From Pseudomonadales bacterium (GTDB taxonomy: Bacteria > Pseudomonadota > Gammaproteobacteria > Pseudomonadales > Azotimanducaceae), in assembly GCA_028285415.1 (NCBI GenBank), contig JANQPF010000005.1, forward strand, positions 310,001 through 374,000: DNA of 64,000 bases, given 5' to 3'. Within the stretch, counting starts at the first letter, position 1; the number at the start of each line of letters is the position of its first letter. The position numbers and the translations under genes are program-made. The notes below the pieces were generated by a model. The model was given only the letters and a program-made list of their open reading frames with translations. It did no database searches and was not told the origin of the DNA. Positions 1 to 64,000 of this stretch are shown here, piece by piece.

Positions 1-1
1 C

Positions 2-1768
2 AACTCGTCCGTGGGATTGATTGTCGACGGAGTGGACCTCAGCGGCGTGGGTACAGCGGCAACGCTCTTCGACGTGCAGCAGGTAGAAGTGCTGCGCGGG
101 CCTCAGGGCACGCTCTATGGCGCTAACGCGCTTGCTGGTCTGATCAACGTGGTGACGCCTGATCCAACGACCACCCACACGGGTTCGCTGCGCTTCGATG
201 CCGGTGATTACAGCGCGCTGGGATTCGGCGGTGTCTTGTCAGGTCCGGTGAGCGAGAGCGCCGGTTACCGAATCGCCGTGCAGCAGTATTCGGATGACGG
301 CTTCATGGAAAACCGCTTTCTCGGCCGGGACGACACGGACAACCACGACGAGACCACCCTGCGCGGTAAGTTCGTCTGGCAGCAGGGCGAGCGCACGGAG
401 TGGGCGCTGGTACTTGGACGCGTGGACGTCGACAACGGCTACGATGCGTTTTCGCTCGACAATGACCGCAATACGTTCTCCGATGAGCCCGGACAGGATA
501 AACAGACGACGGACTACGGCGCGTTGAGCGTGAGTACCGATGCCGGTGAGCGAGCTGAGTTCGAAGCGTCTCTCACGTATGCCCGCAGCGACATTGACTA
601 CGGCTACGATGAAGACTGGACCTTCACCGGTTTTGATCCAATCGGTTATACGTCAACGGACCAGTACGAACGGGAGCGGGAAACCACAACCGCAGAGGCG
701 CGATGGCTGTCGAAGCCAGGGCAGGGATTTGCTGCAGGCACCTGGGACTGGGTGTTTGGCCTCTACGCGCTGAAGCAGGATGTGGAATTGGACCGTAATT
801 GGACTTTCAATTTTGGCCCATTTGCAAGCGACTTCGATTTTCAAAGATTGGCGGTCTATGGTGAGGTCAGTCGTCCGCTAGGTGACGTATGGCGACTGAC
901 GTTGGGTGCGCGGGCAGAACGCCACACCTCGAGCTATGACGACACCTTCGGCGTGTCGTTTGATCCGGACGACAATCTTTTCGGCGCGCGTGTGCGGTTG
1001 GAGCGCGAGCTGGCCGGCGGCGGGCTTCTGTACGGCGGCATCACGCAGGGTTACAAAGCAGGAGGTTTCAATCTTAATGGCACCCTCCCGGCAGATCTGC
1101 GGGAATATGACCCTGAAACCCTCTGGAACGTCGAGGTGGGTTACAAGGTGCGTTATCTCGACGACCGCCTGGGCCTGCGCACGGCCGTCTTCCGCATGCA
1201 GCGCGATGACATTCAGATATCCACGTCCACCGAGCGTGACCTTCCGAATAGTCCTTCAACCGAGTTCATCGTCTACACCGGCAACGCGGCCGAAGGTTTC
1301 AATCAGGGCGTCGAGATTGAGCTCGACTTTGCGGTGAACGAGCGCCTCGAGCTTTTCGCCAACATTGGCCTTCTTGATACGGAATACCAGGACTACATCG
1401 ACAACAGCGGCCGCGATCTCGACGGGCGCGATCAGGCGCATGCCCCGAACTTTCAGTTTTTTGTGGGTGGTGAGCTCGCGCTGACTGAGCGCCTGCGTGC
1501 GCGGCTGGAACTCGAGGGCAAGGACGAGTACTACTTTTCAGCCAGTCATGACACCCGCTCTGATGCGTATGAGCTCGTGAACGCCAGCGTCACTTACTCG
1601 GGCGATCGCTGGGGGATGACCCTGTGGGCGCGCAACCTGACCGACGAAGACTATTTCGTGCGCGGGTTTTTCTTCGGTAACGACCCGCGGGACTTCTACA
1701 CGGCGCGACCGTTCACGCAGCTGGGTGAGCCGCGTCAGGTTGGCGTCTCGGTGAGGGTCGACTTCTGA
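2..1768 (+). CDS. TonB-dependent receptor, C-terminal part (5' truncated by window)
   Basis: Outer-membrane receptor that imports a siderophore or other large substrate using TonB energy. The frame is open to the left edge (the codons before the GTG at position 11 read N-S-S), so the gene starts outside the window. What remains begins inside the plug domain: the VEVLRGPQGTLYGANALAG stretch near residues 28-46 is the classic plug signature. A long run of alternating beta strands follows and ends in VGVSVRVDF, whose terminal aromatic residue is typical of beta-barrel proteins. The substrate cannot be told. It converges on the DsbA-like gene with a single base between the stop codons. Confidence 0.93.
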   Translation, partial: NSSVGLIVDGVDLSGVGTAATLFDVQQVEVLRGPQGTLYGANALAGLINVVTPDPTTTHTGSLRFDAGDYSALGFGGVLSGPVSESAGYRIAVQQYSDDGFMENRFLGRDDTDNHDETTLRGKFVWQQGERTEWALVLGRVDVDNGYDAFSLDNDRNTFSDEPGQDKQTTDYGALSVSTDAGERAEFEASLTYARSDIDYGYDEDWTFTGFDPIGYTSTDQYERERETTTAEARWLSKPGQGFAAGTWDWVFGLYALKQDVELDRNWTFNFGPFASDFDFQRLAVYGEVSRPLGDVWRLTLGARAERHTSSYDDTFGVSFDPDDNLFGARVRLERELAGGGLLYGGITQGYKAGGFNLNGTLPADLREYDPETLWNVEVGYKVRYLDDRLGLRTAVFRMQRDDIQISTSTERDLPNSPSTEFIVYTGNAAEGFNQGVEIELDFAVNERLELFANIGLLDTEYQDYIDNSGRDLDGRDQAHAPNFQFFVGGELALTERLRARLELEGKDEYYFSASHDTRSDAYELVNASVTYSGDRWGMTLWARNLTDEDYFVRGFFFGNDPRDFYTARPFTQLGEPRQVGVSVRVDF

Positions 1769-1769
1769 G

Positions 1770-2462
1770 TCAGGATGCTTCGGCGTCCGCCGCGCGTTCC
1801 TGGGCAACAAGCTCGTCCACGACGCGCAATGCACGGCGCTGACCGCCAACCGTCATGCGCACGAGGTACTTGCCGGCGACCACGAGGGACGGCGTGCTCG
1901 TGATGTTGAACTCGCGGGCTTCGCGATCCGCCTCACGCATCGCCTGGCGGACGTCGGGTGAGCTGAAACCTTCGATGAACGCTTCGCGGGTGATACCGCG
2001 CCCGTCGACGTAGTCCGCCACCATCTCTTTGGTGAGGAACTGCCGGCCCGTGTCGTGCAGCGCGCGGAAGATGCGGGTGTGGTTGTCCTCTAGCGCGCCG
2101 GTCTGCTCGAGCGTCAGATACGACTGCGCGAGGAGGGCGTAAATCGGGGAGAAGGTGGTGGGCTGGCGGCGGAAGACGACGTCCTCTTCCTGATCTTCGA
2201 GCCAGTCCTCCAGCAGCGGCTCGAAGTTCTTGCAGTGGATGCAGGCATAAGAAAAGAACTCCACCACTTCGATGGGCTCGCCCGCGCGGCGCACGCGCGG
2301 ATTGTCGAGAACGATGTAGTCTTCGTTCTCGGCGACGTCTTTGTCGGCAAAGCCGGTGGTCACGTAGGTGCCGAAGCCAATCATGCCGATGGCAACCAGG
2401 GTGATGAAGCCAATGATGGTGTTGCGCGCCACAATTACTTTGGTGTCTTTCTTTCTAGCCAT
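1770..2462 (-). CDS. DsbA-family thiol:disulfide oxidoreductase, membrane-anchored
   Basis: Thioredoxin-fold protein of 230 aa expected to act on disulfides in the periplasm. One hydrophobic segment (about residues 13-35) follows a Lys/Arg-rich start and probably anchors the protein, with the catalytic part outside. The active site is C74-I-H-C77, close to the CPHC of DsbA. A cis-proline loop (TSTPSLVV) lies near residue 190. The helical insert between them fits DsbA. The flanking genes (TonB receptor, divergent glutaredoxin) give no substrate. It could equally be a DsbC/DsbG-like or housekeeping oxidase. The fold is secure and the direction of catalysis is not. Confidence 0.88.
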   Translation of the reverse strand: MARKKDTKVIVARNTIIGFITLVAIGMIGFGTYVTTGFADKDVAENEDYIVLDNPRVRRAGEPIEVVEFFSYACIHCKNFEPLLEDWLEDQEEDVVFRRQPTTFSPIYALLAQSYLTLEQTGALEDNHTRIFRALHDTGRQFLTKEMVADYVDGRGITREAFIEGFSSPDVRQAMREADREAREFNITSTPSLVVAGKYLVRMTVGGQRRALRVVDELVAQERAADAEAS

Positions 2463-2583
2463 TCCTCTGCCGTGCCTGCCATTGCTCTGGGTGAATACGG
2501 GTGACCTGCCCCCCGTCTGGTGGGCATAAGTGTACCCATTTGACCTTGGGGTTCTACTGGCAGTAGGCTCGCCGGTTTTGCGT

Positions 2584-2856
2584 ATGGCAGCACCAATGCC
2601 GGAAGAAACTTACCAGCTGTTCAAAACCGACCTCTGCGGATTCTGTTACCGGGTGCGCGCGTTTCTCGAGCAATACGGCATCGAGGTCCCGTTGCGCGAC
2701 ACCAACACCGACGCGGCAGCCTTTCGCGAGCTGCTCGAGAATACCGGTCGCACGACGGTACCGTGCCTGCGTATTCAGCGCGGAGATGAGGTGGAGTGGA
2801 TGTTCGAGTCGATGGACATCATGCGCTATCTGGCGGCGAAGCACGGAATTGCATAG
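2584..2856 (+). CDS. Glutaredoxin-like protein
   Basis: Small thioredoxin-fold protein of about 90 aa. The motif C18-G-F-C21 sits at the start of helix 1 after a beta strand (YQLFKTDLCGFC). A TVPCLRI segment supplies the cis-proline for glutathione binding, and the protein ends in ESMDIMRYLAAKHG, like glutaredoxins and GST N-terminal domains. Its probable role is glutathione-dependent thiol reduction in the cytoplasm. The frame is open back to a GTG at 2530. ATG 2584 or ATG 2596 is more likely by homology to family starts, but no clear ribosome binding site decides it. Confidence 0.8.
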   Translation: MAAPMPEETYQLFKTDLCGFCYRVRAFLEQYGIEVPLRDTNTDAAAFRELLENTGRTTVPCLRIQRGDEVEWMFESMDIMRYLAAKHGIA

Positions 2857-2863
2857 TCAGTGG

Positions 2864-3538
2864 TTACGCGGTCGCTCGTAACCATCCTTTTTCCCGGTCG
2901 ATCCACGCGAGAGACCTGAACCCGGCGTCATGCAGCTCGCGCTCGATGTCGTCGAATTCGAGTACTTCGGTTTGAAACTCATGCGTCCACGATGCCCCGT
3001 CGATGGCGTACCGAATCTGCATTTCGACGAGAGTGCCGCTGATGTCGACGTGTTCGATAGTCGTGACCACGCCGTCTGACTCGTTCGACTGACCGTTGGT
3101 GATATCCAGCAGTTTTTGATCGTGCACCTGCAGGAAGAACGCGCCGCCCTCGTTCAGGTGCGCTCTCGAAACTCGCGCCAGCTGCAGGCGTGACGCCTTA
3201 ATCGGCGTGTTGTAAATGTAGCTGGCGAGCAACACACAGTCGAACGTGCGGCTCAGCCCGAGACTCGCAATGTCGGCGCATCGTTGTTCCGCGCCCTCGG
3301 GAAGGCAATCCAGCATCTCCCTGGAATTGTCGACAGCACATACGCGTGCGCCAATCCGCAGCAGGCGCCGGGTCAATCTGCCTGCGCCGCAGCCCAGCTC
3401 CAGCACGGTACCTCCGGCGAGCTCGCCCTCGAGCGCTTGCAACTCGCCGCGATAGGGCACGCGTCTGTAGAACTCCACCGAGCATCCATCGCGCGTTCTG
3501 GCGCCAGGGCCGGTACCCGAGGGTTGCGATATCTCCAT
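2864..3538 (-). CDS. Class I SAM-dependent methyltransferase
   Basis: A 224-aa Rossmann-fold methyltransferase. Motif I is VLELGCGAGRLTRRLL (about residues 45-60), followed by an acidic strand end (VCAVDNSREML) that would hold the ribose of SAM. A later CVLLASYIYNTP strand and an FFLQVHDQK strand complete the fold. The substrate is unknown. The C-terminal beta-rich part (DISGTLVEMQIRYAIDG) resembles small-molecule methyltransferases more than RNA or DNA enzymes. It converges with the glutaredoxin gene, 7 bases apart. Confidence 0.85.
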   Translation of the reverse strand: MEISQPSGTGPGARTRDGCSVEFYRRVPYRGELQALEGELAGGTVLELGCGAGRLTRRLLRIGARVCAVDNSREMLDCLPEGAEQRCADIASLGLSRTFDCVLLASYIYNTPIKASRLQLARVSRAHLNEGGAFFLQVHDQKLLDITNGQSNESDGVVTTIEHVDISGTLVEMQIRYAIDGASWTHEFQTEVLEFDDIERELHDAGFRSLAWIDREKGWLRATA

Positions 3539-3639
3539 GCTCAGAGCTTAGCGTAGTGCGTGCAGTTATTGCGGTTGTTGTTGGGCAAGTTGAGCTCCGT
3601 TGCCGGGAACCTGCGGCCGCGCTCAGGTAAAGCCCGTCA

Positions 3640-3759
3640 GTCGGCCCGCGGCGGCATCAGGCCTTCAGTTTCCTCGCGACTTCTAAGAAACGGGATCAGG
3701 CAGAGCGGCAGCACCATGAGTGCGGCGTCGATGTACAGCACCGTCGCGTAGTCGTTGTT
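3640..3759 (-). pseudogene. Possible 3' relic of an MFS (DHA2-type) transporter gene
   Basis: Between the methyltransferase and GrpB genes the minus strand holds 40 sense codons flanked by TAA upstream and TGA downstream, with no usable start. The peptide includes YIDAALMVLPLCLIPFLRS followed by a charged tail. It looks like the last transmembrane helix and C-terminus of an EmrB/QacA-type exporter. I infer that most of an older gene was deleted. The stretch is too short to be sure, and chance is possible. Confidence 0.3.
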
Positions 3760-3775
3760 TTAGCTTTTTGTACTG

Positions 3776-3805
3776 GCTTGTTGTTCTAGTGCTTGTTGTT
3801 CTGGT
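3776..3805. repeat. 15-bp tandem duplication
   Basis: GCTTGTTGTTCTAGT (3776-3790) is followed directly by GCTTGTTGTTCTGGT (3791-3805), with one mismatch. It lies in the 275-bp gene-free stretch 3539-3813, next to the presumed transporter relic. Apart from the relic and this repeat I see nothing else in that gap. Confidence 0.75.
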
Positions 3806-3813
3806 GAGCCGAC

Positions 3814-4302
3814 TCAATCTAGCACGCCGCCCCGGTGAAGCACGGACTCGATGAACGCCCGCTTTGCGTCCCGATATTCTGTCATGGAGCGACCATCGAA
3901 GGAGCGCTTCAGGTTGTTGTAGCGGGTACGCAGCGTTTCGCTCTCGCGCAATGCATGGAGAAAGGTCAGGAAGGTATCGTGCGCACCGCCCTCGACCGTC
4001 AGCTGGACAGCCACGTCGAGCGTGGATTCGATGATGTATCCCTGGTACGCCTCGTTCGCAAGCTGCTCAGGATTTCTCGTGAACCGGCGATCGAGTGCTG
4101 CGCGGATCTCGGCGAACTCCTCTGCCGGCACCCGGACCAGAAAATCGAGGTCCTGCTTGCCGATGAGACCTTCCACGGCGGTGCTGCCGACCTCATGAAC
4201 GTAGGCGCTTGGCGTCGTTTCGATGATCAACGCCAGCGCTCGTTGACGTTCAGCTTCGATGACCGCGGGATCCAGATCGCTGATTCGAAAGACCGCCTCC
4301 AT
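3814..4302 (-). CDS. GrpB-family (UPF0157) nucleotidyltransferase-fold protein
   Basis: A 162-aa protein with the GrpB hallmark EVGSTAVEGLIGKQDLDFLV (about residues 37-56). This is the modified GS...D-x-D nucleotidyltransferase core also seen fused to dephospho-CoA kinases. An FLHALRES-x5-RYNNLKRSFD stretch in the second half also fits the family. The biochemical role of GrpB proteins is poorly known. Here the gene stands alone, convergent with nothing, 27 bases downstream of the membrane-nuclease gene on the same strand. Confidence 0.8.
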   Translation of the reverse strand: MEAVFRISDLDPAVIEAERQRALALIIETTPSAYVHEVGSTAVEGLIGKQDLDFLVRVPAEEFAEIRAALDRRFTRNPEQLANEAYQGYIIESTLDVAVQLTVEGGAHDTFLTFLHALRESETLRTRYNNLKRSFDGRSMTEYRDAKRAFIESVLHRGGVLD

Positions 4303-4329
4303 GTGACGCCGAAGGTCAGTGCCAGTCGG

Positions 4330-5520
4330 TCAATGCTGCGACCGCCACAGCCGCGGCGGCTGAAACGATCCCTTCCAGATGCCTTTGCGCAGCGTCTGTG
4401 CCTCCATCTGCTCTTCGCCGAACCGGTTTTCGCCAATACCGATGCCCACCGCATGTCCCTCGACCACCATCAGCCGTGACAGATCGCCCGGCTGGAAACC
4501 GTCGATGAACTCTTCCGCCTCCATCGGCGGCGGTTCGTCTTCCGTGGTCAATTTGCAGATGGCGAGCACGCGATTCTCGTTGACGTTGACGAGTGGCCAA
4601 CAGACCACGCGTTCTGACTGCACCAGCTCCTGCAGCGCCTGGGTGGCCTGCATGCCGCAGGGATAGTCCTGCCCCATGGCGTCCTGGCAGACCTGATCGC
4701 GCTCGACCGCATCGATGCCGAAGAGAACAACCTCGAAACCGCGCATGAACAACGTCTCGCCGTCGATGGCGTTGGCGTATGCCGGTCCGATGAAGTCGTC
4801 GCCTTCGTTGTCGAAATCCGAAAAGAACTGATCGGATTCATTGATCACCACGGTCAAGGCGATCACGAGGAACGCCATCGCATGGCGCTGCCAGCCGACC
4901 TTGAACGATTCACCATGCAGCGTATTCAGTATCGCCCGCAGCGGGGGGACAACCGCACGAGCCCCGAAGACCAGCACCGCAATGATGGCGACGGCATAGA
5001 TGATCAGCAGGATGGGGTCGAATTCCGCGACCGTGGCGCCTTGTTCGACGGCGGTCGACCAGATGAGCGCAATCGCGTTGCCGAAGAATACCGCCCAGAT
5101 GAAGATGAACACGCTGACGCCCGAAAATAGCGACCAGGGGTTGGAGTTGATCCGGTCGAACACGTGTAGCACGGGCGGATTGAGGTGAAAGATATCCCGC
5201 ACTACGGTGAAACTGAGCGCGCTGGTGCTGAGCACGTAGCTCAGCATGTTGAGGCGGTTCGATACCAGCCAGAAAGCGAACACCGCAAAGCTCAGGGACG
5301 CAAGCGGCAGGATCGCCTTAGGTACCTGATACTCGCCAAGATAGATGGAGTCGGTGTAGGCGTTGTCTTCGAGTTGGGCCAGGCCAGCGAAGAAAATGCT
5401 GAGGAAGAATCCGAGAAAACACAGCCAGAAGATATTCGACAACGCGTCAATCGAGCGCACCAGGCTCGCTGCCTGGACGGACAGCGGATTGATCTGCGGA
5501 TGCTGCGCGGTAGCCGCCAC
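4330..5520 (-). CDS. Multi-pass membrane protein with C-terminal SNase-like (thermonuclease) domain
   Basis: A 396-aa fusion. Residues 28-225 contain about six hydrophobic segments. From about residue 245 the sequence follows the staphylococcal-nuclease fold: AIDGETL, then FGIDAVERDQVCQDAMGQDY, then NRVLAIC, DLSRLMVVEGHAVG and a final GIWKGSF-x-PPRLWR. Asp270, Glu273 and Arg317 match catalytic D40, E43 and R87 of the family. The usual Arg35 position is Val265, so activity may be weak or absent. The start is odd. GTG at 5520 is the first ordinary start, but a GGAGA sits about 6 bases before an in-frame ATC at 5571 (adding 17 residues), with an in-frame stop just upstream. Confidence 0.8.
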   Translation of the reverse strand: MAATAQHPQINPLSVQAASLVRSIDALSNIFWLCFLGFFLSIFFAGLAQLEDNAYTDSIYLGEYQVPKAILPLASLSFAVFAFWLVSNRLNMLSYVLSTSALSFTVVRDIFHLNPPVLHVFDRINSNPWSLFSGVSVFIFIWAVFFGNAIALIWSTAVEQGATVAEFDPILLIIYAVAIIAVLVFGARAVVPPLRAILNTLHGESFKVGWQRHAMAFLVIALTVVINESDQFFSDFDNEGDDFIGPAYANAIDGETLFMRGFEVVLFGIDAVERDQVCQDAMGQDYPCGMQATQALQELVQSERVVCWPLVNVNENRVLAICKLTTEDEPPPMEAEEFIDGFQPGDLSRLMVVEGHAVGIGIGENRFGEEQMEAQTLRKGIWKGSFQPPRLWRSQH

Positions 5521-5594
5521 ATCCGTATCCGGTGGGCTGGCGTCGGCGGCCGAAAGCGTTTCCTCGCTGATGGGGGTTCTCCTAAATCACGGGC

Positions 5595-5610
5595 GAGATG
5601 GTACCATCTC
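5595..5610. promoter_or_regulatory. Perfect 16-bp palindrome in divergent promoter region
   Basis: GAGATGGTACCATCTC is fully self-complementary. It lies in the 119-bp gap between the divergent membrane-nuclease gene and an LLM oxidoreductase gene, 30 bases before the latter's start. Its shape and position suit an operator for a dimeric repressor. No regulator gene lies next to it. Confidence 0.45.
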
Positions 5611-5639
5611 AGATCGATTCAATTACTGGAACCATCACG

Positions 5640-6677
5640 ATGAAGTTGGGGCTGATCTCCGGATATTCCGGTCGCAAAATGCATATTCCAATCGACGCCA
5701 TCAAGCATGCCGAAGACCTCGGCTACGAGTCCATCTGGACTGCCGAAGCCTATGGCTCCGATGCCGTCACGCCGGCCGCCTGGATTCTGGCGCAAACGAC
5801 AAAAATGAAAGTGGGCACCGCCATCATGCAGATGCCGGCCCGCACGCCGGCCATGTGTGCCATGACTGCCATGAGCCTGGCCGAGCTATCGGGTGGCCGC
5901 TTCATTGTTGGCCTGGGCGCTTCGGGTCCACAGGTGGTGGAAGGCTGGCACGGTGTGCCGTACGGCAAGCCCGTCACGCGTCTCAAGGAATATGTGCAGA
6001 TCATGCGGAAGATTTTCGAACGCGAAGCACCGGCTGAGTTCGATGGCGTGATGTACCAGATGCCGTATGCCGGACCGGGCGCGACGGGCCTCGGCAAACC
6101 GCTGAAGAGCATTCTGCACTGCGAGGAAGACATTCCGATATACGCGGCGACCATTACCCCGGCCGGCGTCTCTGCGGCTGCGGAAGTTTGCGACGGTTTT
6201 TTCCCGGTCTGGATGGATCCGGAGCAGTACTCGGTCTTCGCTGATCCGATCGAAAAAGGCTTTGCCGCGGCAGGCGACAAAAACCTTTCCCAGTTCGACA
6301 TCGCGCCGTTCGTCACGGTGGTCATGGGTGACGACGTCGAGCAGTGCATGATGCCGGCGCGCGGCATGATGGCGCTGTACATCGGCGGCATGGGTGCGCG
6401 CGAAAAGAACTTCTACAACGACTACGCCAAAAAGCTCGGCTTCGAAGACGCAGCGGTCAAGATTCAGGATCTGTACCTTGCCGGCAAGAAAGACGAGGCG
6501 ATGGCTGCCGTGCCGGCGGAGCTCATCGACGCGTGCCACCTCATCGGGCCGGCAGAGCGCATCAAGGAACGCCTGCAGCGCTGGCGGGACGCCGACAGCA
6601 AAGGGCATGTGTCGAGTATGTTGTTAGGTTGCCAGCAGCCCGAGGCGTTGGAGCTGATTGCAGGCGAAATGCTTTGA
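5640..6677 (+). CDS. LLM-class oxidoreductase, Rv3520c-like F420-dependent family
   Basis: A 345-aa luciferase-like TIM-barrel flavoenzyme. MKLGLISGYSGRK, SIWTAEAYGSDAVTPAAW, LSGGRFIVGLGASGPQVVEGW and TGLGKPLKSI match the pattern I know for the Rv3520c group of F420-dependent oxidoreductases. These move hydride between reduced cofactor F420 and an unidentified substrate. The frame is open 14 codons upstream, but ATG 5640 begins with the conserved beta strand and is chosen. No F420-biosynthesis gene is in this window, so use of FMN cannot be excluded. A hybrid kinase gene follows 12 bases later, so the two may be co-transcribed. Confidence 0.85.
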   Translation: MKLGLISGYSGRKMHIPIDAIKHAEDLGYESIWTAEAYGSDAVTPAAWILAQTTKMKVGTAIMQMPARTPAMCAMTAMSLAELSGGRFIVGLGASGPQVVEGWHGVPYGKPVTRLKEYVQIMRKIFEREAPAEFDGVMYQMPYAGPGATGLGKPLKSILHCEEDIPIYAATITPAGVSAAAEVCDGFFPVWMDPEQYSVFADPIEKGFAAAGDKNLSQFDIAPFVTVVMGDDVEQCMMPARGMMALYIGGMGAREKNFYNDYAKKLGFEDAAVKIQDLYLAGKKDEAMAAVPAELIDACHLIGPAERIKERLQRWRDADSKGHVSSMLLGCQQPEALELIAGEML

Positions 6678-6689
6678 GGTAATTCCGGC

Positions 6690-8630
6690 ATGTCGGATAA
6701 GCCCATCGATGTGGAACGGCTTGTTTTCAGCCAGACCAAGGAAGGGTCTTATCCGACGCTCATCACCCGCGCCGAAGACGGCGTCATCGTATGGGCCAGC
6801 GATACGTCGCGCCTTGCCTTCCGGGAAAGGTATGGCGTAGACGACCCTATCGGCAGGTCGATCTTGAGCTTTCAGTATCACGAGTCCCCTGAAGCCCGTG
6901 CGGCGAATCTGGAGGCGGCGCGGCGTGAGGGCGGTCACCTGCGGCGCGACGATGTCCAGATCGGCGATCAGCGGCACGTCCGCCTCGTCAAGTCCAAAAC
7001 GTTCATATTCGAGGGCGTTGAGTATCTCGGCGCAACGCTGGTGGATATCTCCGACGTGGTGCAGGTTGAGGCGGACCGTGACGATGCCCTGGCGCGCCTG
7101 CAGCGAGCGCAGGAGATTGCGCGGCTCGGCGATTTCGAATCGGAGATCAACTCCGGCGTGTTCAACGGCTCCGCAATAGCCATGGAGCTCCTCGGGTTTG
7201 GGGATGAGCGCACCGTGTCCACATCGGATCTGTTTGCCCACTTTCACCCCGATGACAGAGGCAGGGTGGCGCGCACCATGAACGAGCAGATGCCGAAGGG
7301 ATCTTTCAGGATAGAGCATCGGCTGCATCCGGAGCGGGTCGGCGAAGACATCTGGGTTTACACCCAGGCGACGGTGGACACGACGGACGACGGCAGATCG
7401 ATCGTTCGCGGCACCGTGCAGGACATTACCGAGCGCAAGCGCAGTGAAGTGGAACGTCGCGAGATGCAGAACAAAATGCAGGAAACGCAGAAGCTCGAGA
7501 GCCTCGGCCTCCTTGCCGGTGGCATCGCGCACGACTTCAACAACATCCTGGCCGGCATCATGGGTAACGCCGACTTTGCACTCCTGTCGGCAAATCTGCC
7601 GCCTGACGTTGAAGCGCGCCTGCGCGACGTCGTGGCGGCCTCCAAGCGAGCGGGAGATCTGACTAAGCAGCTCCTGGCGTACTCAGGCAAAGGCAGATTT
7701 GTGATCGAAGCCGTTGACCTCAGCGGCTTGATTCAAGAGATGGCGGAGCTCCTCAGCGTCTCGGTATCACGCGAGCATGCGCTCAGACTGTTTCTTGCCG
7801 AAAACCTGCCGGCGGTCGAAGTTGATGTGACGCAGATACGCCAGGTGGTCATGAACCTGATCATCAACGCCGGCGAGGCGATTAATCACAGCAACGGCGT
7901 CATCAGCATAACCACCGGCACTCAGGAACTCAGCGCTGAATACCTTGCTGGCGGTCAGCTGAACGCGGATCTCGTCCCGGGTGAATATGTTTACGTTGAG
8001 GTATCGGACAACGGCATGGGCATGCCTGAGGAGGTGCTCGAGCGCATCTTCGATCCTTTCTTCACCACAAAGTTTACCGGGCGTGGTCTTGGGCTGGCGG
8101 CGGCGCTCGGCATCGTGCGCGGCCACCGTGGTGCAATCAAAATCTACTCCGAGCAAAGCCGCGGCACGACCTTCAAGATATTTCTGCCGACGACCGACGT
8201 TGAAGCCAAGGCGCGGGAAGGCGCGCTGGCGGAACACGACTGGCGTGGCGATGGGGTGGTTCTGGTCATCGACGATGATGAGGCCGTTCGAGACTTTGTC
8301 AGCAACGTGCTCGGGGAGTTTGGGTACGAGGTGCTGATAGCGGTGGATGGTCTGGCAGGCATGGCCCAGTTCAGTGAACATCGAGATCGAATCGACCTGG
8401 TCCTGCTGGATCTCACTATGCCGAACATGGATGGCAAGGAAACTTACGCGCAAATGCGCGCAAAGCGCCCGGATGTAGCAACGGTGCTCATGAGCGGGTA
8501 CAACGAGCAGGACGCCACGCAGGAGTTTGTGGGTAAAGGTCTTGCAGGTTTTCTCGCCAAACCCTTTCTTGTTGCCGACCTCATGGGCATTGTGGAAATG
8601 GCGCTGGCCGCACGCGACGGCCAGGCCTGA
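6690..8630 (+). CDS. Hybrid sensor histidine kinase with receiver domain (cytosolic)
   Basis: A 646-aa protein without transmembrane segments. Two PAS-like regions (about residues 20-125 and 140-250, the second ending in GTVQDITERK) lead into a HisKA domain with phospho-acceptor H281 in GGIAHDFNNILAG. The ATPase follows, with N box VVMNLIINAGEA, DNGMGM, FDPFFTTK and GRGLGLA. The C-terminal receiver domain has acceptor D574 (LLDLTMPNMDG) and conserved K624 (AKPF). HDFNN-type kinases usually pass phosphate to their own or a separate receiver. No output-domain regulator lies nearby. The gene is 12 bases behind an LLM gene, hinting at shared transcription. Confidence 0.92.
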   Translation: MSDKPIDVERLVFSQTKEGSYPTLITRAEDGVIVWASDTSRLAFRERYGVDDPIGRSILSFQYHESPEARAANLEAARREGGHLRRDDVQIGDQRHVRLVKSKTFIFEGVEYLGATLVDISDVVQVEADRDDALARLQRAQEIARLGDFESEINSGVFNGSAIAMELLGFGDERTVSTSDLFAHFHPDDRGRVARTMNEQMPKGSFRIEHRLHPERVGEDIWVYTQATVDTTDDGRSIVRGTVQDITERKRSEVERREMQNKMQETQKLESLGLLAGGIAHDFNNILAGIMGNADFALLSANLPPDVEARLRDVVAASKRAGDLTKQLLAYSGKGRFVIEAVDLSGLIQEMAELLSVSVSREHALRLFLAENLPAVEVDVTQIRQVVMNLIINAGEAINHSNGVISITTGTQELSAEYLAGGQLNADLVPGEYVYVEVSDNGMGMPEEVLERIFDPFFTTKFTGRGLGLAAALGIVRGHRGAIKIYSEQSRGTTFKIFLPTTDVEAKAREGALAEHDWRGDGVVLVIDDDEAVRDFVSNVLGEFGYEVLIAVDGLAGMAQFSEHRDRIDLVLLDLTMPNMDGKETYAQMRAKRPDVATVLMSGYNEQDATQEFVGKGLAGFLAKPFLVADLMGIVEMALAARDGQA

Positions 8631-8633
8631 CGG

Positions 8634-9683
8634 CTACTGCCCGAGGGTGTCCAGCATTGCACAAGCGCGATCGGAGCGGCTGCGGCAGGCGTCTTTGTGC
8701 TCGAGCGCCTTCGCCGAGCTTGCATTCCCGTCCAGCCCGCGCTTGTAAACGCCCTGAATAATCGCCGCCGAGCGGAACATGTTGTAAATGAGGTAGAACG
8801 GCCAGTTATCGATCTGGTCGCGTCCGGCGTGTTTGCAGTACTCAGCCACGAACTCCTCTTCGCTCGGAATGCCGGTGGCGGCGTAGTCGACGTTGCCGAG
8901 TCCTTCGTCCTCATACGATTCGCCGTGATACTCCTGGCAGATGTAGCCGAGGTCCGCCAGCGGATCGCCGAGGGTCGACAGCTCCCAATCGAGCACGGCC
9001 ACAATTTTCGGCTCGGTGGGGTGAATGAGCACGTTGCCGAGCCGGTAGTCGCCATGCACGATGACGGTGGTTGTGTCGGTTGGGATGTTGTCTGGCAGCC
9101 ATGCCATGAGCCGGTCCATGGCCGTCAGCTCCTCGGTTTTCGAGGCCACATACTGTTTGCTCCAGCGACCAATCTGACGCTCGTAGTAGTTGCCGGGACG
9201 GCCGAACTCGCCGAGACCAACCGCCGCTGGATCGACGCTGTGCAAGCTCGCCATGATGCGAGCCAGATCCAGATAAATGGCCTTGCGTTCGGCCGGTTCG
9301 AGCGCGGGCAGCTGCGTCTCGGTAAAAAGCCTGCCTTCGACCATCTCCATGACATAGAACTTGGTGCCGATGACGTCGGTGTCTTCGCAGAGGCAATACA
9401 TTCTAGGTACGGGTACGTCGGTGTCCCACAGGGCGTGCATGACGCGATATTCGCGATCCACCTGGTGAGCTGACGGCAGCAGTTCCCCCGGCGGCTGTTT
9501 ACGCAGCACGTACTTGCGTCCCGGGGTGATGAGCTGGAACGTGGGGTTCGACTGCCCCCCCTCGAACTGCTGTACGGTCAGCGGTCCCGCAAAATCTGTC
9601 ACGTGTTCGGCGAGATAACGTTCCAGAGCCGCCTCGTCGAAGCGGTGCGCCTCGCGGACTGCGGTTATTTCGACGTCGCTCAT
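8634..9683 (-). CDS. Aminoglycoside-phosphotransferase-like (ACAD10-type) kinase
   Basis: A 349-aa protein-kinase-fold phosphotransferase. The Brenner motif VHGDYRLGNVLIHP and the metal-binding VLDWELSTLGDPLADLGY are intact. The N-terminal GGQSNPTFQL and KYVLRKQPPGELL give the glycine-rich loop and the ATP-binding Lys. This subgroup is commonly found with acyl-CoA dehydrogenases and is linked to hydroxyacyl-CoA metabolism, not drug resistance. That fits the enoyl-CoA hydratase nearby. Start ATG 9683 has GGGGGA a few bases upstream and is preferred to the longer open frame reaching 9773. It is convergent with the hybrid kinase. Confidence 0.88.
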   Translation of the reverse strand: MSDVEITAVREAHRFDEAALERYLAEHVTDFAGPLTVQQFEGGQSNPTFQLITPGRKYVLRKQPPGELLPSAHQVDREYRVMHALWDTDVPVPRMYCLCEDTDVIGTKFYVMEMVEGRLFTETQLPALEPAERKAIYLDLARIMASLHSVDPAAVGLGEFGRPGNYYERQIGRWSKQYVASKTEELTAMDRLMAWLPDNIPTDTTTVIVHGDYRLGNVLIHPTEPKIVAVLDWELSTLGDPLADLGYICQEYHGESYEDEGLGNVDYAATGIPSEEEFVAEYCKHAGRDQIDNWPFYLIYNMFRSAAIIQGVYKRGLDGNASSAKALEHKDACRSRSDRACAMLDTLGQ

Positions 9684-9788
9684 GTCATTCCCCCGGTATC
9701 CAGTGCGGCGCGTAGCATACGGGTTGATCTTCGGGAGGGCAAAATGCACGCTATGAGGCGAATCATTACGCATCCATAGGGGGAGACT

Positions 9789-10790
9789 TTGGCGCTCAAA
9801 AAACGCATCGCCGTGACGGTACCGGCAGGCCCGAACATATCAGACACCGTGGCAAGGCTGCGCTGGGCGGAAGACAACGGCATCCCAGATGCCTGGTTTT
9901 CCGATTCGGGTGCGCCGGACACGCTCACTCAGATCGCCGCGGTTGGACATCAGACGAACGACATCCGCATTGGCGTTGCGGTCACCCCGGTATACACCCG
10001 TTCACCCTCGGTCATTGCCGCGTCGGCGAACGTGATCGAGCAGGTGATTCCGGGTCGGTTTGTGATTGGGCTGGGCTCCTCCAGCCAGACCATCATGGGT
10101 CAGTGGAACGGTATCCCGCTCGACAAGCCACTCACCCGGGTGAAGGAAACCGCTGAACTCGTGCGCATCATGCTGACGGGCGAGAAAACCAATTTTGAAG
10201 GAGAAACGCTCTACAGCCGCGGCTACCGACAGGCGCCGCTCGAGAATCCGCCGCCGATCTATCTTGCGGCGTTGCGCCCCAAGATGATCGAGATGGCGGC
10301 GGAAGTTGGCGACGGCGTGATCTTCAACCTCTGGCCCAAAGGGGCACTGCCGAAGATGATGGAGCATGTGCGTATTGGCGCGGAAAAAGCAGGTAAAAAC
10401 GCGGCGGACGTCGAGATCGTCAACCGGGCGATGGTGCTTTGTACGGATGACAAGGAGTACGGCAGGAATCTATTCCGCGCGGCGTTCGGCCCCTATTACG
10501 CAACGCCCGTTTACAACCGCTTCCTGGCGTGGGCGGGGTATGAGGAAGCCGCTAACACCATCACCGAAGGCTGGGCCCAGAAAGACCGGGCCAAGACTGG
10601 TGGTGCGTTGACCGACGAGATGATCGACGAGATTGGCATCATCGGAAACGAAGAGGAGATCCAGGAACGCGTTCAGGCTGATGCAGATGGCGGTGTGCAC
10701 ACGCACATCATTGCGCCGCTGGCGGGGAATAAAGAGGATCTGGAACGCACCTTCAACGCGTTCACCGGCTCAGCGTTCCAGTTCAAATAG
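9789..10790 (+). CDS. LLM-class (F420-type) oxidoreductase
   Basis: A 333-aa luciferase-like protein. Marks of the family are the strand RIAVTVPAG, GVAVTPVYTRSPSVIA, VIPGRFVIGLGSSSQTIMGQW and EVGDGVIFNLW. It belongs to a different subgroup from the Rv3520c-like gene, judging by its long insert after residue 215. The start is TTG 9789 behind GGGGGAGAC, since no ATG lies near the conserved first strand. The substrate is unknown. The enoyl-CoA hydratase gene starts 11 bases after its stop, so the pair is probably one transcription unit and may act in one catabolic route. Confidence 0.85.
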   Translation: MALKKRIAVTVPAGPNISDTVARLRWAEDNGIPDAWFSDSGAPDTLTQIAAVGHQTNDIRIGVAVTPVYTRSPSVIAASANVIEQVIPGRFVIGLGSSSQTIMGQWNGIPLDKPLTRVKETAELVRIMLTGEKTNFEGETLYSRGYRQAPLENPPPIYLAALRPKMIEMAAEVGDGVIFNLWPKGALPKMMEHVRIGAEKAGKNAADVEIVNRAMVLCTDDKEYGRNLFRAAFGPYYATPVYNRFLAWAGYEEAANTITEGWAQKDRAKTGGALTDEMIDEIGIIGNEEEIQERVQADADGGVHTHIIAPLAGNKEDLERTFNAFTGSAFQFK

Positions 10791-10801
10791 GACAGACGCA
10801 G

Positions 10802-11653
10802 ATGGAATACACCAAAATCATCGTCGACGAACCACTGCCCCAGGTGCAGCGGATCACCCTGAATCGTCCCGAGAAAAGAAACCCGCTATCGAATGAGCTG
10901 CGCACGCAGATGTTCCATGCGCTGGAAACTGCAGATCAGAATCCGGACATCCGTGTGACCATCATCCGCGGCGCCGGGCCTTGTTTCTCGGCCGGCTATG
11001 ACCTGCAGTCGGACGTGTCGAAAGATCAGCCGTTTTATACCGCGGGCGGCCTTGCCAACTGGCCGCGTCACGTGGTGGAAGGGTTCTTCAAAATCTGGGA
11101 TCTGGCGAAGCCCGTCATTGCCCAGGTGCACGGCTATTGCCTGGCTGGCGGCACGGAACTCGCCACCGCCTGCGACCTCGTATACGTCGCCGAAGACGCC
11201 AGGATCGGGTATCCCGTCGTGCGCTCCATCAGTCCGCCGGATAATCAGTTCTATCCATGGATCGTAGGCCTGCGTCGCGCCATGGAACTCATGCTGACGG
11301 GAGATCACATGAGCGGCGCTGAGGCGGCAGAGAGCGGTTTTGCCAACCGTGCGTTTCCGGCGGAGCAACTCGAGGAAGAGGTGTTGCGTATTGCCGAACG
11401 GGTGGCCAAGACGCCGACAGATCTGCAACAGATCAACAAACGTGCCGTGCACCGACAGATGGATGCCATGGGCATTCGCGCCGGGATTCGTGCGGGCACG
11501 GAGATGCAGCAGCTGGCAACGTTCACGCAGACGACCCAGGCTCATCTTGCGGATATGCGCAAGGGCTTGACCCAGGCGCTGTCGAAACGCGACGAGGCTT
11601 TCGGCGACTATCGGACGGCAAGCGACCAGCCGGCAAACGAAAAAGACGAATGA
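10802..11653 (+). CDS. Enoyl-CoA hydratase/isomerase (crotonase family)
   Basis: A 283-aa crotonase-fold enzyme acting on acyl-CoA thioesters. RITLNRPEKRNPLSNELR and GPCFSAGYDLQSD give the first half of the oxyanion hole. VHGYCLAGGTELATACDLVYV gives the second, with a Glu at the position of the catalytic acid. Roles in the family range from hydratase to isomerase to dehalogenase, so the exact reaction is open. The stop overlaps the next start (ATGA at 11650), which suggests translational coupling to the sodium symporter. That pairing raises the idea of uptake and breakdown of an organic acid. Confidence 0.9.
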   Translation: MEYTKIIVDEPLPQVQRITLNRPEKRNPLSNELRTQMFHALETADQNPDIRVTIIRGAGPCFSAGYDLQSDVSKDQPFYTAGGLANWPRHVVEGFFKIWDLAKPVIAQVHGYCLAGGTELATACDLVYVAEDARIGYPVVRSISPPDNQFYPWIVGLRRAMELMLTGDHMSGAEAAESGFANRAFPAEQLEEEVLRIAERVAKTPTDLQQINKRAVHRQMDAMGIRAGIRAGTEMQQLATFTQTTQAHLADMRKGLTQALSKRDEAFGDYRTASDQPANEKDE

Positions 11654-13035
11654 CCACCGTTCTGATCACCCTCGTGGTGTATCAGGCGGCTCTTCTCAGC
11701 TTGGGGTGGTGGGCGCGTCGGCGTTCCACCACAACGGAAGGCTACTTCATCGGAGGTCGTGAGCTCGGCCCCTGGGTTGCGGCACTGAGCTACGCTGCAG
11801 GCTCTTCCTCTGCCTGGTCGATTCTCGGCGTCAGCGGCATTGCGTTCAGCCAGGGTATCAGCGCGCTGTGGCTCCTGCCGGGCACGCTCACCGGTCATCT
11901 CGTGGTCTGGTTCTGGATGGCACCGCGTTTGCGAAGCTTGAGCCACTCGGGCCGTCTTCTCACCTTAACCGACGTGCTCGCGCGCGATCAGGATGCGCGT
12001 TGGGCGAAGCTGACCTATCGGCTGAGCGCGATTGTCATTCTGTTTTCCTTCGTTTTTTACATTGCCGCGCAGTTTCAGGGAGCGGCCAACACCTTCACCG
12101 CGGTATTCGATTTCGACTTTGTGCTTGCGCTCCTTGTTGGCGCTGCGGTGGTGTTGGTCTACACGCTATGGGGCGGTTTCTGGGCGGTCAGCGTGACGGA
12201 TGCGTTGCAGGCAGGACTCATGCTCGTGGCCGCCGTGCTGCTGCCTGTGGTAGCGCTGATTGAGGTTGGTGGTTTCGGGGCGTTGCTCGCAGAAGCCGGC
12301 AGCAACGCTGACCCTTACTGGCAGTGGCTCGGCGGGCATAGTGGGTGGTTTGCGCTCGGTTTCTTCCTCGGGATGGTGAGTATCGGGTTCGGGCCGCTGG
12401 GGCAGCCGCATCTCCTCAATCGGCTCATGGCCATGCGTTCGGGGCGGGAGATTGCGCTGGCCCGGCGGGTGGCGCTGAGCTGGTTTGTGATTGTGCTCTC
12501 CGGCATGTTCGTGCTGGGGCTTTGCGGTCATGTGCTCCTCGTTGCGAATGCAGAGCCCGAGCAGATTTTCTTTACCCTCGCCGAAACGCTGTTACCGCCT
12601 GTGCTCACGGGCGTGCTGATTGCCGCGGTGCTGTCGGCCATCATGTCGACCGCCGACAGCCAACTCCTGGTGGCGGGTGCGGCCATTCATCACGATCTCG
12701 CGCGCGGTGCCGGACCGGCGTACGCCTCCCGACTGGCTGTGGCTGGCGTTGCGGTTGCCGCCGTCGTGCTGGCGCTCGCCCTGCCGGAATCGATATTTTC
12801 CAGAGTGCTGTTTGCCTGGAACGCGCTCGGCGCTGCATTCGGACCGGTGGTTGTGGCCCGCCTGCTTGGCTGGCGGCTTGCCGGACCGAGCGTGCCGCTG
12901 GCGATTGCGCTCGGATTTGGTTTGACGGTGCTCTTCTACAGCCTGCCGAACGGTCCAGGTGATCTCTGGGAACGGGCCGTGCCTTTTATCGCCGCGTTTG
13001 TCACACTTCTGGCCGCTCGATCGTCTGCTAAATAG
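11650..13035 (+). CDS. Sodium:solute symporter (SSS family)
   Basis: A 461-aa membrane protein with about 12-13 hydrophobic segments. The N-terminal ATTEG-like stretch (RSTTTEGYFIGGREL), YAAGSSSAWSILGVSG and the later LSAIMSTADSQLLVAG (sodium-site helix) are typical of the PutP/PanF branch. It should import an organic solute with sodium. It overlaps the enoyl-CoA hydratase by four bases, so the substrate may feed that enzyme. Exact substrate unknown. Confidence 0.9.
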   Translation: MTTVLITLVVYQAALLSLGWWARRRSTTTEGYFIGGRELGPWVAALSYAAGSSSAWSILGVSGIAFSQGISALWLLPGTLTGHLVVWFWMAPRLRSLSHSGRLLTLTDVLARDQDARWAKLTYRLSAIVILFSFVFYIAAQFQGAANTFTAVFDFDFVLALLVGAAVVLVYTLWGGFWAVSVTDALQAGLMLVAAVLLPVVALIEVGGFGALLAEAGSNADPYWQWLGGHSGWFALGFFLGMVSIGFGPLGQPHLLNRLMAMRSGREIALARRVALSWFVIVLSGMFVLGLCGHVLLVANAEPEQIFFTLAETLLPPVLTGVLIAAVLSAIMSTADSQLLVAGAAIHHDLARGAGPAYASRLAVAGVAVAAVVLALALPESIFSRVLFAWNALGAAFGPVVVARLLGWRLAGPSVPLAIALGFGLTVLFYSLPNGPGDLWERAVPFIAAFVTLLAARSSAK

Positions 13036-13054
13036 GACAGACGAGGAGAACGAC

Positions 13055-13693
13055 ATGCTGAAGCAGATACAGGCGGGCAGCGGCGCTTTGTTTGCCGTGT
13101 TCGTGGCGCTGCATCTGGTCAACACGTGGCTGGCTGGCCTCGGTCCCGCGGCTTACGACGGGGTGCAGAGTGTGCTGCGCAGCGTCTATCAGTTCGCGCC
13201 GGTTGAAGCGCTGCTGCTGGCCGCGCTCGCCGTGCATCTTGTGGTTGGCATCATGCGCATCGTAACCGAGCCGAAGCGGCAGCTGAGCACGCGAGCACGC
13301 TGGCATCGTTACGCTGGCTTTTTTCTGGCGCTTTTCATTGGCGGTCACATTCTTGCGGTTCGTGGTTCATCCTGGTTCTACGACGTGTACCCGGGTTTTG
13401 AAGGTCTGGCGTTCTCCGTGGCTGCCGTGCCGGCCTATTTTTATCCCTACTACTTTCTGCTGGGTACGGCGGGTTTCTATCACGCGCTGAACGGCCTCAG
13501 CATTGCGCTGCCGCGTCTCGGACTGAGCTTCCGTTTGCCGACTTCCGGTCTCAAGGTCGCAACGCTGGGCGCAGCGGCGCTGATGACCGTCTCCCTGCTT
13601 GGCTTTGGCGGCGTGCTGTTTGACGTCGGCAATCCAGCGGACAGCCCTTTTGCCAAGCTCGCTCTCGAGATTGTCGATGGACTGGCAGAATAA
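13055..13693 (+). CDS. Small multi-pass membrane protein resembling cytochrome b subunits (SdhC-like fold)
   Basis: A 212-aa protein with about five hydrophobic helices (residues 5-25, 50-72, 88-107, 120-150, 170-200). Several histidines sit in helices (FVALHLVN, AVHLVVGIMRI, HRYAGFF-x6-GGHILA). That pattern recalls membrane heme-b subunits of succinate dehydrogenase-like enzymes. No catalytic subunit lies alongside. ATG 13055 follows GACGAGGAGAA. The end overlaps the start of the ECF41 sigma gene by 17 bases, so the two are translationally linked and probably functionally paired. Heme binding is an inference from histidine placement only. Confidence 0.65.
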   Translation: MLKQIQAGSGALFAVFVALHLVNTWLAGLGPAAYDGVQSVLRSVYQFAPVEALLLAALAVHLVVGIMRIVTEPKRQLSTRARWHRYAGFFLALFIGGHILAVRGSSWFYDVYPGFEGLAFSVAAVPAYFYPYYFLLGTAGFYHALNGLSIALPRLGLSFRLPTSGLKVATLGAAALMTVSLLGFGGVLFDVGNPADSPFAKLALEIVDGLAE

Positions 13694-14555
13694 CCCGCGA
13701 CTGAAATCCCTCGTCTACGGGATGCTCGGGTCCGTTGCGGATGCGGAAGACGTCCTCCAGGACGCGGTGTTGAAACTGCACCAGACGGATCCGCCGCCGG
13801 AAGTGCCAGAGGCGTTCCTGTATCGGGTTGTCAGCAATCTCTGCATCGACCGGCTTCGTGCCGAGCGCGTGCGCCGCAAGCATTACGAAGGACCGTGGTT
13901 ACCCGATCCGTACCCGGTGGATGACACCCTGGAGCTTGCGTCACTGGCGGAACAGCTCACAACGGGCTTTCTGCTCCTCCTCGAAAACCTCTCGCCGGCG
14001 GAGCGCGTGGTGTACGTGCTGCGTGAAGGATTCGATTTCAGCTTTTCGGAAATTGCGTCGCTCCTCGACATATCCGCAGCCAATGCGCGCCAGCGGGCCA
14101 CACGGGCGCGAGCGCGGCTGCGTGAGATCAGTGAGCCGAACCCGGCGCCGAAATCTGCACAGAAGGCGGTGCTCGAGGACCTAGTGATGCGAATTGCTGC
14201 TGACGATGTGGCGGGTGTGGTTGCCCTGCTCAAGGAAGATGCGGTGGTGCTGACGGACGGCGGTGGGGTGGTGAGCGCCGCCATCAGGCCGATCACGGGG
14301 CGTGCGCGCATTGCCCAGGTACTTACGTTCCTGGGTCGCAAGGCGGCGGGCGAGGGTGGGGTGGAGTTCGAGTGGCTGGATGTCCCTGTGGGCATAGCGC
14401 TCTTGATGCGCCAGCACGGTGCGCCGCACTCGTGCTATCAGATCGAGGTGGCGGACGGCCGGGTGCAACGGCTCTTCGTCATGCGCAATCCGCACAAGCT
14501 CGCGCATCTGGCGGCGGTGACAGGCAAGGCAGCAACCCGCACACTAGCGTTTTGA
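13677..14555 (+). CDS. ECF41-type RNA polymerase sigma factor with SnoaL-like C-terminal domain
   Basis: A 292-aa sigma factor. Region 2 (GMLGSVADAEDVLQDAVLKL, RVVSNLCIDRL) and region 4 (FSFSEIASLLDISAANARQR) are clear. The three marks of ECF41 are present: a WLPEP-like linker (WLPDP, residues 74-78), DGGG (194-197) in the SnoaL-like extension, and an NPDKL-like NPHKL (271-275). In this family the fused tail controls activity in place of a separate anti-sigma factor. ECF41 genes usually sit beside a carboxymuconolactone decarboxylase or oxidoreductase. Here the overlapping partner is a small membrane protein instead. Start ATG 13677. Confidence 0.9.
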   Translation: MDWQNNPRLKSLVYGMLGSVADAEDVLQDAVLKLHQTDPPPEVPEAFLYRVVSNLCIDRLRAERVRRKHYEGPWLPDPYPVDDTLELASLAEQLTTGFLLLLENLSPAERVVYVLREGFDFSFSEIASLLDISAANARQRATRARARLREISEPNPAPKSAQKAVLEDLVMRIAADDVAGVVALLKEDAVVLTDGGGVVSAAIRPITGRARIAQVLTFLGRKAAGEGGVEFEWLDVPVGIALLMRQHGAPHSCYQIEVADGRVQRLFVMRNPHKLAHLAAVTGKAATRTLAF

Positions 14556-14570
14556 GCGTGGGGTTGATGG

Positions 14571-14783
14571 GTGAGCGATCTGGGCGAGACCATTGAGCTG
14601 GTCTTTCCGTATCCGTACCGGTTGCTCGGCGCGGCGGTGTCGCCGCGCTATCGTGCGCACGTGCGTCGGCTCTATCGCGACAACAGCTGGCGCTGGGTAT
14701 TGACGGACGTTCTGGTGTCCGGGTTTTTCGCGGGCGTAGAGCTCTTGCTCGTTGGCGTCGTGATCTACGCCCTGCTCCTGTGA
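14571..14783 (+). CDS. Small hypothetical membrane protein
   Basis: A 70-aa protein with one hydrophobic C-terminal helix (about residues 46-70, VLVSGFFAGVELLLVGVVIY). The N-terminal half is Arg/Tyr-rich (YPYRLLGAAVSPRYRAHVRRLYRD). The start is GTG 14571, with no ATG in frame. It lies 15 bases after the sigma factor in the same direction and probably shares its transcript. No family recognised. Confidence 0.55.
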   Translation: MSDLGETIELVFPYPYRLLGAAVSPRYRAHVRRLYRDNSWRWVLTDVLVSGFFAGVELLLVGVVIYALLL

Positions 14784-14791
14784 GCGATCGA

Positions 14792-15244
14792 TCAGTCGTT
14801 CAGTTTTTTCAGCTTTTTCTTCAGCTTCTTGTTCGCCTTCTTGAGGGCTTTGACCTCAGCCTGCATCGTTTCGAGGGCTGAGACTTCAGCGGGTTTGCCG
14901 AAATGCTCTTCCCTGGACTTCAGCTCCACCGCCGTGCGGTCGACGTTGCGGTTGAACACGGTAAACCCTTCGAGATTGACGTTGCCGGTGTTGCAGACCG
15001 CGTGAAACTGACCGGCAGGGACCACGGCAATGCTGCCGGGTTGCAGTTCGTGCACGTCGTTTTCGATTTGAATGCTGCCCGTGCCTTTCTGCACGACCAG
15101 AATTTCTTCAACCAGCGTGTGGCTGTGCCCTTCGTTGGCCTCACCGGGCGCCATGCATACAGATACGTAGCCGAGCTCGGAGAGCTTGGCTGAGCGTACC
15201 GCTCGGACTGCGGCGAAATCGCGGTTGTTGAGTACGTGTCCCAT
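14792..15244 (-). CDS. Cupin-domain protein with lysine-rich coiled tail
   Basis: A 150-aa protein. Residues 30-100 form a single cupin barrel: EGHSHTLVEEILVVQKGTG is motif 1 (the usual second His is Val-rich but the Glu is present), and PAGQFHAVCNTG is motif 2 with its His. It could bind a metal and a small ligand. The last 25 residues are a heptad-like, very Lys-rich helix (KALKKANKKLKKKLKKL) that may drive dimerisation or bind nucleic acid or membrane. Function unknown. A DUF4396-like gene lies 27 bases upstream on the same strand. Confidence 0.75.
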   Translation of the reverse strand: MGHVLNNRDFAAVRAVRSAKLSELGYVSVCMAPGEANEGHSHTLVEEILVVQKGTGSIQIENDVHELQPGSIAVVPAGQFHAVCNTGNVNLEGFTVFNRNVDRTAVELKSREEHFGKPAEVSALETMQAEVKALKKANKKLKKKLKKLND

Positions 15245-15271
15245 GTTTTCCTCCAGTTTTCTCTGTGCCTG

Positions 15272-15712
15272 TCAGTGGCAGGCAACGCCAAATTTTTTCA
15301 GTCGCCAGTAATTGTACGGCCAGGGTGTCACGAAGCCGGCCGCAAGGCTTGGAATAATGGACCACCAGGTCAGCTTGAGCGAACCCACAAGGACCCAGTC
15401 GGTGGTGTTCATGGCAATCTCCATCGAGATCATGGACACCAGGCTCATGCCGAACGCTGTGCGCAATCCGTTCAGCCACCCCATCTGGCGGCTGAGAATG
15501 ACGGTTTCCAGCGCGATGCTCGTGATGAGGCCATTCATGATGGCCAGTATCATCACCAGCATCGGGTTGGTTTCCGGCGACCAGATCTGAAACGCAGCGA
15601 TGGTGCCGAAATCTCCGATGGCGCAGCCGAGCAGGCACCAGGCAGTGTTGCGCGCGGACTGTCGCCACGTGTGGCGGCATCGCCAGTGAAAGTTGTCGAT
15701 CGCTTCTGCCAT
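15272..15712 (-). CDS. DUF4396-like integral membrane protein
   Basis: A 146-aa protein with about four hydrophobic helices. Its N-terminus, HWRCRHTWRQSARNTAWCL, and C-terminus, GFVTPWPYNYWRLKKFGVACH, match what I recall of DUF4396, whose members are small membrane proteins of unknown role with conserved Cys and His at both ends. A metal or heme role is possible but only an inference. It is followed on the same strand by the cupin gene and divergent from a histidine phosphatase gene. Confidence 0.65.
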   Translation of the reverse strand: MAEAIDNFHWRCRHTWRQSARNTAWCLLGCAIGDFGTIAAFQIWSPETNPMLVMILAIMNGLITSIALETVILSRQMGWLNGLRTAFGMSLVSMISMEIAMNTTDWVLVGSLKLTWWSIIPSLAAGFVTPWPYNYWRLKKFGVACH

Positions 15713-15792
15713 GAGCTCGATACTACCACGAAGGTCAATACGCTCTGGTCGATGCTATGCTACGCGGCCGTTAGCGAAGGATTGTCGACTGC

Positions 15793-16452
15793 GTGAAACA
15801 TCTATACATCGTGCGTCATGGACAGACGGAGTGGAACGTCGAAGCGCGCATGCAGGGCCGTCTTGATTCGCCTTTGACGGAGCTTGGCCGCGAACAGGCT
15901 GGACAGAACGGCGCTCTGCTGAAGGAGCTGGGCGGCGTGGATCGGCTCTGGGTTTCGCCCTCGGGCCGAACGATGGAAACGGCCTACATCATCAATTCTT
16001 TCACCCGGGCGCGGATCGATTTTGCCGATGAACTGATGGAGCGCGACTGTGGCCACTGGTCGGGACAGACGGTGGCTGAGATTGAAGCGGCGTTTCCTGA
16101 TCTCTGGGCCGCGCGGGATGCGGATCCGTACTGGTTTCAACCGCCGGGCGGTGAAAACCTGCAGGACATGCTGGAGCGCTCGCACGGTTTTCTCGATGAA
16201 TTGTTTGATCTCGACTGGGATGCCATTGCGCTGGTGACGCACGGGGTGATGTCCAAAGTGGTGCTGAAGTTCTTCCTGGGATTGAACGAGGTGGAAACGG
16301 CCCGCCTCAGGCATCCGAACGACCTTGTATATCGCTTGACGTTCAATGCTGAGGACATAGAAACTGAACACTTTGTTGCCGGCGGTACTGCGCAATCGGG
16401 ACTGTTGCGTTCGACGGATGGCCAGCACATAGAGCCGCTCAATCGAAACTGA
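15793..16452 (+). CDS. Histidine phosphatase-family protein (phosphoglycerate-mutase-like)
   Basis: A 219-aa protein with the RHG signature YIVRHGQTEWN (residues 5-15) carrying the phospho-accepting His. GRLDSPLTELGREQA and the later ALVTHGVMSKV, with the second catalytic His, are also present. Members dephosphorylate sugar phosphates, nucleotides or cobalamin precursors, and the substrate here is open. It starts with GTG 15793, as no ATG precedes the conserved first strand. It is divergent from the DUF4396 gene. Confidence 0.88.
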   Translation: MKHLYIVRHGQTEWNVEARMQGRLDSPLTELGREQAGQNGALLKELGGVDRLWVSPSGRTMETAYIINSFTRARIDFADELMERDCGHWSGQTVAEIEAAFPDLWAARDADPYWFQPPGGENLQDMLERSHGFLDELFDLDWDAIALVTHGVMSKVVLKFFLGLNEVETARLRHPNDLVYRLTFNAEDIETEHFVAGGTAQSGLLRSTDGQHIEPLNRN

Positions 16453-16527
16453 CCACAAGATCAGGACACTGAGCGTGCGCTGAAATCTCGAAAGAAATCG
16501 AACAAGATTACGCACACAGGGGGAATC

Positions 16528-17532
16528 ATGAAGGTAGACGGCGGCGTTGGTGCCGATCTGAACACAGTGGGCGCGCAGGCGCAGGAACTCGAAGAGATGG
16601 GCTATGCGGGAGTCATGACGGCGGAAACGGCCCACGACCCCTTCTTCCCGTTGCTTGTCGCGGCGCAGAACACCGAGAAAGTTGAGCTGGTGACGTCCAT
16701 TGCCGTGGCGTTTGCGCGTACGCCGATGATTCTCGCCAATATTGGTCACGACCTGAACGCGTTCTCCAAGGGCCGCTTTGTGCTGGGCCTCGGTTCGCAG
16801 ATCAAGCCCCATATCACCAAGCGGTTCAGCATGCCGTGGTCGTCTCCGGCAGCGCGGATGCGCGAGTATATCCTCGCGATGCGCGCCATCTGGGCGACCT
16901 GGCACGACGGCAAGCCGCTGGAGTTTACCGGCAAATTCTATACGCACACGCTGATGACGCCGTTCTTCACGCCTACCGACTGCGACTATGGCGCTCCCAA
17001 GGTATTCCTTGCCGCGGTGGGCCCGCGAATGACGGAAGTGGCGGGGGAGGTTGCCGACGGCATGATTGCGCATGCGTTCACGACCGAGAAGTACCTGCGT
17101 GAAACGACGCTGCCCGCGCTGGAACGTGGATTTGCCAAAGCGGGCAAGTCGCGCGAGGACTTTGAAATCAGCTATCCGGTGTTTGTCGTGACGGGTCAGA
17201 CTGAGGAAGAGCTCGCAGAAGCCAAAGTCGCCACCTGTAAGCAGATTGCCTTCTACGGCTCTACGCCCGCTTACAAGCCGGTGCTCGACAGCATTGACGC
17301 GGGTGAGCTCCAGGGTGAGCTCAACACGATGTCCAAGCAGGGGCGCTGGGACGAGATGGGTACGCTGATCACACCCGACATCCTCGAGGCGTTTGCCGTG
17401 ATTGGCGAGCCGCAGACCATCGCCGGGCAGATCAAAACGCGCTACGGAGATCTCATCGACCGCACGTCTGCTGCATACGCGCACATACCGAAGTCGGAGC
17501 GTGCAAAAATCATTGCCGAGCTCGCGGCCTGA
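16528..17532 (+). CDS. LLM-class F420-dependent oxidoreductase (TIGR03617-like), copy 1
   Basis: A 334-aa luciferase-like enzyme. TAETAHDPFFPLLVAAQ, TSIAVAFARTPMILANIGHD, SKGRFVLGLGSQIKPHITKR and TEVAGEVADGMIAHAF fit the actinobacterial-type TIGR03617 group of F420-linked oxidoreductases. It is start-aligned and very similar along its whole length to the next gene, which suggests a tandem duplication. It starts at ATG 16528 after AGGGGGAATC. Substrate unknown. F420 dependence rests on family membership. Confidence 0.87.
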   Translation: MKVDGGVGADLNTVGAQAQELEEMGYAGVMTAETAHDPFFPLLVAAQNTEKVELVTSIAVAFARTPMILANIGHDLNAFSKGRFVLGLGSQIKPHITKRFSMPWSSPAARMREYILAMRAIWATWHDGKPLEFTGKFYTHTLMTPFFTPTDCDYGAPKVFLAAVGPRMTEVAGEVADGMIAHAFTTEKYLRETTLPALERGFAKAGKSREDFEISYPVFVVTGQTEEELAEAKVATCKQIAFYGSTPAYKPVLDSIDAGELQGELNTMSKQGRWDEMGTLITPDILEAFAVIGEPQTIAGQIKTRYGDLIDRTSAAYAHIPKSERAKIIAELAA

Positions 17533-17571
17533 GCACGATAAAATTGGCGTAAGAAGAAGGAGGGAGGCAAC

Positions 17572-18579
17572 ATGAAAGTCGATGCCGGCATAGGCCATCA
17601 GCTCAACAAAATTCCAGAGACCGTCAAAGCGATGGAGGCCGCGGGTTACGACGGCGTGCGCACGGCGGAGATGAACCACGATCCGTTCTTCCCGTTGCTG
17701 CTGGCCGCGGAGCACTCTGAGCGGCTCGAGCTCGCGACGTCCATTGCCGTTGCGTTTGCCCGCAGTCCGATGAACCTGGCGAACATTGGTCACGACTTGA
17801 ACGCCTACTCCAAAGGCCGATTTACTCTGGGTCTCGGCTCGCAGATCAAACCCCACATCACCAAACGCTTCAGCATGCAGTGGGGTGCTCCGGCCGCGCA
17901 GATGCGGGAGCTGGTGCTCGCGATGCGCGCCATCTGGGCGAACTGGTATGACGGTGAGCCGCTCGAGTATGTCGGCAAGTATTACCGCCACACCCTCATG
18001 ACCCCGGCCTTTACGCCGGAGGACACGGAACACGGCGCGCCACGGGTCATACTCGCAGCCGTAGGTCCGAAGATGACGGAGGTGGCGGGCGAAGTGGCAG
18101 ATGGGATGATCATCCACCCCTTCAGCACCGTCCCCTACATTGAGAGCGTCACGATACCGGCCATCGAGAAGGGGCTCGCCGCGGCGGGCAAAACGCGGGA
18201 TGGTTTCGAGCTCTCCTATTCCTGTTTTGTGATTACCGGCCGTGATGAAGCGGAGTTTGCGGCGAGTAAGAAAGCGGCGCAGGAACGCATCGCCTTCTAC
18301 GGTTCCACGCCCGCCTACAAAGGGGTGCTCGAATCGATCGGCTGCGGTGAGCTGCAGGGTGAGCTCAACTCGATGTCGAAACAGGGCCGCTGGAAAGAAA
18401 TGGGTACCCTCATTACGGATGACATGCTCCAGGAGTTTGGCGTCATGGGCGAACCCCACGAGATTGCGCCACAGATGCTCACGCGTTATGGTAGTTTTGT
18501 TGACAGAACGTCGGCGTCGTTTCCGGTAGCCGATGCGGAAGAAAGGGGCAAAATCATTCAGGCGCTACGCGCTGGTTAA
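17572..18579 (+). CDS. LLM-class F420-dependent oxidoreductase (TIGR03617-like), copy 2
   Basis: A 335-aa paralogue of the preceding gene, sharing long identical blocks such as NIGHDLNA, GLGSQIKPHITKRFSM, LAMRAIWA and KVDAG/KVDGG starts. It differs at scattered sites (Cys in SYSCFVITG, IIHPFSTVPYI), so it has probably diverged in substrate. A strong ribosome site, AAGGAGGGAGG, precedes ATG 17572. The 39-bp gap suggests one transcript with copy 1. Confidence 0.87.
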   Translation: MKVDAGIGHQLNKIPETVKAMEAAGYDGVRTAEMNHDPFFPLLLAAEHSERLELATSIAVAFARSPMNLANIGHDLNAYSKGRFTLGLGSQIKPHITKRFSMQWGAPAAQMRELVLAMRAIWANWYDGEPLEYVGKYYRHTLMTPAFTPEDTEHGAPRVILAAVGPKMTEVAGEVADGMIIHPFSTVPYIESVTIPAIEKGLAAAGKTRDGFELSYSCFVITGRDEAEFAASKKAAQERIAFYGSTPAYKGVLESIGCGELQGELNSMSKQGRWKEMGTLITDDMLQEFGVMGEPHEIAPQMLTRYGSFVDRTSASFPVADAEERGKIIQALRAG

Positions 18580-18896
18580 CAGTTTTTGCGGTTAGAGGGC
18601 GAATTTTTATATCGTTTCGTTATAAAAATCTGGAATTTGCAATAATTCCCCGCAGTGTTTCCGTCTGTGTCGAGTTGTGTAGGTAAGTAACGACTAACTT
18701 AAAAGCCGGTTACATCCAGAAACGGAGTTTTTGCGAACCAGCCACTAAAATTAGGTTCATAGTGTGATGCGACGCAAGTAGAATACGCGTCCGTTTTCCG
18801 CCGGCACAGCGAAAGGGTGCTCACACAATGTGTGAGACGTCGCGAACCCGGCCACTGCTACTTTCGGTAACACATCTCCGAAAGGCTGAGAAGGAA
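18580..18896. other. 317-bp intergenic region with three dyads
   Basis: There is no gene here that I can support. It holds an AT-rich inverted repeat ATTTTTATA/TATAAAAAT (18603-18629, 9-nt loop), then GGAATT-N6-AATTCC (18631-18648), and a perfect 17-bp palindrome at 18820-18836. The first two lack a GC stem and are not ordinary terminators. The region probably contains the promoter of the transglycosylase gene. Confidence 0.6.
18820..18836. promoter_or_regulatory. Perfect palindrome CTCACACAATGTGTGAG
   Basis: Eight-base arms CTCACACA and TGTGTGAG around a single A, 66 bases before the likely start of the transglycosylase gene. It looks like an operator. It does not match the CRP pattern TGTGA-N6-TCACA. 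Confidence 0.4.
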
Positions 18897-18902
18897 ATGC
18901 TG

Positions 18903-19616
18903 ATGGCCAGCGAGTTGCAGGGTCAACCAGATGAGCGTTCGACGCGTTCCCGGATTGGGGACCGATGGACGTCCGGTCTGGAAACCCTCAGCCAGACACA
19001 ACTGATGCAGCGCATGCGGCACCTGCCCAGAGTGGCGGTGGCGACGAGCGCCGTGTTTACCGTGCTGGTTGTTGGCCTCATGACGCTGAGCTTTGCGCTC
19101 GCCAACGTCGTTGCCCATCAGGGCTATGAAACGGTTGCGATGGCGAAGCCGGCGGCAACGTCCCGCCTCATCCGCCAGACCGAAGTCGTTCAGTTCGGAA
19201 ACCGCGTCAGTAACGCGTTTGGTATCAACAACAACGTCGCAACCGAATTTGCCGATTGGATTCTCGAAGCGTCCGAGCGGCAGCAGCTCTCACCGGAACT
19301 CCTGGCGAGCCTGGTCGTTACGGAAAGCTCATTTCGCAAATCCGTCCGTTCCAACGTCGGTGCGGTTGGTCCCGCACAGGTCCGCCCTGACTACTGGGGT
19401 GATTTCTGCGGTGCATCAGACCTCCTGGATCCCGAGCAGAACGTCTACTGTGGCGCTCAGGTGTTGTCCCATTTGATGGAACGTTGTGACGGTGACAAGG
19501 CTTGTGCGCTCGCAGCCTACAACGTCGGTCCATACGCGACTCGCGAAAACGCGGCGAAACGCTACGTCAAGAAGATCGACCGCTACCTCTCCAGCTTCGA
19601 AAACCAGCAGCTCTAA
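18903..19616 (+). CDS. Membrane-anchored lytic transglycosylase (SLT domain)
   Basis: About 237 aa. One transmembrane helix near residues 40-65 (VFTVLVVGLMTLSFALANVV) places the C-terminal domain in the periplasm. The catalytic domain has LLASLVVTESSFRKS, where the Glu is the family's acid, then VGAVGPAQVRPDYWG, DPEQNVYCGAQVLSHLM and ALAAYNVGP. These are the standard motifs of soluble-lytic-transglycosylase domains that cut peptidoglycan. AAGGA seven bases before ATG 18903 favours this start. ATG 18897 and the frame back to 18828 are alternatives. The paired Cys around CGASD and CDGDKAC may form disulfides. Confidence 0.88.
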   Translation: MASELQGQPDERSTRSRIGDRWTSGLETLSQTQLMQRMRHLPRVAVATSAVFTVLVVGLMTLSFALANVVAHQGYETVAMAKPAATSRLIRQTEVVQFGNRVSNAFGINNNVATEFADWILEASERQQLSPELLASLVVTESSFRKSVRSNVGAVGPAQVRPDYWGDFCGASDLLDPEQNVYCGAQVLSHLMERCDGDKACALAAYNVGPYATRENAAKRYVKKIDRYLSSFENQQL

Positions 19617-19712
19617 TCTCGCCGATCCTGTCAGACCAGGCAGCGACCGCTTTGCCCGGTAATTACGCTATTGCGTAGAATGGCAGCTTGATCGAGGAGA
19701 GAGGGTTGACCC

Positions 19713-20075
19713 ATGTTGAGACGTTTTATCCCGTGGTTGGTGCTGCTCGCCGCAGGTGTTGCTCAGGCAGCTGAGCAGGTACCCGCGTTCATGAAGCCGG
19801 AAGTGCTCGAAGCTGCGGCCGCAATTCAGCTGACCGAAGCGCAGACGCCACAGTTCCGTACCGCCGTGGGCAGCTTTGTCGATGAGCGCATGAAGGCAAT
19901 CAACAAGCTCATGCGGCGGAACAATCAGACGGGCCTACAGCGCAAGATCAAAAGTAGAACCAATTCGCTTCTGAAGCAGATGGACAAAGACATGGCTGTT
20001 TTTCTCACGGAAGAGCAGATGCCGGCCTACGAAAACTACCGCGACAAGCTGAAAGCCAACCTCTGGGGAATGTAA
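19713..20075 (+). CDS. Small secreted protein of unknown function
   Basis: A 120-aa protein with a clear signal peptide (FIPWLVLLAAGVAQA, cut likely after AQA). The mature part is helical and basic, with KAINKLMRRNNQTGLQRKIKSR and EEQMPAYENYRDKLKANL. The arrangement recalls small periplasmic helical proteins, but I do not recognise a family. It starts after GAGGAGAGAGGG. Its stop overlaps the next start by one base (TAATG), so it is probably coupled to the LLM gene. Confidence 0.7.
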   Translation: MLRRFIPWLVLLAAGVAQAAEQVPAFMKPEVLEAAAAIQLTEAQTPQFRTAVGSFVDERMKAINKLMRRNNQTGLQRKIKSRTNSLLKQMDKDMAVFLTEEQMPAYENYRDKLKANLWGM

Positions 20076-20947
20076 TGCCACAATTTGGACTGCTCATCTT
20101 CGCCACGGACTACGCGGTGGATCCGCAGGTACTTGCCCGAGAGGCTGAGGCGCACGGCTTCGAGTCGCTCTTTTTCCCCGAGCACACCCACATACCGGCA
20201 AGCCGTCTTTCCCCATGGCCGGGTGGCGCTGACCTGCCGCAGGAGTACTGGCATACCCACGATCCGTTCGTTTCGTTGTCCATGGCCGCCGCCGCGACAA
20301 CCAACCTGAAGGTGGGGACCGGCATTGCGCTCGTGACCGAACGCGATCCGATTCTCATGGCCAAGCAGGCTGCGACGCTCGACTATCTTTCCGGCGGCCG
20401 CCTGCTGCTGGGCGTCGGCGCCGGCTGGAACGCTGAGGAGATGGCAAACCACGGGGTGAGCTACGACACGCGCTGGAAGGTGCTGCGCGAACGTATTCTG
20501 GCAATGCGCGCCATCTGGACCGAAGAAGAAGCAGAATTCCACGGCGACCACGTCGACTTCGACAAGCTCTGGTCATACCCCAAGCCTCATCAGGCCGGGG
20601 GGCCGCCGATTCTCCTGGGTGCGTCTTCCAGATATGTCTACAAGCGCATTGCTGAGTACGGCGACGGCTGGTTTCCTATTTATCAGGATGCGCTCCGCGC
20701 GGATGCGAGTGGTGCTGTGGATTACGCGGACGGTATCGCGAGAACCCGAGAGGCCTGGGCGGAAGCGGGACGCGCGGGTGAGCCGGATTTCAGTATCTTT
20801 GGCGTCGGTCCCGATCCGGCCGCCGTAGAACGCTGCCTGGAGGCCGGCTTCAACCGGGTGATCTTCGGCCTGCCGCCCGCGGACGCCGATACCGTGCTGC
20901 CGATGGTGGAGAACTACGCAGCGCTCGCGCATCCTTTCAACGGATGA
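20075..20947 (+). CDS. LLM-class F420-dependent oxidoreductase (TIGR03619-like)
   Basis: A 290-aa luciferase-like enzyme. FESLFFPEHTHIPASR, TGIALVTERDPILMAKQAATLD, SGGRLLLGVGAGWNAEEM and RYVYKRIAEYGDGWFPI fit the TIGR03619 subgroup. It is the fifth LLM gene in about 15 kb and belongs to yet another subgroup, so this is not simply local duplication. It overlaps the small secreted-protein gene by one base upstream and the cysteine-cluster gene by four bases downstream (ATGA). That makes a three-gene translationally coupled set. Confidence 0.86.
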   Translation: MPQFGLLIFATDYAVDPQVLAREAEAHGFESLFFPEHTHIPASRLSPWPGGADLPQEYWHTHDPFVSLSMAAAATTNLKVGTGIALVTERDPILMAKQAATLDYLSGGRLLLGVGAGWNAEEMANHGVSYDTRWKVLRERILAMRAIWTEEEAEFHGDHVDFDKLWSYPKPHQAGGPPILLGASSRYVYKRIAEYGDGWFPIYQDALRADASGAVDYADGIARTREAWAEAGRAGEPDFSIFGVGPDPAAVERCLEAGFNRVIFGLPPADADTVLPMVENYAALAHPFNG

Positions 20948-21195
20948 TGCAATGTCGTGCGGGTTGCGGCGCCTGCTGCATCGCGCCGTCAATCTCTTCC
21001 GCAATGCCGGGTCTGCCGCAAGGCAAACCCGCCGGGATTCCCTGTCCTCACCTCGACGACAGAATGGCGTGCGGTTTGTGGGGTGACCCGCGCCGTCCGG
21101 CCGTGTGCGCCGAGTTTCGGCCCGAACCCTCGATTTGCGGGAATTCGCGGGAAGAAGCGCTCAGCATCCTCTTGTCAATTGAGGAGGGCACGTAG
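20944..21195 (+). CDS. YkgJ-family cysteine-cluster protein
   Basis: An 83-aa protein. CRAGCGACC at the start, a central PCPHLDDRMACGLW, and later single Cys residues (VCAEF, SICG) form the eight-Cys pattern of the YkgJ family, thought to bind zinc or an iron-sulfur cluster. Function is unknown in general. It is coupled to the LLM gene by an ATGA overlap. Its 3' end overlaps the convergent HAD gene by 21 bases. Confidence 0.8.
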   Translation: MMQCRAGCGACCIAPSISSAMPGLPQGKPAGIPCPHLDDRMACGLWGDPRRPAVCAEFRPEPSICGNSREEALSILLSIEEGT

Positions 21196-21777
21196 CTCTC
21201 GAACCACCGCGTCCTCGTCTTTCACATGACGGGCATCGAGTCCACAGCGCAGGGCGCCGTCGACGTTCTCCCTGGTATCGTCCAGAAAAACCGTCTGTGC
21301 GGGTGTCGACGCCATTTCCCGACAGACGTGCTCGAAGGCCGGCGGGTCGGGTTTGCGCAGGCCAATTTCCGATGACGCGAAGATGGTCTCGAACGCGCTG
21401 AGCTCTTCTGCAAAACGTGCGCGCCAGAACGTGACGTGAGTGTCGTTGGTGTTGGAAAATCCGTACAGCGCGTACCGTTCCGCCAGAGCAGGCAGCAGCT
21501 CGATGACGCCGTGAAAGGGTTGTGTCCAGATGTCGTTCCAGCCGGCGCGCCACTCATGCTCCGGCATGTCCACCTGAAAACGCTTGCCCAACGCCCGGGT
21601 ATAGGTTGGAAAATCAATGTGGCCGGTTTCATGCTCGCGGTAGGCCTGGTCGATAGCCCATCCGTCGTAGAAGATTTGCTCATCGACGTTCACCGCATCG
21701 GCCCAATAGCGGAAGACGCGCCGGAAATCGACGCCCAGGACGACGTTGCCGAGATCGAGGAGTAGCGCGCGTTTCAT
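21175..21777 (-). CDS. HAD-superfamily hydrolase (HAD-IA)
   Basis: A 200-aa haloacid-dehalogenase-fold phosphatase. Motif I is LLLDLGNVVLG (Asp nucleophile with the D-x-G-N variant common in this subgroup). GFSNTND supplies the motif II Ser/Thr, GLRKPDPPAF the motif III Lys, and TVFLDDTRENVDGA the motif IV Asp pair. The cap is the helical C1 type between motifs I and II. The substrate is probably a small phosphate ester. Its start overlaps the end of the ASCH protein gene (ATGA), suggesting an operon. Confidence 0.88.
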   Translation of the reverse strand: MKRALLLDLGNVVLGVDFRRVFRYWADAVNVDEQIFYDGWAIDQAYREHETGHIDFPTYTRALGKRFQVDMPEHEWRAGWNDIWTQPFHGVIELLPALAERYALYGFSNTNDTHVTFWRARFAEELSAFETIFASSEIGLRKPDPPAFEHVCREMASTPAQTVFLDDTRENVDGALRCGLDARHVKDEDAVVRELRALLN

Positions 21778-22346
21778 GACATCTCCTTTTCGAGCAGCTG
21801 CCTGCCGCGGGTGCTCAGGCGGTAGCCGGTCTCCAGGCTCTCGGTGAGCCCGAGCGCCTTGAGCTTGCGGACGTTGCGTTTGAAGGTGGCCAGGTCCTGA
21901 TTCACGTTCGGCGCAAGATCTCCAGCCCGCGTACCCGGGTTTTCGGCAATGAGCTCGAGCGTTGCCCGGGTCCAGCTGGCTCGCGTGTCCATACGCTGCA
22001 ATCTGGCCATGATGTCCGCGAGATCGTCGTTGTCTGCCTCACCGGTGTCCGGTTGTTTGACGGGATCTTTGCCCAGATAGCGGAAGACGACCACATAAAC
22101 CGAAGCTGTTGCAGGGACCTTGAGCCGGGCTGCTGCCGCATCAGGGGAGGGGTAGCCGGCGCAGGCCAGCGTTTCGGCCTCCACCGACTCGAGCGGCGTT
22201 TCGTGAATCTCAGTGACCTCGATCGCGCCGTAAGGGGGAATGTTGTACTGGCCGCCGACCTTTGCCTGACATCGCTTCCATGAGCGCAGCGTTGCCGTCA
22301 TTGCACCGCTCACGATGCGCTTTTTGTCGTCCTTCTTGAACAGCAT
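21774..22346 (-). CDS. ASCH-like domain protein with C-terminal winged-helix domain
   Basis: A 190-aa protein. Residues 8-95 look like an ASCH/PUA-like fold: KRIVSGAMTATLRSW, then KVGGQYNIPPYGAIEVTEI, the usual G-x-T-x-T-x-R-x-W and beta-barrel pattern of proteins that bind modified RNA or nucleosides. Residues 120-190 are predicted helical with DLATFKRNVRKLKALGLTES and YRLSTRGRQLLE, a winged-helix shape. The fusion suggests a regulator that senses a nucleoside or RNA. It is coupled to the HAD hydrolase by a four-base overlap. Function unproven. Confidence 0.65.
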   Translation of the reverse strand: MLFKKDDKKRIVSGAMTATLRSWKRCQAKVGGQYNIPPYGAIEVTEIHETPLESVEAETLACAGYPSPDAAAARLKVPATASVYVVVFRYLGKDPVKQPDTGEADNDDLADIMARLQRMDTRASWTRATLELIAENPGTRAGDLAPNVNQDLATFKRNVRKLKALGLTESLETGYRLSTRGRQLLEKEMS

Positions 22347-22390
22347 CCGTTCAGGTCCAGTTCAGTTGCGCGGCCCACAATAGAGCCCAT

Positions 22391-22496
22391 GATGAGTCAT
22401 CGCATATGAGTTGTCGCGTCGCTCATCCGGTTCGCTACAGCAATTTTCGCTCCCTCGCGGGAATCGCTCCCTCCCGTCCCCTGCTGTGGCGAACCG
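22391..22496. repeat. Composite palindromic element (REP/BIME-like)
   Basis: Two adjacent dyads fill most of the 166-bp gap 22347-22512. The second is strong: CGGTTCGCTACAGCA (22428-22442) pairs with TGCTGTGGCGAACCG (22482-22496), 15 positions with one G-T pair. Its 39-nt loop repeats TCGCTCCCTC twice. A T-rich run (TTCTTTTTCTC) follows on the plus strand. The first dyad is weaker: GATGAG (22391-22396) with CTCATC (22422-22427). It may be a dispersed repeat or a transcription barrier. Confidence 0.55.
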
Positions 22497-22512
22497 TTCT
22501 TTTTCTCGCCCT

Positions 22513-24318
22513 CTAGAATCCTGCGGAACCGTTGTTGAGCTGCTCCACATAGCCGTCGTCGAGCAGGGTGTAGGCGCTGTCCCCGTGCTTCATGACGTAG
22601 ACCGGATCGCTGTATTTGCCGATGTGATAAGACTGCTCGCGTAGATCACCCTTCACCATCTTGAAGGTGCCGGTCACGTCGATGTCAGATTGGATCCTCA
22701 CGAAAACGGGCACTGCGTAACCGGGCAGCTCGTGATTTACGTAGGCGGCAAAACCTTCGACATCGAACTCGGTGACGTCCTCATTGAGGATGATTGCAGC
22801 CATGCCTGCACGACCGTCAGTCCCGGGAATCTCAACGCCGTAGACGTTACAGAACTTGATCTGCTCGAAACCGTTGATGATCTCTCCCACTTCGTTGGTG
22901 CTGACGTTCTCCGATTTCCAGCGGAACGTGTCACCGATGCGGTCAACGAACTGGTAATGGTCGTAGCCGAGGGTAAACCCAACGTCCACCGTGCGCATGA
23001 GATCGCCGGAATTGAACCAGGCGTCACCCGTCTCCAGCGCGTCCCGGATGATCTTCTTCTCGGTCGCCTCTGCATCGGTATAGCCTTCGAAAACCGTTTC
23101 TTCGGTGATCTTGCCGAGCAGCAGCCCCGGCTCACCCGGCTGGACTTCGATACACCGGCCTTCATTGTCCCGCACGATTTCATCGTTGTGGATGTCGTAC
23201 TTCACGAGTGAGATCGGCATGGAGGTCATGCCGACGGTGCAGTCTTTGTTCATGAGGTTGGCAAACGAAACGTTACCCTCACTCGAGCCGTAGAATTCGG
23301 CGATGCGCTTTATGCCGTAGCGGTTCTTGAAATCCATCCATACGTCAGGGCGCAGGCCGTTGCCCATCATCGAACGTATGGGATTCTTGTGATCATCGGC
23401 CTGGCGTTCGGTGTTGTTCAGATAGCGGCAGAGCTCGCCGATGTAGATCAGGCAGGTGCAGTTGTAGTCGCGGACCTCGCGTAAGAAGTTGCTGGCGGAA
23501 AACTTGCGGCGCACGAACATGCTGGCCCCGGACAGAAAGGCTGAGCCCGCGCCAATCAGGAGGCCTGTGCCGTGGTAAAGCGGCAAACACAGATACAGCC
23601 GGTCCTTCTCCGTACACTTGAGCCCGGCCGCCGCGGACAGGCCGGCGCTGGCGAGATAGCGCCTGTTCGAGAGGACTGCAGCCTTCGGCAGGCCGGTGGT
23701 GCCGGACGTAAAAATGTAAAGCGCCACCTCACCGAGGGTGGTGACCTTGGAATCTTCCAGATTGCCGGTGTCCGCATCCGCGCTCAGCGCGCTGAAGTCT
23801 TTGGCCCAGTTGGAGGCCGGTGACGTCGCGTCCGGGACAATGAAAAAGTCGTCGCCCTCATCGAGTCCCAGATCACCTTTGACCTCGGCCAGGGCGTCAG
23901 CAACTTCGCCGCCAAAAATACACTTCTTGGATTCGGTGACGGTGATGCAGTGCGTCAGCGGCCGGCCCTGGAGATTGGTGTTGATGAGCGCGGCGGTTGC
24001 GCCAAGCTTGTTGAGACCAACAATCAGCGCGAGAAACTCGATGCGGTTTTCCATGATGACGCTGACCGTGTCACCGCGGTTTACCCCTTCGGCTTTCAAG
24101 GTGTGCGCATACTGGTTGGCCAGTGCGTTGAACTCACCCCAAGTGAGCTCCTGGCCCTCAAACACAATGGCGCTGCGTTCGCCGAAGCGGGCGGCTTTGT
24201 CTTCAACCTGTGCCGCAATAGAGTCGACCGTATCGAGCGGCCGCGGCACCATGCCTTTCTTCAGTTTCAAGAGTGTGGGCACCTGCACGAGCGTGGAGGC
24301 GATATCGACGATACCCAT
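22513..24318 (-). CDS. Long-chain acyl-CoA synthetase (fatty-acid transporter type)
   Basis: A 601-aa adenylate-forming enzyme that would activate fatty acids with ATP and CoA. The AMP-binding P-loop is YIFTSGTTGLPKAAVLS. EFYGSSEGN, the motif GDAWFNSGDLMRTVDVGF and YHFVDR-like YQFVDRIGDTFRWKSENVS follow. The pattern EFYGSSEG...DTFRWKGENV is typical of the FadD6/FATP (very long-chain) branch rather than E. coli FadD. An N-terminal hydrophobic stretch is weak. A clear GAGGGGAACTC precedes ATG 24318. It stands alone on this strand. Confidence 0.9.
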   Translation of the reverse strand: MGIVDIASTLVQVPTLLKLKKGMVPRPLDTVDSIAAQVEDKAARFGERSAIVFEGQELTWGEFNALANQYAHTLKAEGVNRGDTVSVIMENRIEFLALIVGLNKLGATAALINTNLQGRPLTHCITVTESKKCIFGGEVADALAEVKGDLGLDEGDDFFIVPDATSPASNWAKDFSALSADADTGNLEDSKVTTLGEVALYIFTSGTTGLPKAAVLSNRRYLASAGLSAAAGLKCTEKDRLYLCLPLYHGTGLLIGAGSAFLSGASMFVRRKFSASNFLREVRDYNCTCLIYIGELCRYLNNTERQADDHKNPIRSMMGNGLRPDVWMDFKNRYGIKRIAEFYGSSEGNVSFANLMNKDCTVGMTSMPISLVKYDIHNDEIVRDNEGRCIEVQPGEPGLLLGKITEETVFEGYTDAEATEKKIIRDALETGDAWFNSGDLMRTVDVGFTLGYDHYQFVDRIGDTFRWKSENVSTNEVGEIINGFEQIKFCNVYGVEIPGTDGRAGMAAIILNEDVTEFDVEGFAAYVNHELPGYAVPVFVRIQSDIDVTGTFKMVKGDLREQSYHIGKYSDPVYVMKHGDSAYTLLDDGYVEQLNNGSAGF

Positions 24319-24503
24319 GAGTTCCCCTCGTTATTCTTCTGTGTAGCCTGATATCGCGAACCTTACCCAACCCTTCCCGGGCTGACCAGCAGATCGTGTC
24401 TGACGCACGCTCAGGCTCAGGCGAGCACTTTTGCAGGTGCGAGACCGGCCGCTTGGGTAAAATGTCCGCGCAAGTCTGAATTCTTCGGGGAGCTTTCCGG
24501 GTC

Positions 24504-25847
24504 ATGCGTGACGACAACGCCGACCGCCTGGCATTTGCCTGCGTGGCGGGCGCGACACTGCTGTATCTGGCTGCGGACCTGGCGTCCCGAACGATGGGGC
24601 TCGACGGCGTCGTCTACGCCGGTATTGCCAGACACCTGAGTGAGGGACTCGGCAGCTTCTGGTTCCCGCCGCACTTCGATGCGTCGGCGTTGTCCTTTCA
24701 CGACCACCCACCGCTCGGGGTGTGGCTCCAGAGCCAGTGGTTTGCGCTCTTCGGCAGCGCTTTCTGGGTGGAGCGACTTTACTGCGTTGCGCTTTTGCTG
24801 GTGTTGCTCCTCCTCGTAGCGAAGGTATACCGGAGCGCCGGTGGAACCGGCGCCTGGTGGCCGCTTCTGTTTCTACTGCCGATCCCGGTGGTCACTCGCG
24901 CCATCAAAGACAATCTGCTCGAAACGTTGGTTGCGATTGTCGCGCTGGCCGCGGTCTGGATGGCCTGGCAGGGGCGGAATCGGGGTGGCTGGCACCGTTG
25001 CTGGGACGTGGGGGTGGGTTTCTTGTGCCTGGCCGGTGCGTTGATCAAAGGACCAGCGGCGGTTTTTCCCCTTGTTGCGCCGGGAGTGGTCGCGCTGGTC
25101 GTCGACCGCAGTCTCAGCCAGGCGCTGATCCGCTCGCTCACGGCGGGATTTGCGTTCCTTTTGCCGTTCGTACTGCTCCTCACTTACCCGCCGGTCCTCG
25201 AGAGCCTTTCCAGGTATCTGGACGTGCAGCTGCTGGCAAGCCTGGTAGGGGAGCGTCCGGCAGATCACGACCGGTTCTACCTGCTCGGGCAGATGGCCGT
25301 GCAGCTGGGTGTCTTGCTGCTGGTGCTGCTTGCGGCAATGGCCTTCAACCCCGGGCGCATGCGTTTCTCACGGGAGTCGCTGACGCTCTTTGTCATCGGG
25401 CTGGCGGGCATGCTGCCGCTCCTGATCAGCCCGCGACAGTATCGCCACTATCTCATGCCGGCCATGCCGTTTTTTGCGCTGGCAGCGTCACTGCTGATCA
25501 CGCCACCCGCACTCACCCGGGCGCGCCGCCTATTGCCATGGCTGGCCGCGGTTCTGGCGGTTGCGGTCCTTGCGCGCGGAATCTGGTGGTTCGGCGCGCC
25601 GGGCAAAGACCGGGACTTGTTGGCGGATGCAGCAAAGATTGCCAGTGTGGCCGAGGTGCGCGGCGCAGAGTCTGTCAGCTTCTGTCAGACCGCGGATCAG
25701 CTGCGGCTCTACCTGTGGCGCTACCACAGCATCCGTTCCTCGCGACAACAGACGCCCGGGCTCCATGTTTGCGCAACGGCTGAGGGCGCGGAGAAGACCG
25801 CGGAGCTTTCCGAAGCGCGTGTCCTGTGGTGGCGTGAGGAAGCATAG
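24504..25847 (+). CDS. Glycosyltransferase family 39-like (ArnT/PMT) membrane protein
   Basis: A 447-aa GT-C type enzyme with about 10-12 transmembrane helices. The first loop has LDGVVYAGIARHLSEG with its catalytic Asp, then FHDHPPLGVWLQSQWFALFG. These are the ArnT/RgtA-type motifs. It would transfer a sugar from a polyprenyl-phosphate donor to a lipid or protein on the periplasmic face. The C-terminal 70 residues form a small soluble domain. No lipid A genes are adjacent, so the acceptor is open. Confidence 0.85.
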   Translation: MRDDNADRLAFACVAGATLLYLAADLASRTMGLDGVVYAGIARHLSEGLGSFWFPPHFDASALSFHDHPPLGVWLQSQWFALFGSAFWVERLYCVALLLVLLLLVAKVYRSAGGTGAWWPLLFLLPIPVVTRAIKDNLLETLVAIVALAAVWMAWQGRNRGGWHRCWDVGVGFLCLAGALIKGPAAVFPLVAPGVVALVVDRSLSQALIRSLTAGFAFLLPFVLLLTYPPVLESLSRYLDVQLLASLVGERPADHDRFYLLGQMAVQLGVLLLVLLAAMAFNPGRMRFSRESLTLFVIGLAGMLPLLISPRQYRHYLMPAMPFFALAASLLITPPALTRARRLLPWLAAVLAVAVLARGIWWFGAPGKDRDLLADAAKIASVAEVRGAESVSFCQTADQLRLYLWRYHSIRSSRQQTPGLHVCATAEGAEKTAELSEARVLWWREEA

Positions 25848-25885
25848 CCGGTTACATTCACCGGTCAGTCGCAGGGGAGAGAGAC

Positions 25886-26740
25886 ATGAATCAGTGGCAG
25901 GTTGGTGACGTCAAGATAACGCGCATCATCGAAATGGAAGTTGCCGGAGGAACCAAGTTCATCCTGCCGGATGCCACCCGGGAAGCCTGTCGGGAGATCG
26001 ACTGGATGCAGCCGCACTTCATGGACGCTGAAGGCAACCTGATCATGAGCATCCACGCGCTCATCGTGGATACGGGCGAGCGCCGCATCATGGTCGATAC
26101 TTGCATCGGTAACGACAAGGAAAGAAACGTCCCGACCTGGAGTCACTTGCAGACGAGCTTCCTGGAAGATATCGCCGCGGCAGGCTACCCGCGTGAGAGC
26201 ATCGACACCGTGATGTGCACGCACCTGCACGTGGACCACGTTGGCTGGAATACCATGCTGGTGGACGGAGAGTGGGTGCCGACGTTCCCGAACGCACGCT
26301 ACCTGCTGGCTGAAAAGGAGTGGACTTACTGGGATGCGAACGAAGACGAGGACACGTACGGCCCGATTCTGGCCGACTCGGTCCGACCGGTGGTGGAAGC
26401 CGGGCTCGTGGACTTTGTATCGGAAACCGAGCAGATCTGCCCGGAGGTGCGTCTCGAGCCCACCCCCGGCCATACGCCCGGTCACGTCAGCGTGCACATT
26501 ACCTCCAACGGACAGGAGGCGCTCATTACGGGCGACTGCATCCATCACCCGGTGCAGATGTCGCGCACCGACTGGTGCAGCTCAGCCGACTACGACCAGA
26601 CCGAAGGGCAGGCAACCCGGGAAGGACTCCTCGAGAAGTACGTGGACGGTGAGGTGCTCATCATCGGTACACATTTCGCCACGCCCACGGCAGGTCACAT
26701 CAAACACCTTGCAGGAGGTGGGTACTGGCTGAAGGTCTGA
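25886..26740 (+). CDS. MBL-fold metallo-hydrolase
   Basis: A 284-aa metallo-beta-lactamase-fold hydrolase. The metal motif is THLHVDHVGW (H113, H115, D117, H118). A third-ligand region GHTPGHVSVHI, an Asp-bearing ALITGDCIHHP and a final IGTHFATPTAGHI follow. It resembles the lactonase/AttM-like and alkylsulfatase-like soluble branches, so hydrolysis of a lactone, thioester or similar bond is likely, but the substrate is open. ATG 25886 follows GGGGAGAGAG. A shared terminator separates it from the converging TonB receptor. Confidence 0.88.
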   Translation: MNQWQVGDVKITRIIEMEVAGGTKFILPDATREACREIDWMQPHFMDAEGNLIMSIHALIVDTGERRIMVDTCIGNDKERNVPTWSHLQTSFLEDIAAAGYPRESIDTVMCTHLHVDHVGWNTMLVDGEWVPTFPNARYLLAEKEWTYWDANEDEDTYGPILADSVRPVVEAGLVDFVSETEQICPEVRLEPTPGHTPGHVSVHITSNGQEALITGDCIHHPVQMSRTDWCSSADYDQTEGQATREGLLEKYVDGEVLIIGTHFATPTAGHIKHLAGGGYWLKV

Positions 26741-26757
26741 GACTGTTCGCAATCGAT

Positions 26758-26786
26758 AAAAAAGGCCGCCCGATGGGCGGCCTTTT
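26758..26786. terminator. Bidirectional rho-independent terminator
   Basis: AAAAAGGCCGCCC, loop GAT, GGGCGGCCTTTTT. A perfect 13-bp stem with A and T runs on either side, so it works in both directions. It lies between the converging MBL hydrolase and TonB receptor genes. Confidence 0.93.
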
Positions 26787-26815
26787 TGTTGCGACGGTTG
26801 ACCGTCCGTTCGAGC

Positions 26816-29293
26816 CTAGTCCAGCGTATAGCGGTATTGCAGGCTGATGGTTCGACCCAGTTGCGTGGTGGCCGCCTGGTCCAGGCTGTTGGGGCCCGTG
26901 TTGTTACAGGTTGGCGTTGGCGTCGGGCTGAAGTTCGGGCAGCGGCCCGGAATGGCACCACCACCGGTGATGTAGATTTCATCGGTGACGTTGCGGCCAA
27001 TCAGGTTGAACTGATGCTTGTAGTCCTGGGTGTACAGGCTGATGGCGGCATCGATGAGCCAGAAATCGTCCTGTACGAACGGATCGAGCGTTGCCGTCCA
27101 GTCGTACTCACCGCTGTAGCGGGCGTCGGCCGACAGGCTGAGCGCCCAGGTATCGGATACCGGAAACTCCCAGGTTGCGCCGACAAAGCCGGTGATATCC
27201 GCGTTACCGGCACCGTCTTCGCCCTTCAGATTCTCGCCAGTGGCGTTGATGAAGTCTTCCGAGTACTCGGTATTGGTCCATGCCCATGCCGTGCGCAGGC
27301 TCAAACCTTCAACTTCGGTATTCCACAGGATGTCGAACTCCAGACCTTCGGTTTCGAGCGCTGACGCGTTGAAGGTGGAGAACTGAATGATGGTGGAATC
27401 GAACAGCTGCACCTGCAGGTCTGAGTACTCGTAGCTGAAGATCGTGGCGTTCATACGCATGGCGCCATCGAGAAGATTCGCCTTCAAGCCGACCTCGAAG
27501 CCTTTTGCTTCTTCGGAATCGTATTCGAGGAAGCTGAAGTCACCGCCGTTCACTGCCGGATTCAGCGCGGCTGTCGGCAGGGCGCTGTTGTCGATACCGC
27601 CGGACTTGAAGCCTTCTTTGTAGGCCGCGAAGACGCTCACGTCATCGTTGATGTAGTAGTTGATGGCAACCTCAGGTGAGATGTTGTCGTCATCAAACTC
27701 GAGGCCGTCAATGCGCGGCGGCGCACCGAAGCCGAAGATGGATGCACCGGCGTGCAGGTACGGAATCAGGATGTAACCATCCTTTTCCTCTTCGGTGTAG
27801 CGCGCGCCGAACGTGAGCTCAGTTTTCTCGTTGATGTCCCAGTAAACCGCAAAGAACGCCGAGAGCACATCGGTATCCAGGTAGTGGTCCTTGTTGTAGT
27901 CATACTCGTTGCCGGTCACGGGGTCGGCGCCGAACAGCGCACCTGGCGTCGTGTCGAAGCCGAGTGCCGCAGAGATCGGTACGGTGGCCGGGTCGAGGTT
28001 CAGGAAGTTCACCACCAGCGGCAGGTTGAACGCGTACTGGTACGCATCGAACTGCTGCTCGATTTCCTGCCAGTAAAGGCCGGCCTGGAAGTTCACCGGG
28101 CCGTCGAGATTGCTGGCCAGGCGGAATTCCTGGGACAGGCTCTCATACTCGTTGTTGTGCAGGCCGCCGAAGACGCCGGCACCGTAGCTGTAGTCGTCGA
28201 GCTCCCAGTGCGAGAGGTCCACGTAACCGGTGACCGAGGTCAGGGTGAAGTTTTCGTTGAAATCCCAGTCCATGATCAGGGACACAAAGTCGGTCTCCTG
28301 CTCGAGTCCCGGCCGGCCGTCGTCGAAGCCCTGCGGCAGTCCCGCGCGCAGTCCCGGGTTCAGATTGACCTTGGACGTGTTGCCGTTGATGCGGCAGTCA
28401 TCCACACCCTGGAAGAGGCCCAGAACGGAAGACGCTGCCGGGATTGCGGTTGGCTGGTGCGAACCTTCAGGACAAACGTCTTCGGCCCACGCCGTGCCGG
28501 CGCCGTCGTTGTCGTACTCGGAGTAGCTGTACTTGAATTTGGCCTGGAAGGTGTCCGTGGGATTCCACACCAGCGTCAGGCGCGTGTTCAGCGACTCGTC
28601 ACCGTAGTACCTGGCGGCGCCGTTGATGGGGCCGTTGACGGTGTCGTTCGTGGCTGAATAGTTTTCGAACAGCTCATCGTTCTCGGTAAATCCGACCGCC
28701 AGGCGCGCCCCGAGAGTTTCGGTGATGGGCCCGGAGATGATGAACTCGCCAAAGATACCGTCGTATTCGGACTCCATGCCGCCGCTGGCCTGGAACTCGA
28801 ACTCATCACCCGGATCGTTGGTTGTGATGGAGATCACCCCGGCGGTGGCGGACTTACCGAAGTAAAGCGATTGCGGGCCTTTCAGAACTTCCAGCTGGCC
28901 CATGTCCAGGTAGGAGTTGTGAATGAATCGACCGCGGTTGACCACCACACCGTCCAGGTTGATGGCCATGGAGTGGTCGAAGGCAGCGGAAATGGAACTC
29001 GACCCGATGCCGCGCAGACGCAGGCTCGAACCGTTGCCCGAGCCGCCGTGCGAGACCACCATGTTGGGTACCATCTTGGCGGCGTCCACCAGGTTGGTGA
29101 TGTTGTAGCGATCGAGATCTTCCTCGGTGAGTGCGGCAATTGTGACCGGCACGTCCTGCAGGGTTTCCGCCTGCTGACGCGCGGTGACGATGATCTCTTC
29201 GATCACCTGTTCCGCGGCGTAGGTGTACGAATAGGGCATGACGAGTGCCATACCGAGCACGGCAAAGACCGTGCGGAATCTGCGTAGATTCAT
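26816..29293 (-). CDS. TonB-dependent receptor (complete)
   Basis: An 825-aa outer-membrane receptor. A signal peptide (FAVLGMALVMPYSYTYAAE) leads to a TonB-box-like EEIIVTARQQAETLQDVPV. The plug contains SLRLRGIGSSS and MGQLEVLKGPQSLYFGKSA. The barrel ends in TISLQYRYTLD, without the usual last aromatic residue but with Tyr nearby. A VPVTIAAL stretch is typical of the large group of marine and sphingomonad receptors for siderophores, vitamins or organic substrates. GGAGAGGGG precedes ATG 29293. Substrate unknown. Confidence 0.94.
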   Translation of the reverse strand: MNLRRFRTVFAVLGMALVMPYSYTYAAEQVIEEIIVTARQQAETLQDVPVTIAALTEEDLDRYNITNLVDAAKMVPNMVVSHGGSGNGSSLRLRGIGSSSISAAFDHSMAINLDGVVVNRGRFIHNSYLDMGQLEVLKGPQSLYFGKSATAGVISITTNDPGDEFEFQASGGMESEYDGIFGEFIISGPITETLGARLAVGFTENDELFENYSATNDTVNGPINGAARYYGDESLNTRLTLVWNPTDTFQAKFKYSYSEYDNDGAGTAWAEDVCPEGSHQPTAIPAASSVLGLFQGVDDCRINGNTSKVNLNPGLRAGLPQGFDDGRPGLEQETDFVSLIMDWDFNENFTLTSVTGYVDLSHWELDDYSYGAGVFGGLHNNEYESLSQEFRLASNLDGPVNFQAGLYWQEIEQQFDAYQYAFNLPLVVNFLNLDPATVPISAALGFDTTPGALFGADPVTGNEYDYNKDHYLDTDVLSAFFAVYWDINEKTELTFGARYTEEEKDGYILIPYLHAGASIFGFGAPPRIDGLEFDDDNISPEVAINYYINDDVSVFAAYKEGFKSGGIDNSALPTAALNPAVNGGDFSFLEYDSEEAKGFEVGLKANLLDGAMRMNATIFSYEYSDLQVQLFDSTIIQFSTFNASALETEGLEFDILWNTEVEGLSLRTAWAWTNTEYSEDFINATGENLKGEDGAGNADITGFVGATWEFPVSDTWALSLSADARYSGEYDWTATLDPFVQDDFWLIDAAISLYTQDYKHQFNLIGRNVTDEIYITGGGAIPGRCPNFSPTPTPTCNNTGPNSLDQAATTQLGRTISLQYRYTLD

Positions 29294-29441
29294 AAAACCC
29301 CTCTCCAGCTGTTTTACTGCTAGCGGAGAATTCCTCTCGGAACCTCAATTATTTCTCCACTATTGGCCGGGACCTTAAGTCACGCTCAATATTAAATCAA
29401 GTATCAAATTTAGGGTGTTGGACGGGAAAAAATCAGCAAAA

Positions 29442-30389
29442 TCAGCCGGTTTGGGCGAGTGCGGCAACGCGTTCCTGCATCTGATCCCACTGCTCGAAGA
29501 GGAACGCTTCCGTGTCTTCGGGGATCTCTGCGAACGGCACCCGCCAGAAGTGCAGGCGCACCGCCTGGCCCTGCCAGGCGCCGCTCATCAGATCGTTGAG
29601 CGAAGCGGACCCTTCGAAGCCGGTATGGGCAAGAAAAACGACATCTTTACCGGGATTGACCTCAAGCATCGCCTGCACCCCGCCCAGGCGCGGCGGCAGC
29701 AGGTCCGGCCAGCGTTGCAGCTGCGCAGCGAGATGCGGACGCCGGGCGCGCAGCTGCTCGCGTTTGGCCCGTGTTGCCCGGGTGCCTTCCGGGTAGATGA
29801 GGACCGACTCTTCAAGCCCGGCTTCCCGGGTCAGGTGGCGCACCGCTTCGAGCTCAGCGGGGGTGTCCTGTCCGCTTCGATCGATGAAGTAATTCGGCAA
29901 CCGGTGTCCGGCAATGTCGAGACAGGGTAGAACCGCCAGCTCGTTTTTCAGAATGTAGCGCATGCCTTCGCCGCGCGCGGCGGCAAAGAAGTGCATGGGC
30001 AACACCGTGTCGCCAATGCTCGTGTGACGGGGGATCATGATGGCTGATGGACCATCGATGGCTTCGCTGCCAAAGATCTCAAAAGACAGTCCGTAGAGGC
30101 GCGCGCCAAGGTTCAGGAGACCGGACGTCCACCAGTATTGAATGTCCTGGTTGCGCTCAAGATAGCTGGGCTCGTTGCGGTATCGCAGCCAGGCCCAGGT
30201 GAGTCGGCAGACACCCACAACCTCGTAAAACAAATAACCATACGCAAAACCCAGGGCATGTATTGTGGTACGCCAGCCCGGTAACAAGGACCACAACAGA
30301 CTGATGAGGGTGAGCAATGGTGCCAGGCAAAGCATGACAATCGTCACGAGGGCAAGCGTTCCAATGCTGACAAGGCGCCGCTTCAGCAC
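29442..30389 (-). CDS. Membrane-bound lysophospholipid acyltransferase (PlsC-like)
   Basis: A 315-aa protein with two or three N-terminal hydrophobic helices. The catalytic RHTSIGD gives the HX4D motif near residues 120-126, and LIYPEGTRATRAKRE is the substrate-binding EGTR motif. It should transfer an acyl chain to lysophosphatidic acid or another lysolipid at the inner membrane. It is larger than E. coli PlsC because of its N-terminal extension, like the acyltransferases of other marine gammaproteobacteria. The MATE gene lies 9 bases upstream on the same strand. Confidence 0.87.
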   Translation of the reverse strand: MLKRRLVSIGTLALVTIVMLCLAPLLTLISLLWSLLPGWRTTIHALGFAYGYLFYEVVGVCRLTWAWLRYRNEPSYLERNQDIQYWWTSGLLNLGARLYGLSFEIFGSEAIDGPSAIMIPRHTSIGDTVLPMHFFAAARGEGMRYILKNELAVLPCLDIAGHRLPNYFIDRSGQDTPAELEAVRHLTREAGLEESVLIYPEGTRATRAKREQLRARRPHLAAQLQRWPDLLPPRLGGVQAMLEVNPGKDVVFLAHTGFEGSASLNDLMSGAWQGQAVRLHFWRVPFAEIPEDTEAFLFEQWDQMQERVAALAQTG

Positions 30390-30398
30390 CGCCTGTTC

Positions 30399-31733
30399 CT
30401 AGACTTTCTGGCTCATTTTCACCAGACGCATTCTAAACCAGCCCCACCCCGCGATGCCCAGCAACAGGTTACTGATCAATGTCGCCCAGAAAATGCCGTA
30501 GAAACCGTAGAGCTCGTTCAGCCACACGGCGAGCGGCAGATAGATGATGAACATACGCAGAAAGCTGAGCGCGGTGCCGGGCAGGGGCTTGCCCAGCGCG
30601 TTGAAGCTTGCCGATGACATCATGAGGACACCCCAGGCGCCATATCCCCAGGGAACCAGGGCAAGATAGAAGGTGGCCACCTGAGTGACGGTTGGCGAGC
30701 TGTCGATCCAGCTGGCCACATGCCCGCCGAAGAAAAAGAGGGGGATCGCAACGATGAAGCCCCAGGCGAGTGAAAACTGGTAGCTCACCCGAACCCCGTC
30801 ACGCACACGATCAACCCGGCGTGCGCCCCAGTTCTGTCCGACAAACGGTCCGATCGACCCAGACAGGGCGAAGAGCATCATCGCCGCCACCGCTTCGATA
30901 CGTTGGGCGACGCCAAATCCCGCCACGACAATTTCACCATGACTGGCGAGAAGACGGGTAATCAGCGCGGCGGTGACCGGTCCGATGAGCTGGGTGGCCA
31001 TCGCAGGTAAGCCCACATGGAGAATTCTGCGAGCGGAGGCGAGAAACCCCACGATGACGTCGCGCGTCTGAATCATGTTGCCGCGATAAACGTACGCGAG
31101 CAGGACTAACGTTGTTGCCACACGCGAGATGAGCATCGCGGTCGCAGCGCCGGCAAGCTCCATTCGTGGGACGCCAAACCAGCCGAATATGAAGATTGGA
31201 TCCAGCGCCAGATTGACAAATGCGGCAATGGTCATCACTACGCCTGGTACGTTGGCGTTGCCGTTGGCGCGCATGATGCTGCTGGCGATCATCGTTGCAG
31301 TGAAGAGCACCACGCCGGGCAGGTAGATGTCCATGTAGCTGTGAATGAGCGGCAGGAGCGCCTCGGTTGCGCCCATGGCGAGAAACAGCTCATCGAGCAT
31401 CGACCAGGCCAGAAGCGAGAGCAGGGTCATGAGCATTGCCACCAGCAAGAGGCTGTGGGTACCGAGGCGTGCAACGTCAGCATCGCCGCTGCCTACGCTG
31501 CGTGCAATGACCGAGCTGGTACCGATGCTGATGCCGAGCGCAATGCTGGTCAGGAACATGGCGACCGGGAAGGTAAACGTGATCGCGGCAACGTGCTGCG
31601 TCGAAAGCTGGCCGATGAAACCCATTTCCAGCGTCTGCACGAGGATGCTCGACGCAACGCCCATGACCATGGGTGCCGTCAACTTGGCTAGCGAAACAGG
31701 GACCGAGCCCTGCGTGAGATCTTTCTGTGGCAT
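30399..31733 (-). CDS. MATE-family efflux transporter
   Basis: A 444-aa protein with twelve hydrophobic segments and the internal two-fold repeat of MATE pumps (GVASSILVQTLEMGFIGQLS in the first half, and a matching GLPAMATQLIGPVTAALITR in the second). It would export cationic drugs or metabolites using a sodium or proton gradient. ATG 31733 is chosen. A TTG at 31760 would add nine residues. It precedes the acyltransferase on the same strand, though a functional link is not evident. Confidence 0.88.
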   Translation of the reverse strand: MPQKDLTQGSVPVSLAKLTAPMVMGVASSILVQTLEMGFIGQLSTQHVAAITFTFPVAMFLTSIALGISIGTSSVIARSVGSGDADVARLGTHSLLLVAMLMTLLSLLAWSMLDELFLAMGATEALLPLIHSYMDIYLPGVVLFTATMIASSIMRANGNANVPGVVMTIAAFVNLALDPIFIFGWFGVPRMELAGAATAMLISRVATTLVLLAYVYRGNMIQTRDVIVGFLASARRILHVGLPAMATQLIGPVTAALITRLLASHGEIVVAGFGVAQRIEAVAAMMLFALSGSIGPFVGQNWGARRVDRVRDGVRVSYQFSLAWGFIVAIPLFFFGGHVASWIDSSPTVTQVATFYLALVPWGYGAWGVLMMSSASFNALGKPLPGTALSFLRMFIIYLPLAVWLNELYGFYGIFWATLISNLLLGIAGWGWFRMRLVKMSQKV

Positions 31734-31826
31734 GCTGCTGGTTGGTACGCCGCCTGACAAGCGAGCTATCGGCGTAAACCGGGCATTATGGCATGGCTGG
31801 CCGGTGAAGGCCTTGTCGAAACGGGG

Positions 31827-33053
31827 CTAGTCCTTCGGGTGAAGCTCGTGCAGCTGATCGCTCGACCAGATTTTGCGGATGAACCGGGGGTTGGTGGATG
31901 ACATGTCGATCTGATACGAACTGTCTTCGCGGGTGATGGGTAGTTCCAGCACTTCACAGAGTTTCTTCACAAGCCAGCGTTCGATCTTCAGGACCACCAT
32001 TTTGCGTCGCAGACGGCCCTGAACATCCCGATTCAACACGGTTGGTAGCGTGTTCAGCGTCAGGATCTCGTCGATGGCTGGATTCGCCATCTTCTCTCGA
32101 CCCTCTTCGCTCGCGTAGAAGTGGGTAACAGCGAATATCGTGCGTCGTGGGTTGATCTGTTTTAAAAACTGACACGACTTCACGACCGTGGAACCGGTGC
32201 GGACCATGTCGTCGAAAAGCACGATGTCGTGACCGTCAATCTCCTCGAACGTCGTCTCGCTCTCGTCATGAAGCTTGATGTCGACCTTGCGCTCACCGGA
32301 TCGCTCTTTGTCGAGGAGGACAAACTTTGCTTTTGGCAGATTGAGGCGTTTGAACATCTCTTTCACGAAGTCTCGCGCCCCTTTGTCGGGTGCGCAGAGC
32401 GCCAGACCCTCTCCATCCGCAGCGTGATTGACGATGTTGGAGTTGCGGATGTAGTCCGTATAGATGTCGTACGGAATGAGGTTGTGGAAATTCCCGGCGA
32501 AAACGTCGGTGAACATCCTCTGCACGGAATGGGAGTGGTTGTGCACCGTGAGAACGCGGTCGACGCCGGCGAGCTTCAACATCTGCGCGTACAGCTTGGC
32601 GGTAAACGGCTGCCCGTCGAATTTCTTCAAATCCGAGTCGTCGCGCTCGTGCAGCGTTTCGCCCAGGTCATGCCGCGGCCCGCGGTCCTGTGCGCTGTAG
32701 TAGAGATCGGGCTCGATCAGCACCACCTCGGCGGCGCCGTTCTCCTTTGCCGCGCGGGCAATGAGGAGGTTGCGCATGGCAAGATTCTGGCGGCTTACGA
32801 TCAGGCTCGAGGTGCTGACGATAACCACCGTCTTGCCGCTCAGCTTGTTGCCGATGCAGGCAAAGTCGTCTTCGTCGGATATGAAGCGCGGACAAAACTC
32901 GGTATTTGCAAAGGTTTTCATGCTGATCAGATCAGCAATGTCTTCGGCCTGGCCCAGGCTGAAAGCAAGATCGATTGCAAATGGATCGTCGGAAGAGTTG
33001 CCGACGACAATCACGTTGTCTAGGGCCGAAGCCGTCATAGCGAAGTGAGTCAT
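31827..33053 (-). CDS. Ribose-phosphate pyrophosphokinase-like protein, long form
   Basis: A 408-aa PRPP-synthetase-like protein, well above the usual 310-320 aa. The flexible-loop catalytic pair is present (LDKERSGERK with K249 and R251). The PRPP-binding loop is LFDDMVRTGSTVV (281-289), and NLIPYDIYTDYI lies near the ribose-phosphate region. The HNHSHSVQRMF segment corresponds to the HDLHAxQI region. The last 80 residues extend beyond the normal end. Whether it makes PRPP or is a diverged paralogue is open. Confidence 0.75.
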   Translation of the reverse strand: MTHFAMTASALDNVIVVGNSSDDPFAIDLAFSLGQAEDIADLISMKTFANTEFCPRFISDEDDFACIGNKLSGKTVVIVSTSSLIVSRQNLAMRNLLIARAAKENGAAEVVLIEPDLYYSAQDRGPRHDLGETLHERDDSDLKKFDGQPFTAKLYAQMLKLAGVDRVLTVHNHSHSVQRMFTDVFAGNFHNLIPYDIYTDYIRNSNIVNHAADGEGLALCAPDKGARDFVKEMFKRLNLPKAKFVLLDKERSGERKVDIKLHDESETTFEEIDGHDIVLFDDMVRTGSTVVKSCQFLKQINPRRTIFAVTHFYASEEGREKMANPAIDEILTLNTLPTVLNRDVQGRLRRKMVVLKIERWLVKKLCEVLELPITREDSSYQIDMSSTNPRFIRKIWSSDQLHELHPKD

Positions 33054-33165
33054 GCGTCCTCGGGGGTGCAGACTAAAGAGGAAGCACGGGAGCGGTCAAG
33101 TAGAATAGGCAATTCGTAGATCGTTGCGGTAGGCTTGAGGGCAGACGGCGTTTCTGGGGAGAACG

Positions 33166-33540
33166 GTGTCATACACCTATCGTGTCTATCCAGAGCACAG
33201 TTTCGTAGCGGTGCGTTTTGACGGTGTGGTTACGGAAGCGCTCATGGATGAGTTCGTCGAGGAAACACTCCTCGACAGGAACTTTCTGGCCTGTGCCAAA
33301 GAGCTCATGGACTGGCGCGATGTCCATGATGCGGAGCTCTCTGGTGCCTACCTGCGCGATCTTGCCCGGCGCATCGACGGCGCCGGATTGAAATTCGACT
33401 ATCTGGCGCTGGTCATGCCGCAAAGCCTGTCCTACGGCCTGGCGCGGATGTACCAGGCCTATCGGGACAACGGCGACGAGTCCGCGCGTGTCTTTCGTGA
33501 CATTTCCGAGGCTTACGCCTGGCTGGGCGTGCCAGGCTGA
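33166..33540 (+). CDS. Small protein with SpoIIAA/STAS-like fold
   Basis: A 124-aa protein. The alternation of strand and helix (YTYRVYPEHSFVAVRFDGVVT, then an AKELMDWRDVHDAELSG strand-loop, then FDYLALVMPQSLSYGLARMY) resembles the STAS/SpoIIAA-like proteins of unknown role found in many proteobacteria. No signal or membrane segment. It starts with GTG 33166 behind GGGGAGAA. It is divergent from the PRPP-synthetase-like gene. Confidence 0.6.
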   Translation: MSYTYRVYPEHSFVAVRFDGVVTEALMDEFVEETLLDRNFLACAKELMDWRDVHDAELSGAYLRDLARRIDGAGLKFDYLALVMPQSLSYGLARMYQAYRDNGDESARVFRDISEAYAWLGVPG

Positions 33541-33547
33541 CAGCCTG

Positions 33548-34225
33548 CTACCAGCTGTCGACGTGCATCACCGTGTCGAGCGGTGGTCGATAGGCGGGCT
33601 TGAAACTGGTGCCCTTGGTGTAAGCAATCGGAATCAGAGCAACCTGGGTGTATTCCTCATAAGGGATGCCCAGTAGCTCGGCAACTTCCTGCTCGTGCAT
33701 CAGATGCAACGTCGTCCAGGCGGTGCCGAGACCACGGGCGCGCGCTGCAATCATGAAGCTCCAGGCTGCCGGAATGATGGATCCGTAAGTTGCCGCGCAG
33801 CCGAAGTTACCCGACTGAGCAGCCATTGGCTCAATGCGGCCCGCAATGCAGGGAATCATCAGGACGGGCGCCTTGGCCAGGTTTGCGGCCAGGTATTCTG
33901 CAGATGACGTGGAGCGGGTCTGACTCTCGATCAGCGCATCGTCGCCGCTGTCTTTGTGTAGATAGTGGATGGCGACCGGCATTTCCCGATAGAGCTCCCA
34001 CACTTTGGCGTAGATCTCGGCGATGCGCGCGCGCTTCTCGGTGTCGGTGACGAACATGAACTGCCATCCTTGCGCGTTGGAACCCGTAGGTGCTTGCACC
34101 GCCAGGCTCAAACATTCTTCGATGACGTCCATTGGTACGGGCCGGTCGAAATCCAGACGCTTGCGCACGGCGCGGGTGGTGCTGAGCAGCTCGTCGTTGC
34201 TCAAGCCAAGTTGTTCGTGACTCAT
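33548..34225 (-). CDS. Nitroreductase-family protein
   Basis: A 225-aa FMN-dependent reductase. STTRAVRKRLDFDRPVPMDVIEE is the N-terminal FMN phosphate-binding pattern. APTGSNAQGWQFMFVTD gives the next FMN contacts, and ARARGLGTAWTTLHLMHEQEVAELLGIPYEE is the typical C-terminal signature. It would reduce nitro groups, quinones or similar acceptors with NAD(P)H. ATG 34225 starts the family pattern and is preferred to the longer frame at 34273. It is divergent from the serine hydrolase, with an operator-like dyad in between. Confidence 0.9.
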   Translation of the reverse strand: MSHEQLGLSNDELLSTTRAVRKRLDFDRPVPMDVIEECLSLAVQAPTGSNAQGWQFMFVTDTEKRARIAEIYAKVWELYREMPVAIHYLHKDSGDDALIESQTRSTSSAEYLAANLAKAPVLMIPCIAGRIEPMAAQSGNFGCAATYGSIIPAAWSFMIAARARGLGTAWTTLHLMHEQEVAELLGIPYEEYTQVALIPIAYTKGTSFKPAYRPPLDTVMHVDSW

Positions 34226-34260
34226 GGGGTTCCTCTCAGCTGTTACGAAATAGGTATCTG

Positions 34261-34294
34261 GGTTCAGTATCAAATGATGGCAGTGATACTAACC
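34261..34294. promoter_or_regulatory. Imperfect long dyad, operator candidate
   Basis: AGTATCA (34266-34272) and TGATACT (34284-34290) are a perfect 7-bp pair 11 bases apart. The arms extend outward to GGTT and AACC with one bulged base. It lies 36 bases upstream of the nitroreductase start, in the divergent gap 34226-34442. Its T-N11-A geometry suits a LysR-type regulator, but no such gene is in view. Confidence 0.5.
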
Positions 34295-34442
34295 TTGCCT
34301 TCGCGTTCAGTGGAATTGTTTTGCGGAGATCGCGGTGCAGGTGCTGATGCGCTGCCGCGCTCCAATTCGGCGGGCTTTCAAATTATCTGCACTCAGGCTA
34401 GTTTTCTGCATCCAGGCGCTGGTTGATCCAAGGGGAGGTTTC

Positions 34443-35717
34443 ATGGCTCGTTTCGCGATTGCTTTGCTCTTTCTGGCAGCCGTCCCCGCCAGGTGCGTTT
34501 TCGCCGCGGATGCGGGGTTACCGCAAGTGAGTCCCGGGGAGGTGGGTTTGTCGGAGTCGCGCCTGGAGCGTCTAACGCAACATATGCAGGCCTATGTCGA
34601 TCAAGGTGAATTGGCCGGCGTTGTGCTCGCCGTTGCTCGTCATGGCAAGCTCGCGTATCTATCGAGCCTGGGGCAGGCGGACATCGAGCAAAACGTCGCG
34701 ATGACCTCCGATACCATTTTCCGCATCCACTCGATGACCAAACCGATCACGTCGGTGGCGGTGATGATCCTCGTCGAAGAAGGACGGATCAAGACAACTG
34801 ATCCGATCGGCAGGTACTTACCCGAATTCTCGGATGCCAAAGTGTTCGTGGGCGGAACTGCCGAAGACCCTGAGCTCGAACCGAGCAGACGGCCCATCAC
34901 CATCAATCATCTCCTGTCGCATACGCCCGGGATGGGTGGGATGGGTTATGAAACGCATCCTACGGCGAGGATATTCGAGGCGGTTGCACCGTTTGCGGAC
35001 AACCCGACCCTCGAGACCTGGGCGTCGCGCCTGGCCAGGGTGCCGCTGACACGCCAGCCCGGGGAAGAGTTCATCTATGGGCCGGCAACAACGCTCCTGG
35101 GCCGCGTGGTTGAGGTGGTCGCCGGCATGCCGTTCGATGAGTTCCTGTCCCGGAGGATCTTCCAGCCGCTCGGTATGAACGACACCTACTTCGTGGTGCC
35201 GGAATCGAAACGCAGTCGTTTTGCCGTTGCCTACGAGATGCCCACAGACGGTGCTGAACTGCTACCGGTGACCCGAGAGGATCACGAGATGCGTTGGAAA
35301 CCCGTCAACAGATTGCGCTCTGGCGGTGGCGGTCTGGCTTCCACGACCGCTGATTATCTGCGGTTCTCACAGATGCTTCTGAACGGGGGTGTGCTCGATG
35401 GCCAACGCATACTGGCGCCGAAGACGGTTGCCCTGATGACCACGCCGGTCGTCCACAGCGCGGATTCCGAATTTCTCCAGATCGTAGCGCCCGGCTACGG
35501 ATTCGGATTGGGGTTTGCGGTGCTCGATGACCTTGCCGCGTCCGGCAAACCCGGCTCCATCGGTGAGTATTTCTGGGCCGGAGCAGCGGACACCTATTTC
35601 TTCATTGATCCGCAGGAACAACTCATTGGCCTTTTGATGACACAACGCTATCCCGCCGGGCAGCTCCAGCTCCGGGAGGAGCTTCAAACCCTTGTCTATC
35701 AAGCTCTGGTCGAGTAG
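34443..35717 (+). CDS. Beta-lactamase-family serine hydrolase (class C-like esterase), secreted
   Basis: A 424-aa protein with a signal peptide (FAIALLFLAAVPARCVFA). The catalytic SMTK (S97, K100) sits after FRIH, followed by the Tyr motif IYGPATT (Y212). The KTG box is replaced by FWAGAADTYFF, as in EstB-type esterases. That favours an esterase or peptidase role over penicillin hydrolysis. ATG 34443 follows AAGGGGAGG and is preferred to the longer frame from 34335. It is divergent from the nitroreductase and converges with the ClbS-like gene. Confidence 0.85.
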   Translation: MARFAIALLFLAAVPARCVFAADAGLPQVSPGEVGLSESRLERLTQHMQAYVDQGELAGVVLAVARHGKLAYLSSLGQADIEQNVAMTSDTIFRIHSMTKPITSVAVMILVEEGRIKTTDPIGRYLPEFSDAKVFVGGTAEDPELEPSRRPITINHLLSHTPGMGGMGYETHPTARIFEAVAPFADNPTLETWASRLARVPLTRQPGEEFIYGPATTLLGRVVEVVAGMPFDEFLSRRIFQPLGMNDTYFVVPESKRSRFAVAYEMPTDGAELLPVTREDHEMRWKPVNRLRSGGGGLASTTADYLRFSQMLLNGGVLDGQRILAPKTVALMTTPVVHSADSEFLQIVAPGYGFGLGFAVLDDLAASGKPGSIGEYFWAGAADTYFFIDPQEQLIGLLMTQRYPAGQLQLREELQTLVYQALVE

Positions 35718-35723
35718 CGCGGC

Positions 35724-36230
35724 TCAAGCGTCCCGCTGCGCCTGCTTCCTCGCACGACGGACGTAAGTTCTTGCTGTCTGGTATTGGTGCGTGGTGTTGA
35801 TGGACAGCCAGCGAGCGATCGGATAGCTGCCCGCCCAGGCGAAGACGTGTGGCTCGAGCAGTTCCCGGTCTTCCAGGTCATCGATGGTGACGAGAAGGCG
35901 CCGGTATTGACGGCGCAGGTCCGTCACGATGGCATTGAAGGTGCGTTTGCGGGCTGTGTTGACGATCGCTGCGTTCAGCCTGCGCGTTTCGTTCCATCTG
36001 TAACCCTTAGCGGGGGTCACCGGTACGTTTCCCCGTCTGCCAGCCTCGACCCAGTTCAGCACGCTTCTGGTCCACCACAGGCGGACGGCGAGCATATCTT
36101 TGACCGACCAATCGTCGACGCAGATCCAGTTTGCAGCCGCGGCGTCCAACCCGCTCAGCTCATCGTTCAGCTTGTCCCAGGCTGCCTCAATCTGGTCGAT
36201 GAGCATCTGTCTCGTATGCGGTATCGGCAC
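35724..36230 (-). CDS. ClbS/DfsB-family protein (DinB-like four-helix bundle)
   Basis: A 168-aa protein that follows the ClbS/DfsB pattern closely: IPHTRQMLIDQIEAAWDKL at the start, SVKDMLAVRLWW, VTPAKGYRWNE and a closing ARWLSINTTHQYQTARTYVR. The best-known member, ClbS, protects the producer of colibactin by opening its cyclopropane warhead. Most members sit far from any such cluster and have no known role. No colibactin-type synthesis genes are in this window. The family call is good and the function is open. Confidence 0.8.
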   Translation of the reverse strand: MPIPHTRQMLIDQIEAAWDKLNDELSGLDAAAANWICVDDWSVKDMLAVRLWWTRSVLNWVEAGRRGNVPVTPAKGYRWNETRRLNAAIVNTARKRTFNAIVTDLRRQYRRLLVTIDDLEDRELLEPHVFAWAGSYPIARWLSINTTHQYQTARTYVRRARKQAQRDA

Positions 36231-36264
36231 GTTAGCGCCAGGTCACGGCCGGGGAGGTGTCACG

Positions 36265-37110
36265 TCAGCCATCGTAGAAAAAGGGTCGATGCATGCCGAT
36301 CACCGTCTGCTCGCGAGACGACTTTGCGCGCGCGATGGCCTCATCGGATAGCTGATTGACCTGTGCCGTCGTGCGGATCCGTTGAGCAATGTCTCGCCTG
36401 CCATAGTGGACCTGCAGGAAGAAGCGCCCTTGATCTCCCGGCTGTGTCGGCATGCGGCGATGCCAGAGGTCGGAAACGAAAAACCCGACGTCGCCAGGCT
36501 CGGTGAGCAGCGGAACGACACCCTGGCCTTCATAGGTCAGATCGTCATCGAGCAGACGATCGGGGGGTGGAAAAACACCGGACAGATGCGAACCCGGGAT
36601 CACCCCGGTCGGGCCGTCTTCAATACGACAGCGCTTGAGATAAATGTGTGTGCCGACAGCGAAAACCGGGTGGGGGATGTCTGCTGGCCAGGTCACACCT
36701 TCCGGCAGCGGCACATGGGGACCGGCGTCGATGTGCCAATGCTGGCCGTTGTGTTCTTTTTCGCTGTGTGGCGGATTGCGCCAGGCGGTATTTGCGATCA
36801 CGTGGCAGTCTTCGCCAAGGAGCGGCTCGATGACGCTCAGGATGTCCGGGTGCGCAACCGCACGCTGGCAGGCAGCGCTGCGATTCAGCATTTCATAGCG
36901 GAACATGTCGTTGCCGCCGATCGGCCGCTGCGCGCGATCGTCGGCCACGTCCTCGTCGAACACCCGATCAATATCCGCGGCAAGCTCCGCAACCTCCGCT
37001 TGAGAAAGCACCCCCCGAACGACTGCAAAGCCATCGCGCTCGAGCTGCACCGATGCGTCCGAGGCCGCATCTTCCCGGATCCTTAGGTAACCTTTGATAC
37101 GTTCCAGCAC
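36265..37110 (-). CDS. Phytanoyl-CoA dioxygenase (PhyH)-family oxygenase
   Basis: A 281-aa Fe(II)/2-oxoglutarate-dependent dioxygenase. The facial triad is visible: H126-I-D128 in QHWHIDAGP and distal H217 in SDLWHRRM. GRFFLQVHYGRRD carries a basic residue for 2-oxoglutarate. The N-terminal FAVVRGVLSQAEVAELAADI is the usual PhyH start. Substrates range from phytanoyl-CoA to natural products. It lies between the ClbS homologue (same strand) and the divergent amidohydrolase. GGGGCAGC lies a few bases upstream of ATG. Confidence 0.88.
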   Translation of the reverse strand: MLERIKGYLRIREDAASDASVQLERDGFAVVRGVLSQAEVAELAADIDRVFDEDVADDRAQRPIGGNDMFRYEMLNRSAACQRAVAHPDILSVIEPLLGEDCHVIANTAWRNPPHSEKEHNGQHWHIDAGPHVPLPEGVTWPADIPHPVFAVGTHIYLKRCRIEDGPTGVIPGSHLSGVFPPPDRLLDDDLTYEGQGVVPLLTEPGDVGFFVSDLWHRRMPTQPGDQGRFFLQVHYGRRDIAQRIRTTAQVNQLSDEAIARAKSSREQTVIGMHRPFFYDG

Positions 37111-37183
37111 GCTGCCCCCGCGTTCTCTCTTCCCCTGCTCTCCCTTATGCTAGCGGTAACGAACAGCTGGATGAAGTGACGTT

Positions 37184-38254
37184 TTGATTGACTGTGATTC
37201 TCACGTGCTGGAACCAGCCGACCTCTGGCAGGACTACCTCGAGAGCAAATTCAAAGATCGCGCGATCCGCATTGAGGTAAACGAAGGCGTAGAACAGCTC
37301 ATCATTGGAGAACAGGTTGTATTGCAGGGCGTGCTCGCCGGACTTGGTGGTGCGCATCTCGACAAGAAGAAGCTCCTGGTGCCCGGCATGACATATGCGG
37401 AAGGCTGTCCGCCTGCGAGCTACGACCCTGCAGCCAAGATTGAGCAGATGAACGCGTGGGGCTTGGAGCACTCTCTTGTATTTCCGACCATCTGCATTCT
37501 ACCGTTCCCCACGGAAGACCAGGAGCTGGCCAACGCCTACTGTCGAGCCTATAACAACTGGATGCACGACTTTGCCACGGCCTGTAACGGCCGAGTTTGG
37601 CCGGTCGCCGTACTCAACTGGCACGACGTCGACACCGCCGCCAACGAACTCGAGCGTTGCATCGAACGAGGATTCAAAGCGCTTTTCGTGCCACCGGAAA
37701 CCGTCGCCGCCAAGCGCCCCGGCGATACGGCCTTCGATCCAATCTGGGCCCGTTGCCAGGATGCTGACCTGCCGGGATGCCTGCACGTGATTGTGAGGTT
37801 CTCGGGCGCAGCGCTTCCGTTTGCCGCATGGCACGCGACGAGTCCGGGGCCCATCTTCAGCTTCGGCCTGGGCGCGACGGGCCAGATGATCCCCGCACTC
37901 ACAAGCATGATCACGGACGGTTTGTTTACGAGGTTTCCGCAACTGAAAATCGTGAGTGTAGAAGCTGGTTGTGGTTACGCGCCCTATCTCATGGACCGCC
38001 TCGATGCCAAATTCGAAGTCTTCAAAGAGCTCGTGCCGCTCGAGAAAAAACCCAGTGAGTATGTGCAGTCAAACTGCTACTTCGTCGCGGAGCCTCTGGA
38101 GCGTACGATTGATGCTGCCCTGGAGCTGGTTGGTCCCGATCGCATCATGTGGGGTAGCGACTATCCGCACATTGATGGTTTGGCGGACCTGGGCGAAAAG
38201 CCTTTTCACGCACAAACGCTTGCCGACAACGCGCGAAGGCTTTTCAATCGGTAG
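37184..38254 (+). CDS. Amidohydrolase-family (TIM-barrel) metalloenzyme
   Basis: A 356-aa protein of the amidohydrolase 2 / ACMSD-like group. The N-terminal IDCDSHVLEPADLW carries the D-x-H metal pair, and IMWGSDYPHIDG near the end carries the catalytic Asp. AEGCPPASYDPAAKIEQMNAWG is common in the group. The reaction is decarboxylation or hydrolysis of a ring compound, not specified here. The start is TTG 37184, the only start near the conserved N-terminus. Its 3' end overlaps the converging kinase gene by 11 bases and marks the edge of the lower-GC segment. Confidence 0.85.
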   Translation: MIDCDSHVLEPADLWQDYLESKFKDRAIRIEVNEGVEQLIIGEQVVLQGVLAGLGGAHLDKKKLLVPGMTYAEGCPPASYDPAAKIEQMNAWGLEHSLVFPTICILPFPTEDQELANAYCRAYNNWMHDFATACNGRVWPVAVLNWHDVDTAANELERCIERGFKALFVPPETVAAKRPGDTAFDPIWARCQDADLPGCLHVIVRFSGAALPFAAWHATSPGPIFSFGLGATGQMIPALTSMITDGLFTRFPQLKIVSVEAGCGYAPYLMDRLDAKFEVFKELVPLEKKPSEYVQSNCYFVAEPLERTIDAALELVGPDRIMWGSDYPHIDGLADLGEKPFHAQTLADNARRLFNR

Positions 38255-39644
38255 CGGCGGGGAAGTACAGGAGCATCTCACAGTATTCGCCTTCTTCTGA
38301 ACGGCACTCGATCTTCCCGCCCAAGCCCTCCATGACGCTTCTGCAGAAGCTCAGGCCGATGCCCGTTCCGTTCTGGGAGTTGCGTGAGAAGAATGGATCA
38401 AAGATGCGGTGCAGATTGCTCCGCGCCACACCGATGCCGGTGTCGCGAACGCTCAGCACGTTCCAGTCTGTGTCAGTCGACACCGACAATGTGACGGAGG
38501 GTGCTTTGCCTTTCTGTGAAAACTCAACAGCGTTGCCGATGAGGTTGTACAGCACGTGCAGCAACATGTTTTCCTGTGCGTAGACGTCGAAATCATCGCC
38601 GTCTTCCAGCACTACCAATGATCTTTCGTATGGACTGTTGTACGGGTAACCATTCACGGCGCGATTCGCAACGGCGCGTATCGAAACCGGGGTGGACGGT
38701 CGTTCCAGCATCTCGATGGGTTTAGAGTTCGCGATGAGGATGTCGATCAGCGCGTGGGAATGCTCTACCTCACCGGATATCGATTCCAGACTCTCCTTCA
38801 GCTGCTCGAGTTTCTCCTGCGGGATAGGTTGCTCGATCCTGCCTTGTGCGACCGCGAATTTGTAACCCTCCACCAACTCAGGGAGACGTTTCGTCGTTCC
38901 GCTGGATAGGTTTCTGATGGTGGCGAGTGGGGTGCGGAGTTGGTGGGCTATGGCGGACCCAATCCGCGATGCTGCCTCCATTCTGTTCTTGGTTTGATCG
39001 TTTCGGAAGCGCATTGCCAAAGCGAAAGCAACGAAGAAGAGGATGTACGTTGAAAAAATGTTGGCGATTGAACTTGAGCCTAGGATCCCAAAGGAAAGCG
39101 GGGTAAACACTAGATGAAGTGAGTAAACGATCGAACACACAATCAGCGTAGATGCCAAAGCTGCTAGTGCGCTCGTGGCAGAGATTACTAGGATCCCGAC
39201 GGCAGCGACGAACTCCGTTTGTCTTTGTGAAATGAGCGCGAGATTTGGGTCGTTCTGAGAGAGCTCGAGCAGTAGGCCACTGAGGAGTAGGCCCGGTCCG
39301 GTAATTGTGATTGCGAAAATGAAAAACTGCTTCGGCCAGGGTATCGTCTGCCGATTCTCCAGCACTGGCGTGATCAAGTAAGGTATTAGAACCAGGACTG
39401 CGAGGACTCGGGCTACAACGGGTTCAGTTAAACCTTGAGATTTGTTGATAAGAAAGAACGACAAGTGGAACAAGAGCGTTGCAGAGCAGATAAGGATCAT
39501 CCAAGGGCGCCAGAGCGAAAAACTTTCAACCGAGGCGTCACGCAGTTTGGATGGCGCTAAAGTCAGCCAATCATAAATTGACTTGGAGGAAAGCGGTTTG
39601 GACAGTCCTAACTCTTTAGATTTACTGTTGATTCCCCTGCTCAT
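38244..39644 (-). CDS. Six-TM sensor histidine kinase, orphan
   Basis: A 466-aa membrane kinase. Residues 48-212 contain about six transmembrane helices without a large periplasmic loop, so the input is probably a lipophilic or membrane-borne signal. HisKA has H234 in GSAIAHQLRTPLATIRN. The ATPase has LYNLIGNAVEFS, DTGIG (401-405), FDPFFS and GTGIGLSF. The overall form (6TM then AHxLRTPL) resembles CqsS/LqsS autoinducer sensors. No response regulator or receiver domain is present nearby. The base composition of its N-terminal half matches the low-GC island. Confidence 0.9.
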   Translation of the reverse strand: MSRGINSKSKELGLSKPLSSKSIYDWLTLAPSKLRDASVESFSLWRPWMILICSATLLFHLSFFLINKSQGLTEPVVARVLAVLVLIPYLITPVLENRQTIPWPKQFFIFAITITGPGLLLSGLLLELSQNDPNLALISQRQTEFVAAVGILVISATSALAALASTLIVCSIVYSLHLVFTPLSFGILGSSSIANIFSTYILFFVAFALAMRFRNDQTKNRMEAASRIGSAIAHQLRTPLATIRNLSSGTTKRLPELVEGYKFAVAQGRIEQPIPQEKLEQLKESLESISGEVEHSHALIDILIANSKPIEMLERPSTPVSIRAVANRAVNGYPYNSPYERSLVVLEDGDDFDVYAQENMLLHVLYNLIGNAVEFSQKGKAPSVTLSVSTDTDWNVLSVRDTGIGVARSNLHRIFDPFFSRNSQNGTGIGLSFCRSVMEGLGGKIECRSEEGEYCEMLLYFPAATD

Positions 39645-39728
39645 TTGTCGAGCCTGCTAGTTCCCAATCTTCAGCTCTGCAGCCGATCGGCGTATTGTCA
39701 GCTACTTTGGGGAATCCTGCTGTAGGAA

Positions 39729-40265
39729 TTATGCTCGCTTTCGAATTTCCTTAAACAGCCCACTCGAAATCTCTTGCGCTTGGGCTTGGAAAAAATGAGT
39801 GCTCTCTTCTAGGGTGGAATTGTCAACTAGATCGCTGTCTGGCTCATGTAGTGATGTTTCCAGTGAGGCGATGTCGATTCGAATACCGGCCTTGTGGAAT
39901 AGAGAGTTGTGATCCAGACGCCATTCAGCCCCTAGCAAGGATATTCCTTGATCCAACATGATTTTCGTGCGCACCAACAGACAAGGGGTAAAATCACATG
40001 CTATGCCAAGGAAAGTTGCGCTTCTGCCCCCTTCTCTTGGGTTCGAGTCATGTAAACCCCAAACCACATAGCCTCCGGTGATTTCCTCTAGCTCCGCTAC
40101 GAGCTTACACATAGCTAACTGGATTGCGCCTTGGCCTTCGGACTTCCAAGGACCAAATGGTCCAATACATCGTATTGCACCTGACCGCGTAGGCCTGGGA
40201 TCAACCAAAGCGGAGAATTCGCCCAACTGGCAATGACCGGATTTCAGGTCGATGGACCAGTCCAT
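39729..40265 (-). CDS. Hypothetical protein in the island
   Basis: A 178-aa soluble protein, mixed alpha/beta, with no signal or membrane segment. Features that stand out are GPFGPWKSEGQGAIQLAMCKL, GGYVVWGLHDSNPREGG and a glutamine-rich end (FFQAQAQEISSGLF). No family recognised. It shares strand and orientation with the six-TM kinase (84 bases downstream) and is divergent from the cyclase gene, so it may be a partner of either. Base composition is that of the island. Confidence 0.6.
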   Translation of the reverse strand: MDWSIDLKSGHCQLGEFSALVDPRPTRSGAIRCIGPFGPWKSEGQGAIQLAMCKLVAELEEITGGYVVWGLHDSNPREGGRSATFLGIACDFTPCLLVRTKIMLDQGISLLGAEWRLDHNSLFHKAGIRIDIASLETSLHEPDSDLVDNSTLEESTHFFQAQAQEISSGLFKEIRKRA

Positions 40266-40539
40266 TTAATTCCCTTGTAGAAAAGAGTCTGCAGGTTAGC
40301 GTGAGCCTAATCAGCGAATTGAGAACTAGTTAGCATCTATGACCCCCTCATTTTGTGAGACATCGCGGAAAAGGTTAGATTTGTGGGAGCAAATGGACCT
40401 GCTGGAACTTGTTATTTTGGAATCCGTAATAGAGTATACGGCTCGCCTTAGTGTGCGCCCTGTACACCCCTCGAAGGAACGAGCTCATCCAGTGGGTAAG
40501 GAAGTCTTGGTTGCAGGAAATCTCCCTGGGTAGGCATCG

Positions 40540-41976
40540 ATGAAGTGGTTTGAATCAACCATAGCTTACTTATTCCCGACGATACTTATCGACGGTACTC
40601 CGTGGCGAAGTCTGTGGGAAATTCAGCAGCAAGAACAGTTTGTTCGGGTTGCTCGCTTTTTCTTTCCTTTCCCAGCTGTCGGATACATCGCGCACTATTA
40701 CTATTTCGATGTGCCAATGGGTTTGGAACCGATCGAGTTTTGGTTCCAATTCCGGGCCACTATGTCGGCTGCATGCTTGGTCGTCATCGCGTTTTACTTC
40801 TCGCCGCTCGCTCGAACCCGAATCTATAAGATCCCCGCAATGCTGCTTTGCTTCGGCATCTGCTATTCCCAGGCGAAAGTGACTGTGTGGTATGGGAAAG
40901 AGGCTTGGGTATTCTTCTTCTTGTTCATTTTAGCCATGGTGATGCTGCTTCGAATGAGTTCATTGAACAGCGTTGCTTATGGTGCGTTAGTCGTGGCTGT
41001 ATCCGTCCCCGTGTTGATGGATGGAGGTGTTACAACCGAAAACATCGTAAGTGGAAGCATAGTGACTCTTAGTTTGTGCGCGATGGTTCGTGCGGCTTTC
41101 GTCTCGGACGTCAGGAATTTTCTCCTAAATCAAGAAAACATTGCGGCTCAAGAGAAGATCATCGAGCTAAGCCAAGATTTCTCGAACCGTATCAAGTCTT
41201 TCATCCCCAAGGTAATTGCGGATCGGCTAACGCATTACATGGAGGAGGATCGCTTGACGGTTGTAGAAGCTTCGATTGAAGCTCTCAAAGCTAGAAAACA
41301 GGACATCGCCTGCCTCTTTACTGATATTCGTGGATACACACAGGGATCGAAAGACATCGATCGTTTCATCAACGAAAGTGTGATGCCAGAGGTTAAGGAA
41401 TGTTCGGACACAATTGAGAGACTTCAAGGAATTCCTCGGAAAGTCGGGGATCTCATCTTCGCCTACTTCGATACAGAATCGGTCCAGCTGAACACTCTGC
41501 GAGCCCTGATCGCGGGCATAGAGGTCTCACGTATAAACGAATCTATGAACGCAACCGGCACCGCTCTCGAAATTCGTCGGTATATTTTGATCGCGTCAGG
41601 AGATGCCTTTGTAGGAAATTTTGGTGGGCTGGACTCCTCAATCGAAATTACCGCGCTTGGTTCACCGGTGAACTATCTAAGTCGTGTTGACGATCTAACC
41701 AAGGCTCCTGCGCTTGCTTCGAAGATCGATACTGGTGATATCCTGATTAGCCAACGAGCGTTCAATCTAGTCAACGACGGTGTCGTTGCGTTGGATTGTG
41801 AAATGATTGATCTAAGCCAATTGGATCTAGCGATCCGAGACTTTCCAGAAGAAACAATCATCTATCGCCTGATACCAACGGACGCGATCTACGAATCGTT
41901 GTTGAATGCTTACGATCGGCTCATTAAGCCGAACGCGGAGAGTCTTATTGGACGAAATGGATCAATTGCGATCTAA
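40540..41976 (+). CDS. Membrane class III adenylate/guanylate cyclase
   Basis: A 478-aa protein with about six transmembrane helices (residues 40-190), a linker helix (200-235) and a C-terminal cyclase domain. The two metal-binding Asp residues are D262 (IACLFTDIRGYT) and D304 (KVGDLIFAYF). Transition-state residues are N378 and R382 (GSPVNYLSRVD). The purine-selecting positions are unusual: R300 where adenylyl cyclases have Lys, and S375 where Asp or Thr is common, so cAMP or cGMP is uncertain. It overlaps the acyltransferase gene and begins a four-gene run. Confidence 0.87.
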   Translation: MKWFESTIAYLFPTILIDGTPWRSLWEIQQQEQFVRVARFFFPFPAVGYIAHYYYFDVPMGLEPIEFWFQFRATMSAACLVVIAFYFSPLARTRIYKIPAMLLCFGICYSQAKVTVWYGKEAWVFFFLFILAMVMLLRMSSLNSVAYGALVVAVSVPVLMDGGVTTENIVSGSIVTLSLCAMVRAAFVSDVRNFLLNQENIAAQEKIIELSQDFSNRIKSFIPKVIADRLTHYMEEDRLTVVEASIEALKARKQDIACLFTDIRGYTQGSKDIDRFINESVMPEVKECSDTIERLQGIPRKVGDLIFAYFDTESVQLNTLRALIAGIEVSRINESMNATGTALEIRRYILIASGDAFVGNFGGLDSSIEITALGSPVNYLSRVDDLTKAPALASKIDTGDILISQRAFNLVNDGVVALDCEMIDLSQLDLAIRDFPEETIIYRLIPTDAIYESLLNAYDRLIKPNAESLIGRNGSIAI

Positions 41977-43417
41977 GTACGACTTAGATTTCTCTGCAGT
42001 ACATCAGAAAGTTCAACCCGCCGATATTCGCCATACCGATAGGGTGATCGCGCGTGTTCGCATGAGAAGCGATGATGCTAGCGAGGATTACCATGCCGTA
42101 AAAGTCTGGAGGATGAGCCCGCTTGGAGTCGAACTCGTTTGTGATGAACAAGAGATCGAATGGCAAAAAGGTAGTCCAATAGACCTAGAGCTCACCATTG
42201 GCGGTCAACGAATGTTCTTCGAAGGACTGGTTGTCGACCTCGTCCAAGAAAATGACGCTATCAAGCTCGCTGGGATTCGCCTATCTAACCGTTTGGATTC
42301 AACTAGGGGGGAGGAAAAAAGGCGCTCCCCAAGATGGATTTGCAGTGACGAGTATTTCCCTACGTGCGTAGCCCCTAGTCCAGCTGTCATTAATGACTTC
42401 ATGCACTTTCAAGTCAGAGATATTTCCCTCAACGGCCTACAGTTGATATGTAGCTTGAGAAACAAATTTCTTATCCCAGACATGGTGCTAAGAATTACCG
42501 CAATCTTTCCACTCGTTGGTGACTTTGTCACGTCTGTGAAGGTGGTTCGCGTTGGCTTTACAACAGCTCGCGGTAAGGATCGCCTTTCAGTCGGGGTGGA
42601 ATTTGTTGACGTAGATGAACATATGAGGACCGTACTGGGCCAATACTTGATCCAATTCGGAAATGTTGACTCATTGGATAGTCTGCGGAGGCTTGGGTAC
42701 AAGTTTGAGTCAGTTACGCGGGCCGTCGATTTTTACTACGTCAAAACAGAAGAAGATTATCGCGAGGTTCTGAGACTGAGGTTCCTGGCGCACAAGGCAG
42801 ATGGAAATCTCTCAGATGATTCCGTCGAACTTTCATCCATGGGAGACATCAACGATGCCAAAGGAAGGATTGTAATTGGGAAGCACAACGGAGAGGCAGT
42901 TGCTACCTCGCGTGTAAGATTCAACACGCTAGATGAACCAATGGAACACGAGCGTTATGTGGATTGGCCAGATAGTTTACCGAGGCGCGATCAGATAATG
43001 GAGGTGTCTCGTGTTTGCACACATCCTGACTACCGCAGAGGTGACCTTTTAGCCGGTCTTCTACAGTTTACTTGTGCCACGATTTTGCATCCAGAGCGGC
43101 CATGGGTAGTGGTCGGTTCTTGGCCGGAGATGGTTGGGTTCTATAAGAAGGTGGGGTTCGAGGAAACAGGTCTTACGCATCTGGAGCCTCAATGGAATAC
43201 GGAGCAACACATCCTGATCGGAAACTCGAATTATTCGGTTACCGGAAAAGGCGTTAACCCTATTTATTGGAATTTGATTTGGCGTGGTGCTTCTGAATAC
43301 GCCATCACCAACAGTATCGTTGTTCCGCAGGGTATGGATAGAATTCGATTGGCGCTATATAGAGCCATAGGTCCGTTCGCTCGATTGTTTTTTCGCCTTA
43401 GAAGAAAGTCAAAATAG
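41957..43417 (+). CDS. Tandem PilZ domain protein fused to FeeM/LuxI-like N-acyltransferase
   Basis: About 486 aa. The first region (to about residue 110) is a degenerate PilZ domain (VWRMSPLGVEL). The second PilZ (about residues 120-235) keeps both c-di-GMP motifs: RRSPR (RxxxR) and DISLNG (DxSxxG). From about residue 258 a GNAT fold follows, with YREVLRLRFLAHKAD, GKHNGEAVATSRVRF and IMEVSRVCTHPDYRRGDLLAG. The EVSR pattern recalls FeeM-type N-acyl amino acid synthases and LuxI. I infer c-di-GMP-controlled N-acylation. The frame is open to 41906. ATG 41957 is chosen, but TTG 41948 has a better-spaced GGAGAG. It overlaps the cyclase stop. Confidence 0.8.
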   Translation: MDQLRSKYDLDFSAVHQKVQPADIRHTDRVIARVRMRSDDASEDYHAVKVWRMSPLGVELVCDEQEIEWQKGSPIDLELTIGGQRMFFEGLVVDLVQENDAIKLAGIRLSNRLDSTRGEEKRRSPRWICSDEYFPTCVAPSPAVINDFMHFQVRDISLNGLQLICSLRNKFLIPDMVLRITAIFPLVGDFVTSVKVVRVGFTTARGKDRLSVGVEFVDVDEHMRTVLGQYLIQFGNVDSLDSLRRLGYKFESVTRAVDFYYVKTEEDYREVLRLRFLAHKADGNLSDDSVELSSMGDINDAKGRIVIGKHNGEAVATSRVRFNTLDEPMEHERYVDWPDSLPRRDQIMEVSRVCTHPDYRRGDLLAGLLQFTCATILHPERPWVVVGSWPEMVGFYKKVGFEETGLTHLEPQWNTEQHILIGNSNYSVTGKGVNPIYWNLIWRGASEYAITNSIVVPQGMDRIRLALYRAIGPFARLFFRLRRKSK

Positions 43418-43430
43418 TTGAGCCGTAGCT

Positions 43431-45683
43431 TTGTTAAGCACACTTAGGGATTACCAGGTTTTCATTTGGGGTGTATTTGGCATCCTCCTTCTCGTGTCTT
43501 TCGTTGGTCTAACCCGGCTCTCCATAACTGCCGACAACAGGGTGTTCTACGGCTCGGAAGATGCTCGATTTTCAGCTCTATCCGAGTTCGAATCCGAATT
43601 CAGATCGAATACAAAGATGCTTTTAGTAGTTGTCTGTGATCTGCCACTTGCGGACTGTGATGTGGCCCCGTCGCTAATTGGGAACGCTGCCAAAGGGTTG
43701 TTGGATGTAGAAGGAGTTGTAAGAGTCGATTCGATCGCGAACCAGCCTTTTATTAAATCTACTGCTGACGACCTAGTCGTTTCGACGTACCTTGCGGAAT
43801 CCTGCCCAGACACTTGCTCTAACACATCGGTTCTTCTGGATGATCGGATGATCGGCAGGTTCGTCAGTCAAGATCTAACGTCCTTTGCGGTCATCGCGAC
43901 GCTGGATTTTGACGTCGGTGCTCCTGGGGAGGTGCAACGGATACACCGGGAAACTACAGAATTAGTCGAGAGCCTGAAAGAGAAATACAGCGTCGACGTA
44001 CGATTTGTTGGGACAATTCCGTTGATGCAGGCGTTCTTGGACGCAGCAAACCGAGATATCGGAGGTATCCTTGCGGCCGCGATTTCGCTCACGTTCGTCA
44101 TACTAGTGATTGCTTATTCCAACCTTTTCGTCGCCGGTGCTCTATCGATGCTTGGTCTCTCAACGATGGTGATCACATTGGGCGCAGCAGGTTGGTTTGG
44201 TTTGGTGTTAAACACCGCTACCGCAACGATTCCCCTCATCCTTTTCACGATCGTAGTTGCAACATCAACACATCTCTACATGCACGTGGTGAGAGCGCTT
44301 GGTGAGAACAGCAGACTATCAGTTTCCGAAGCAGTTGATGCAGCGCTGGGGGCTCAACTTGTACCGATTTGTTTAACAGGCATTACAACGATTGTTTGTT
44401 TAGGTTCGTTGGCGTTTGTCACATCACCCCCCATCCAAGAAATCGGGATTTGGACCTCCGTGGGAATTGCGACTGGTACTGCGATTCTGTTGCTGATCGT
44501 CCCGCTAACTTTGTCCTATTCAAACTCGATCTCTGGGTCGAAGTGGCAGGAATACCTTCAAAGGAAGTTAAATCTTTTGGCGCGCAGCATGGAGAAAGAG
44601 AGACCGACCTCGGTCCTGTTGATTCTCCTGGTTGCGCTATCTGGGCTTAGTATCGTCAGCTTGGAAATTGACGATGATTTCGTGCGTTACTTCGATACTG
44701 AGAACTCGTTCCGAAAGGATACTGAGTTCGTTTCTGAAAAGCTTTTCGGACCGAACAACGTAGAGGTTGTAGTTGGCAGTACTAAAGAGCAAGGCATTGA
44801 CGACCCGCAATTTGTTGCAGTAGTTGACCAACTAGCGAAATATCTGCGCCAACACCCGAGTGTAAAAAACGTGATCTCGATTGCGGATGTTGTGGAGGAA
44901 ATGCACGTTCATCTTGGAGATGGCTCAGATGTGGAGTCACTCACCAGCGAGGCGGTTGCGCAATATCTACTCGCTCATGAAATGTCTTTGGAGCACGGCC
45001 AGGATGCGGGTGATCTCGTTGGAGTGGGTCGCAACAAAGCTCGGGTTTCCGTTGTCAGCGGTGATATCACCTCCTCCCAGGTGCGAGAGTTGGAACAAGA
45101 TATCTACGATTGGGCTGAGCGATTCTCCGGCAGCTATACGGTGGAAGTAACTGGGGAGAGTATCCCAATATCGCATCTAACCTTGGAGAACATTCGCGCG
45201 GTGGTTACTTCGATTCTGTTGTCGTTCGTGATTACTTCAATTGCTTTGGGCCTCCTGTTTGGCAGTTGGCAAATTGGACTCGTAGCCTTGGTTACTACTG
45301 TCGTTCCGGTGGTTTGTGGATTCGGTATTTGGGGTCTTTTTGTAGACTCGGTTGGACTTTCAACTACCGTGATAATTGCTGTTTGTATGGGAGTCGTCAT
45401 TGACGATGCGATACACATCATCTACCGGTTCGTCGATGCCCGAGAGAGGTTAGACTTTGATGCAGTCGAAGCTGGTGCCTACGCGGTGCATAGGGTAGGT
45501 ACCTCAATCGTGACGTCATCTATCGCTCTAGTGGCCGGATTTGCGGTGCTGTATTTCTCCGACTTTGCGCTCAATAGCACGTTTGGAGCCTGCTCCGCGC
45601 TAATTATCGTGTGTGCGTTGGTTATGGACTTGTTTATGCTTCCCAAGATGTTAGGCTGGGCTGCTAGAAAACAAGCTGCGTAG
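43431..45683 (+). CDS. RND/MMPL-superfamily exporter
   Basis: A 750-aa transporter with the doubled 1+5 helix layout: one helix near residues 13-30, a soluble loop, five helices at about 215-365, then again one near 400, a loop and five helices at about 595-745. The second half has the relay-like VVIDDAIHIIYRF. The matching site in the first half reads VVATSTHLYMHVV without Asp. MMPL and HpnN-type members move lipids. No membrane-fusion or outer-membrane partner lies here. It starts with TTG 43431, 13 bases after the acyltransferase stop, so it is likely co-transcribed and may export its product. Confidence 0.87.
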   Translation: MLSTLRDYQVFIWGVFGILLLVSFVGLTRLSITADNRVFYGSEDARFSALSEFESEFRSNTKMLLVVVCDLPLADCDVAPSLIGNAAKGLLDVEGVVRVDSIANQPFIKSTADDLVVSTYLAESCPDTCSNTSVLLDDRMIGRFVSQDLTSFAVIATLDFDVGAPGEVQRIHRETTELVESLKEKYSVDVRFVGTIPLMQAFLDAANRDIGGILAAAISLTFVILVIAYSNLFVAGALSMLGLSTMVITLGAAGWFGLVLNTATATIPLILFTIVVATSTHLYMHVVRALGENSRLSVSEAVDAALGAQLVPICLTGITTIVCLGSLAFVTSPPIQEIGIWTSVGIATGTAILLLIVPLTLSYSNSISGSKWQEYLQRKLNLLARSMEKERPTSVLLILLVALSGLSIVSLEIDDDFVRYFDTENSFRKDTEFVSEKLFGPNNVEVVVGSTKEQGIDDPQFVAVVDQLAKYLRQHPSVKNVISIADVVEEMHVHLGDGSDVESLTSEAVAQYLLAHEMSLEHGQDAGDLVGVGRNKARVSVVSGDITSSQVRELEQDIYDWAERFSGSYTVEVTGESIPISHLTLENIRAVVTSILLSFVITSIALGLLFGSWQIGLVALVTTVVPVVCGFGIWGLFVDSVGLSTTVIIAVCMGVVIDDAIHIIYRFVDARERLDFDAVEAGAYAVHRVGTSIVTSSIALVAGFAVLYFSDFALNSTFGACSALIIVCALVMDLFMLPKMLGWAARKQAA

Positions 45684-45699
45684 CTTTTTGTTGCAGTAA

Positions 45700-46476
45700 A
45701 TGAACAGAGCCGAGCCCGTCGAAGTGCTTACGGCGCCTGTCAAGGACGATGAGCGACGGCTAGAGTACAGCGCTTATGCAGATCAGTTCGACAGTATGTG
45801 CGAGCTGATTCCAGCCTATCAAGAAAACATCGACTATCTTTTGGACATAGTCGGGAGACTGGAACTCCCCGAAGCGCCAAAAGTTTTAGATTTGGGTGCG
45901 GGTACAGGTAATTTTGTACTCGCTCTGCACGATCTAGTTCCTTCAGCAGACTTCGTCCACCTAGATTCAGATCCAGCAATGAATCGAGTTGCGAAGAGCA
46001 AGTACAAGGAAAAGGGAATTGAAAAAGTCGAGATAGTCGAAGAATTTATGCAGAGGGCGACTTTCGAAGAGGACGAGTTTGACCTGATCGTGTGTGTGAA
46101 CTCTCTAAACACTGCCCCACCGCAAGACCTCGTACTTAAGCTGATAAATACTTGGTTAAAACCTGATGGGAAACTGTACCTGATAGACTTTGGTCGCAGG
46201 CAGCGTTTGGTGGATTGGACCTGGTATATATTTTCGAATACCGTGCGCCGGTTCGGTCCGATGCGCTTCTTTTCGGCGTTCTATGAAAACCGTCAGGGGC
46301 TTCGCCAAAACCGTAATGCCACTAAAGATCAGGACAAGGGCTTGATGTGGCTTCACACGCATGAAGAGTTCGAGAAAATTGTAACCAGTGCCGGCTTGGT
46401 GATAGAAGTATCGACTACTTGTTATCGAGACTATTGCGATCTGATTGTCGCGCACAAAGGCGCTATCCCGCCCTAA
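45700..46476 (+). CDS. Class I SAM-dependent methyltransferase
   Basis: A 258-aa methyltransferase. Motif I is VLDLGAGTGNFVLAL (about residues 64-78), followed by VHLDSDPAMNRVAK and EDEFDLIVCVNSLNTAP. A C-terminal half with PMRFFSAFYENRQGL suggests a lipid or polyketide-type substrate pocket, but this is weak. It is the last gene of the four-gene island run, 16 bases after the exporter, so modification of the same molecule is the simplest idea. Its end overlaps the converging RidA gene by 14 bases. Confidence 0.85.
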   Translation: MNRAEPVEVLTAPVKDDERRLEYSAYADQFDSMCELIPAYQENIDYLLDIVGRLELPEAPKVLDLGAGTGNFVLALHDLVPSADFVHLDSDPAMNRVAKSKYKEKGIEKVEIVEEFMQRATFEEDEFDLIVCVNSLNTAPPQDLVLKLINTWLKPDGKLYLIDFGRRQRLVDWTWYIFSNTVRRFGPMRFFSAFYENRQGLRQNRNATKDQDKGLMWLHTHEEFEKIVTSAGLVIEVSTTCYRDYCDLIVAHKGAIPP

Positions 46477-46843
46477 CCCGAATCTCCACCCGCGCACCTG
46501 GTACCGCTAACTCGGTAATCCCAATTGCCGTCCATGCGGGATACGGTTCTTTCAAGAACTCGTCCTTCACCTTCATGAACGTGCCAAGGTGTTCCTGTAG
46601 TCCCACGTGATAGCTCGTGAATTCGATGATGTTGGCGAAATCGAGTCCTGCCTCATTGAGAATCAGGCCTACCGCCTGCCAGGCGTTGCGGAACTCTTCT
46701 TCTGCTGATTCGGGCACTTTGCCGCCAGCTCCGGTCCCAATCTGACCTGAAGCGTAGACGACGCCGTCGTGTCGCTGCGCAGGTGCGAAGTGGAAGTTGT
46801 CGTATGCGGGCTTCATCGCCTCCGGCAGGATCAGGTCAGACAT
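46463..46843 (-). CDS. RidA/YjgF-family protein
   Basis: A 126-aa protein of the Rid family, which hydrolyses reactive enamines and imines made by PLP enzymes. GVVYASGQIGTGAGGK, EEFRNAWQAVGLILNEAG, IIEFTSYHV and a closing PGARVEIRVRA are all in the family order. The Arg of ARVEIRVRAG is the imine-binding residue in RidA. Its GC content is higher than the island's, and it marks the island's right edge. Confidence 0.88.
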   Translation of the reverse strand: MSDLILPEAMKPAYDNFHFAPAQRHDGVVYASGQIGTGAGGKVPESAEEEFRNAWQAVGLILNEAGLDFANIIEFTSYHVGLQEHLGTFMKVKDEFLKEPYPAWTAIGITELAVPGARVEIRVRAG

Positions 46844-46904
46844 CGGTCGCTCCGGTTGGTATATTTCGCGATCTTATATCTCCTCCCTTACAGGCGTAAA
46901 CCTC

Positions 46905-47726
46905 GTGAGTGCATTTGGTTACGGACCCAAAACCTCGGTGTCGGATTCGCAGAGGGCCGAGTTCCTCGACTTTGCAAAAGTGCTTGTGCGCCGCGCGGGT
47001 GCGGCGACGTTGCCTTATTTTCGGGCTGATGCGGTCGTTGAAAATAAGCTGACGGATGGACGGTTTGATCCGGTGACCGAGGCTGACAAGGCTGCGGAAA
47101 CGGTGATTCGAGACGCGCTCGGCAGTACCTATCCAGAGCACGGCGTGTTCGGGGAAGAATTCGGCTATCAGAGCGGTAACGGGCTTACTTGGGTGATCGA
47201 CCCGATCGATGGCACCCGGGCGTTCATGTCAGGCATGCTGCATTGGGGGGTGCTGCTGGCGCTTTTTGATGGTGAGACGCCGATTGTCGGTGTCATGTAT
47301 CAGCCTTACACCGATGAGCTGTTCGCCGGGGACAATCAGCACGCGACCTTCGAGCGCGGCGGTGCGCAGCGCGCGCTTGCCACTTCAGATCGCGAAGACG
47401 TGGGGCAGGCTGTGCTGGCGACCACCGGCGTCGACTGGTTTCCCGCGCAGGAGCGCACGCAGTTCGATCGGTTGCGTGATGCCGTGCAGCTCTGCCGCAT
47501 AGGCGGTGATTGCTATCTCTTCGGGGTTGCTGCCATGGGATATGTGCACCTGGCGACGGACGCCTCGCTCAATCCATACGATATTCAAGCGCTGATTCCG
47601 ATTATTCGCGGCGCCGGTGGGGTCATTACAACGTACGATGGCGAAGATCCCAGCATGGGCGGGACCGTGCTCGCGTCGGCAAATCCTGTGCTGCATCGCC
47701 GTGCGCTGGAGGTGTTGCAGGGATGA
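46905..47726 (+). CDS. Inositol-monophosphatase-family phosphatase (HisN/histidinol-phosphatase type)
   Basis: A 273-aa metal-dependent phosphatase. KLTDGRFDPVTEADKAAE, GVFGEEFG, TWVIDPIDGTRAF (the two metal Asp) and NPYDIQALIPIIRGAGG (last catalytic Asp) are complete. The DPIDGTRAF form with a C-terminal YDIQAL is the HisN-like pattern, so histidinol phosphate is a fair substrate guess, though inositol or PAP phosphates are possible. The start is GTG 46905; a longer open frame reaches 46797. The stop overlaps the next start by four bases (ATGA). Confidence 0.87.
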   Translation: MSAFGYGPKTSVSDSQRAEFLDFAKVLVRRAGAATLPYFRADAVVENKLTDGRFDPVTEADKAAETVIRDALGSTYPEHGVFGEEFGYQSGNGLTWVIDPIDGTRAFMSGMLHWGVLLALFDGETPIVGVMYQPYTDELFAGDNQHATFERGGAQRALATSDREDVGQAVLATTGVDWFPAQERTQFDRLRDAVQLCRIGGDCYLFGVAAMGYVHLATDASLNPYDIQALIPIIRGAGGVITTYDGEDPSMGGTVLASANPVLHRRALEVLQG

Positions 47727-48808
47727 GCCCTTGGCCCGACACATGGCTGCTGGACCGGTTGGGTAACGATCTGCCGATCATTCAGGCGCCGATGGCCGGG
47801 GTGGGCGGCGTCGATCTGGCCGCGGCGGTTTGTGCCGCTGGCGGCGTGGGGTCTCTGCCCTGCGCCATGCTCGACGCCGACACGGCGCGGGCGCAGGTAG
47901 GCATGGTGCGCCAACAGGCTGCGGGGCCGCTGAACCTCAACTTCTTTTGTCACACGCCGTCGCCACCCGACGTGGAACGGGAGCAGGTATGGCGGGAAAG
48001 TCTGGGTCCCTACTACGCGGAACTTGGCGTGGATCCTTCTGCTGTGGCGGCGGCGCCCGGACGTGCGCCCTTTGATGCTGCGATGTGTGAAGTGGTGGAG
48101 CAAACCCGACCGGAGATGGTGAGCTTTCATTTTGGTCTCCCGGACGAGTCGCTGCTGGATCGGGTGTTTGCGACGGGGACCTTGGTTGTCAGCTCGGCAA
48201 CGACGGTCACCGAAGCGCGGTGGCTGGAAGCGCGCGGCTGTCATGCCGTGATTGCCCAGGGTGCTGAAGCGGGAGGACATCGCGGGGTGTTCCTCGAGTC
48301 TGATATCAGCACGCAGGTGGGTACCTTTGCGCTGGTGCCGCAGATTGCGGACGCCGTGTCGATACCGGTCATTGCGACCGGCGGGATTGCCGATGGCCGG
48401 GGCATTGCCGCTGCGTTTGTTCTCGGCGCGGCGGCTGTGCAGTTGGGTACCGTGTACCTGCGTTGCCCCGAATCGCTTACGCCGCCTCTGCATCTGGCGG
48501 CACTCGAGAAGGCTGGCGATGACAGTACAGCGTTGACGAACTTGTTTTCGGGTCGTCCGGCGCGGGGGGTTGTCAACCGGGTCATGCGGGAGTTGGGTCC
48601 GATGTCTTCACGAGCCCCCGCGTTCCCCACGGCGGGAGGTGCGCTGGCCCCTCTCAAAGCAGCTGCGGAAGCGCGCGGGGATCACGGGTTTTCCTCGCTG
48701 TGGGCGGGGCAGGCGGCCGCACTCGCGCAACCGCTCCCGGCGGCGGAGCTCACCGCCAATCTCGCGGCTGATGCCCGGGATCGATTGCGTACTCTGGGTG
48801 CGGGCTGA
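47723..48808 (+). CDS. Nitronate monooxygenase (2-nitropropane dioxygenase family)
   Basis: A 361-aa FMN TIM-barrel enzyme. PIIQAPMAGVGGVDLAAAVC starts the barrel, GCHAVIAQGAEAGGHRG is the FMN/catalytic His loop, and PVIATGGIADGRGIAAAF and GAAAVQLGT form the phosphate site. It oxidises alkyl nitronates to carbonyl compounds and nitrite. ATG 47723 overlaps the preceding stop (ATGA), so translation is coupled to the phosphatase, although the chemistry does not obviously connect. Confidence 0.9.
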   Translation: MSPWPDTWLLDRLGNDLPIIQAPMAGVGGVDLAAAVCAAGGVGSLPCAMLDADTARAQVGMVRQQAAGPLNLNFFCHTPSPPDVEREQVWRESLGPYYAELGVDPSAVAAAPGRAPFDAAMCEVVEQTRPEMVSFHFGLPDESLLDRVFATGTLVVSSATTVTEARWLEARGCHAVIAQGAEAGGHRGVFLESDISTQVGTFALVPQIADAVSIPVIATGGIADGRGIAAAFVLGAAAVQLGTVYLRCPESLTPPLHLAALEKAGDDSTALTNLFSGRPARGVVNRVMRELGPMSSRAPAFPTAGGALAPLKAAAEARGDHGFSSLWAGQAAALAQPLPAAELTANLAADARDRLRTLGAG

Positions 48809-49537
48809 CTATTTGCGGTAAACGGAGACGTGCAGAGCGCTGTCTGACGTAAACGGTTCCTTGTTCCACCCACCCCAGCGATCGGCAAGCTCGAGCCCGG
48901 CGAGCTTCGCCATCAGGTCGAGCTCAGCGGGCCAGGCGTAACGCTGCGCCACCGGGGTCATGCGTGTGCCGCCTGGGCTCAGAACCACGTGCTGCTGATC
49001 CAGACGTTGCCCGGCGGCATCGTGCATGATGACGGCGAGTCCCACTTTGTCGGTCCCCATGTGCTCGGCGCTGACGTTCTGGTAGTTGTCGTAACGGTGC
49101 AGAAACGCGGGCACGAACGCTTCGATGAGGAACAGTCCCCCGGGCTCTAGGTGCTCGGCGACGTTGGCGAAGCAGGTTGTCTGGCGTTCCTGAGTCAGCA
49201 GATTGAAGAACGAGTTCCATACGATATAGATGAGCGCGTACCGGCCCGAGACGTCGACGTCCGCGAAGTCCGCCTCGAACAGCGCCAGCTGCTCGCCGCC
49301 CGGTTTCGCCCGCAGCCGGTCGAGCATGGCCGGTGCGAAGTCGATGCCGTCGACGGTCAGCCCGGTTGCGGCAAGCGGCAGGGCAATTCGTCCGGTGCCG
49401 ATTGCAAGCTCGAGTACCCGGCCGTCTCCGGCAAGCTCGGCGAGGAGCGCCACCGATTCCTGCTCATCACCGCGCTGGTCATGCGCAATGGCGGCTGCCT
49501 CGTCGGCGAATGTCGAGCGGGGGTCGTAGTCCTGCAT
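48809..49537 (-). CDS. Class I SAM-dependent methyltransferase
   Basis: A 242-aa methyltransferase. Motif I is RVLELAIGTGRIALPLA, followed by VDGIDFAPAMLDRLR and YALIYIVWNSFFNLLTQERQ. The methyl-acceptor domain is rich in aromatic residues (FVPAFLHRYDNYQNV). The substrate is unknown. It converges with the nitronate monooxygenase with no spacer between the stops. Confidence 0.86.
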   Translation of the reverse strand: MQDYDPRSTFADEAAAIAHDQRGDEQESVALLAELAGDGRVLELAIGTGRIALPLAATGLTVDGIDFAPAMLDRLRAKPGGEQLALFEADFADVDVSGRYALIYIVWNSFFNLLTQERQTTCFANVAEHLEPGGLFLIEAFVPAFLHRYDNYQNVSAEHMGTDKVGLAVIMHDAAGQRLDQQHVVLSPGGTRMTPVAQRYAWPAELDLMAKLAGLELADRWGGWNKEPFTSDSALHVSVYRK

Positions 49538-49694
49538 GGCGCTCAGCCCTGTTTTGCGCCGAGTATAAATTGTCTGCCGTGGAAAGCAGCCCTAAATAAG
49601 CAATATAGTTGCATATAAACACCCGATGCGGGGTGCCTTCAGCGGCAATTCTGGTCGTTTTTGCCGCCCGCTGCCCTTCTGGGTCAGACGAAAA

Positions 49695-49714
49695 TGACGT
49701 TCATTTGACGTTCA
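49695..49714. promoter_or_regulatory. Direct repeat TGACGTTCA x2 (possible activator site)
   Basis: TGACGTTCA at 49695-49703 and again at 49706-49714, repeating every 11 bp, about one DNA turn. The centre is about 80 bases upstream of the start expected from the sigma-54-like promoter at 49760, the usual place for an enhancer-binding protein. Unproven. Confidence 0.5.
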
Positions 49715-49759
49715 CGTGGTTTGGGCTTTCATAAACGGGACTTTTGAGGCAGTCGAGCG

Positions 49760-49776
49760 TTGGCACGAATGATGCT
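49760..49776 (+). promoter_or_regulatory. Sigma-54-type promoter
   Basis: TTGGCACGAATGATGCT matches the -24/-12 consensus TTGGCACG-N4-TTGCW at every position but one (A for T just before TGC). GG and GC have the required spacing. Transcription would start near 49787, 32 bases before the ATG of the next gene. The 281-bp gap 49538-49818 otherwise holds only the direct repeat above. Confidence 0.7.
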
Positions 49777-49818
49777 TAATACTTTGCGACACGAGATGAC
49801 GACCGTCGGAGAGCAGTT

Positions 49819-50133
49819 ATGAGCCGACACAGGAACCAGCTTGCAGTGACGCAGGAATCCACCGCCTACCAGGGCACGTGTGGAGAAAGTGCCGTTGCCT
49901 GCCAGCATCACTTCATCCCCGCCTTCTGCAACCGGGTTGACGGTCGCGTGGAGCTGGCGCGTCTGCCGAACGGCAAGCCGGCACCGATGCACCTGATTGC
50001 AGCCTTGCCGAAGGCATGGGCCTCACGTTGCGATGACCGCGGTAACGTGCTCGAGCTGATCGACAGCGTCGTGGCGGGATTCGTCAAAAACGGCCGTTTT
50101 TACACCCGCGAGGAAGCTGCGGCGGAAGGCTGA
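49819..50133 (+). CDS. Hypothetical protein driven by a sigma-54-type promoter
   Basis: A 104-aa soluble protein, no signal or membrane segment. TCGESAVACQHHFIPAFCN, with three Cys and two His, could bind a metal. The second half (LPKAWASRCDDRGNVLELIDSVVAGFV) is helical. No family recognised. GGAGAG five bases before ATG gives a strong ribosome site. It converges with the GNAT gene. Its sigma-54-like promoter points to nitrogen, motility or stress control. Confidence 0.65.
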   Translation: MSRHRNQLAVTQESTAYQGTCGESAVACQHHFIPAFCNRVDGRVELARLPNGKPAPMHLIAALPKAWASRCDDRGNVLELIDSVVAGFVKNGRFYTREEAAAEG

Positions 50134-50134
50134 G

Positions 50135-50641
50135 CTATAACGTCAAAGCCATGTGTATCTGGCGATAGGACGTGCCGTCCACCACTATCGCGTCAGGTTC
50201 GTTACCCCACTCGCTGAACCCCGCGCTCTGATATAGCTGCAGCGCCTCTGCGTTGCCTTCGGTGACCCCCAGCTGCACGGTGCGGATGCTGTCCAGCTTG
50301 CGAAACTGCTCGAGCACGGCGGTCAGCAGCTCGCGTGACAGACCCCGTCCCCGGAAGGCAGGTTCCACCCACATACCCACCACGTAACCGATGTGGCTGC
50401 ACTTGAGTTCAGGATCGACAAAGCCGCCGGCCGTGCCCACCAGAGCGTCTCCAGCAAAGGCGCCGAAAATGAAACTGTGTGGCTCGAACGCGACGCGCGC
50501 TTCGAAGTGGCTCTCGGGCAGCTTGCTGGTCGTTTCGAAGCTCGAGCTGAACGCAGTAGGCGCAAGCTTGAGCGCGTTCAACCGGCAGGTGCGATAGCTT
50601 GCGGCGTCGTCTTTCTCGAGCGCGCGAATGGTCGGGCGCAC
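50135..50641 (-). CDS. GNAT-family N-acetyltransferase
   Basis: A 168-aa acetyltransferase. GMWVEPAFRGRGLSRELLTAVLEQF holds the acetyl-CoA pyrophosphate loop (R-G-R-G-L), and QLGVTEGNAEALQLYQSAGFSEWG is the usual closing motif B. The acceptor may be an amine or a protein. It lies one base downstream of the PurN-like gene stop on the same strand and probably forms an operon with it. Confidence 0.88.
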   Translation of the reverse strand: MRPTIRALEKDDAASYRTCRLNALKLAPTAFSSSFETTSKLPESHFEARVAFEPHSFIFGAFAGDALVGTAGGFVDPELKCSHIGYVVGMWVEPAFRGRGLSRELLTAVLEQFRKLDSIRTVQLGVTEGNAEALQLYQSAGFSEWGNEPDAIVVDGTSYRQIHMALTL

Positions 50642-50642
50642 G

Positions 50643-51239
50643 TTAGAAATTTGATGCCTGGGGGCGGGTCAGTTCCGCCAGCGTATGGATCAGGAGCTTC
50701 TGCTCGGCGGCTTTCACCTTGGCTTCGAGGCTGTCCACCGTTTCGCCGGGGATGACCGGTACGCGGACCTGTGACAGCAGCGGGCCGGTGTCGTACTCCA
50801 CGTCAACCAGATGCACGGTTGCGCCGCTCTCGCTCTCGCCCGCCTCGATCACGGCTTCGTGGACTTTTCGTCCGAAATAACCCTGGCCGCCAAACTTCGG
50901 CAAAAGCGCAGGATGCGTGTTGATGATGCGTCCGCTGAAGGCAGAAAGCGTGCTTGCACCGAGCTTTTTCATATAGCCGAGGAGGAGAATCCAATCGGCG
51001 TGGTTGTCGGTGAGCGCCTGCAGCAGCGCCGCGTCGTGAGCTTCGGGATCGGGGTGGGTTTTGCCGCTCAGGTGCAACGTGGGGACGTTGGCCTCAGCTG
51101 CTCTGCGGATGGCGCCGGACGCGCTGTTGTTACTGACCACGAGTACCACCTCGGCGTCCAGGGCGCCGTCCGTACAGGCGTCCAGCACGGCCTGGAGCGT
51201 CGTCCCCTCGTGGGAGGCGAGCACCGCGAATCGCATCAT
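50643..51239 (-). CDS. Phosphoribosylglycinamide formyltransferase (PurN-like)
   Basis: A 198-aa formyltransferase-fold protein. IINTHPALLPKFGG supplies the catalytic Asn and His, and HLVDVEYDTGP the catalytic Asp. The N-terminal VLASHEGTTLQAVLDAC is the substrate loop. In purine synthesis it would formylate GAR with 10-formyl-THF. No other purine gene is present, so it may be a paralogue with another substrate. ATG 51239 overlaps the MaoC-like stop (ATGA), linking it to that gene. Confidence 0.82.
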   Translation of the reverse strand: MMRFAVLASHEGTTLQAVLDACTDGALDAEVVLVVSNNSASGAIRRAAEANVPTLHLSGKTHPDPEAHDAALLQALTDNHADWILLLGYMKKLGASTLSAFSGRIINTHPALLPKFGGQGYFGRKVHEAVIEAGESESGATVHLVDVEYDTGPLLSQVRVPVIPGETVDSLEAKVKAAEQKLLIHTLAELTRPQASNF

Positions 51240-52009
51240 GCGGCAACCTTGAAGATGGCGGTGTGGCGCGTGTCTGTGGTGAGCTCGTCGCCTCGCCAGA
51301 GACTGACGTACAGGCTGATGAACTCGTGTCCTTTCTTCTGCCACTTCTCGAGCGGCACCGTTCGTAGCGTCACGGTGTCGCCGACTTTGAGCGCTGCGCG
51401 GTGGCGCGTTTCGGAGCCAACGTGAATCCAGGTTGGCATCACGTATTCTTTCGTGAGCGCCGTGTTGGCGAGCGACAGCAGAAGATGCGGGTGCGCGTAC
51501 GTGTCGTAGAAGGGTAGCGGATCGGCTACCTCGCTCGTATAGCGCTGGTTCAACTCCTCGGTGATGACCACTTCCCAGGGGCCGAACGGCTGGCCGGGCT
51601 CAACGTTGTCCCAGCAGATCTCAACGCGCTCGGGGAGTTTCAGGTTGCCGTCGAAGATCGATTCCGGCTCAGCTGCCGGGAGGCGCTCGGGCAGCGTGCT
51701 GCTCAGCGTGGCCAGGAGCTCACCGCCAGCGTTGGAGCAGCGGACCTCATGCTGCCCGTTGTCTTCGATGAGCTCGAAGCTCAGCCGGTCGTCATGATAG
51801 GCGGGTTTGAGCAGTCGCAGATTGTCGACCGAGTGTTCCAGCCATTCGGCGCCGAAGCGTTCCGCCAGCAGATACGTCAGGTGTCCGTAGACGGCGACGC
51901 CGGGAACCAGCGCGCCTTTGAAACCGAACTTCCTGGCGATGTCGTCAGAATGGATGCGGTTCTCGCTGGAAGTGCTGAAATTTCGCGCGGTAACGGCGTA
52001 GCTGCTCAT
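51236..52009 (-). CDS. MaoC-like double hot-dog protein (hydratase type)
   Basis: A 257-aa protein with two hot-dog repeats. ENRIHSDDIARKFGFKGALVPGVAVYGHL in the first half carries the MaoC-type Asp and His residues. The second half (TWIHVGSETRHRAALKVGDTV) is the other hot-dog. Members hydrate enoyl-CoA or act on thioesters. It is translationally coupled to the PurN-like gene downstream and lies 30 bases after the TRAP large subunit on the same strand. Confidence 0.75.
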   Translation of the reverse strand: MSSYAVTARNFSTSSENRIHSDDIARKFGFKGALVPGVAVYGHLTYLLAERFGAEWLEHSVDNLRLLKPAYHDDRLSFELIEDNGQHEVRCSNAGGELLATLSSTLPERLPAAEPESIFDGNLKLPERVEICWDNVEPGQPFGPWEVVITEELNQRYTSEVADPLPFYDTYAHPHLLLSLANTALTKEYVMPTWIHVGSETRHRAALKVGDTVTLRTVPLEKWQKKGHEFISLYVSLWRGDELTTDTRHTAIFKVAA

Positions 52010-52039
52010 GATCTGCAGGGTCTGGTCGAAACCGATATT

Positions 52040-53378
52040 TTACCCATACGCCTGCGCCGGGAGCCAGGTGACCAGTGCCTCCCAGTTGAAAAGGATGAGC
52101 ATGCCGAGTACCTGCAGGATGATGAACGGCACGACACCACGATAGATCGTGACGACGTCCACGCCCTCCGGGGCCACACCCTTGAGATAGAAAATTGCGA
52201 ACCCGACGGGTGGCGTCAGGAAGCTCGTCTGCAAACAGACCGCAAACAGGATTGTGAACCAGACCGGATCAAAACCGAGACTTGCCACCACTGGCGACAC
52301 GAGCGGCAGCACGATGAGTGTGAGTTCGATCCAGTCCAGGAAGAAACCCAGAATGAACGTGGCGATCAGGATGCAGATGATGATCCCGGTTGGTTCGAAG
52401 GGTAAACCGAGCAACACGCGTTCGATCAGCTCGTCGCCTCCCAGGCCTCTCAGCACCAGGGAAAACGCGGTGGCGCCCAGGAGCACCGCAAAAATGAAGG
52501 CGGTGGTGCGGGTGGTTTCCTGCAGCACTTCGCCCATGACCTGGCGGTTGAGTTTGCGATTCAGCCACGCGAGCAGCAGCGCTCCCGCAGCGCCCACGCC
52601 CGCAGCCTCCGTGGGCGTTGCCAGGCCGAAGAAGATGCTGCCGAGAACGGCGAGAATGAGGAAAGCGGGCGGCAGAATGGCTTTGAAGAGATCAAAGAGC
52701 ACGCCGATGTCGAAGCCTTCGCTCGGCGCCGCCGGCGCATAGGCCGGTCGGAAGCGCCCCACGGCCAGAACGTAGAAGATATACAGACCACCGAGCAGCA
52801 TGCCGGGAAACACCGCGCCGAGGAAAAGATCGCCCACGCTCATGGACATCCGGTCGGCCATCAGGACGAGCATGATGCTCGGTGGAATGAGAATCCCCAG
52901 CGTACCGACGGCGCAGACCGTGCCGGAGGCGAGTGATTTGTCGTATCCCTGGCCGAGCATCGCCGGGAGGCCCAACAGGGCTAACAATACGACAGACGCG
53001 CCGATGATGCCGGTTGTGGCAGCCAGCAGAAGTCCGATCAGGATCACGGTAATTGCCAGGCCGCCGCGCACGCTGCCGAAAAGACGTGCAAAGCTTGTCA
53101 TCAGCTGGTTGGCGATGCCCGAGCGGTCGAGAAGCAGGCCCATGAAAATGAACATGGGCAGCGCCACCATCACCCAGTTCTCCATGACGTTCCAGATGCG
53201 GTCCACGGTGAGGGAGGTGTAAGACCAGTCCATGCCGATCGGCAGCGCAAAGTCCACCTGCAGAACCACGGCGAGTGCGCTGAAAATGACAGCGAGTCCG
53301 CCGAGAAGCCACGCGACAGGGAAGCCGGTAAACACCAGCAGGATGAAGCTGACGAACATGAGGACCGCCAGCGTTTCG

Positions 53379-53389
<11 letters not shown>
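52040..53389 (-). CDS. dctM: TRAP transporter large permease (DctM)
   Basis: A 449-aa membrane protein with about 12 helices. GVLIPPSIMLVLMADRM-like (GILIPPSIMLVLMADRMSMSV), PTEAAGVGAAGALLLAWL and FILGFFLDWIELTLIVLPLV are DctM hallmarks. It forms the sodium-coupled channel that receives solute from the DctP protein. GGAG six bases before ATG 53389 favours this start over ATG 53395. It overlaps the DctQ gene by 11 bases. Part of the dctP-dctQ-dctM operon running leftwards from 55018. Confidence 0.92.
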
Positions 53390-53914
<525 letters not shown>

Positions 53915-53915
<1 letters not shown>

Positions 53916-55018
53916 CAGAAGTCCCGTGGCAGGTAGGCGCGGGACTTCCAGTGCGCGTAGTCTTTGCGGAACGCACGCTGTGATTCGAGGATGTTGGCGA
54001 AGTCCTCGTCGTTGGCGGCTTCTTCGTTGATGACATCTCGCGCCACTGCTTCGAGTTCGCGCAGCAGCGCCTCTGGAAGCACTTCTGCCGTCACGCCAAT
54101 GTCCGGGAAACCGGCAATGATGGCGCCCTGACTTGCCTCTGAGTTAGACAGGTTGCGAATGACACCGGCGGTGCAGCCGAGCTCAATCATCGCCTGGTCC
54201 GCCGGCTGCAGCTCGTTCCAGGCATCGAGATTGACGACAAGATGTGAGGCGGTGAACGGCTGGTGCCAGCCCGGGTAGTAGTTGAACTTGGCAACCCGGT
54301 TGAAGCCGAGCGTCTGGTCGACGATGGGCAGGGCAAACTCGGACGCGTCGATGGCCCCCTTCTCCAAGGCCTGGAAAATCTCGCCGCCGGGAATCATCGT
54401 CACGCTTGCGCCGAGGCGCTCGATGACGCGCCCGCCCAGACCGGCAAAGCGGATTTTGAGGCCTTCCACGTCGGAGAGACTGCGGATCGGCTCACGAAAC
54501 CACCCGGCGGTTTCCGGTCCGGTCATGCCGCAGTAGATCGGCATGATGTTGTGTTTCGCGTAGAGCGCTTCGCCGAGCTCGCGACCGCCGGCTTCGAACC
54601 ACCACGCGCTGTATTCCCAGGGTTCCATACCGAACGGGACGGCGCCGAGCAGCGGTGAGGCGGGGATTTTGCCCTGGTCGTAGCCCATCCAGGTGTAGCC
54701 CACTTCCACTTTTCGATCCCTGACCGCGTCCGTGACGGAAAAGGCCGGCACAATCTCACCCGGTTCGAACACGTCGATCTTGATAGCGCCGTTGGACGCT
54801 TTGCGGATCATGTCCGCGACATACAGCGGATTGTCGCCGAGCACGGGCAGCGTCGTCTGGAAGACGACCGGCATGCGCCAGTGAATGCGGGCCTGGGCTT
54901 CACCGGCTTGCGTCGCGACAGGCGCGGTGTTGGCGCCGGGTGGCCGCACGGCGAGGCTGCCGATGATGCCGACTACAAACGCCACCACCACTGCCGTGAG
55001 CGCAGCCTTATTACTCAT
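53915..55018 (-). CDS. dctP: TRAP transporter solute-binding protein (DctP)
   Basis: A 367-aa periplasmic binding protein with an N-terminal signal or anchor (AALTAVVVAFVVGIIGSLAV). RIHWRMPVVFQTTLPVLGDN begins the DctP fold, and ADMIRKASNGAIKIDVFEPGEIVPAF is typical. Y-rich hinge residues lie near GYTWMGYDQGK. The acyl-rich neighbourhood suggests an organic acid, but the substrate is not readable. No two-component regulator lies nearby. Confidence 0.9.
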
Positions 55019-55172
55019 GCTGGATTCCCCCTGTACCCCGAGCGCGCTGTGATTGTGCTTATTTCAGGCGCGTTTCGGAGATTGTGGGAAGCAGGCGCTC
55101 AGGATGCAAGTCGCAAGCATGGGGAAGAACATGAGGGGAAGAACAAGGGGGAGGAAGAACAAAGAAAGGCAT

Positions 55173-55193
55173 GCGGGCTGCCCTGCAACCCGC
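55173..55193 (-). terminator. Terminator-like hairpin after the 37-residue gene
   Basis: GCGGGTTGC, loop AGG, GCAGCCCGC read on the minus strand: nine pairs, one G-T. A T-rich run (ATGCCTTTCTTTGTTC) follows. It sits 41 bases after the stop of the small membrane protein. A second hairpin (GCGCCACC.../GGCGGCGC-type, 55192-55213) lies next to it. Confidence 0.65.
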
Positions 55194-55234
55194 GCCGCCA
55201 GAACCGGTGGCGCATCGAGCGCCGTGATGGGTCG

Positions 55235-55348
55235 TTAGACGACCGTCATCGCCACAACAATCAGGGCCAGCGCGACGCCGACCAGAATGGCGACGTTGTA
55301 GCCGATTTTACGCAGCGTGTGCGCATCTTCCTGAATAAAAACGCTCAT
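55235..55348 (-). CDS. 37-residue single-TM protein, FNR-box controlled
   Basis: A 37-aa open frame too short for most gene finders. The sequence opens with MSVFIQEDAHTLRKIGYN, followed by one hydrophobic helix (residues 19-37, VAILVGVALALIVVAMTVV). GGAGAG lies six bases before ATG. A perfect FNR box is centred 61-62 bases upstream, and the fitting -10 (TAACGT, 55375-55380) puts a start near 55368. A hairpin terminator follows. Small helices of this sort are often subunits of oxidases or transporters. I do not recognise a family. Confidence 0.7.
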   Translation of the reverse strand: MSVFIQEDAHTLRKIGYNVAILVGVALALIVVAMTVV

Positions 55349-55363
55349 AGTGCTCTCCACGAA

Positions 55364-55376
55364 GTCGTGTCACGAC
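55364..55376. promoter_or_regulatory. Palindrome GTCGTG-T-CACGAC over the predicted transcription start
   Basis: Six-base arms around one T, perfect, located where the FNR-controlled transcript should begin. It may be a repressor site or a stem at the 5' end of the mRNA. Confidence 0.35.
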
Positions 55377-55402
55377 GTTAGCGGAAAGGTGCGAGATACC
55401 AT

Positions 55403-55416
55403 TTGATTCAAATCAA
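55403..55416 (-). promoter_or_regulatory. FNR/Anr-type box
   Basis: TTGATTCAAATCAA is an exact match to TTGAT-N4-ATCAA, inside a longer symmetric stretch with arms CCATTTGATT and AATCAAATGG (55399-55420). It sits about 41 bases upstream of the predicted start of the 37-residue gene, the class II activator position. An oxygen-sensing FNR/Anr or a Dnr-type regulator is expected to bind. Confidence 0.8.
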
Positions 55417-55433
55417 ATGGCAGGGTGTGCAGA

Positions 55434-55826
55434 TCAAACGTTTTTCGGTGCGGTGGCCAGGCGCACAATGGCTTCCCAGGCTTTCTGGAACGTCGGTACC
55501 TGGCTGTTGGCGCGGCGGTGGCGCGCGCGGATGGCGGCCAGGTCCTGGGGTTCGCGTCCTCGGAGTTGGGTCAGCGTCGCGTTGGCAGGATCGGTCATGA
55601 AATTCTGAATGAGACGCCCGGTGTCAGTGCCCGGATCAGCCTGCGCCAGCTGAGCCACAAGTAAAGAGGCGCTGAGTTCGGCGTCGAATTCGTTGCCATA
55701 CGGGCCCAGCATGATCCCTTCGCGGGTGCGAAAGAACCATCCCTCGTCCGTCTGCACAAAGCGGGCGGTACGTACGATGTCCGGGATACGATCTTCGGCT
55801 GCTTCGTCGTCTCTTCTCAGATCCAT
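55434..55826 (-). CDS. Hypothetical protein, DUF6316-like
   Basis: A 130-aa soluble protein. ARFVQTDEGWFFRTREGIMLGPYGNEFDAE resembles the WxFxTREG...GPF pattern I associate with DUF6316, a small family of pseudomonad-like proteins with no known role. The C-terminal half is helical and basic. No signal segment. It is divergent from the transhydrogenase operon and lies upstream of the FNR-box gene on the same strand. Confidence 0.55.
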   Translation of the reverse strand: MDLRRDDEAAEDRIPDIVRTARFVQTDEGWFFRTREGIMLGPYGNEFDAELSASLLVAQLAQADPGTDTGRLIQNFMTDPANATLTQLRGREPQDLAAIRARHRRANSQVPTFQKAWEAIVRLATAPKNV

Positions 55827-56064
55827 TGCAAATGGCTTTATTGGTTGACTCCTCTAAGTATGCACGTTGGTGGGATACCCAAAGTGAGTGATAGCCCACA
55901 TTCTGTACGGGAGATGTAAAACGTGCGGTGGTTCGCAATTCGTCCGTTGCGCATTACTTACATATCAAGGGTGTATTAAGTGCTGAGGAAGTTGTTTTCA
56001 CAGACGTGGTCAGTAAACTCTGTCCGCTTTGCCGCAAGATAATAATTATTCTCTAGGGGGACGC

Positions 56065-57204
56065 ATGCAGATAGGTGTGCCTAAGGAAACCTGGCCCGGT
56101 GAGTTGCGCGTGGCTGTTGTGCCGCAGAACGCGAAAAAGCTCGTTGACCTCGGTTTCTCGATCACAATCGAAAGTGGCGCCGGCCTTGCCGCTGGATTTA
56201 CAGACGACGATTACCGGGAAGCTGGCGTAGCGGTCTCGAGCGATCGCGCAGCAGTGCTCAGCACGGCGGACATTGTGTTGCGCGTACGCAAGCCCGAATC
56301 CGGGGAAGTGGGCCAGCACAAGTCCGGTGCCATCAGCGTGAGCTTTCTGGACCCCTTCAATGAGCAGGCGCTCGTCGAGAGCATGGCCGGTCAGGGCATC
56401 GTTGGCATCTCCATGGAGATGATTCCGCGTTCCACCCGGGCACAGAAGATGGATGCGCTGTCCTCGCAAGCAAACCTTGCCGGTTACGTCACCATCATCC
56501 AGGCGGCGTTTCATGCGCCAAAGATCTTCCCGATGATGATGACGCCGGCCGGCACCATTCCGCCGGCACGCGTGTTTGTCATCGGCGCGGGTGTGGCCGG
56601 TCTGCAGGCGATTGCAACGGCCAAGCGTCTTGGCGCACGTGTCGAAGCCTTCGATACCCGTCCTGTGGTTGCAGAGCAGGTGCAGTCGCTCGGCGCCAAG
56701 TTCGTGGAGATTGATCTCGGCGACACCGGTCAGACGGATCAGGGGTACGCCAAGGAGCTCACGCCCGAGCAGCTCGAGATGCAGCGCGAAGGCCAGAAGA
56801 AAGTCATCGCGCAGTCCGATGTGGTCGTCACCACGGCGCAGCTTTTTGGTCGCAAAGCGCCCGTGATCGTCGGCCGTGACATGGTCGAGGCCATGAAGCC
56901 GGGCAGCGTCGTGGTCGACATGGCGGTCGAGACCGGGGGCAACGTCGAAGGCTCGGTGCTCGATCAGGTGACCGACATCAATGGGGTGAAAGTCATCGGT
57001 CAGGGCAACCTGCCGAGCGAAGTCGCGCGCAATGCGAGCGAGATGTACAGCAACAATCTCTTCAACCTGCTCGATGAGTTCTGGGACGCTGAAGAGAAAA
57101 CGCTGAACCTCGATCCAGAGGACGAAATTGTGGAAGCGTGTGTCATCACGCGCGATGGCACGGTCGTCAACGAAACCATTAAAAACATCTACAACGGAGC
57201 TTAA
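56065..57204 (+). CDS. pntAA: NAD(P) transhydrogenase subunit alpha part 1 (PntAA)
   Basis: The 379-aa NAD(H)-binding subunit of proton-translocating transhydrogenase. It opens with IGVPKETWPGELRVAVVP and has RSTRAQKMDALSSQANLAGYV and a Rossmann VFVIGAGVAGLQAIATAKRLGA followed by VEAFDTRPVV. With PntAB and PntB it uses the proton gradient to make NADPH. ATG 56065 follows TAGGGGGA and is preferred to the open frame from 56029. The length fits the split three-gene version. Confidence 0.95.
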   Translation: MQIGVPKETWPGELRVAVVPQNAKKLVDLGFSITIESGAGLAAGFTDDDYREAGVAVSSDRAAVLSTADIVLRVRKPESGEVGQHKSGAISVSFLDPFNEQALVESMAGQGIVGISMEMIPRSTRAQKMDALSSQANLAGYVTIIQAAFHAPKIFPMMMTPAGTIPPARVFVIGAGVAGLQAIATAKRLGARVEAFDTRPVVAEQVQSLGAKFVEIDLGDTGQTDQGYAKELTPEQLEMQREGQKKVIAQSDVVVTTAQLFGRKAPVIVGRDMVEAMKPGSVVVDMAVETGGNVEGSVLDQVTDINGVKVIGQGNLPSEVARNASEMYSNNLFNLLDEFWDAEEKTLNLDPEDEIVEACVITRDGTVVNETIKNIYNGA

Positions 57205-57206
57205 TC

Positions 57207-57509
57207 ATGGAAGCAGTATTACTCGGTCTGGTTCTGATGCTGTCCATTTTTCTGGGCTTCGAACTCATTTCCAAAGTCCCGGCGACGCTGCACACGCCGC
57301 TGATGTCGGGCGCCAACGCCATTTCCGGCATCACCATCGTGGGTGCGCTCATTTCTGCGGGTGCAGAACTGCAGCCGCTGGCGACGATTCTCGGCGCGGT
57401 TGCGGTGATGTTCGCCACCATCAACGTGGTGGGTGGCTACCTGGTTACGAACCGCATGTTGAGCATGTTCAAGAAAAAGGACTCTGACCAGAGCGGAGGC
57501 CAGGCATGA
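57207..57509 (+). CDS. pntAB: NAD(P) transhydrogenase subunit alpha part 2 (PntAB)
   Basis: A 100-aa membrane subunit with three helices. FELISKVPATLHTPLMSGANAISGITIVGAL is a very conserved stretch. In enteric bacteria this part is fused to PntA. Here it is separate, two bases after the pntAA stop. Its stop overlaps the pntB start by four bases (ATGA). It forms part of the proton channel. Confidence 0.95.
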   Translation: MEAVLLGLVLMLSIFLGFELISKVPATLHTPLMSGANAISGITIVGALISAGAELQPLATILGAVAVMFATINVVGGYLVTNRMLSMFKKKDSDQSGGQA

Positions 57510-58867
57510 GCATTGAGCTGATCAACATCTGGTACATCGTTGCCGCAGCGCTCTTCATCTTCGGCCTGAAACAGCTCGGCTCGCCGGCGACAGCGGTGCG
57601 CGGCAACCTGCTGTCCTCGGTGGGTATGTTCATCGCCGTTGTGGTGACGCTGTTCAATCAGGAAATCCTCTCGTTCCAGTGGATCATCGTTGCGGCCGTC
57701 GTTGGTGCCATCATCGGTGCGGTTGCCGCGCAGAAAGTCGCGATGACCTCCATGCCCGAGATGGTGGCGCTCTTCAACGGCTCCGGCGGTATTGCGAGTC
57801 TGCTTGTTGGCTGGGCAGCGCTCTACAACGTCGGGAACACGACGTTTACGGACATCACCATTCTTCTGTCGATTGTCATCGGCGGTGTCACCTTTACCGG
57901 CAGTATTCTCGCCTGGGGCAAGCTGTCCGAAGTCATGGTCTCCCGCGCGGTGGTGTTTGGCGCACAGCGTATTTTCAACGCGGCGCTCCTGATTGCGCTG
58001 ATCGTCTGCTCGGTGCTCTTCTGCATGGATCCGGCGGTCGACTCGCCGTACCTCTATGCGGTCATTGGTCTGGCATTCCTCTTCGGCGTCATGGCCGTTC
58101 TGCCCATTGGCGGCGCGGACATGCCCGTGGTCATCTCATTGCTGAACAGCTACTCCGGCCTTGCCGCGTGCGCCGCCGGGTTTGCCATCAACAACAACAT
58201 TCTGATCGTTGCCGGTTCCATGGTGGGCGCGGCAGGCATCATTCTCACCAATATCATGTGTAAGGCGATGAACCGTTCGCTTGCGAACGTGCTCTTCTCC
58301 GGCTTTGGCGCGGTCAAGCAGGCCACCAAGGTCGAAGGTGAGGTCAAGCCCATCAACACGGAAGACGCCTTCCTCATTCTGGAGGCGGCGCAGTCCGTCA
58401 CGTTTGTGCCGGGCTACGGCATGGCGGTAGCGCAGGCGCAGCACGTCGTGCGCGAGCTTGGTGAGCTGCTCGAAGGCAACGGCGCGGAGGTCACCTATGC
58501 CATCCATCCGGTAGCCGGACGGATGCCGGGTCACATGAACGTGCTGCTGGCGGAAGCCAACGTGCCGTACGATCAGCTAATTGAGATGGACGACATCAAT
58601 CCGCGCATCGACAACATCGACGTTGCCGTGGTGATTGGCGCCAACGACGTCGTCAATCCGGCCGCGCGCAACGACGAAAACAGTCCGATTTACGGCATGC
58701 CCATCATCAACGTCGACCATGCGCGAACGGTGTTCGTGCTGAAGCGCTCCATGGCGTCCGGCTTCTCGGGAGTCGACAATCCGCTCTTCTTCGGTGAGAA
58801 CACCCGCATGCTCTTCGGCGATGCCAAAGAATCGATCTCGTCGGTTGTGGCAGAATTCAAGGGCTAA
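57506..58867 (+). CDS. pntB: NAD(P) transhydrogenase subunit beta (PntB)
   Basis: The 453-aa subunit with eight or nine membrane helices and a C-terminal NADP(H) domain. GGADMPVVISLLNSYSGLAA, VPGYGMAVAQAQHVVRELG, HPVAGRMPGHMNVLLAEA and GANDVVNPAARND are diagnostic, the last being the NADP site. It completes the operon pntAA-pntAB-pntB. The aldolase-like gene follows 23 bases later in the same direction, so it may share the transcript. Confidence 0.95.
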   Translation: MSIELINIWYIVAAALFIFGLKQLGSPATAVRGNLLSSVGMFIAVVVTLFNQEILSFQWIIVAAVVGAIIGAVAAQKVAMTSMPEMVALFNGSGGIASLLVGWAALYNVGNTTFTDITILLSIVIGGVTFTGSILAWGKLSEVMVSRAVVFGAQRIFNAALLIALIVCSVLFCMDPAVDSPYLYAVIGLAFLFGVMAVLPIGGADMPVVISLLNSYSGLAACAAGFAINNNILIVAGSMVGAAGIILTNIMCKAMNRSLANVLFSGFGAVKQATKVEGEVKPINTEDAFLILEAAQSVTFVPGYGMAVAQAQHVVRELGELLEGNGAEVTYAIHPVAGRMPGHMNVLLAEANVPYDQLIEMDDINPRIDNIDVAVVIGANDVVNPAARNDENSPIYGMPIINVDHARTVFVLKRSMASGFSGVDNPLFFGENTRMLFGDAKESISSVVAEFKG

Positions 58868-58890
58868 CGCTCAGAAACGGGAGAACGATC

Positions 58891-59655
58891 ATGCAGGCAT
58901 CAGTTTCGTCCGCAGTGAAAGATCAGGTCAGCGCCGAGGAATGGCAGGTGCGTCAGGATCTGGCCTGTCTCTACCGCCTGGTGGCGGATCACGGCTGGGA
59001 CGACATGTTGTTCACCCATCTCTCGGTGCGGGTACCCGGTCCGGAGCATCATTTCCTCTTGAATCCACTCGGTCTCATGTTTCATGAGGTCACGGCTTCG
59101 AGCCTCGTAAAAGTGGACGCCGATGGCAACAAAGTCATCGAATCGGAGTACGACATCAATCCGGCCGGTTTCACCATTCACTCAGCGGTGCATATGGCGC
59201 GGGAAGATGCGCACTGTGTCATGCATCTGCATACGGATGACGGTGTGGCCGTGTCGGCTCAGGCCGATGGGCTCATGCCGATCACCCAGCACGCCATGCA
59301 GATCGGCGAGATTGCGTATCACGACTACGAAGGCGTTGCGCTCGATCTCGACGAGCGCGAGCGCATTGTCCAGGACCTGGGCAGCGGGCAGTTCATGATC
59401 CTGCGCAATCACGGCACGCTCACCGTCGGCGCCAGCTGCGCGGATGCCTACATGGCCATGTACTACCTGGAGCGCGCCTGCAGCATGCAGATTCGCGCGC
59501 TGTCCGGTGCGGTGGCCATCAACCAGCCCCCGCAGGGGTCGGCGGAAAAAGCGGCTGAGCAGAGCAAAGTGCTGTTCGACGGTACGGTCGGTCCGCTCGC
59601 GTGGCCGGCGTTATTGCGCAAAATGGAAAAGCTGGACCCTAGCTTCTTGAATTGA
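58891..59655 (+). CDS. Class II aldolase/adducin-domain protein
   Basis: A 254-aa protein of the class II aldolase fold. MFTHLSVR-like (LFTHLSVRVPG), CVMHLHTDDGVAV with the metal His pair, and ILRNHGTLTVGASCADAYMAMYYLERAC with the third His fit L-fuculose-phosphate aldolase relatives. Many members act on small hydroxy-aldehydes or have no known substrate. It begins 23 bases after pntB. Confidence 0.88.
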   Translation: MQASVSSAVKDQVSAEEWQVRQDLACLYRLVADHGWDDMLFTHLSVRVPGPEHHFLLNPLGLMFHEVTASSLVKVDADGNKVIESEYDINPAGFTIHSAVHMAREDAHCVMHLHTDDGVAVSAQADGLMPITQHAMQIGEIAYHDYEGVALDLDERERIVQDLGSGQFMILRNHGTLTVGASCADAYMAMYYLERACSMQIRALSGAVAINQPPQGSAEKAAEQSKVLFDGTVGPLAWPALLRKMEKLDPSFLN

Positions 59656-59706
59656 GCGTCGGCGGCGACTGGAAGACTCCTACGGTCGGGCAGTCCCGCC
59701 CTCTGT

Positions 59707-61467
59707 CTAAGGAACGACAGGGATCAGGAGATGGGAGTCGTAACGATCGCCCGTGTGGATGGTATGCGCCCCCTCGTTGACCGTGTGCTCATGCGCGAGC
59801 GTAGGATGCTCGAAGAGGTCGTGTCCCTGCACAACCACGCGTAGCGATTCACCAGCACGAAACAGAGTACTGCTGGGCAGGATCTCAATCTCGACCGGCA
59901 CAATCTCATTCGACGCCAGCGGCATTTGTTGCTTATGCGCCAGTATGGGCTGGAGCGGTGTGGATCTGGTTTGATCGAGTTCGCGGTGCGATACGCGCAG
60001 CCACCCCATCGCAACCATACCCCGCAAAAACCCCGTTTTTGCAAAAAAGTTAACCGGTTTGCCTTCGGAATCGAGTTTCTCGATACCGGCGAAGAGATCC
60101 ATATCGTCGCCTTGATCGGTGGAAACCCAGAGTTTCAGCTTCATGTTTCCGGTCAGCTCAGTGTCTTCTTCGAACGTGAATTGGAAGGTGACCTGTTCAT
60201 GATCCGGGCGGTATTGCTGCTCGGAGATCGAAGCGGGCGGCGAGGTTGTGAGCGTGCCGGTTTCCGCATCGAGGTACAGGGGGCGTGGTTGGACTTGGGG
60301 GAGCGGCCAATCCGATTCTTCACGCACAGTATAGCTGCGTAGCGTTTCCCGAACCTCGAGCCTGACTGGCGCGCGCTGGTCGAATCCGTTGTTCTCACCC
60401 TTCAAGAAGTGGTCAAAGAACGCCTTCTGCGTCGAGAGTGCCTCTTCGCTGTAGTAGGTTGCCCACTTCGCGCGGCCGTGGGTGAAGAGCCACTTTTGTT
60501 CAGAGGAGATCTGCTTGAAAGCTTCAAACGAGCCGCGCGTATGTAATCCCTGATCGGACCAGGTTGCGCAGATCAACGCGGGCACATCGATGCGTTCCAG
60601 CCGAATTCCCGATGGCGGTTGAAATCTCTCCTGCAGCGTCTTCATCAACAGAGGGCGTCGTTGCACAAAGCGAAAGATGAAGTCAGGCGGGAGCGGATTG
60701 GTATGGGCGAGTGAGCGCATACGATTGAACCAGAAACCGGTAAAGGCGGTCTCCGGAATGCCCCCGTGAAAAAGGACTTCGCGAAAGTTGTCCGATTGCC
60801 CTTCCCAGGGGATTATCGCTTTGAGGTGCGGTGGGTTTGCACTCGCTGCTACCCACTGCGAGATCGCCAGATACGACACGCCGTTCAACCCGACACTGCC
60901 GTTGCTCCAGGTCTGGGTGCCAGCCCATTCGATGGCATCGAAAAAGTCCTCGCCATCACGCATGCTGAGAATGCTGGCATCCCCTTGTGACTCGCCATAG
61001 CCACGAGAATCGACGTACACCACGACATAGCCGTTTGGCGCCCAGAATGCCGGATCGGGGGCTTCCCAGCTTGTCCATCGACTCACCCGGAATCTGCCGA
61101 GATCAAAATGTGGATCATGGGCATTGTTCAAAACCGTGGGATACTGAGACGGCCCGCGGTCTTTGCCGTAGGCGGTGAATGCCATGATTACGGGGTGAGT
61201 TCCGGGCGCGTTCGGGCGGAACACCCTGGCCGACAAGCGGGTGCCGTCACGGGTGGCGATACCAACGTCATCCTCTACGACAATCTCTTCTTTAAGTTGG
61301 GTCGTATCCAGCAGTTGCACGGTCCCCGATTCCGGATCCAGGAACCCGGGATCAGCTACCTCTGGCGGTGTGCGCGATTCACTGCAGGCACTCAGGAACG
61401 CTGCGCCTGCGATTGTCGCCGCGGCAAGCATCAAACGCCGCAGTCGTCTGCTGATACAGCACGTCAC
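59707..61467 (-). CDS. CocE/NonD-family hydrolase, lipoprotein
   Basis: A 586-aa serine hydrolase of the X-Pro dipeptidyl-peptidase/cocaine-esterase fold. A lipoprotein signal (FLSAC, Cys28) would anchor it in a membrane. The nucleophile is S198 in GLNGVSYLAISQW, and RGYGESQGDASILS gives the usual preceding loop. A C-terminal jelly-roll (QFTFEEDTELTGNMKLKLWVS) matches the family. GTG 61467 is chosen as start because it gives a basic N-region. Substrate probably an ester or amide. Confidence 0.88.
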   Translation of the reverse strand: MTCCISRRLRRLMLAAATIAGAAFLSACSESRTPPEVADPGFLDPESGTVQLLDTTQLKEEIVVEDDVGIATRDGTRLSARVFRPNAPGTHPVIMAFTAYGKDRGPSQYPTVLNNAHDPHFDLGRFRVSRWTSWEAPDPAFWAPNGYVVVYVDSRGYGESQGDASILSMRDGEDFFDAIEWAGTQTWSNGSVGLNGVSYLAISQWVAASANPPHLKAIIPWEGQSDNFREVLFHGGIPETAFTGFWFNRMRSLAHTNPLPPDFIFRFVQRRPLLMKTLQERFQPPSGIRLERIDVPALICATWSDQGLHTRGSFEAFKQISSEQKWLFTHGRAKWATYYSEEALSTQKAFFDHFLKGENNGFDQRAPVRLEVRETLRSYTVREESDWPLPQVQPRPLYLDAETGTLTTSPPASISEQQYRPDHEQVTFQFTFEEDTELTGNMKLKLWVSTDQGDDMDLFAGIEKLDSEGKPVNFFAKTGFLRGMVAMGWLRVSHRELDQTRSTPLQPILAHKQQMPLASNEIVPVEIEILPSSTLFRAGESLRVVVQGHDLFEHPTLAHEHTVNEGAHTIHTGDRYDSHLLIPVVP

Positions 61468-61500
61468 GGCTCGTTCTCGGCCGATACTGTGTCCATGTGG

Positions 61501-61851
61501 TCAGCGCTTCTCAAAAACATCAACATTCAACGCAACTTCCTCACCCAGCCAGCGCGCATGTTCGGTGTGCTCAGCCAGCGCATCACCGGTCAGCGGGTGC
61601 ACGAGAATATCGAGCCCGTTGCGATGCGCATCCAACCAGGGGATGACCCGATCAAATTCGTCCTTGTCGAACGACAGCTGGCAGCTCCAGAGCGGGTGCG
61701 GTCCGACAGGCTTGCGGTGAAAACGTCCCAGACCCACGTGGCATTGGCGCCAGGCGCCAACGCAGAGCTCGCGGGCCTGTGCCTCGGTGTCCTCACCGAA
61801 GTAGATGTGCGCGTGATAGCGTTCGAATAGATTCTCTGGCCGATTGGTCAT
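61501..61851 (-). CDS. DOPA 4,5-dioxygenase-family protein
   Basis: A 116-aa protein with YHAHIYFG at the start, VGLGRFHRKPVGPHPLW in the middle and GLDILVHPLTGD later. This is the pattern of the small DOPA 4,5-dioxygenase family, whose His residues bind iron. Bacterial members are common and mostly uncharacterised, so a ring-cleaving role is inferred from the family only. It lies between the CocE-like gene and the DUF2721-like gene on the same strand. Confidence 0.85.
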   Translation of the reverse strand: MTNRPENLFERYHAHIYFGEDTEAQARELCVGAWRQCHVGLGRFHRKPVGPHPLWSCQLSFDKDEFDRVIPWLDAHRNGLDILVHPLTGDALAEHTEHARWLGEEVALNVDVFEKR

Positions 61852-61883
61852 GGTGGTTGGTATCTGTGATTGTCGGGATGAGT

Positions 61884-62228
61884 TTACGCGAGGGGATCTC
61901 TCAGCACGTCAATGACCAGGGTTGTTGACGCGCCGACCAGGCAGGCGATGCCGATGCAGCTCAACACGATCATCACCTCACGAGCCATGCCCGCATCGGC
62001 ATGGAGGAGCCCGCCCAGCAGGGCTGCGACCGCAAGGCTTGCGATCCCCAGATAGAGCAGAAGTAGCGCTCGGCGCAGCAGCCTCAGCTGCCGCGTCAGC
62101 GTCGCCGTGGCGCCGTTTTCTGTGAGGTGTACGAGCATCTGGCTGTAGCGATTCCCGGTGGAAATGACCAAGAGCGCCATTGCGGGCACGAGTAAAATGG
62201 GTCCGATCCACACGCCGAGTTGTTCCAT
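61884..62228 (-). CDS. DUF2721-like membrane protein
   Basis: A 114-aa protein with three hydrophobic helices (residues 8-24, 50-72 and 84-106). An Arg/Leu-rich central helix (TRQLRLLRRALLLLYLGIA) separates them. This fits DUF2721, whose role is unknown. It lies 41 bases downstream of the ECF sigma gene on the same strand and may share its transcript. Confidence 0.65.
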   Translation of the reverse strand: MEQLGVWIGPILLVPAMALLVISTGNRYSQMLVHLTENGATATLTRQLRLLRRALLLLYLGIASLAVAALLGGLLHADAGMAREVMIVLSCIGIACLVGASTTLVIDVLRDPLA

Positions 62229-62269
62229 GGTTGATCTCCTCCAGGGATCGTTAGACGTCGAACGAGGCG

Positions 62270-63166
62270 TTATGTTTCCTTCGCGTCTTGCAGGGCGGCC
62301 GTGACCGCCGCCAGCAGGTCCTCGGGAACCTCACTCATGTCGACGTCAGCGCTCGCTCTGCCGAGCGCCCGGGTGCGCTCGTAGGCGGCCAGGTATTCCC
62401 GGCATTCGCGGCAGAAGCGAATGTGAAAGTCGAACTTTCTGCGCAACCCCGCCGGTAAGTCGCCTTCCAGATAGTCGGCGATGAAGCTCTCGAACTGCTC
62501 GCAGGTGATCATGTAAGGCATGTTGGCCAGCATCAGACCTTTGATCTTGCGCATCATGGTGGGCCTCGTGTCGTCGGTTGGCGTCGTGTCGGCGATATCG
62601 GTGACGGGACGGCCGCGCAGCAGCGGCTCCAGCAGCCGTTTGAGAGCGGCTCGAGCGCGATGGGTCCGCACTTTGACGTTCTCTTCGCTGATCTCGAGGG
62701 CGTCGGCCACCTCTTTGACCGACAGCTCTTCGAAGTCGCGCAGCTGCAGGCAGATTCTGAATGCTTCCGGCAGTGCGGCGACGCTTTGCCGCACCAGGGC
62801 CGCAAGCTCTGCTCGCTGCATGACCTCATCGACGGTCGGCATTTGTCCCCAGGGAGCTTCGATTCGGCACTCGTTGGCGTCGAAGAGCGGCTGCAGGTCG
62901 TCGATGTCTACGGTGCGGACGGTGCGTTTGCGCTGGATGGCCAGCGCGGCGTTGATGGTAATCCGATGCAGCCATGTGCGCACCGCGGCCCGCCCCTCGA
63001 ACCGTTTGCTGTGCCGATACGCTGCGACGAAAGCGTCCTGCACCGCATCTTCAGCCAGCGCCGTATCCTGCAGCAGACGCTGTGCGAGCTGGTACATCCA
63101 GGGAGAGTGTGCCTCGACGAATGCGGTATCGATGACCAGCTGCGCCGATGCGTCTTCCGCGCTCAT
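62270..63166 (-). CDS. ECF sigma factor fused to zinc-finger anti-sigma domain
   Basis: A 298-aa protein. Region 2 (LLQDTALAEDAVQDAFVAAYR, RTWLHRITINAAL) and region 4 (LRDFEELSVKEVADALEIS, VRTHRARAAL) fill residues 20-180. Residues 215-262 form a ZAS-type anti-sigma finger with C222 and H248-x3-C252-x2-C255. Normally these are two genes. At the junction, GAGG lies six bases before in-frame ATG codons (62557 and 62554), so a separate anti-sigma peptide could also be made. It is divergent from the flavodoxin-like gene. Confidence 0.88.
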   Translation of the reverse strand: MSAEDASAQLVIDTAFVEAHSPWMYQLAQRLLQDTALAEDAVQDAFVAAYRHSKRFEGRAAVRTWLHRITINAALAIQRKRTVRTVDIDDLQPLFDANECRIEAPWGQMPTVDEVMQRAELAALVRQSVAALPEAFRICLQLRDFEELSVKEVADALEISEENVKVRTHRARAALKRLLEPLLRGRPVTDIADTTPTDDTRPTMMRKIKGLMLANMPYMITCEQFESFIADYLEGDLPAGLRRKFDFHIRFCRECREYLAAYERTRALGRASADVDMSEVPEDLLAAVTAALQDAKET

Positions 63167-63199
63167 CCGGACGCCTTTCCAAAATGTTCACAAACCATT

Positions 63200-63229
63200 T
63201 GTAACCTTCTCCCCTCGGCGAGCATCTAA
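63200..63229 (+). promoter_or_regulatory. ECF-type promoter candidate
   Basis: TGTAACC (63200-63206) and TCTAA (63225-63229), 18 bases apart, look like -35 (AAC-type) and -10 elements of ECF sigma promoters. They sit in the 127-bp gap between the divergent sigma gene and the flavodoxin-like gene and point towards the latter. A start would fall near 63236. Confidence 0.45.
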
Positions 63230-63293
63230 CCCCAGAGTCAGATGGTTGTCGACCGCGGCAGCCGCGCACTACAACAAACAACAAGGAACGAAC

Positions 63294-64000
63294 ATGACAG
63301 AACAACTCGAGCGCATGACTGCCGCGCAGTGCGAAAACCCACCCGCTGCATACGACGACCTCAGCGTGCTCATGCTGAACTGCACCCTGACCCGCTCGCC
63401 AAATCTTTCCCACACCGAAGGGTTGCTGAGGGTTGCCGAGCGTATCTTTCAGGCAAACGGTGTACGGACGGAGATCCTGCGTCCCGTGGACTTCCAGATC
63501 CCGGCCGGTCTCGAACATGACTATGCGGGTGTCGACGGGTACGAGAAAGACGACTGGCCCGCTATCCAGGCAAAGATCGATGCGTGTGACATTTTGATCA
63601 TCGGGACTTCGGTCTGGCTCGGCGAGAAAAGCTCAGTCTGTAACCGCGTGCTGGAACGGATGTACGGTTACACCCACGATTTCAATGCAAAAGGTCAGTA
63701 CCGCGATTACGGCAAGGTGGGCGCTACGCTGATCACCGGCAACGAAGACGGCGTCAAGCACTGTGCAATGAACATTCTTTTCTCACTGTCGCACATCGGC
63801 TACACGGTGCCGCCCCAGGCTGACGCCGGGTGGATGGGCGAAGCCGGCCCGGGACCTTCTTACATGGATCCGGGATCTGGTGGCCCGGAGAACGACTTCA
63901 CCAACCGCAATACGACGTTTCTCGTCTGGAACTGTCTGCATCTTGCGCGCATGTTGAAAGATGCGGGTGGTGTTCCCGCGCACGGCAATCAACCCGAAGC
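63294..64000 (+). CDS. Flavodoxin-fold NAD(P)H-dependent oxidoreductase (3' truncated by window)
   Basis: At least 235 aa, with no stop before the window edge. LSVLMLNCTLTRSPNLSHTEG is the flavin-phosphate loop of the NADPH-dependent FMN reductase/flavodoxin-like family. ACDILIIGTSVWLGEKSSVCNRVLERM and ATLITGNEDGVKHC are the later flavin contacts. It would reduce quinones or similar acceptors. AAGGA seven bases before ATG 63294. The nearby ECF-type promoter suggests it belongs to the regulon of the divergent sigma factor. Confidence 0.85.
   Translation, partial: MTEQLERMTAAQCENPPAAYDDLSVLMLNCTLTRSPNLSHTEGLLRVAERIFQANGVRTEILRPVDFQIPAGLEHDYAGVDGYEKDDWPAIQAKIDACDILIIGTSVWLGEKSSVCNRVLERMYGYTHDFNAKGQYRDYGKVGATLITGNEDGVKHCAMNILFSLSHIGYTVPPQADAGWMGEAGPGPSYMDPGSGGPENDFTNRNTTFLVWNCLHLARMLKDAGGVPAHGNQPE

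Follow-up and report, generated by a model that had tools for sequence, protein, structure and literature searches.

We describe here a gene pair that encodes a FeeM-type N-acyltransferase (NAS) and a class I SAM-dependent methyltransferase (MT), and that lies in a six-gene locus of a Pseudomonadales bacterium (Azotimanducaceae). The pair is the new result of this analysis, and the locus around it is a conserved module. From our point of view there is an even chance that this module is quorum-sensing-like, with a lipid signal made by NAS and MT, an input from c-di-GMP, sensing by a kinase and an output through an LqsR-type regulator.

Organization and conservation of the locus

The locus occupies positions 38244-46476 of the window, i.e. 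the whole stretch of 64,000 nucleotides that was analysed, and all six genes are present there as open reading frames. On the minus strand, a divergent sensor histidine kinase (38244..39644) and a 178-aa protein (39729..40265) face a four-gene run on the plus strand, which encodes a membrane protein with a class III nucleotidyl cyclase domain (40540..41976), a PilZ protein with a C-terminal FeeM-type NAS (41957..43417), an MMPL-type RND transporter (43431..45683) and the MT (45700..46476; Pfam Methyltransf_25, 1e-17). The mechanical frame of the NAS begins at 41906, and the ATG at 41957 was picked as its start on the grounds of conservation and overlap. Given this start, the cyclase and NAS genes overlap by 20 bases (-20), followed by gaps of 13 bases before the MMPL gene, which starts with TTG at 43431, and of 16 bases before the MT gene. 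The GC content is 0.493 in the cluster versus 0.601 in the flanks used. A first-pass annotation of this DNA had described the same facing arrangement, the same spacing and the lower GC, and our frames, gaps and composition agree with it; the gene order on which it had built a candidate system is also present in other genomes.

In the host's family, of which 206 genomes were covered, NAS was found in 21 (E<=0.001; two weak matches of about 20 bits, G441 and G356, were left out of all counts), the MT in 20 (E<=1e-30) and the cyclase in 20 (E<=1e-40), with 19 genomes shared with NAS in either case. Both co-occurrences reach a Fisher p of 1.3e-23, a value uncorrected for kinship. The 23 mapped loci comprise 21 with the cyclase, 20 with the MT, 14 with an MMPL homologue of >500 bits and 14 with the kinase, and since the gene set is conserved in other genomes, chance can be excluded.

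Cluster GC is clearly below that of the flanks in seven of eight relatives as well (for the eighth, L022, the flanking sequence is just 788 bases long), and the same neighbours turn up repeatedly across the 23 loci, with phosphatase-like genes in 16, RidA-like genes in 12 and an amidohydrolase in 7. For both reasons low GC alone is not evidence of recent import. An origin from a mobile element was rejected too, as the PilZ-NAS of the window has no match in plasmids and no relative in viral contigs; the Sulfitobacter NAS described below, the sole query used against the phage collection, found no match there.

The PilZ-NAS protein

The NAS exceeds the curated Pfam cut-offs both for FeeM (1.4e-7, 31.9 bits, cut-off 27) and for PilZ (1.2e-11, 45.3 bits, cut-off 22.5), and a second PilZ-like stretch lies N-terminal of the PilZ domain. 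The residues D314 and D317 (DxxD), R336 and E366 are invariant in nine of nine sequences. Glu366 is presumably equivalent to Glu95 of FeeM; its column holds Asp in the Sulfitobacter NAS, as aligned by hhalign, and Glu in that of Deinococcus. The FeeM-like assignment made at first, as opposed to an unrelated acetyltransferase family, is thus supported by the score and by the D-x-x-D, Arg336 and Glu366 residues. An enzyme of this type would take a fatty acyl chain from acyl-ACP and couple it with an amino acid.

It could also be imagined that the GNAT part acylates another amine, in an ornithine-lipid-like or polyamine reaction, and that the MT modifies the resulting head group. The GNAT part is indeed also above the cut-off of Pfam Acetyltransf_5 (25.7 vs 22.4), its FeeM score is modest, and the PilZ-NAS profile, run against PDB sequences, gave no link to FeeM and returned general GNATs only, at weak values (best 0.012). 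We nevertheless regard such a reaction as very improbable, as P0004, L024, P0012 and P0013 match FeeM better than any other GNAT family, the residues named above are invariant, and the NAS partners of the MT elsewhere are clear FeeM members (1.9e-35, 1.3e-36 and 6.7e-26). With the Sulfitobacter-type NAS profile, the PDB search had an AHL synthase as its single match (0.0012); the NAS profiles of the two groups align weakly with each other (hhalign probability 41%, E 2.9e-4).

PilZ receptors of c-di-GMP are marked by the motifs RxxxR and [D/N]xSxxG. Both are kept in nine of nine sequences (R139 and R143; D/N172, S174 and G177), and the Pfam scan found no cyclic-nucleotide-binding domain in the NAS of the window. 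The PilZ part may let c-di-GMP set NAS activity. In the metagenomic proteins Nas354 and Nas343, a FeeM-type NAS with an active-site Glu and a PilZ domain are likewise found in one polypeptide, and c-di-GMP binding was proposed to act in their regulation (PMC4897644). Unlike in the window, the NAS comes first and PilZ last in these proteins, which are presumed to lie outside a biosynthetic operon, and the consulted parts of that paper describe no MT, cyclase, exporter or kinase with them (PMC4897644). As Nas354 has both domains in the opposite order, the two-domain enzyme is not wholly new.

The NAS-MT pair in other bacteria

When 72,556 plasmid records were searched with the MT (E<=1e-5), four matches were obtained, three in Sulfitobacter and one in Deinococcus, and a FeeM-family NAS adjoins the MT in all four. 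In a second family, which is probably rhodobacteral, the MT is present in six of 394 genomes, with an adjoining NAS in each (one of them weak) and a kinase beside the pair in five. The NAS-MT pair thus occurs in another class and another phylum than that of the window's host. MT and NAS even share one open frame in locus L123, which is known from one genome only, of about 1060 contigs, and in which the NAS could still start internally. In genome G551 the MT stands without a visible NAS, with the contig stopping 162 bases further on. As a control, the Sulfitobacter NAS was searched against the plasmids, where it matched nine records, four of which carry the MT. The full records of the other five (four Rhizobium, one Shinella) contain no MT match at E<=1e-5, and therefore not every NAS has this MT. 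In one of these five, L126, a GGDEF-domain phosphodiesterase adjoins the NAS, and no MT was seen in its incomplete gene table. The distances of MT and NAS are correlated (r 0.79 over 29 loci, 0.50 over the 20 cluster loci), as would arise from common descent alone.

The pairs elsewhere and the one-frame MT-NAS strengthen the earlier proposal that the run makes and methylates an acylated molecule, the chemistry of which is read from sequence. In the best such reading, the signal would be the methyl ester of an N-acyl amino acid (NAME) or a related compound: the MT would cap the NAS product, most likely as a carboxyl methyl ester, although it could methylate another position. NAMEs are the expected end product of an NAS and a carboxyl methyltransferase. 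Their known producers are strains of Roseovarius and Loktanella, and the MT-NAS-kinase triad was seen here in Sulfitobacter, also a roseobacter. According to the consulted portion of PMC11580390, earlier studies turned up no candidate synthase genes for NAMEs. NAS genes are also accompanied by a methyltransferase in the stieleriacine cluster, but there the enzyme was proposed to C-methylate the tyrosine ring, and the cluster includes a PEP-CTERM gene, with no kinase/cyclase set described in the consulted part of the source (PMC7293339).

Cyclase, exporter and the 178-aa protein

Class III cyclases are recognized by two metal-binding Asp and a transition-state Asn/Arg pair. The cyclase of the locus has no Pfam match at E<=1, its family profile matches adenylate cyclases in the PDB (CyaB, 7.9e-12), and the corresponding residues, placed by the CyaB alignment as Asp262, Asp304, Asn378 and Arg382, are invariant in eight of eight sequences. 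The base-selecting position is Lys in adenylate and Glu in guanylate cyclases; here it reads Arg300 in eight of eight, with Thr371 as its partner, and therefore the substrate cannot be called. One could speculate that the cyclase, the gene of which overlaps that of the NAS, adds a cyclic-nucleotide input or output. NAS activity is tied to a cyclic nucleotide in NasP, a cAMP-activated NAS (PMC4897644), from which the locus differs by its adjacent cyclase gene.

The MMPL protein is a clear family member in Pfam (1.5e-23, 83.7 bits, cut-off 20.5), and in NCBIfam it matches HAE3 at 3.9e-35 with 121.1 bits, under the subfamily cut-off of 351.9. Loci L013, L065, L066 and L067 lack a close homologue, and near L060, L061 and L070 all homologues are distant, so that MMPL was rejected as a core member. 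Where present, the pump may carry the lipid outward. Export, gating by c-di-GMP and a cyclic-nucleotide input, as suggested by the first-pass annotation, would accordingly keep their standing as proposals, with export not extending to all loci and with no cyclic-nucleotide receptor turning up in analyses that had other aims. The 178-aa protein has no match in Pfam or NCBIfam; homologues lie beside the same cluster in three other mapped loci (L023, L054 and L059), and a further one is found near a cyclase fragment at a contig end (L129).

An exporter in 14 of the 23 loci, together with loci that lack the kinase, would also suit a pathway for a lipid, surfactant or antimicrobial, in which an exported N-acyl amino acid derivative serves the envelope, biofilm or antagonism and the kinase merely regulates the operon. 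In a group of distant relatives, MMPL lies beside NAS in four of six loci, and cyclase or MT matches occur in none of the six. The product of Nas354 is a surface-active N-acyltyrosine (PMC4897644), and NAMEs were described as mildly antimicrobial and inactive on LuxR-type receptors (PMC6296433). We consider this explanation rather unlikely, as kinases of two different kinds adjoin NAS-MT pairs in two classes and as an LqsR-type regulator accompanies the cluster kinase in all family genomes that have it.

The kinase and LqsR-type regulators

The kinase matches Pfam HATPase_c (3.5e-23), with HisKA at 23.3 bits staying below its cut-off of 26.9, and has no receiver domain match in Pfam. It shows six hydropathy peaks; the same crude count yielded 3, 3, 4 and 6 peaks for four relatives. 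Its best NCBIfam model is LuxN (3e-35; next 2.8e-23), and all five kinases that were scanned match this model, for which the E-value is lower than for any other family (3.8e-36; next 1.8e-27). Membership in LuxN was rejected, since the match to NF041945 stays at 121.6 bits, where the cut-off is 1550, and covers the kinase domain only. LuxM and LuxN form a system of an acyl-amide signal synthase, of a family other than NAS, and a membrane kinase; LuxN resembles the window kinase in its kinase domain, whereas the latter lacks the receiver match. The Sulfitobacter-type kinase has generic best models (PnpS first), not LuxN.

In its own genome, the window kinase reaches 665 bits and the next match 71. 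L013, L060, L061, L064, L065 and L066, which all keep cyclase, NAS and MT, gave no close kinase (L064 begins near a contig edge), and sensing may consequently be dispensable or unlinked there. Weak generic matches of 42-63 bits (L013, L065 and a second one in L068) were left out of the cluster-kinase count. A relative of the kinase was matched in 1532 plasmid records, two of which were inspected: in L107 (Cupriavidus; kinase 209 bits) neither NAS nor MT nor a regulator is matched within 10.7 kb, and the annotation of L108 shows none of the three.

An LqsR-type regulator is present in 12 of 12 family genomes with the cluster kinase, mostly unlinked, in 5 of 9 NAS genomes without it (p 0.021) and in 26 of 185 family genomes without NAS. 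It lies inside the locus in 4 of 23 loci, where it matches PDB 6sy9, which we take to be LqsR, at 2.2e-42, and it is also linked to the kinases in genome G399. No regulator is linked to the window kinase, the sole LqsR homologue of this genome lying about 320 kb away. The LuxN-like kinase could sense the lipid and signal to a regulator of this type, which some species encode within the locus and the window's host at a distant site. The suggestion of the first-pass annotation that the kinase senses the product gains from the LuxN-like domain, from the regulators and from the other kinases beside NAS-MT pairs, and sensing itself stays a proposal.

A membrane sensor kinase and an LqsR-family regulator, the proposed partners here, also characterize the Lqs (LqsA/LqsS/LqsR) and Phc (PhcBSRQ) systems, and the signal of the latter is a methyl ester from a methyltransferase (PMC10653808). 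In the consulted part of that source, no NAS, PilZ, cyclase or MMPL is named for them (PMC10653808), and they differ from the window also in that the latter has no linked regulator. PhcB makes 3-hydroxy fatty acid methyl esters (PMC10653808), and in G399 an MT without NAS forms a single run of MT-kinase-kinase-regulator that is reminiscent of phcBSRQ (PMC10653808). MT, kinase and regulator might accordingly form a Phc-like circuit with a fatty-acid methyl ester signal, with NAS and cyclase encoded alongside as an output under its control and NAS not being the maker of the signal. This appears quite improbable to us: the G399 MT nests among the NAS-linked MTs and so looks like a case of NAS loss, NAS is present in 19 of 20 family genomes with MT, and the MT is paired with NAS in 4/4 plasmid matches and 6/6 genomes of the second family and shares one frame with it in L123.

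Implications

We return to the quorum-sensing-like reading and, tentatively and at less than even chances, extend it to a new autoinducer class, in which c-di-GMP (plus a cyclic nucleotide) gates the synthesis of an NAS-MT ester, an RND pump exports it and a LuxN/LqsS-like membrane kinase perceives it, and in which the same pair is the genetic basis of the orphan NAMEs. For the NAMEs, bacterial lipids that resemble AHLs and for which neither genes nor a receptor are known, the gene set supplies candidate genes, and with the NAS-MT pair and kinases in Sulfitobacter and the host's family, the origin of NAMEs becomes a testable two-gene hypothesis. To our knowledge, no lipid signal has been proven to be under direct c-di-GMP control at the level of its synthesis. 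Should the PilZ part act in the proposed way, c-di-GMP would exert such direct control here and tie the biofilm state to cell-cell communication.

Conservation of the cluster in the host's family

The cluster lies at 38244-46476 of the window (G000:C15:310001-374000, in a genome of 5.97 Mb), and its six genes were found where the first-pass annotation had placed them, namely a histidine kinase and an unknown 178-aa gene on the minus strand and, on the plus strand, a cyclase, a PilZ/FeeM-type N-acyltransferase (NAS), an RND-type transporter (MMPL) and a SAM-dependent methyltransferase (MT). The 20-base cyclase/NAS overlap was reproduced with an NAS start at 41957, the other gaps being 13 and 16 bases, and the reported lower GC was likewise recovered (0.493 vs 0.601 in the flanks). 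Cluster GC is also below its surroundings in seven of eight relatives (L023-L029), independent of host GC. The AT skew extremes of the window (-0.30 and +0.26) fall within 12000-14000 and 52000-54000.

The suggested conservation check showed that the cluster genes recur together in other genomes. A scan of genome contigs returned eight loci, all from metagenome-assembled genomes, six of which lie on contigs matching in length those from the family search; the additional two (L022 and L023), labelled Bacteroidetes and Alphaproteobacteria, carry MTs that group with those of the family. NAS matched (E<=0.001) in 23 of the 206 family genomes, two of which were dropped at only about 20 bits; the remaining 21, together with L022 and L023, gave 23 loci for profile mapping. 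The cyclase is present in 21 of these, adjoining NAS in 20 and separated from it by MMPL in L068; L071 has none, and L070 stops at a contig edge. MT occurs in 20 loci (4.6 kb from NAS in L067) and is absent from L068, while L012 and L071 run into contig edges. MMPL exceeds 500 bits in 14 loci and the kinase is found in 14, in three of which it extends to the contig end (L022, L055, L062). An LqsR-type regulator and the unknown gene occur in four loci each, never together.

Genome-wide, MT (E<=1e-30) and cyclase (E<=1e-40) were each found in 20 of the 206 genomes, 19 of them shared with NAS, the exceptions being G399 for MT and a contig-end fragment in G360 for the cyclase; in G133, MT is on a different contig. 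Both co-occurrences with NAS are strong (Fisher p 1.3e-23 each, relatedness uncorrected). Genes flanking the cluster are repeatedly the same across the 23 loci (phosphatase-like in 16, RidA-like in 12, amidohydrolase in 7), so its position is old in the family. Among the same-genus genomes lacking NAS, 18 of the 20 listed measure 1.6-3.4 Mb, vs 5.97 Mb for the window genome, and NAS carriers in that listing tend to be larger (2.3-6.0 Mb).

The synthase and the cyclase

The window NAS scores above the Pfam cut-offs for both PilZ and FeeM. In an alignment with eight family members (40-53% identical to it), conservation covers the canonical residues of the PilZ motifs, a PilZ-like region further upstream also retains RxxxR, and the acyltransferase DxxD, Arg336 and Glu366 are invariant in all nine. 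In the window protein PilZ precedes the NAS domain, whereas PMC4897644 gives the reverse order for the two-domain enzymes Nas354/343.

In an order-level sample of 293 genomes, 11 matched the window NAS: three belong to the home family and are nearly full-length, and eight distant ones come from two other families. Two distant proteins have FeeM above and PilZ under the cut-off. MMPL adjoins NAS in four of six loci of one distant family (L016, L017, L018 and L020), near which P450-like and FadL-like genes were also recognised by reading the sequences. No cyclase or MT match (E<=1e-3) was found in the eight stretches around distant NAS genes. On a Rhizobium tumorigenes plasmid (L126, 4932-8325), a relative of the Sulfitobacter NAS adjoins a gene annotated as a GGDEF-domain phosphodiesterase, which is another hint of a c-di-GMP/NAS linkage.

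The cyclase has no Pfam match at E<=1, and its family profile picks out PDB adenylate cyclases, CyaB among them. The metal-binding Asp residues and the Asn/Arg positions do not vary (8/8), so the enzyme is likely active; its base-selecting position reads Arg, neither the Lys of adenylate nor the Glu of guanylate cyclases. The cyclase is the most constant neighbour of NAS, so a cyclic nucleotide probably matters. Another NAS, NasP, is reported to be cAMP-activated, as mentioned in PMC4897644.

The NAS-MT pair outside the family

The window MT matched four of 72,556 plasmid records (E<=1e-5), three from Sulfitobacter and one from Deinococcus, and a FeeM-family NAS adjoins it in all four. Two Sulfitobacter NAS proteins match FeeM at 1.9e-35 and 1.3e-36, the third being 93% identical to the first, and the Deinococcus protein at 6.7e-26. 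A histidine kinase follows the pair in all three Sulfitobacter copies, but not in Deinococcus. On Sulfitobacter plasmid NZ_CP139710 (L106, 6199-8390) an IS256 transposase gene interrupts the MT, while the copy on NZ_CP139709 of the same strain is uninterrupted. On Deinococcus plasmid CP029776 (L110, 3285-6643) the genes flanking the pair encode a desaturase for fatty acids and another methyltransferase, so the product there may be unsaturated and further modified.

In a phylum sample of 398 genomes, G702, G771 and G551 carry MT at 1e-30 besides the window genome, four in all. NAS, MT and kinase stand in a row in G702 and G771; no NAS was seen beside the MT of G551, where the contig stops 162 bases beyond it. 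Judged by kinases 60-62% identical to that of Sulfitobacter, the family of G702 is probably Rhodobacteraceae. Among its 394 genomes, six carry MT, each with an adjoining NAS match (weak in L125, 34 bits), and five of these loci have the kinase, L125 stopping at the contig edge. A single open frame of 531 codons covers both MT and NAS in L123; this is one draft assembly, and NAS may start internally. Tree distances of MT correlate with those of NAS (L106 and L012 left out), which common descent alone could explain.

The kinase and LqsR-type regulators

Among NCBIfam models, LuxN fits the window kinase best, through the kinase domain only; it matches all five scanned kinases, and no other listed family reaches as low an E-value. 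The regulators adjacent to the cluster in four loci match PDB 6sy9 (2.2e-42 over 261 positions), which we take to be LqsR, the PDB table reading only 'Response regulator'. A genome-wide search at E<=1e-15 finds regulators of LqsR type in 43 of the 206 family genomes: in 12/12 with the cluster kinase, 5/9 with NAS and no such kinase, and 26/185 without NAS. Within NAS genomes, regulator and kinase are associated (Fisher p 0.021, uncorrected for kinship and genome size). The window genome has a single LqsR homologue, located on the contig of the cluster at a distance of about 320 kb. This unlinked gene (L104, 8937-9935) adjoins ABC-transporter-like genes, as read from sequence.

PMC10653808 describes the LqsR family with its degenerate GGDEF-like output domain, and a Phc operon in which the methyltransferase PhcB produces a methyl-ester signal. 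In G399 (L127, 6980-11639, minus strand), MT stands in a single run with a pair of kinase-like genes and a regulator of LqsR type, an arrangement that recalls phcBSRQ as presented there. The family search found no NAS match in G399, and the grouping of its MT with NAS-linked MTs suggests that NAS was lost.

A putative N-acyl amino acid methyl ester circuit

The first-pass annotation proposed that the four-gene run makes, methylates and exports an acylated small molecule. In our model, NAS would join the acyl chain of acyl-ACP to an amino acid, under control of c-di-GMP via PilZ; MT would methylate the product, most likely at the carboxylate; MMPL, where present, would export it; and the kinase would sense it. 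Roseovarius and Loktanella are known sources of N-acyl amino acid methyl esters (NAMEs; PMC6296433), and PMC11580390 states that no synthase candidates had been found. In line with the annotation, no described system with this set appeared among the literature matches listed, which cover few subscription papers and, for two of the lists, 20 of 169 and 8 of 1,728 matches. The cluster is classed here with signal-synthase/sensor-kinase circuits, as a putative new form separate from LuxN, Lqs and Phc.
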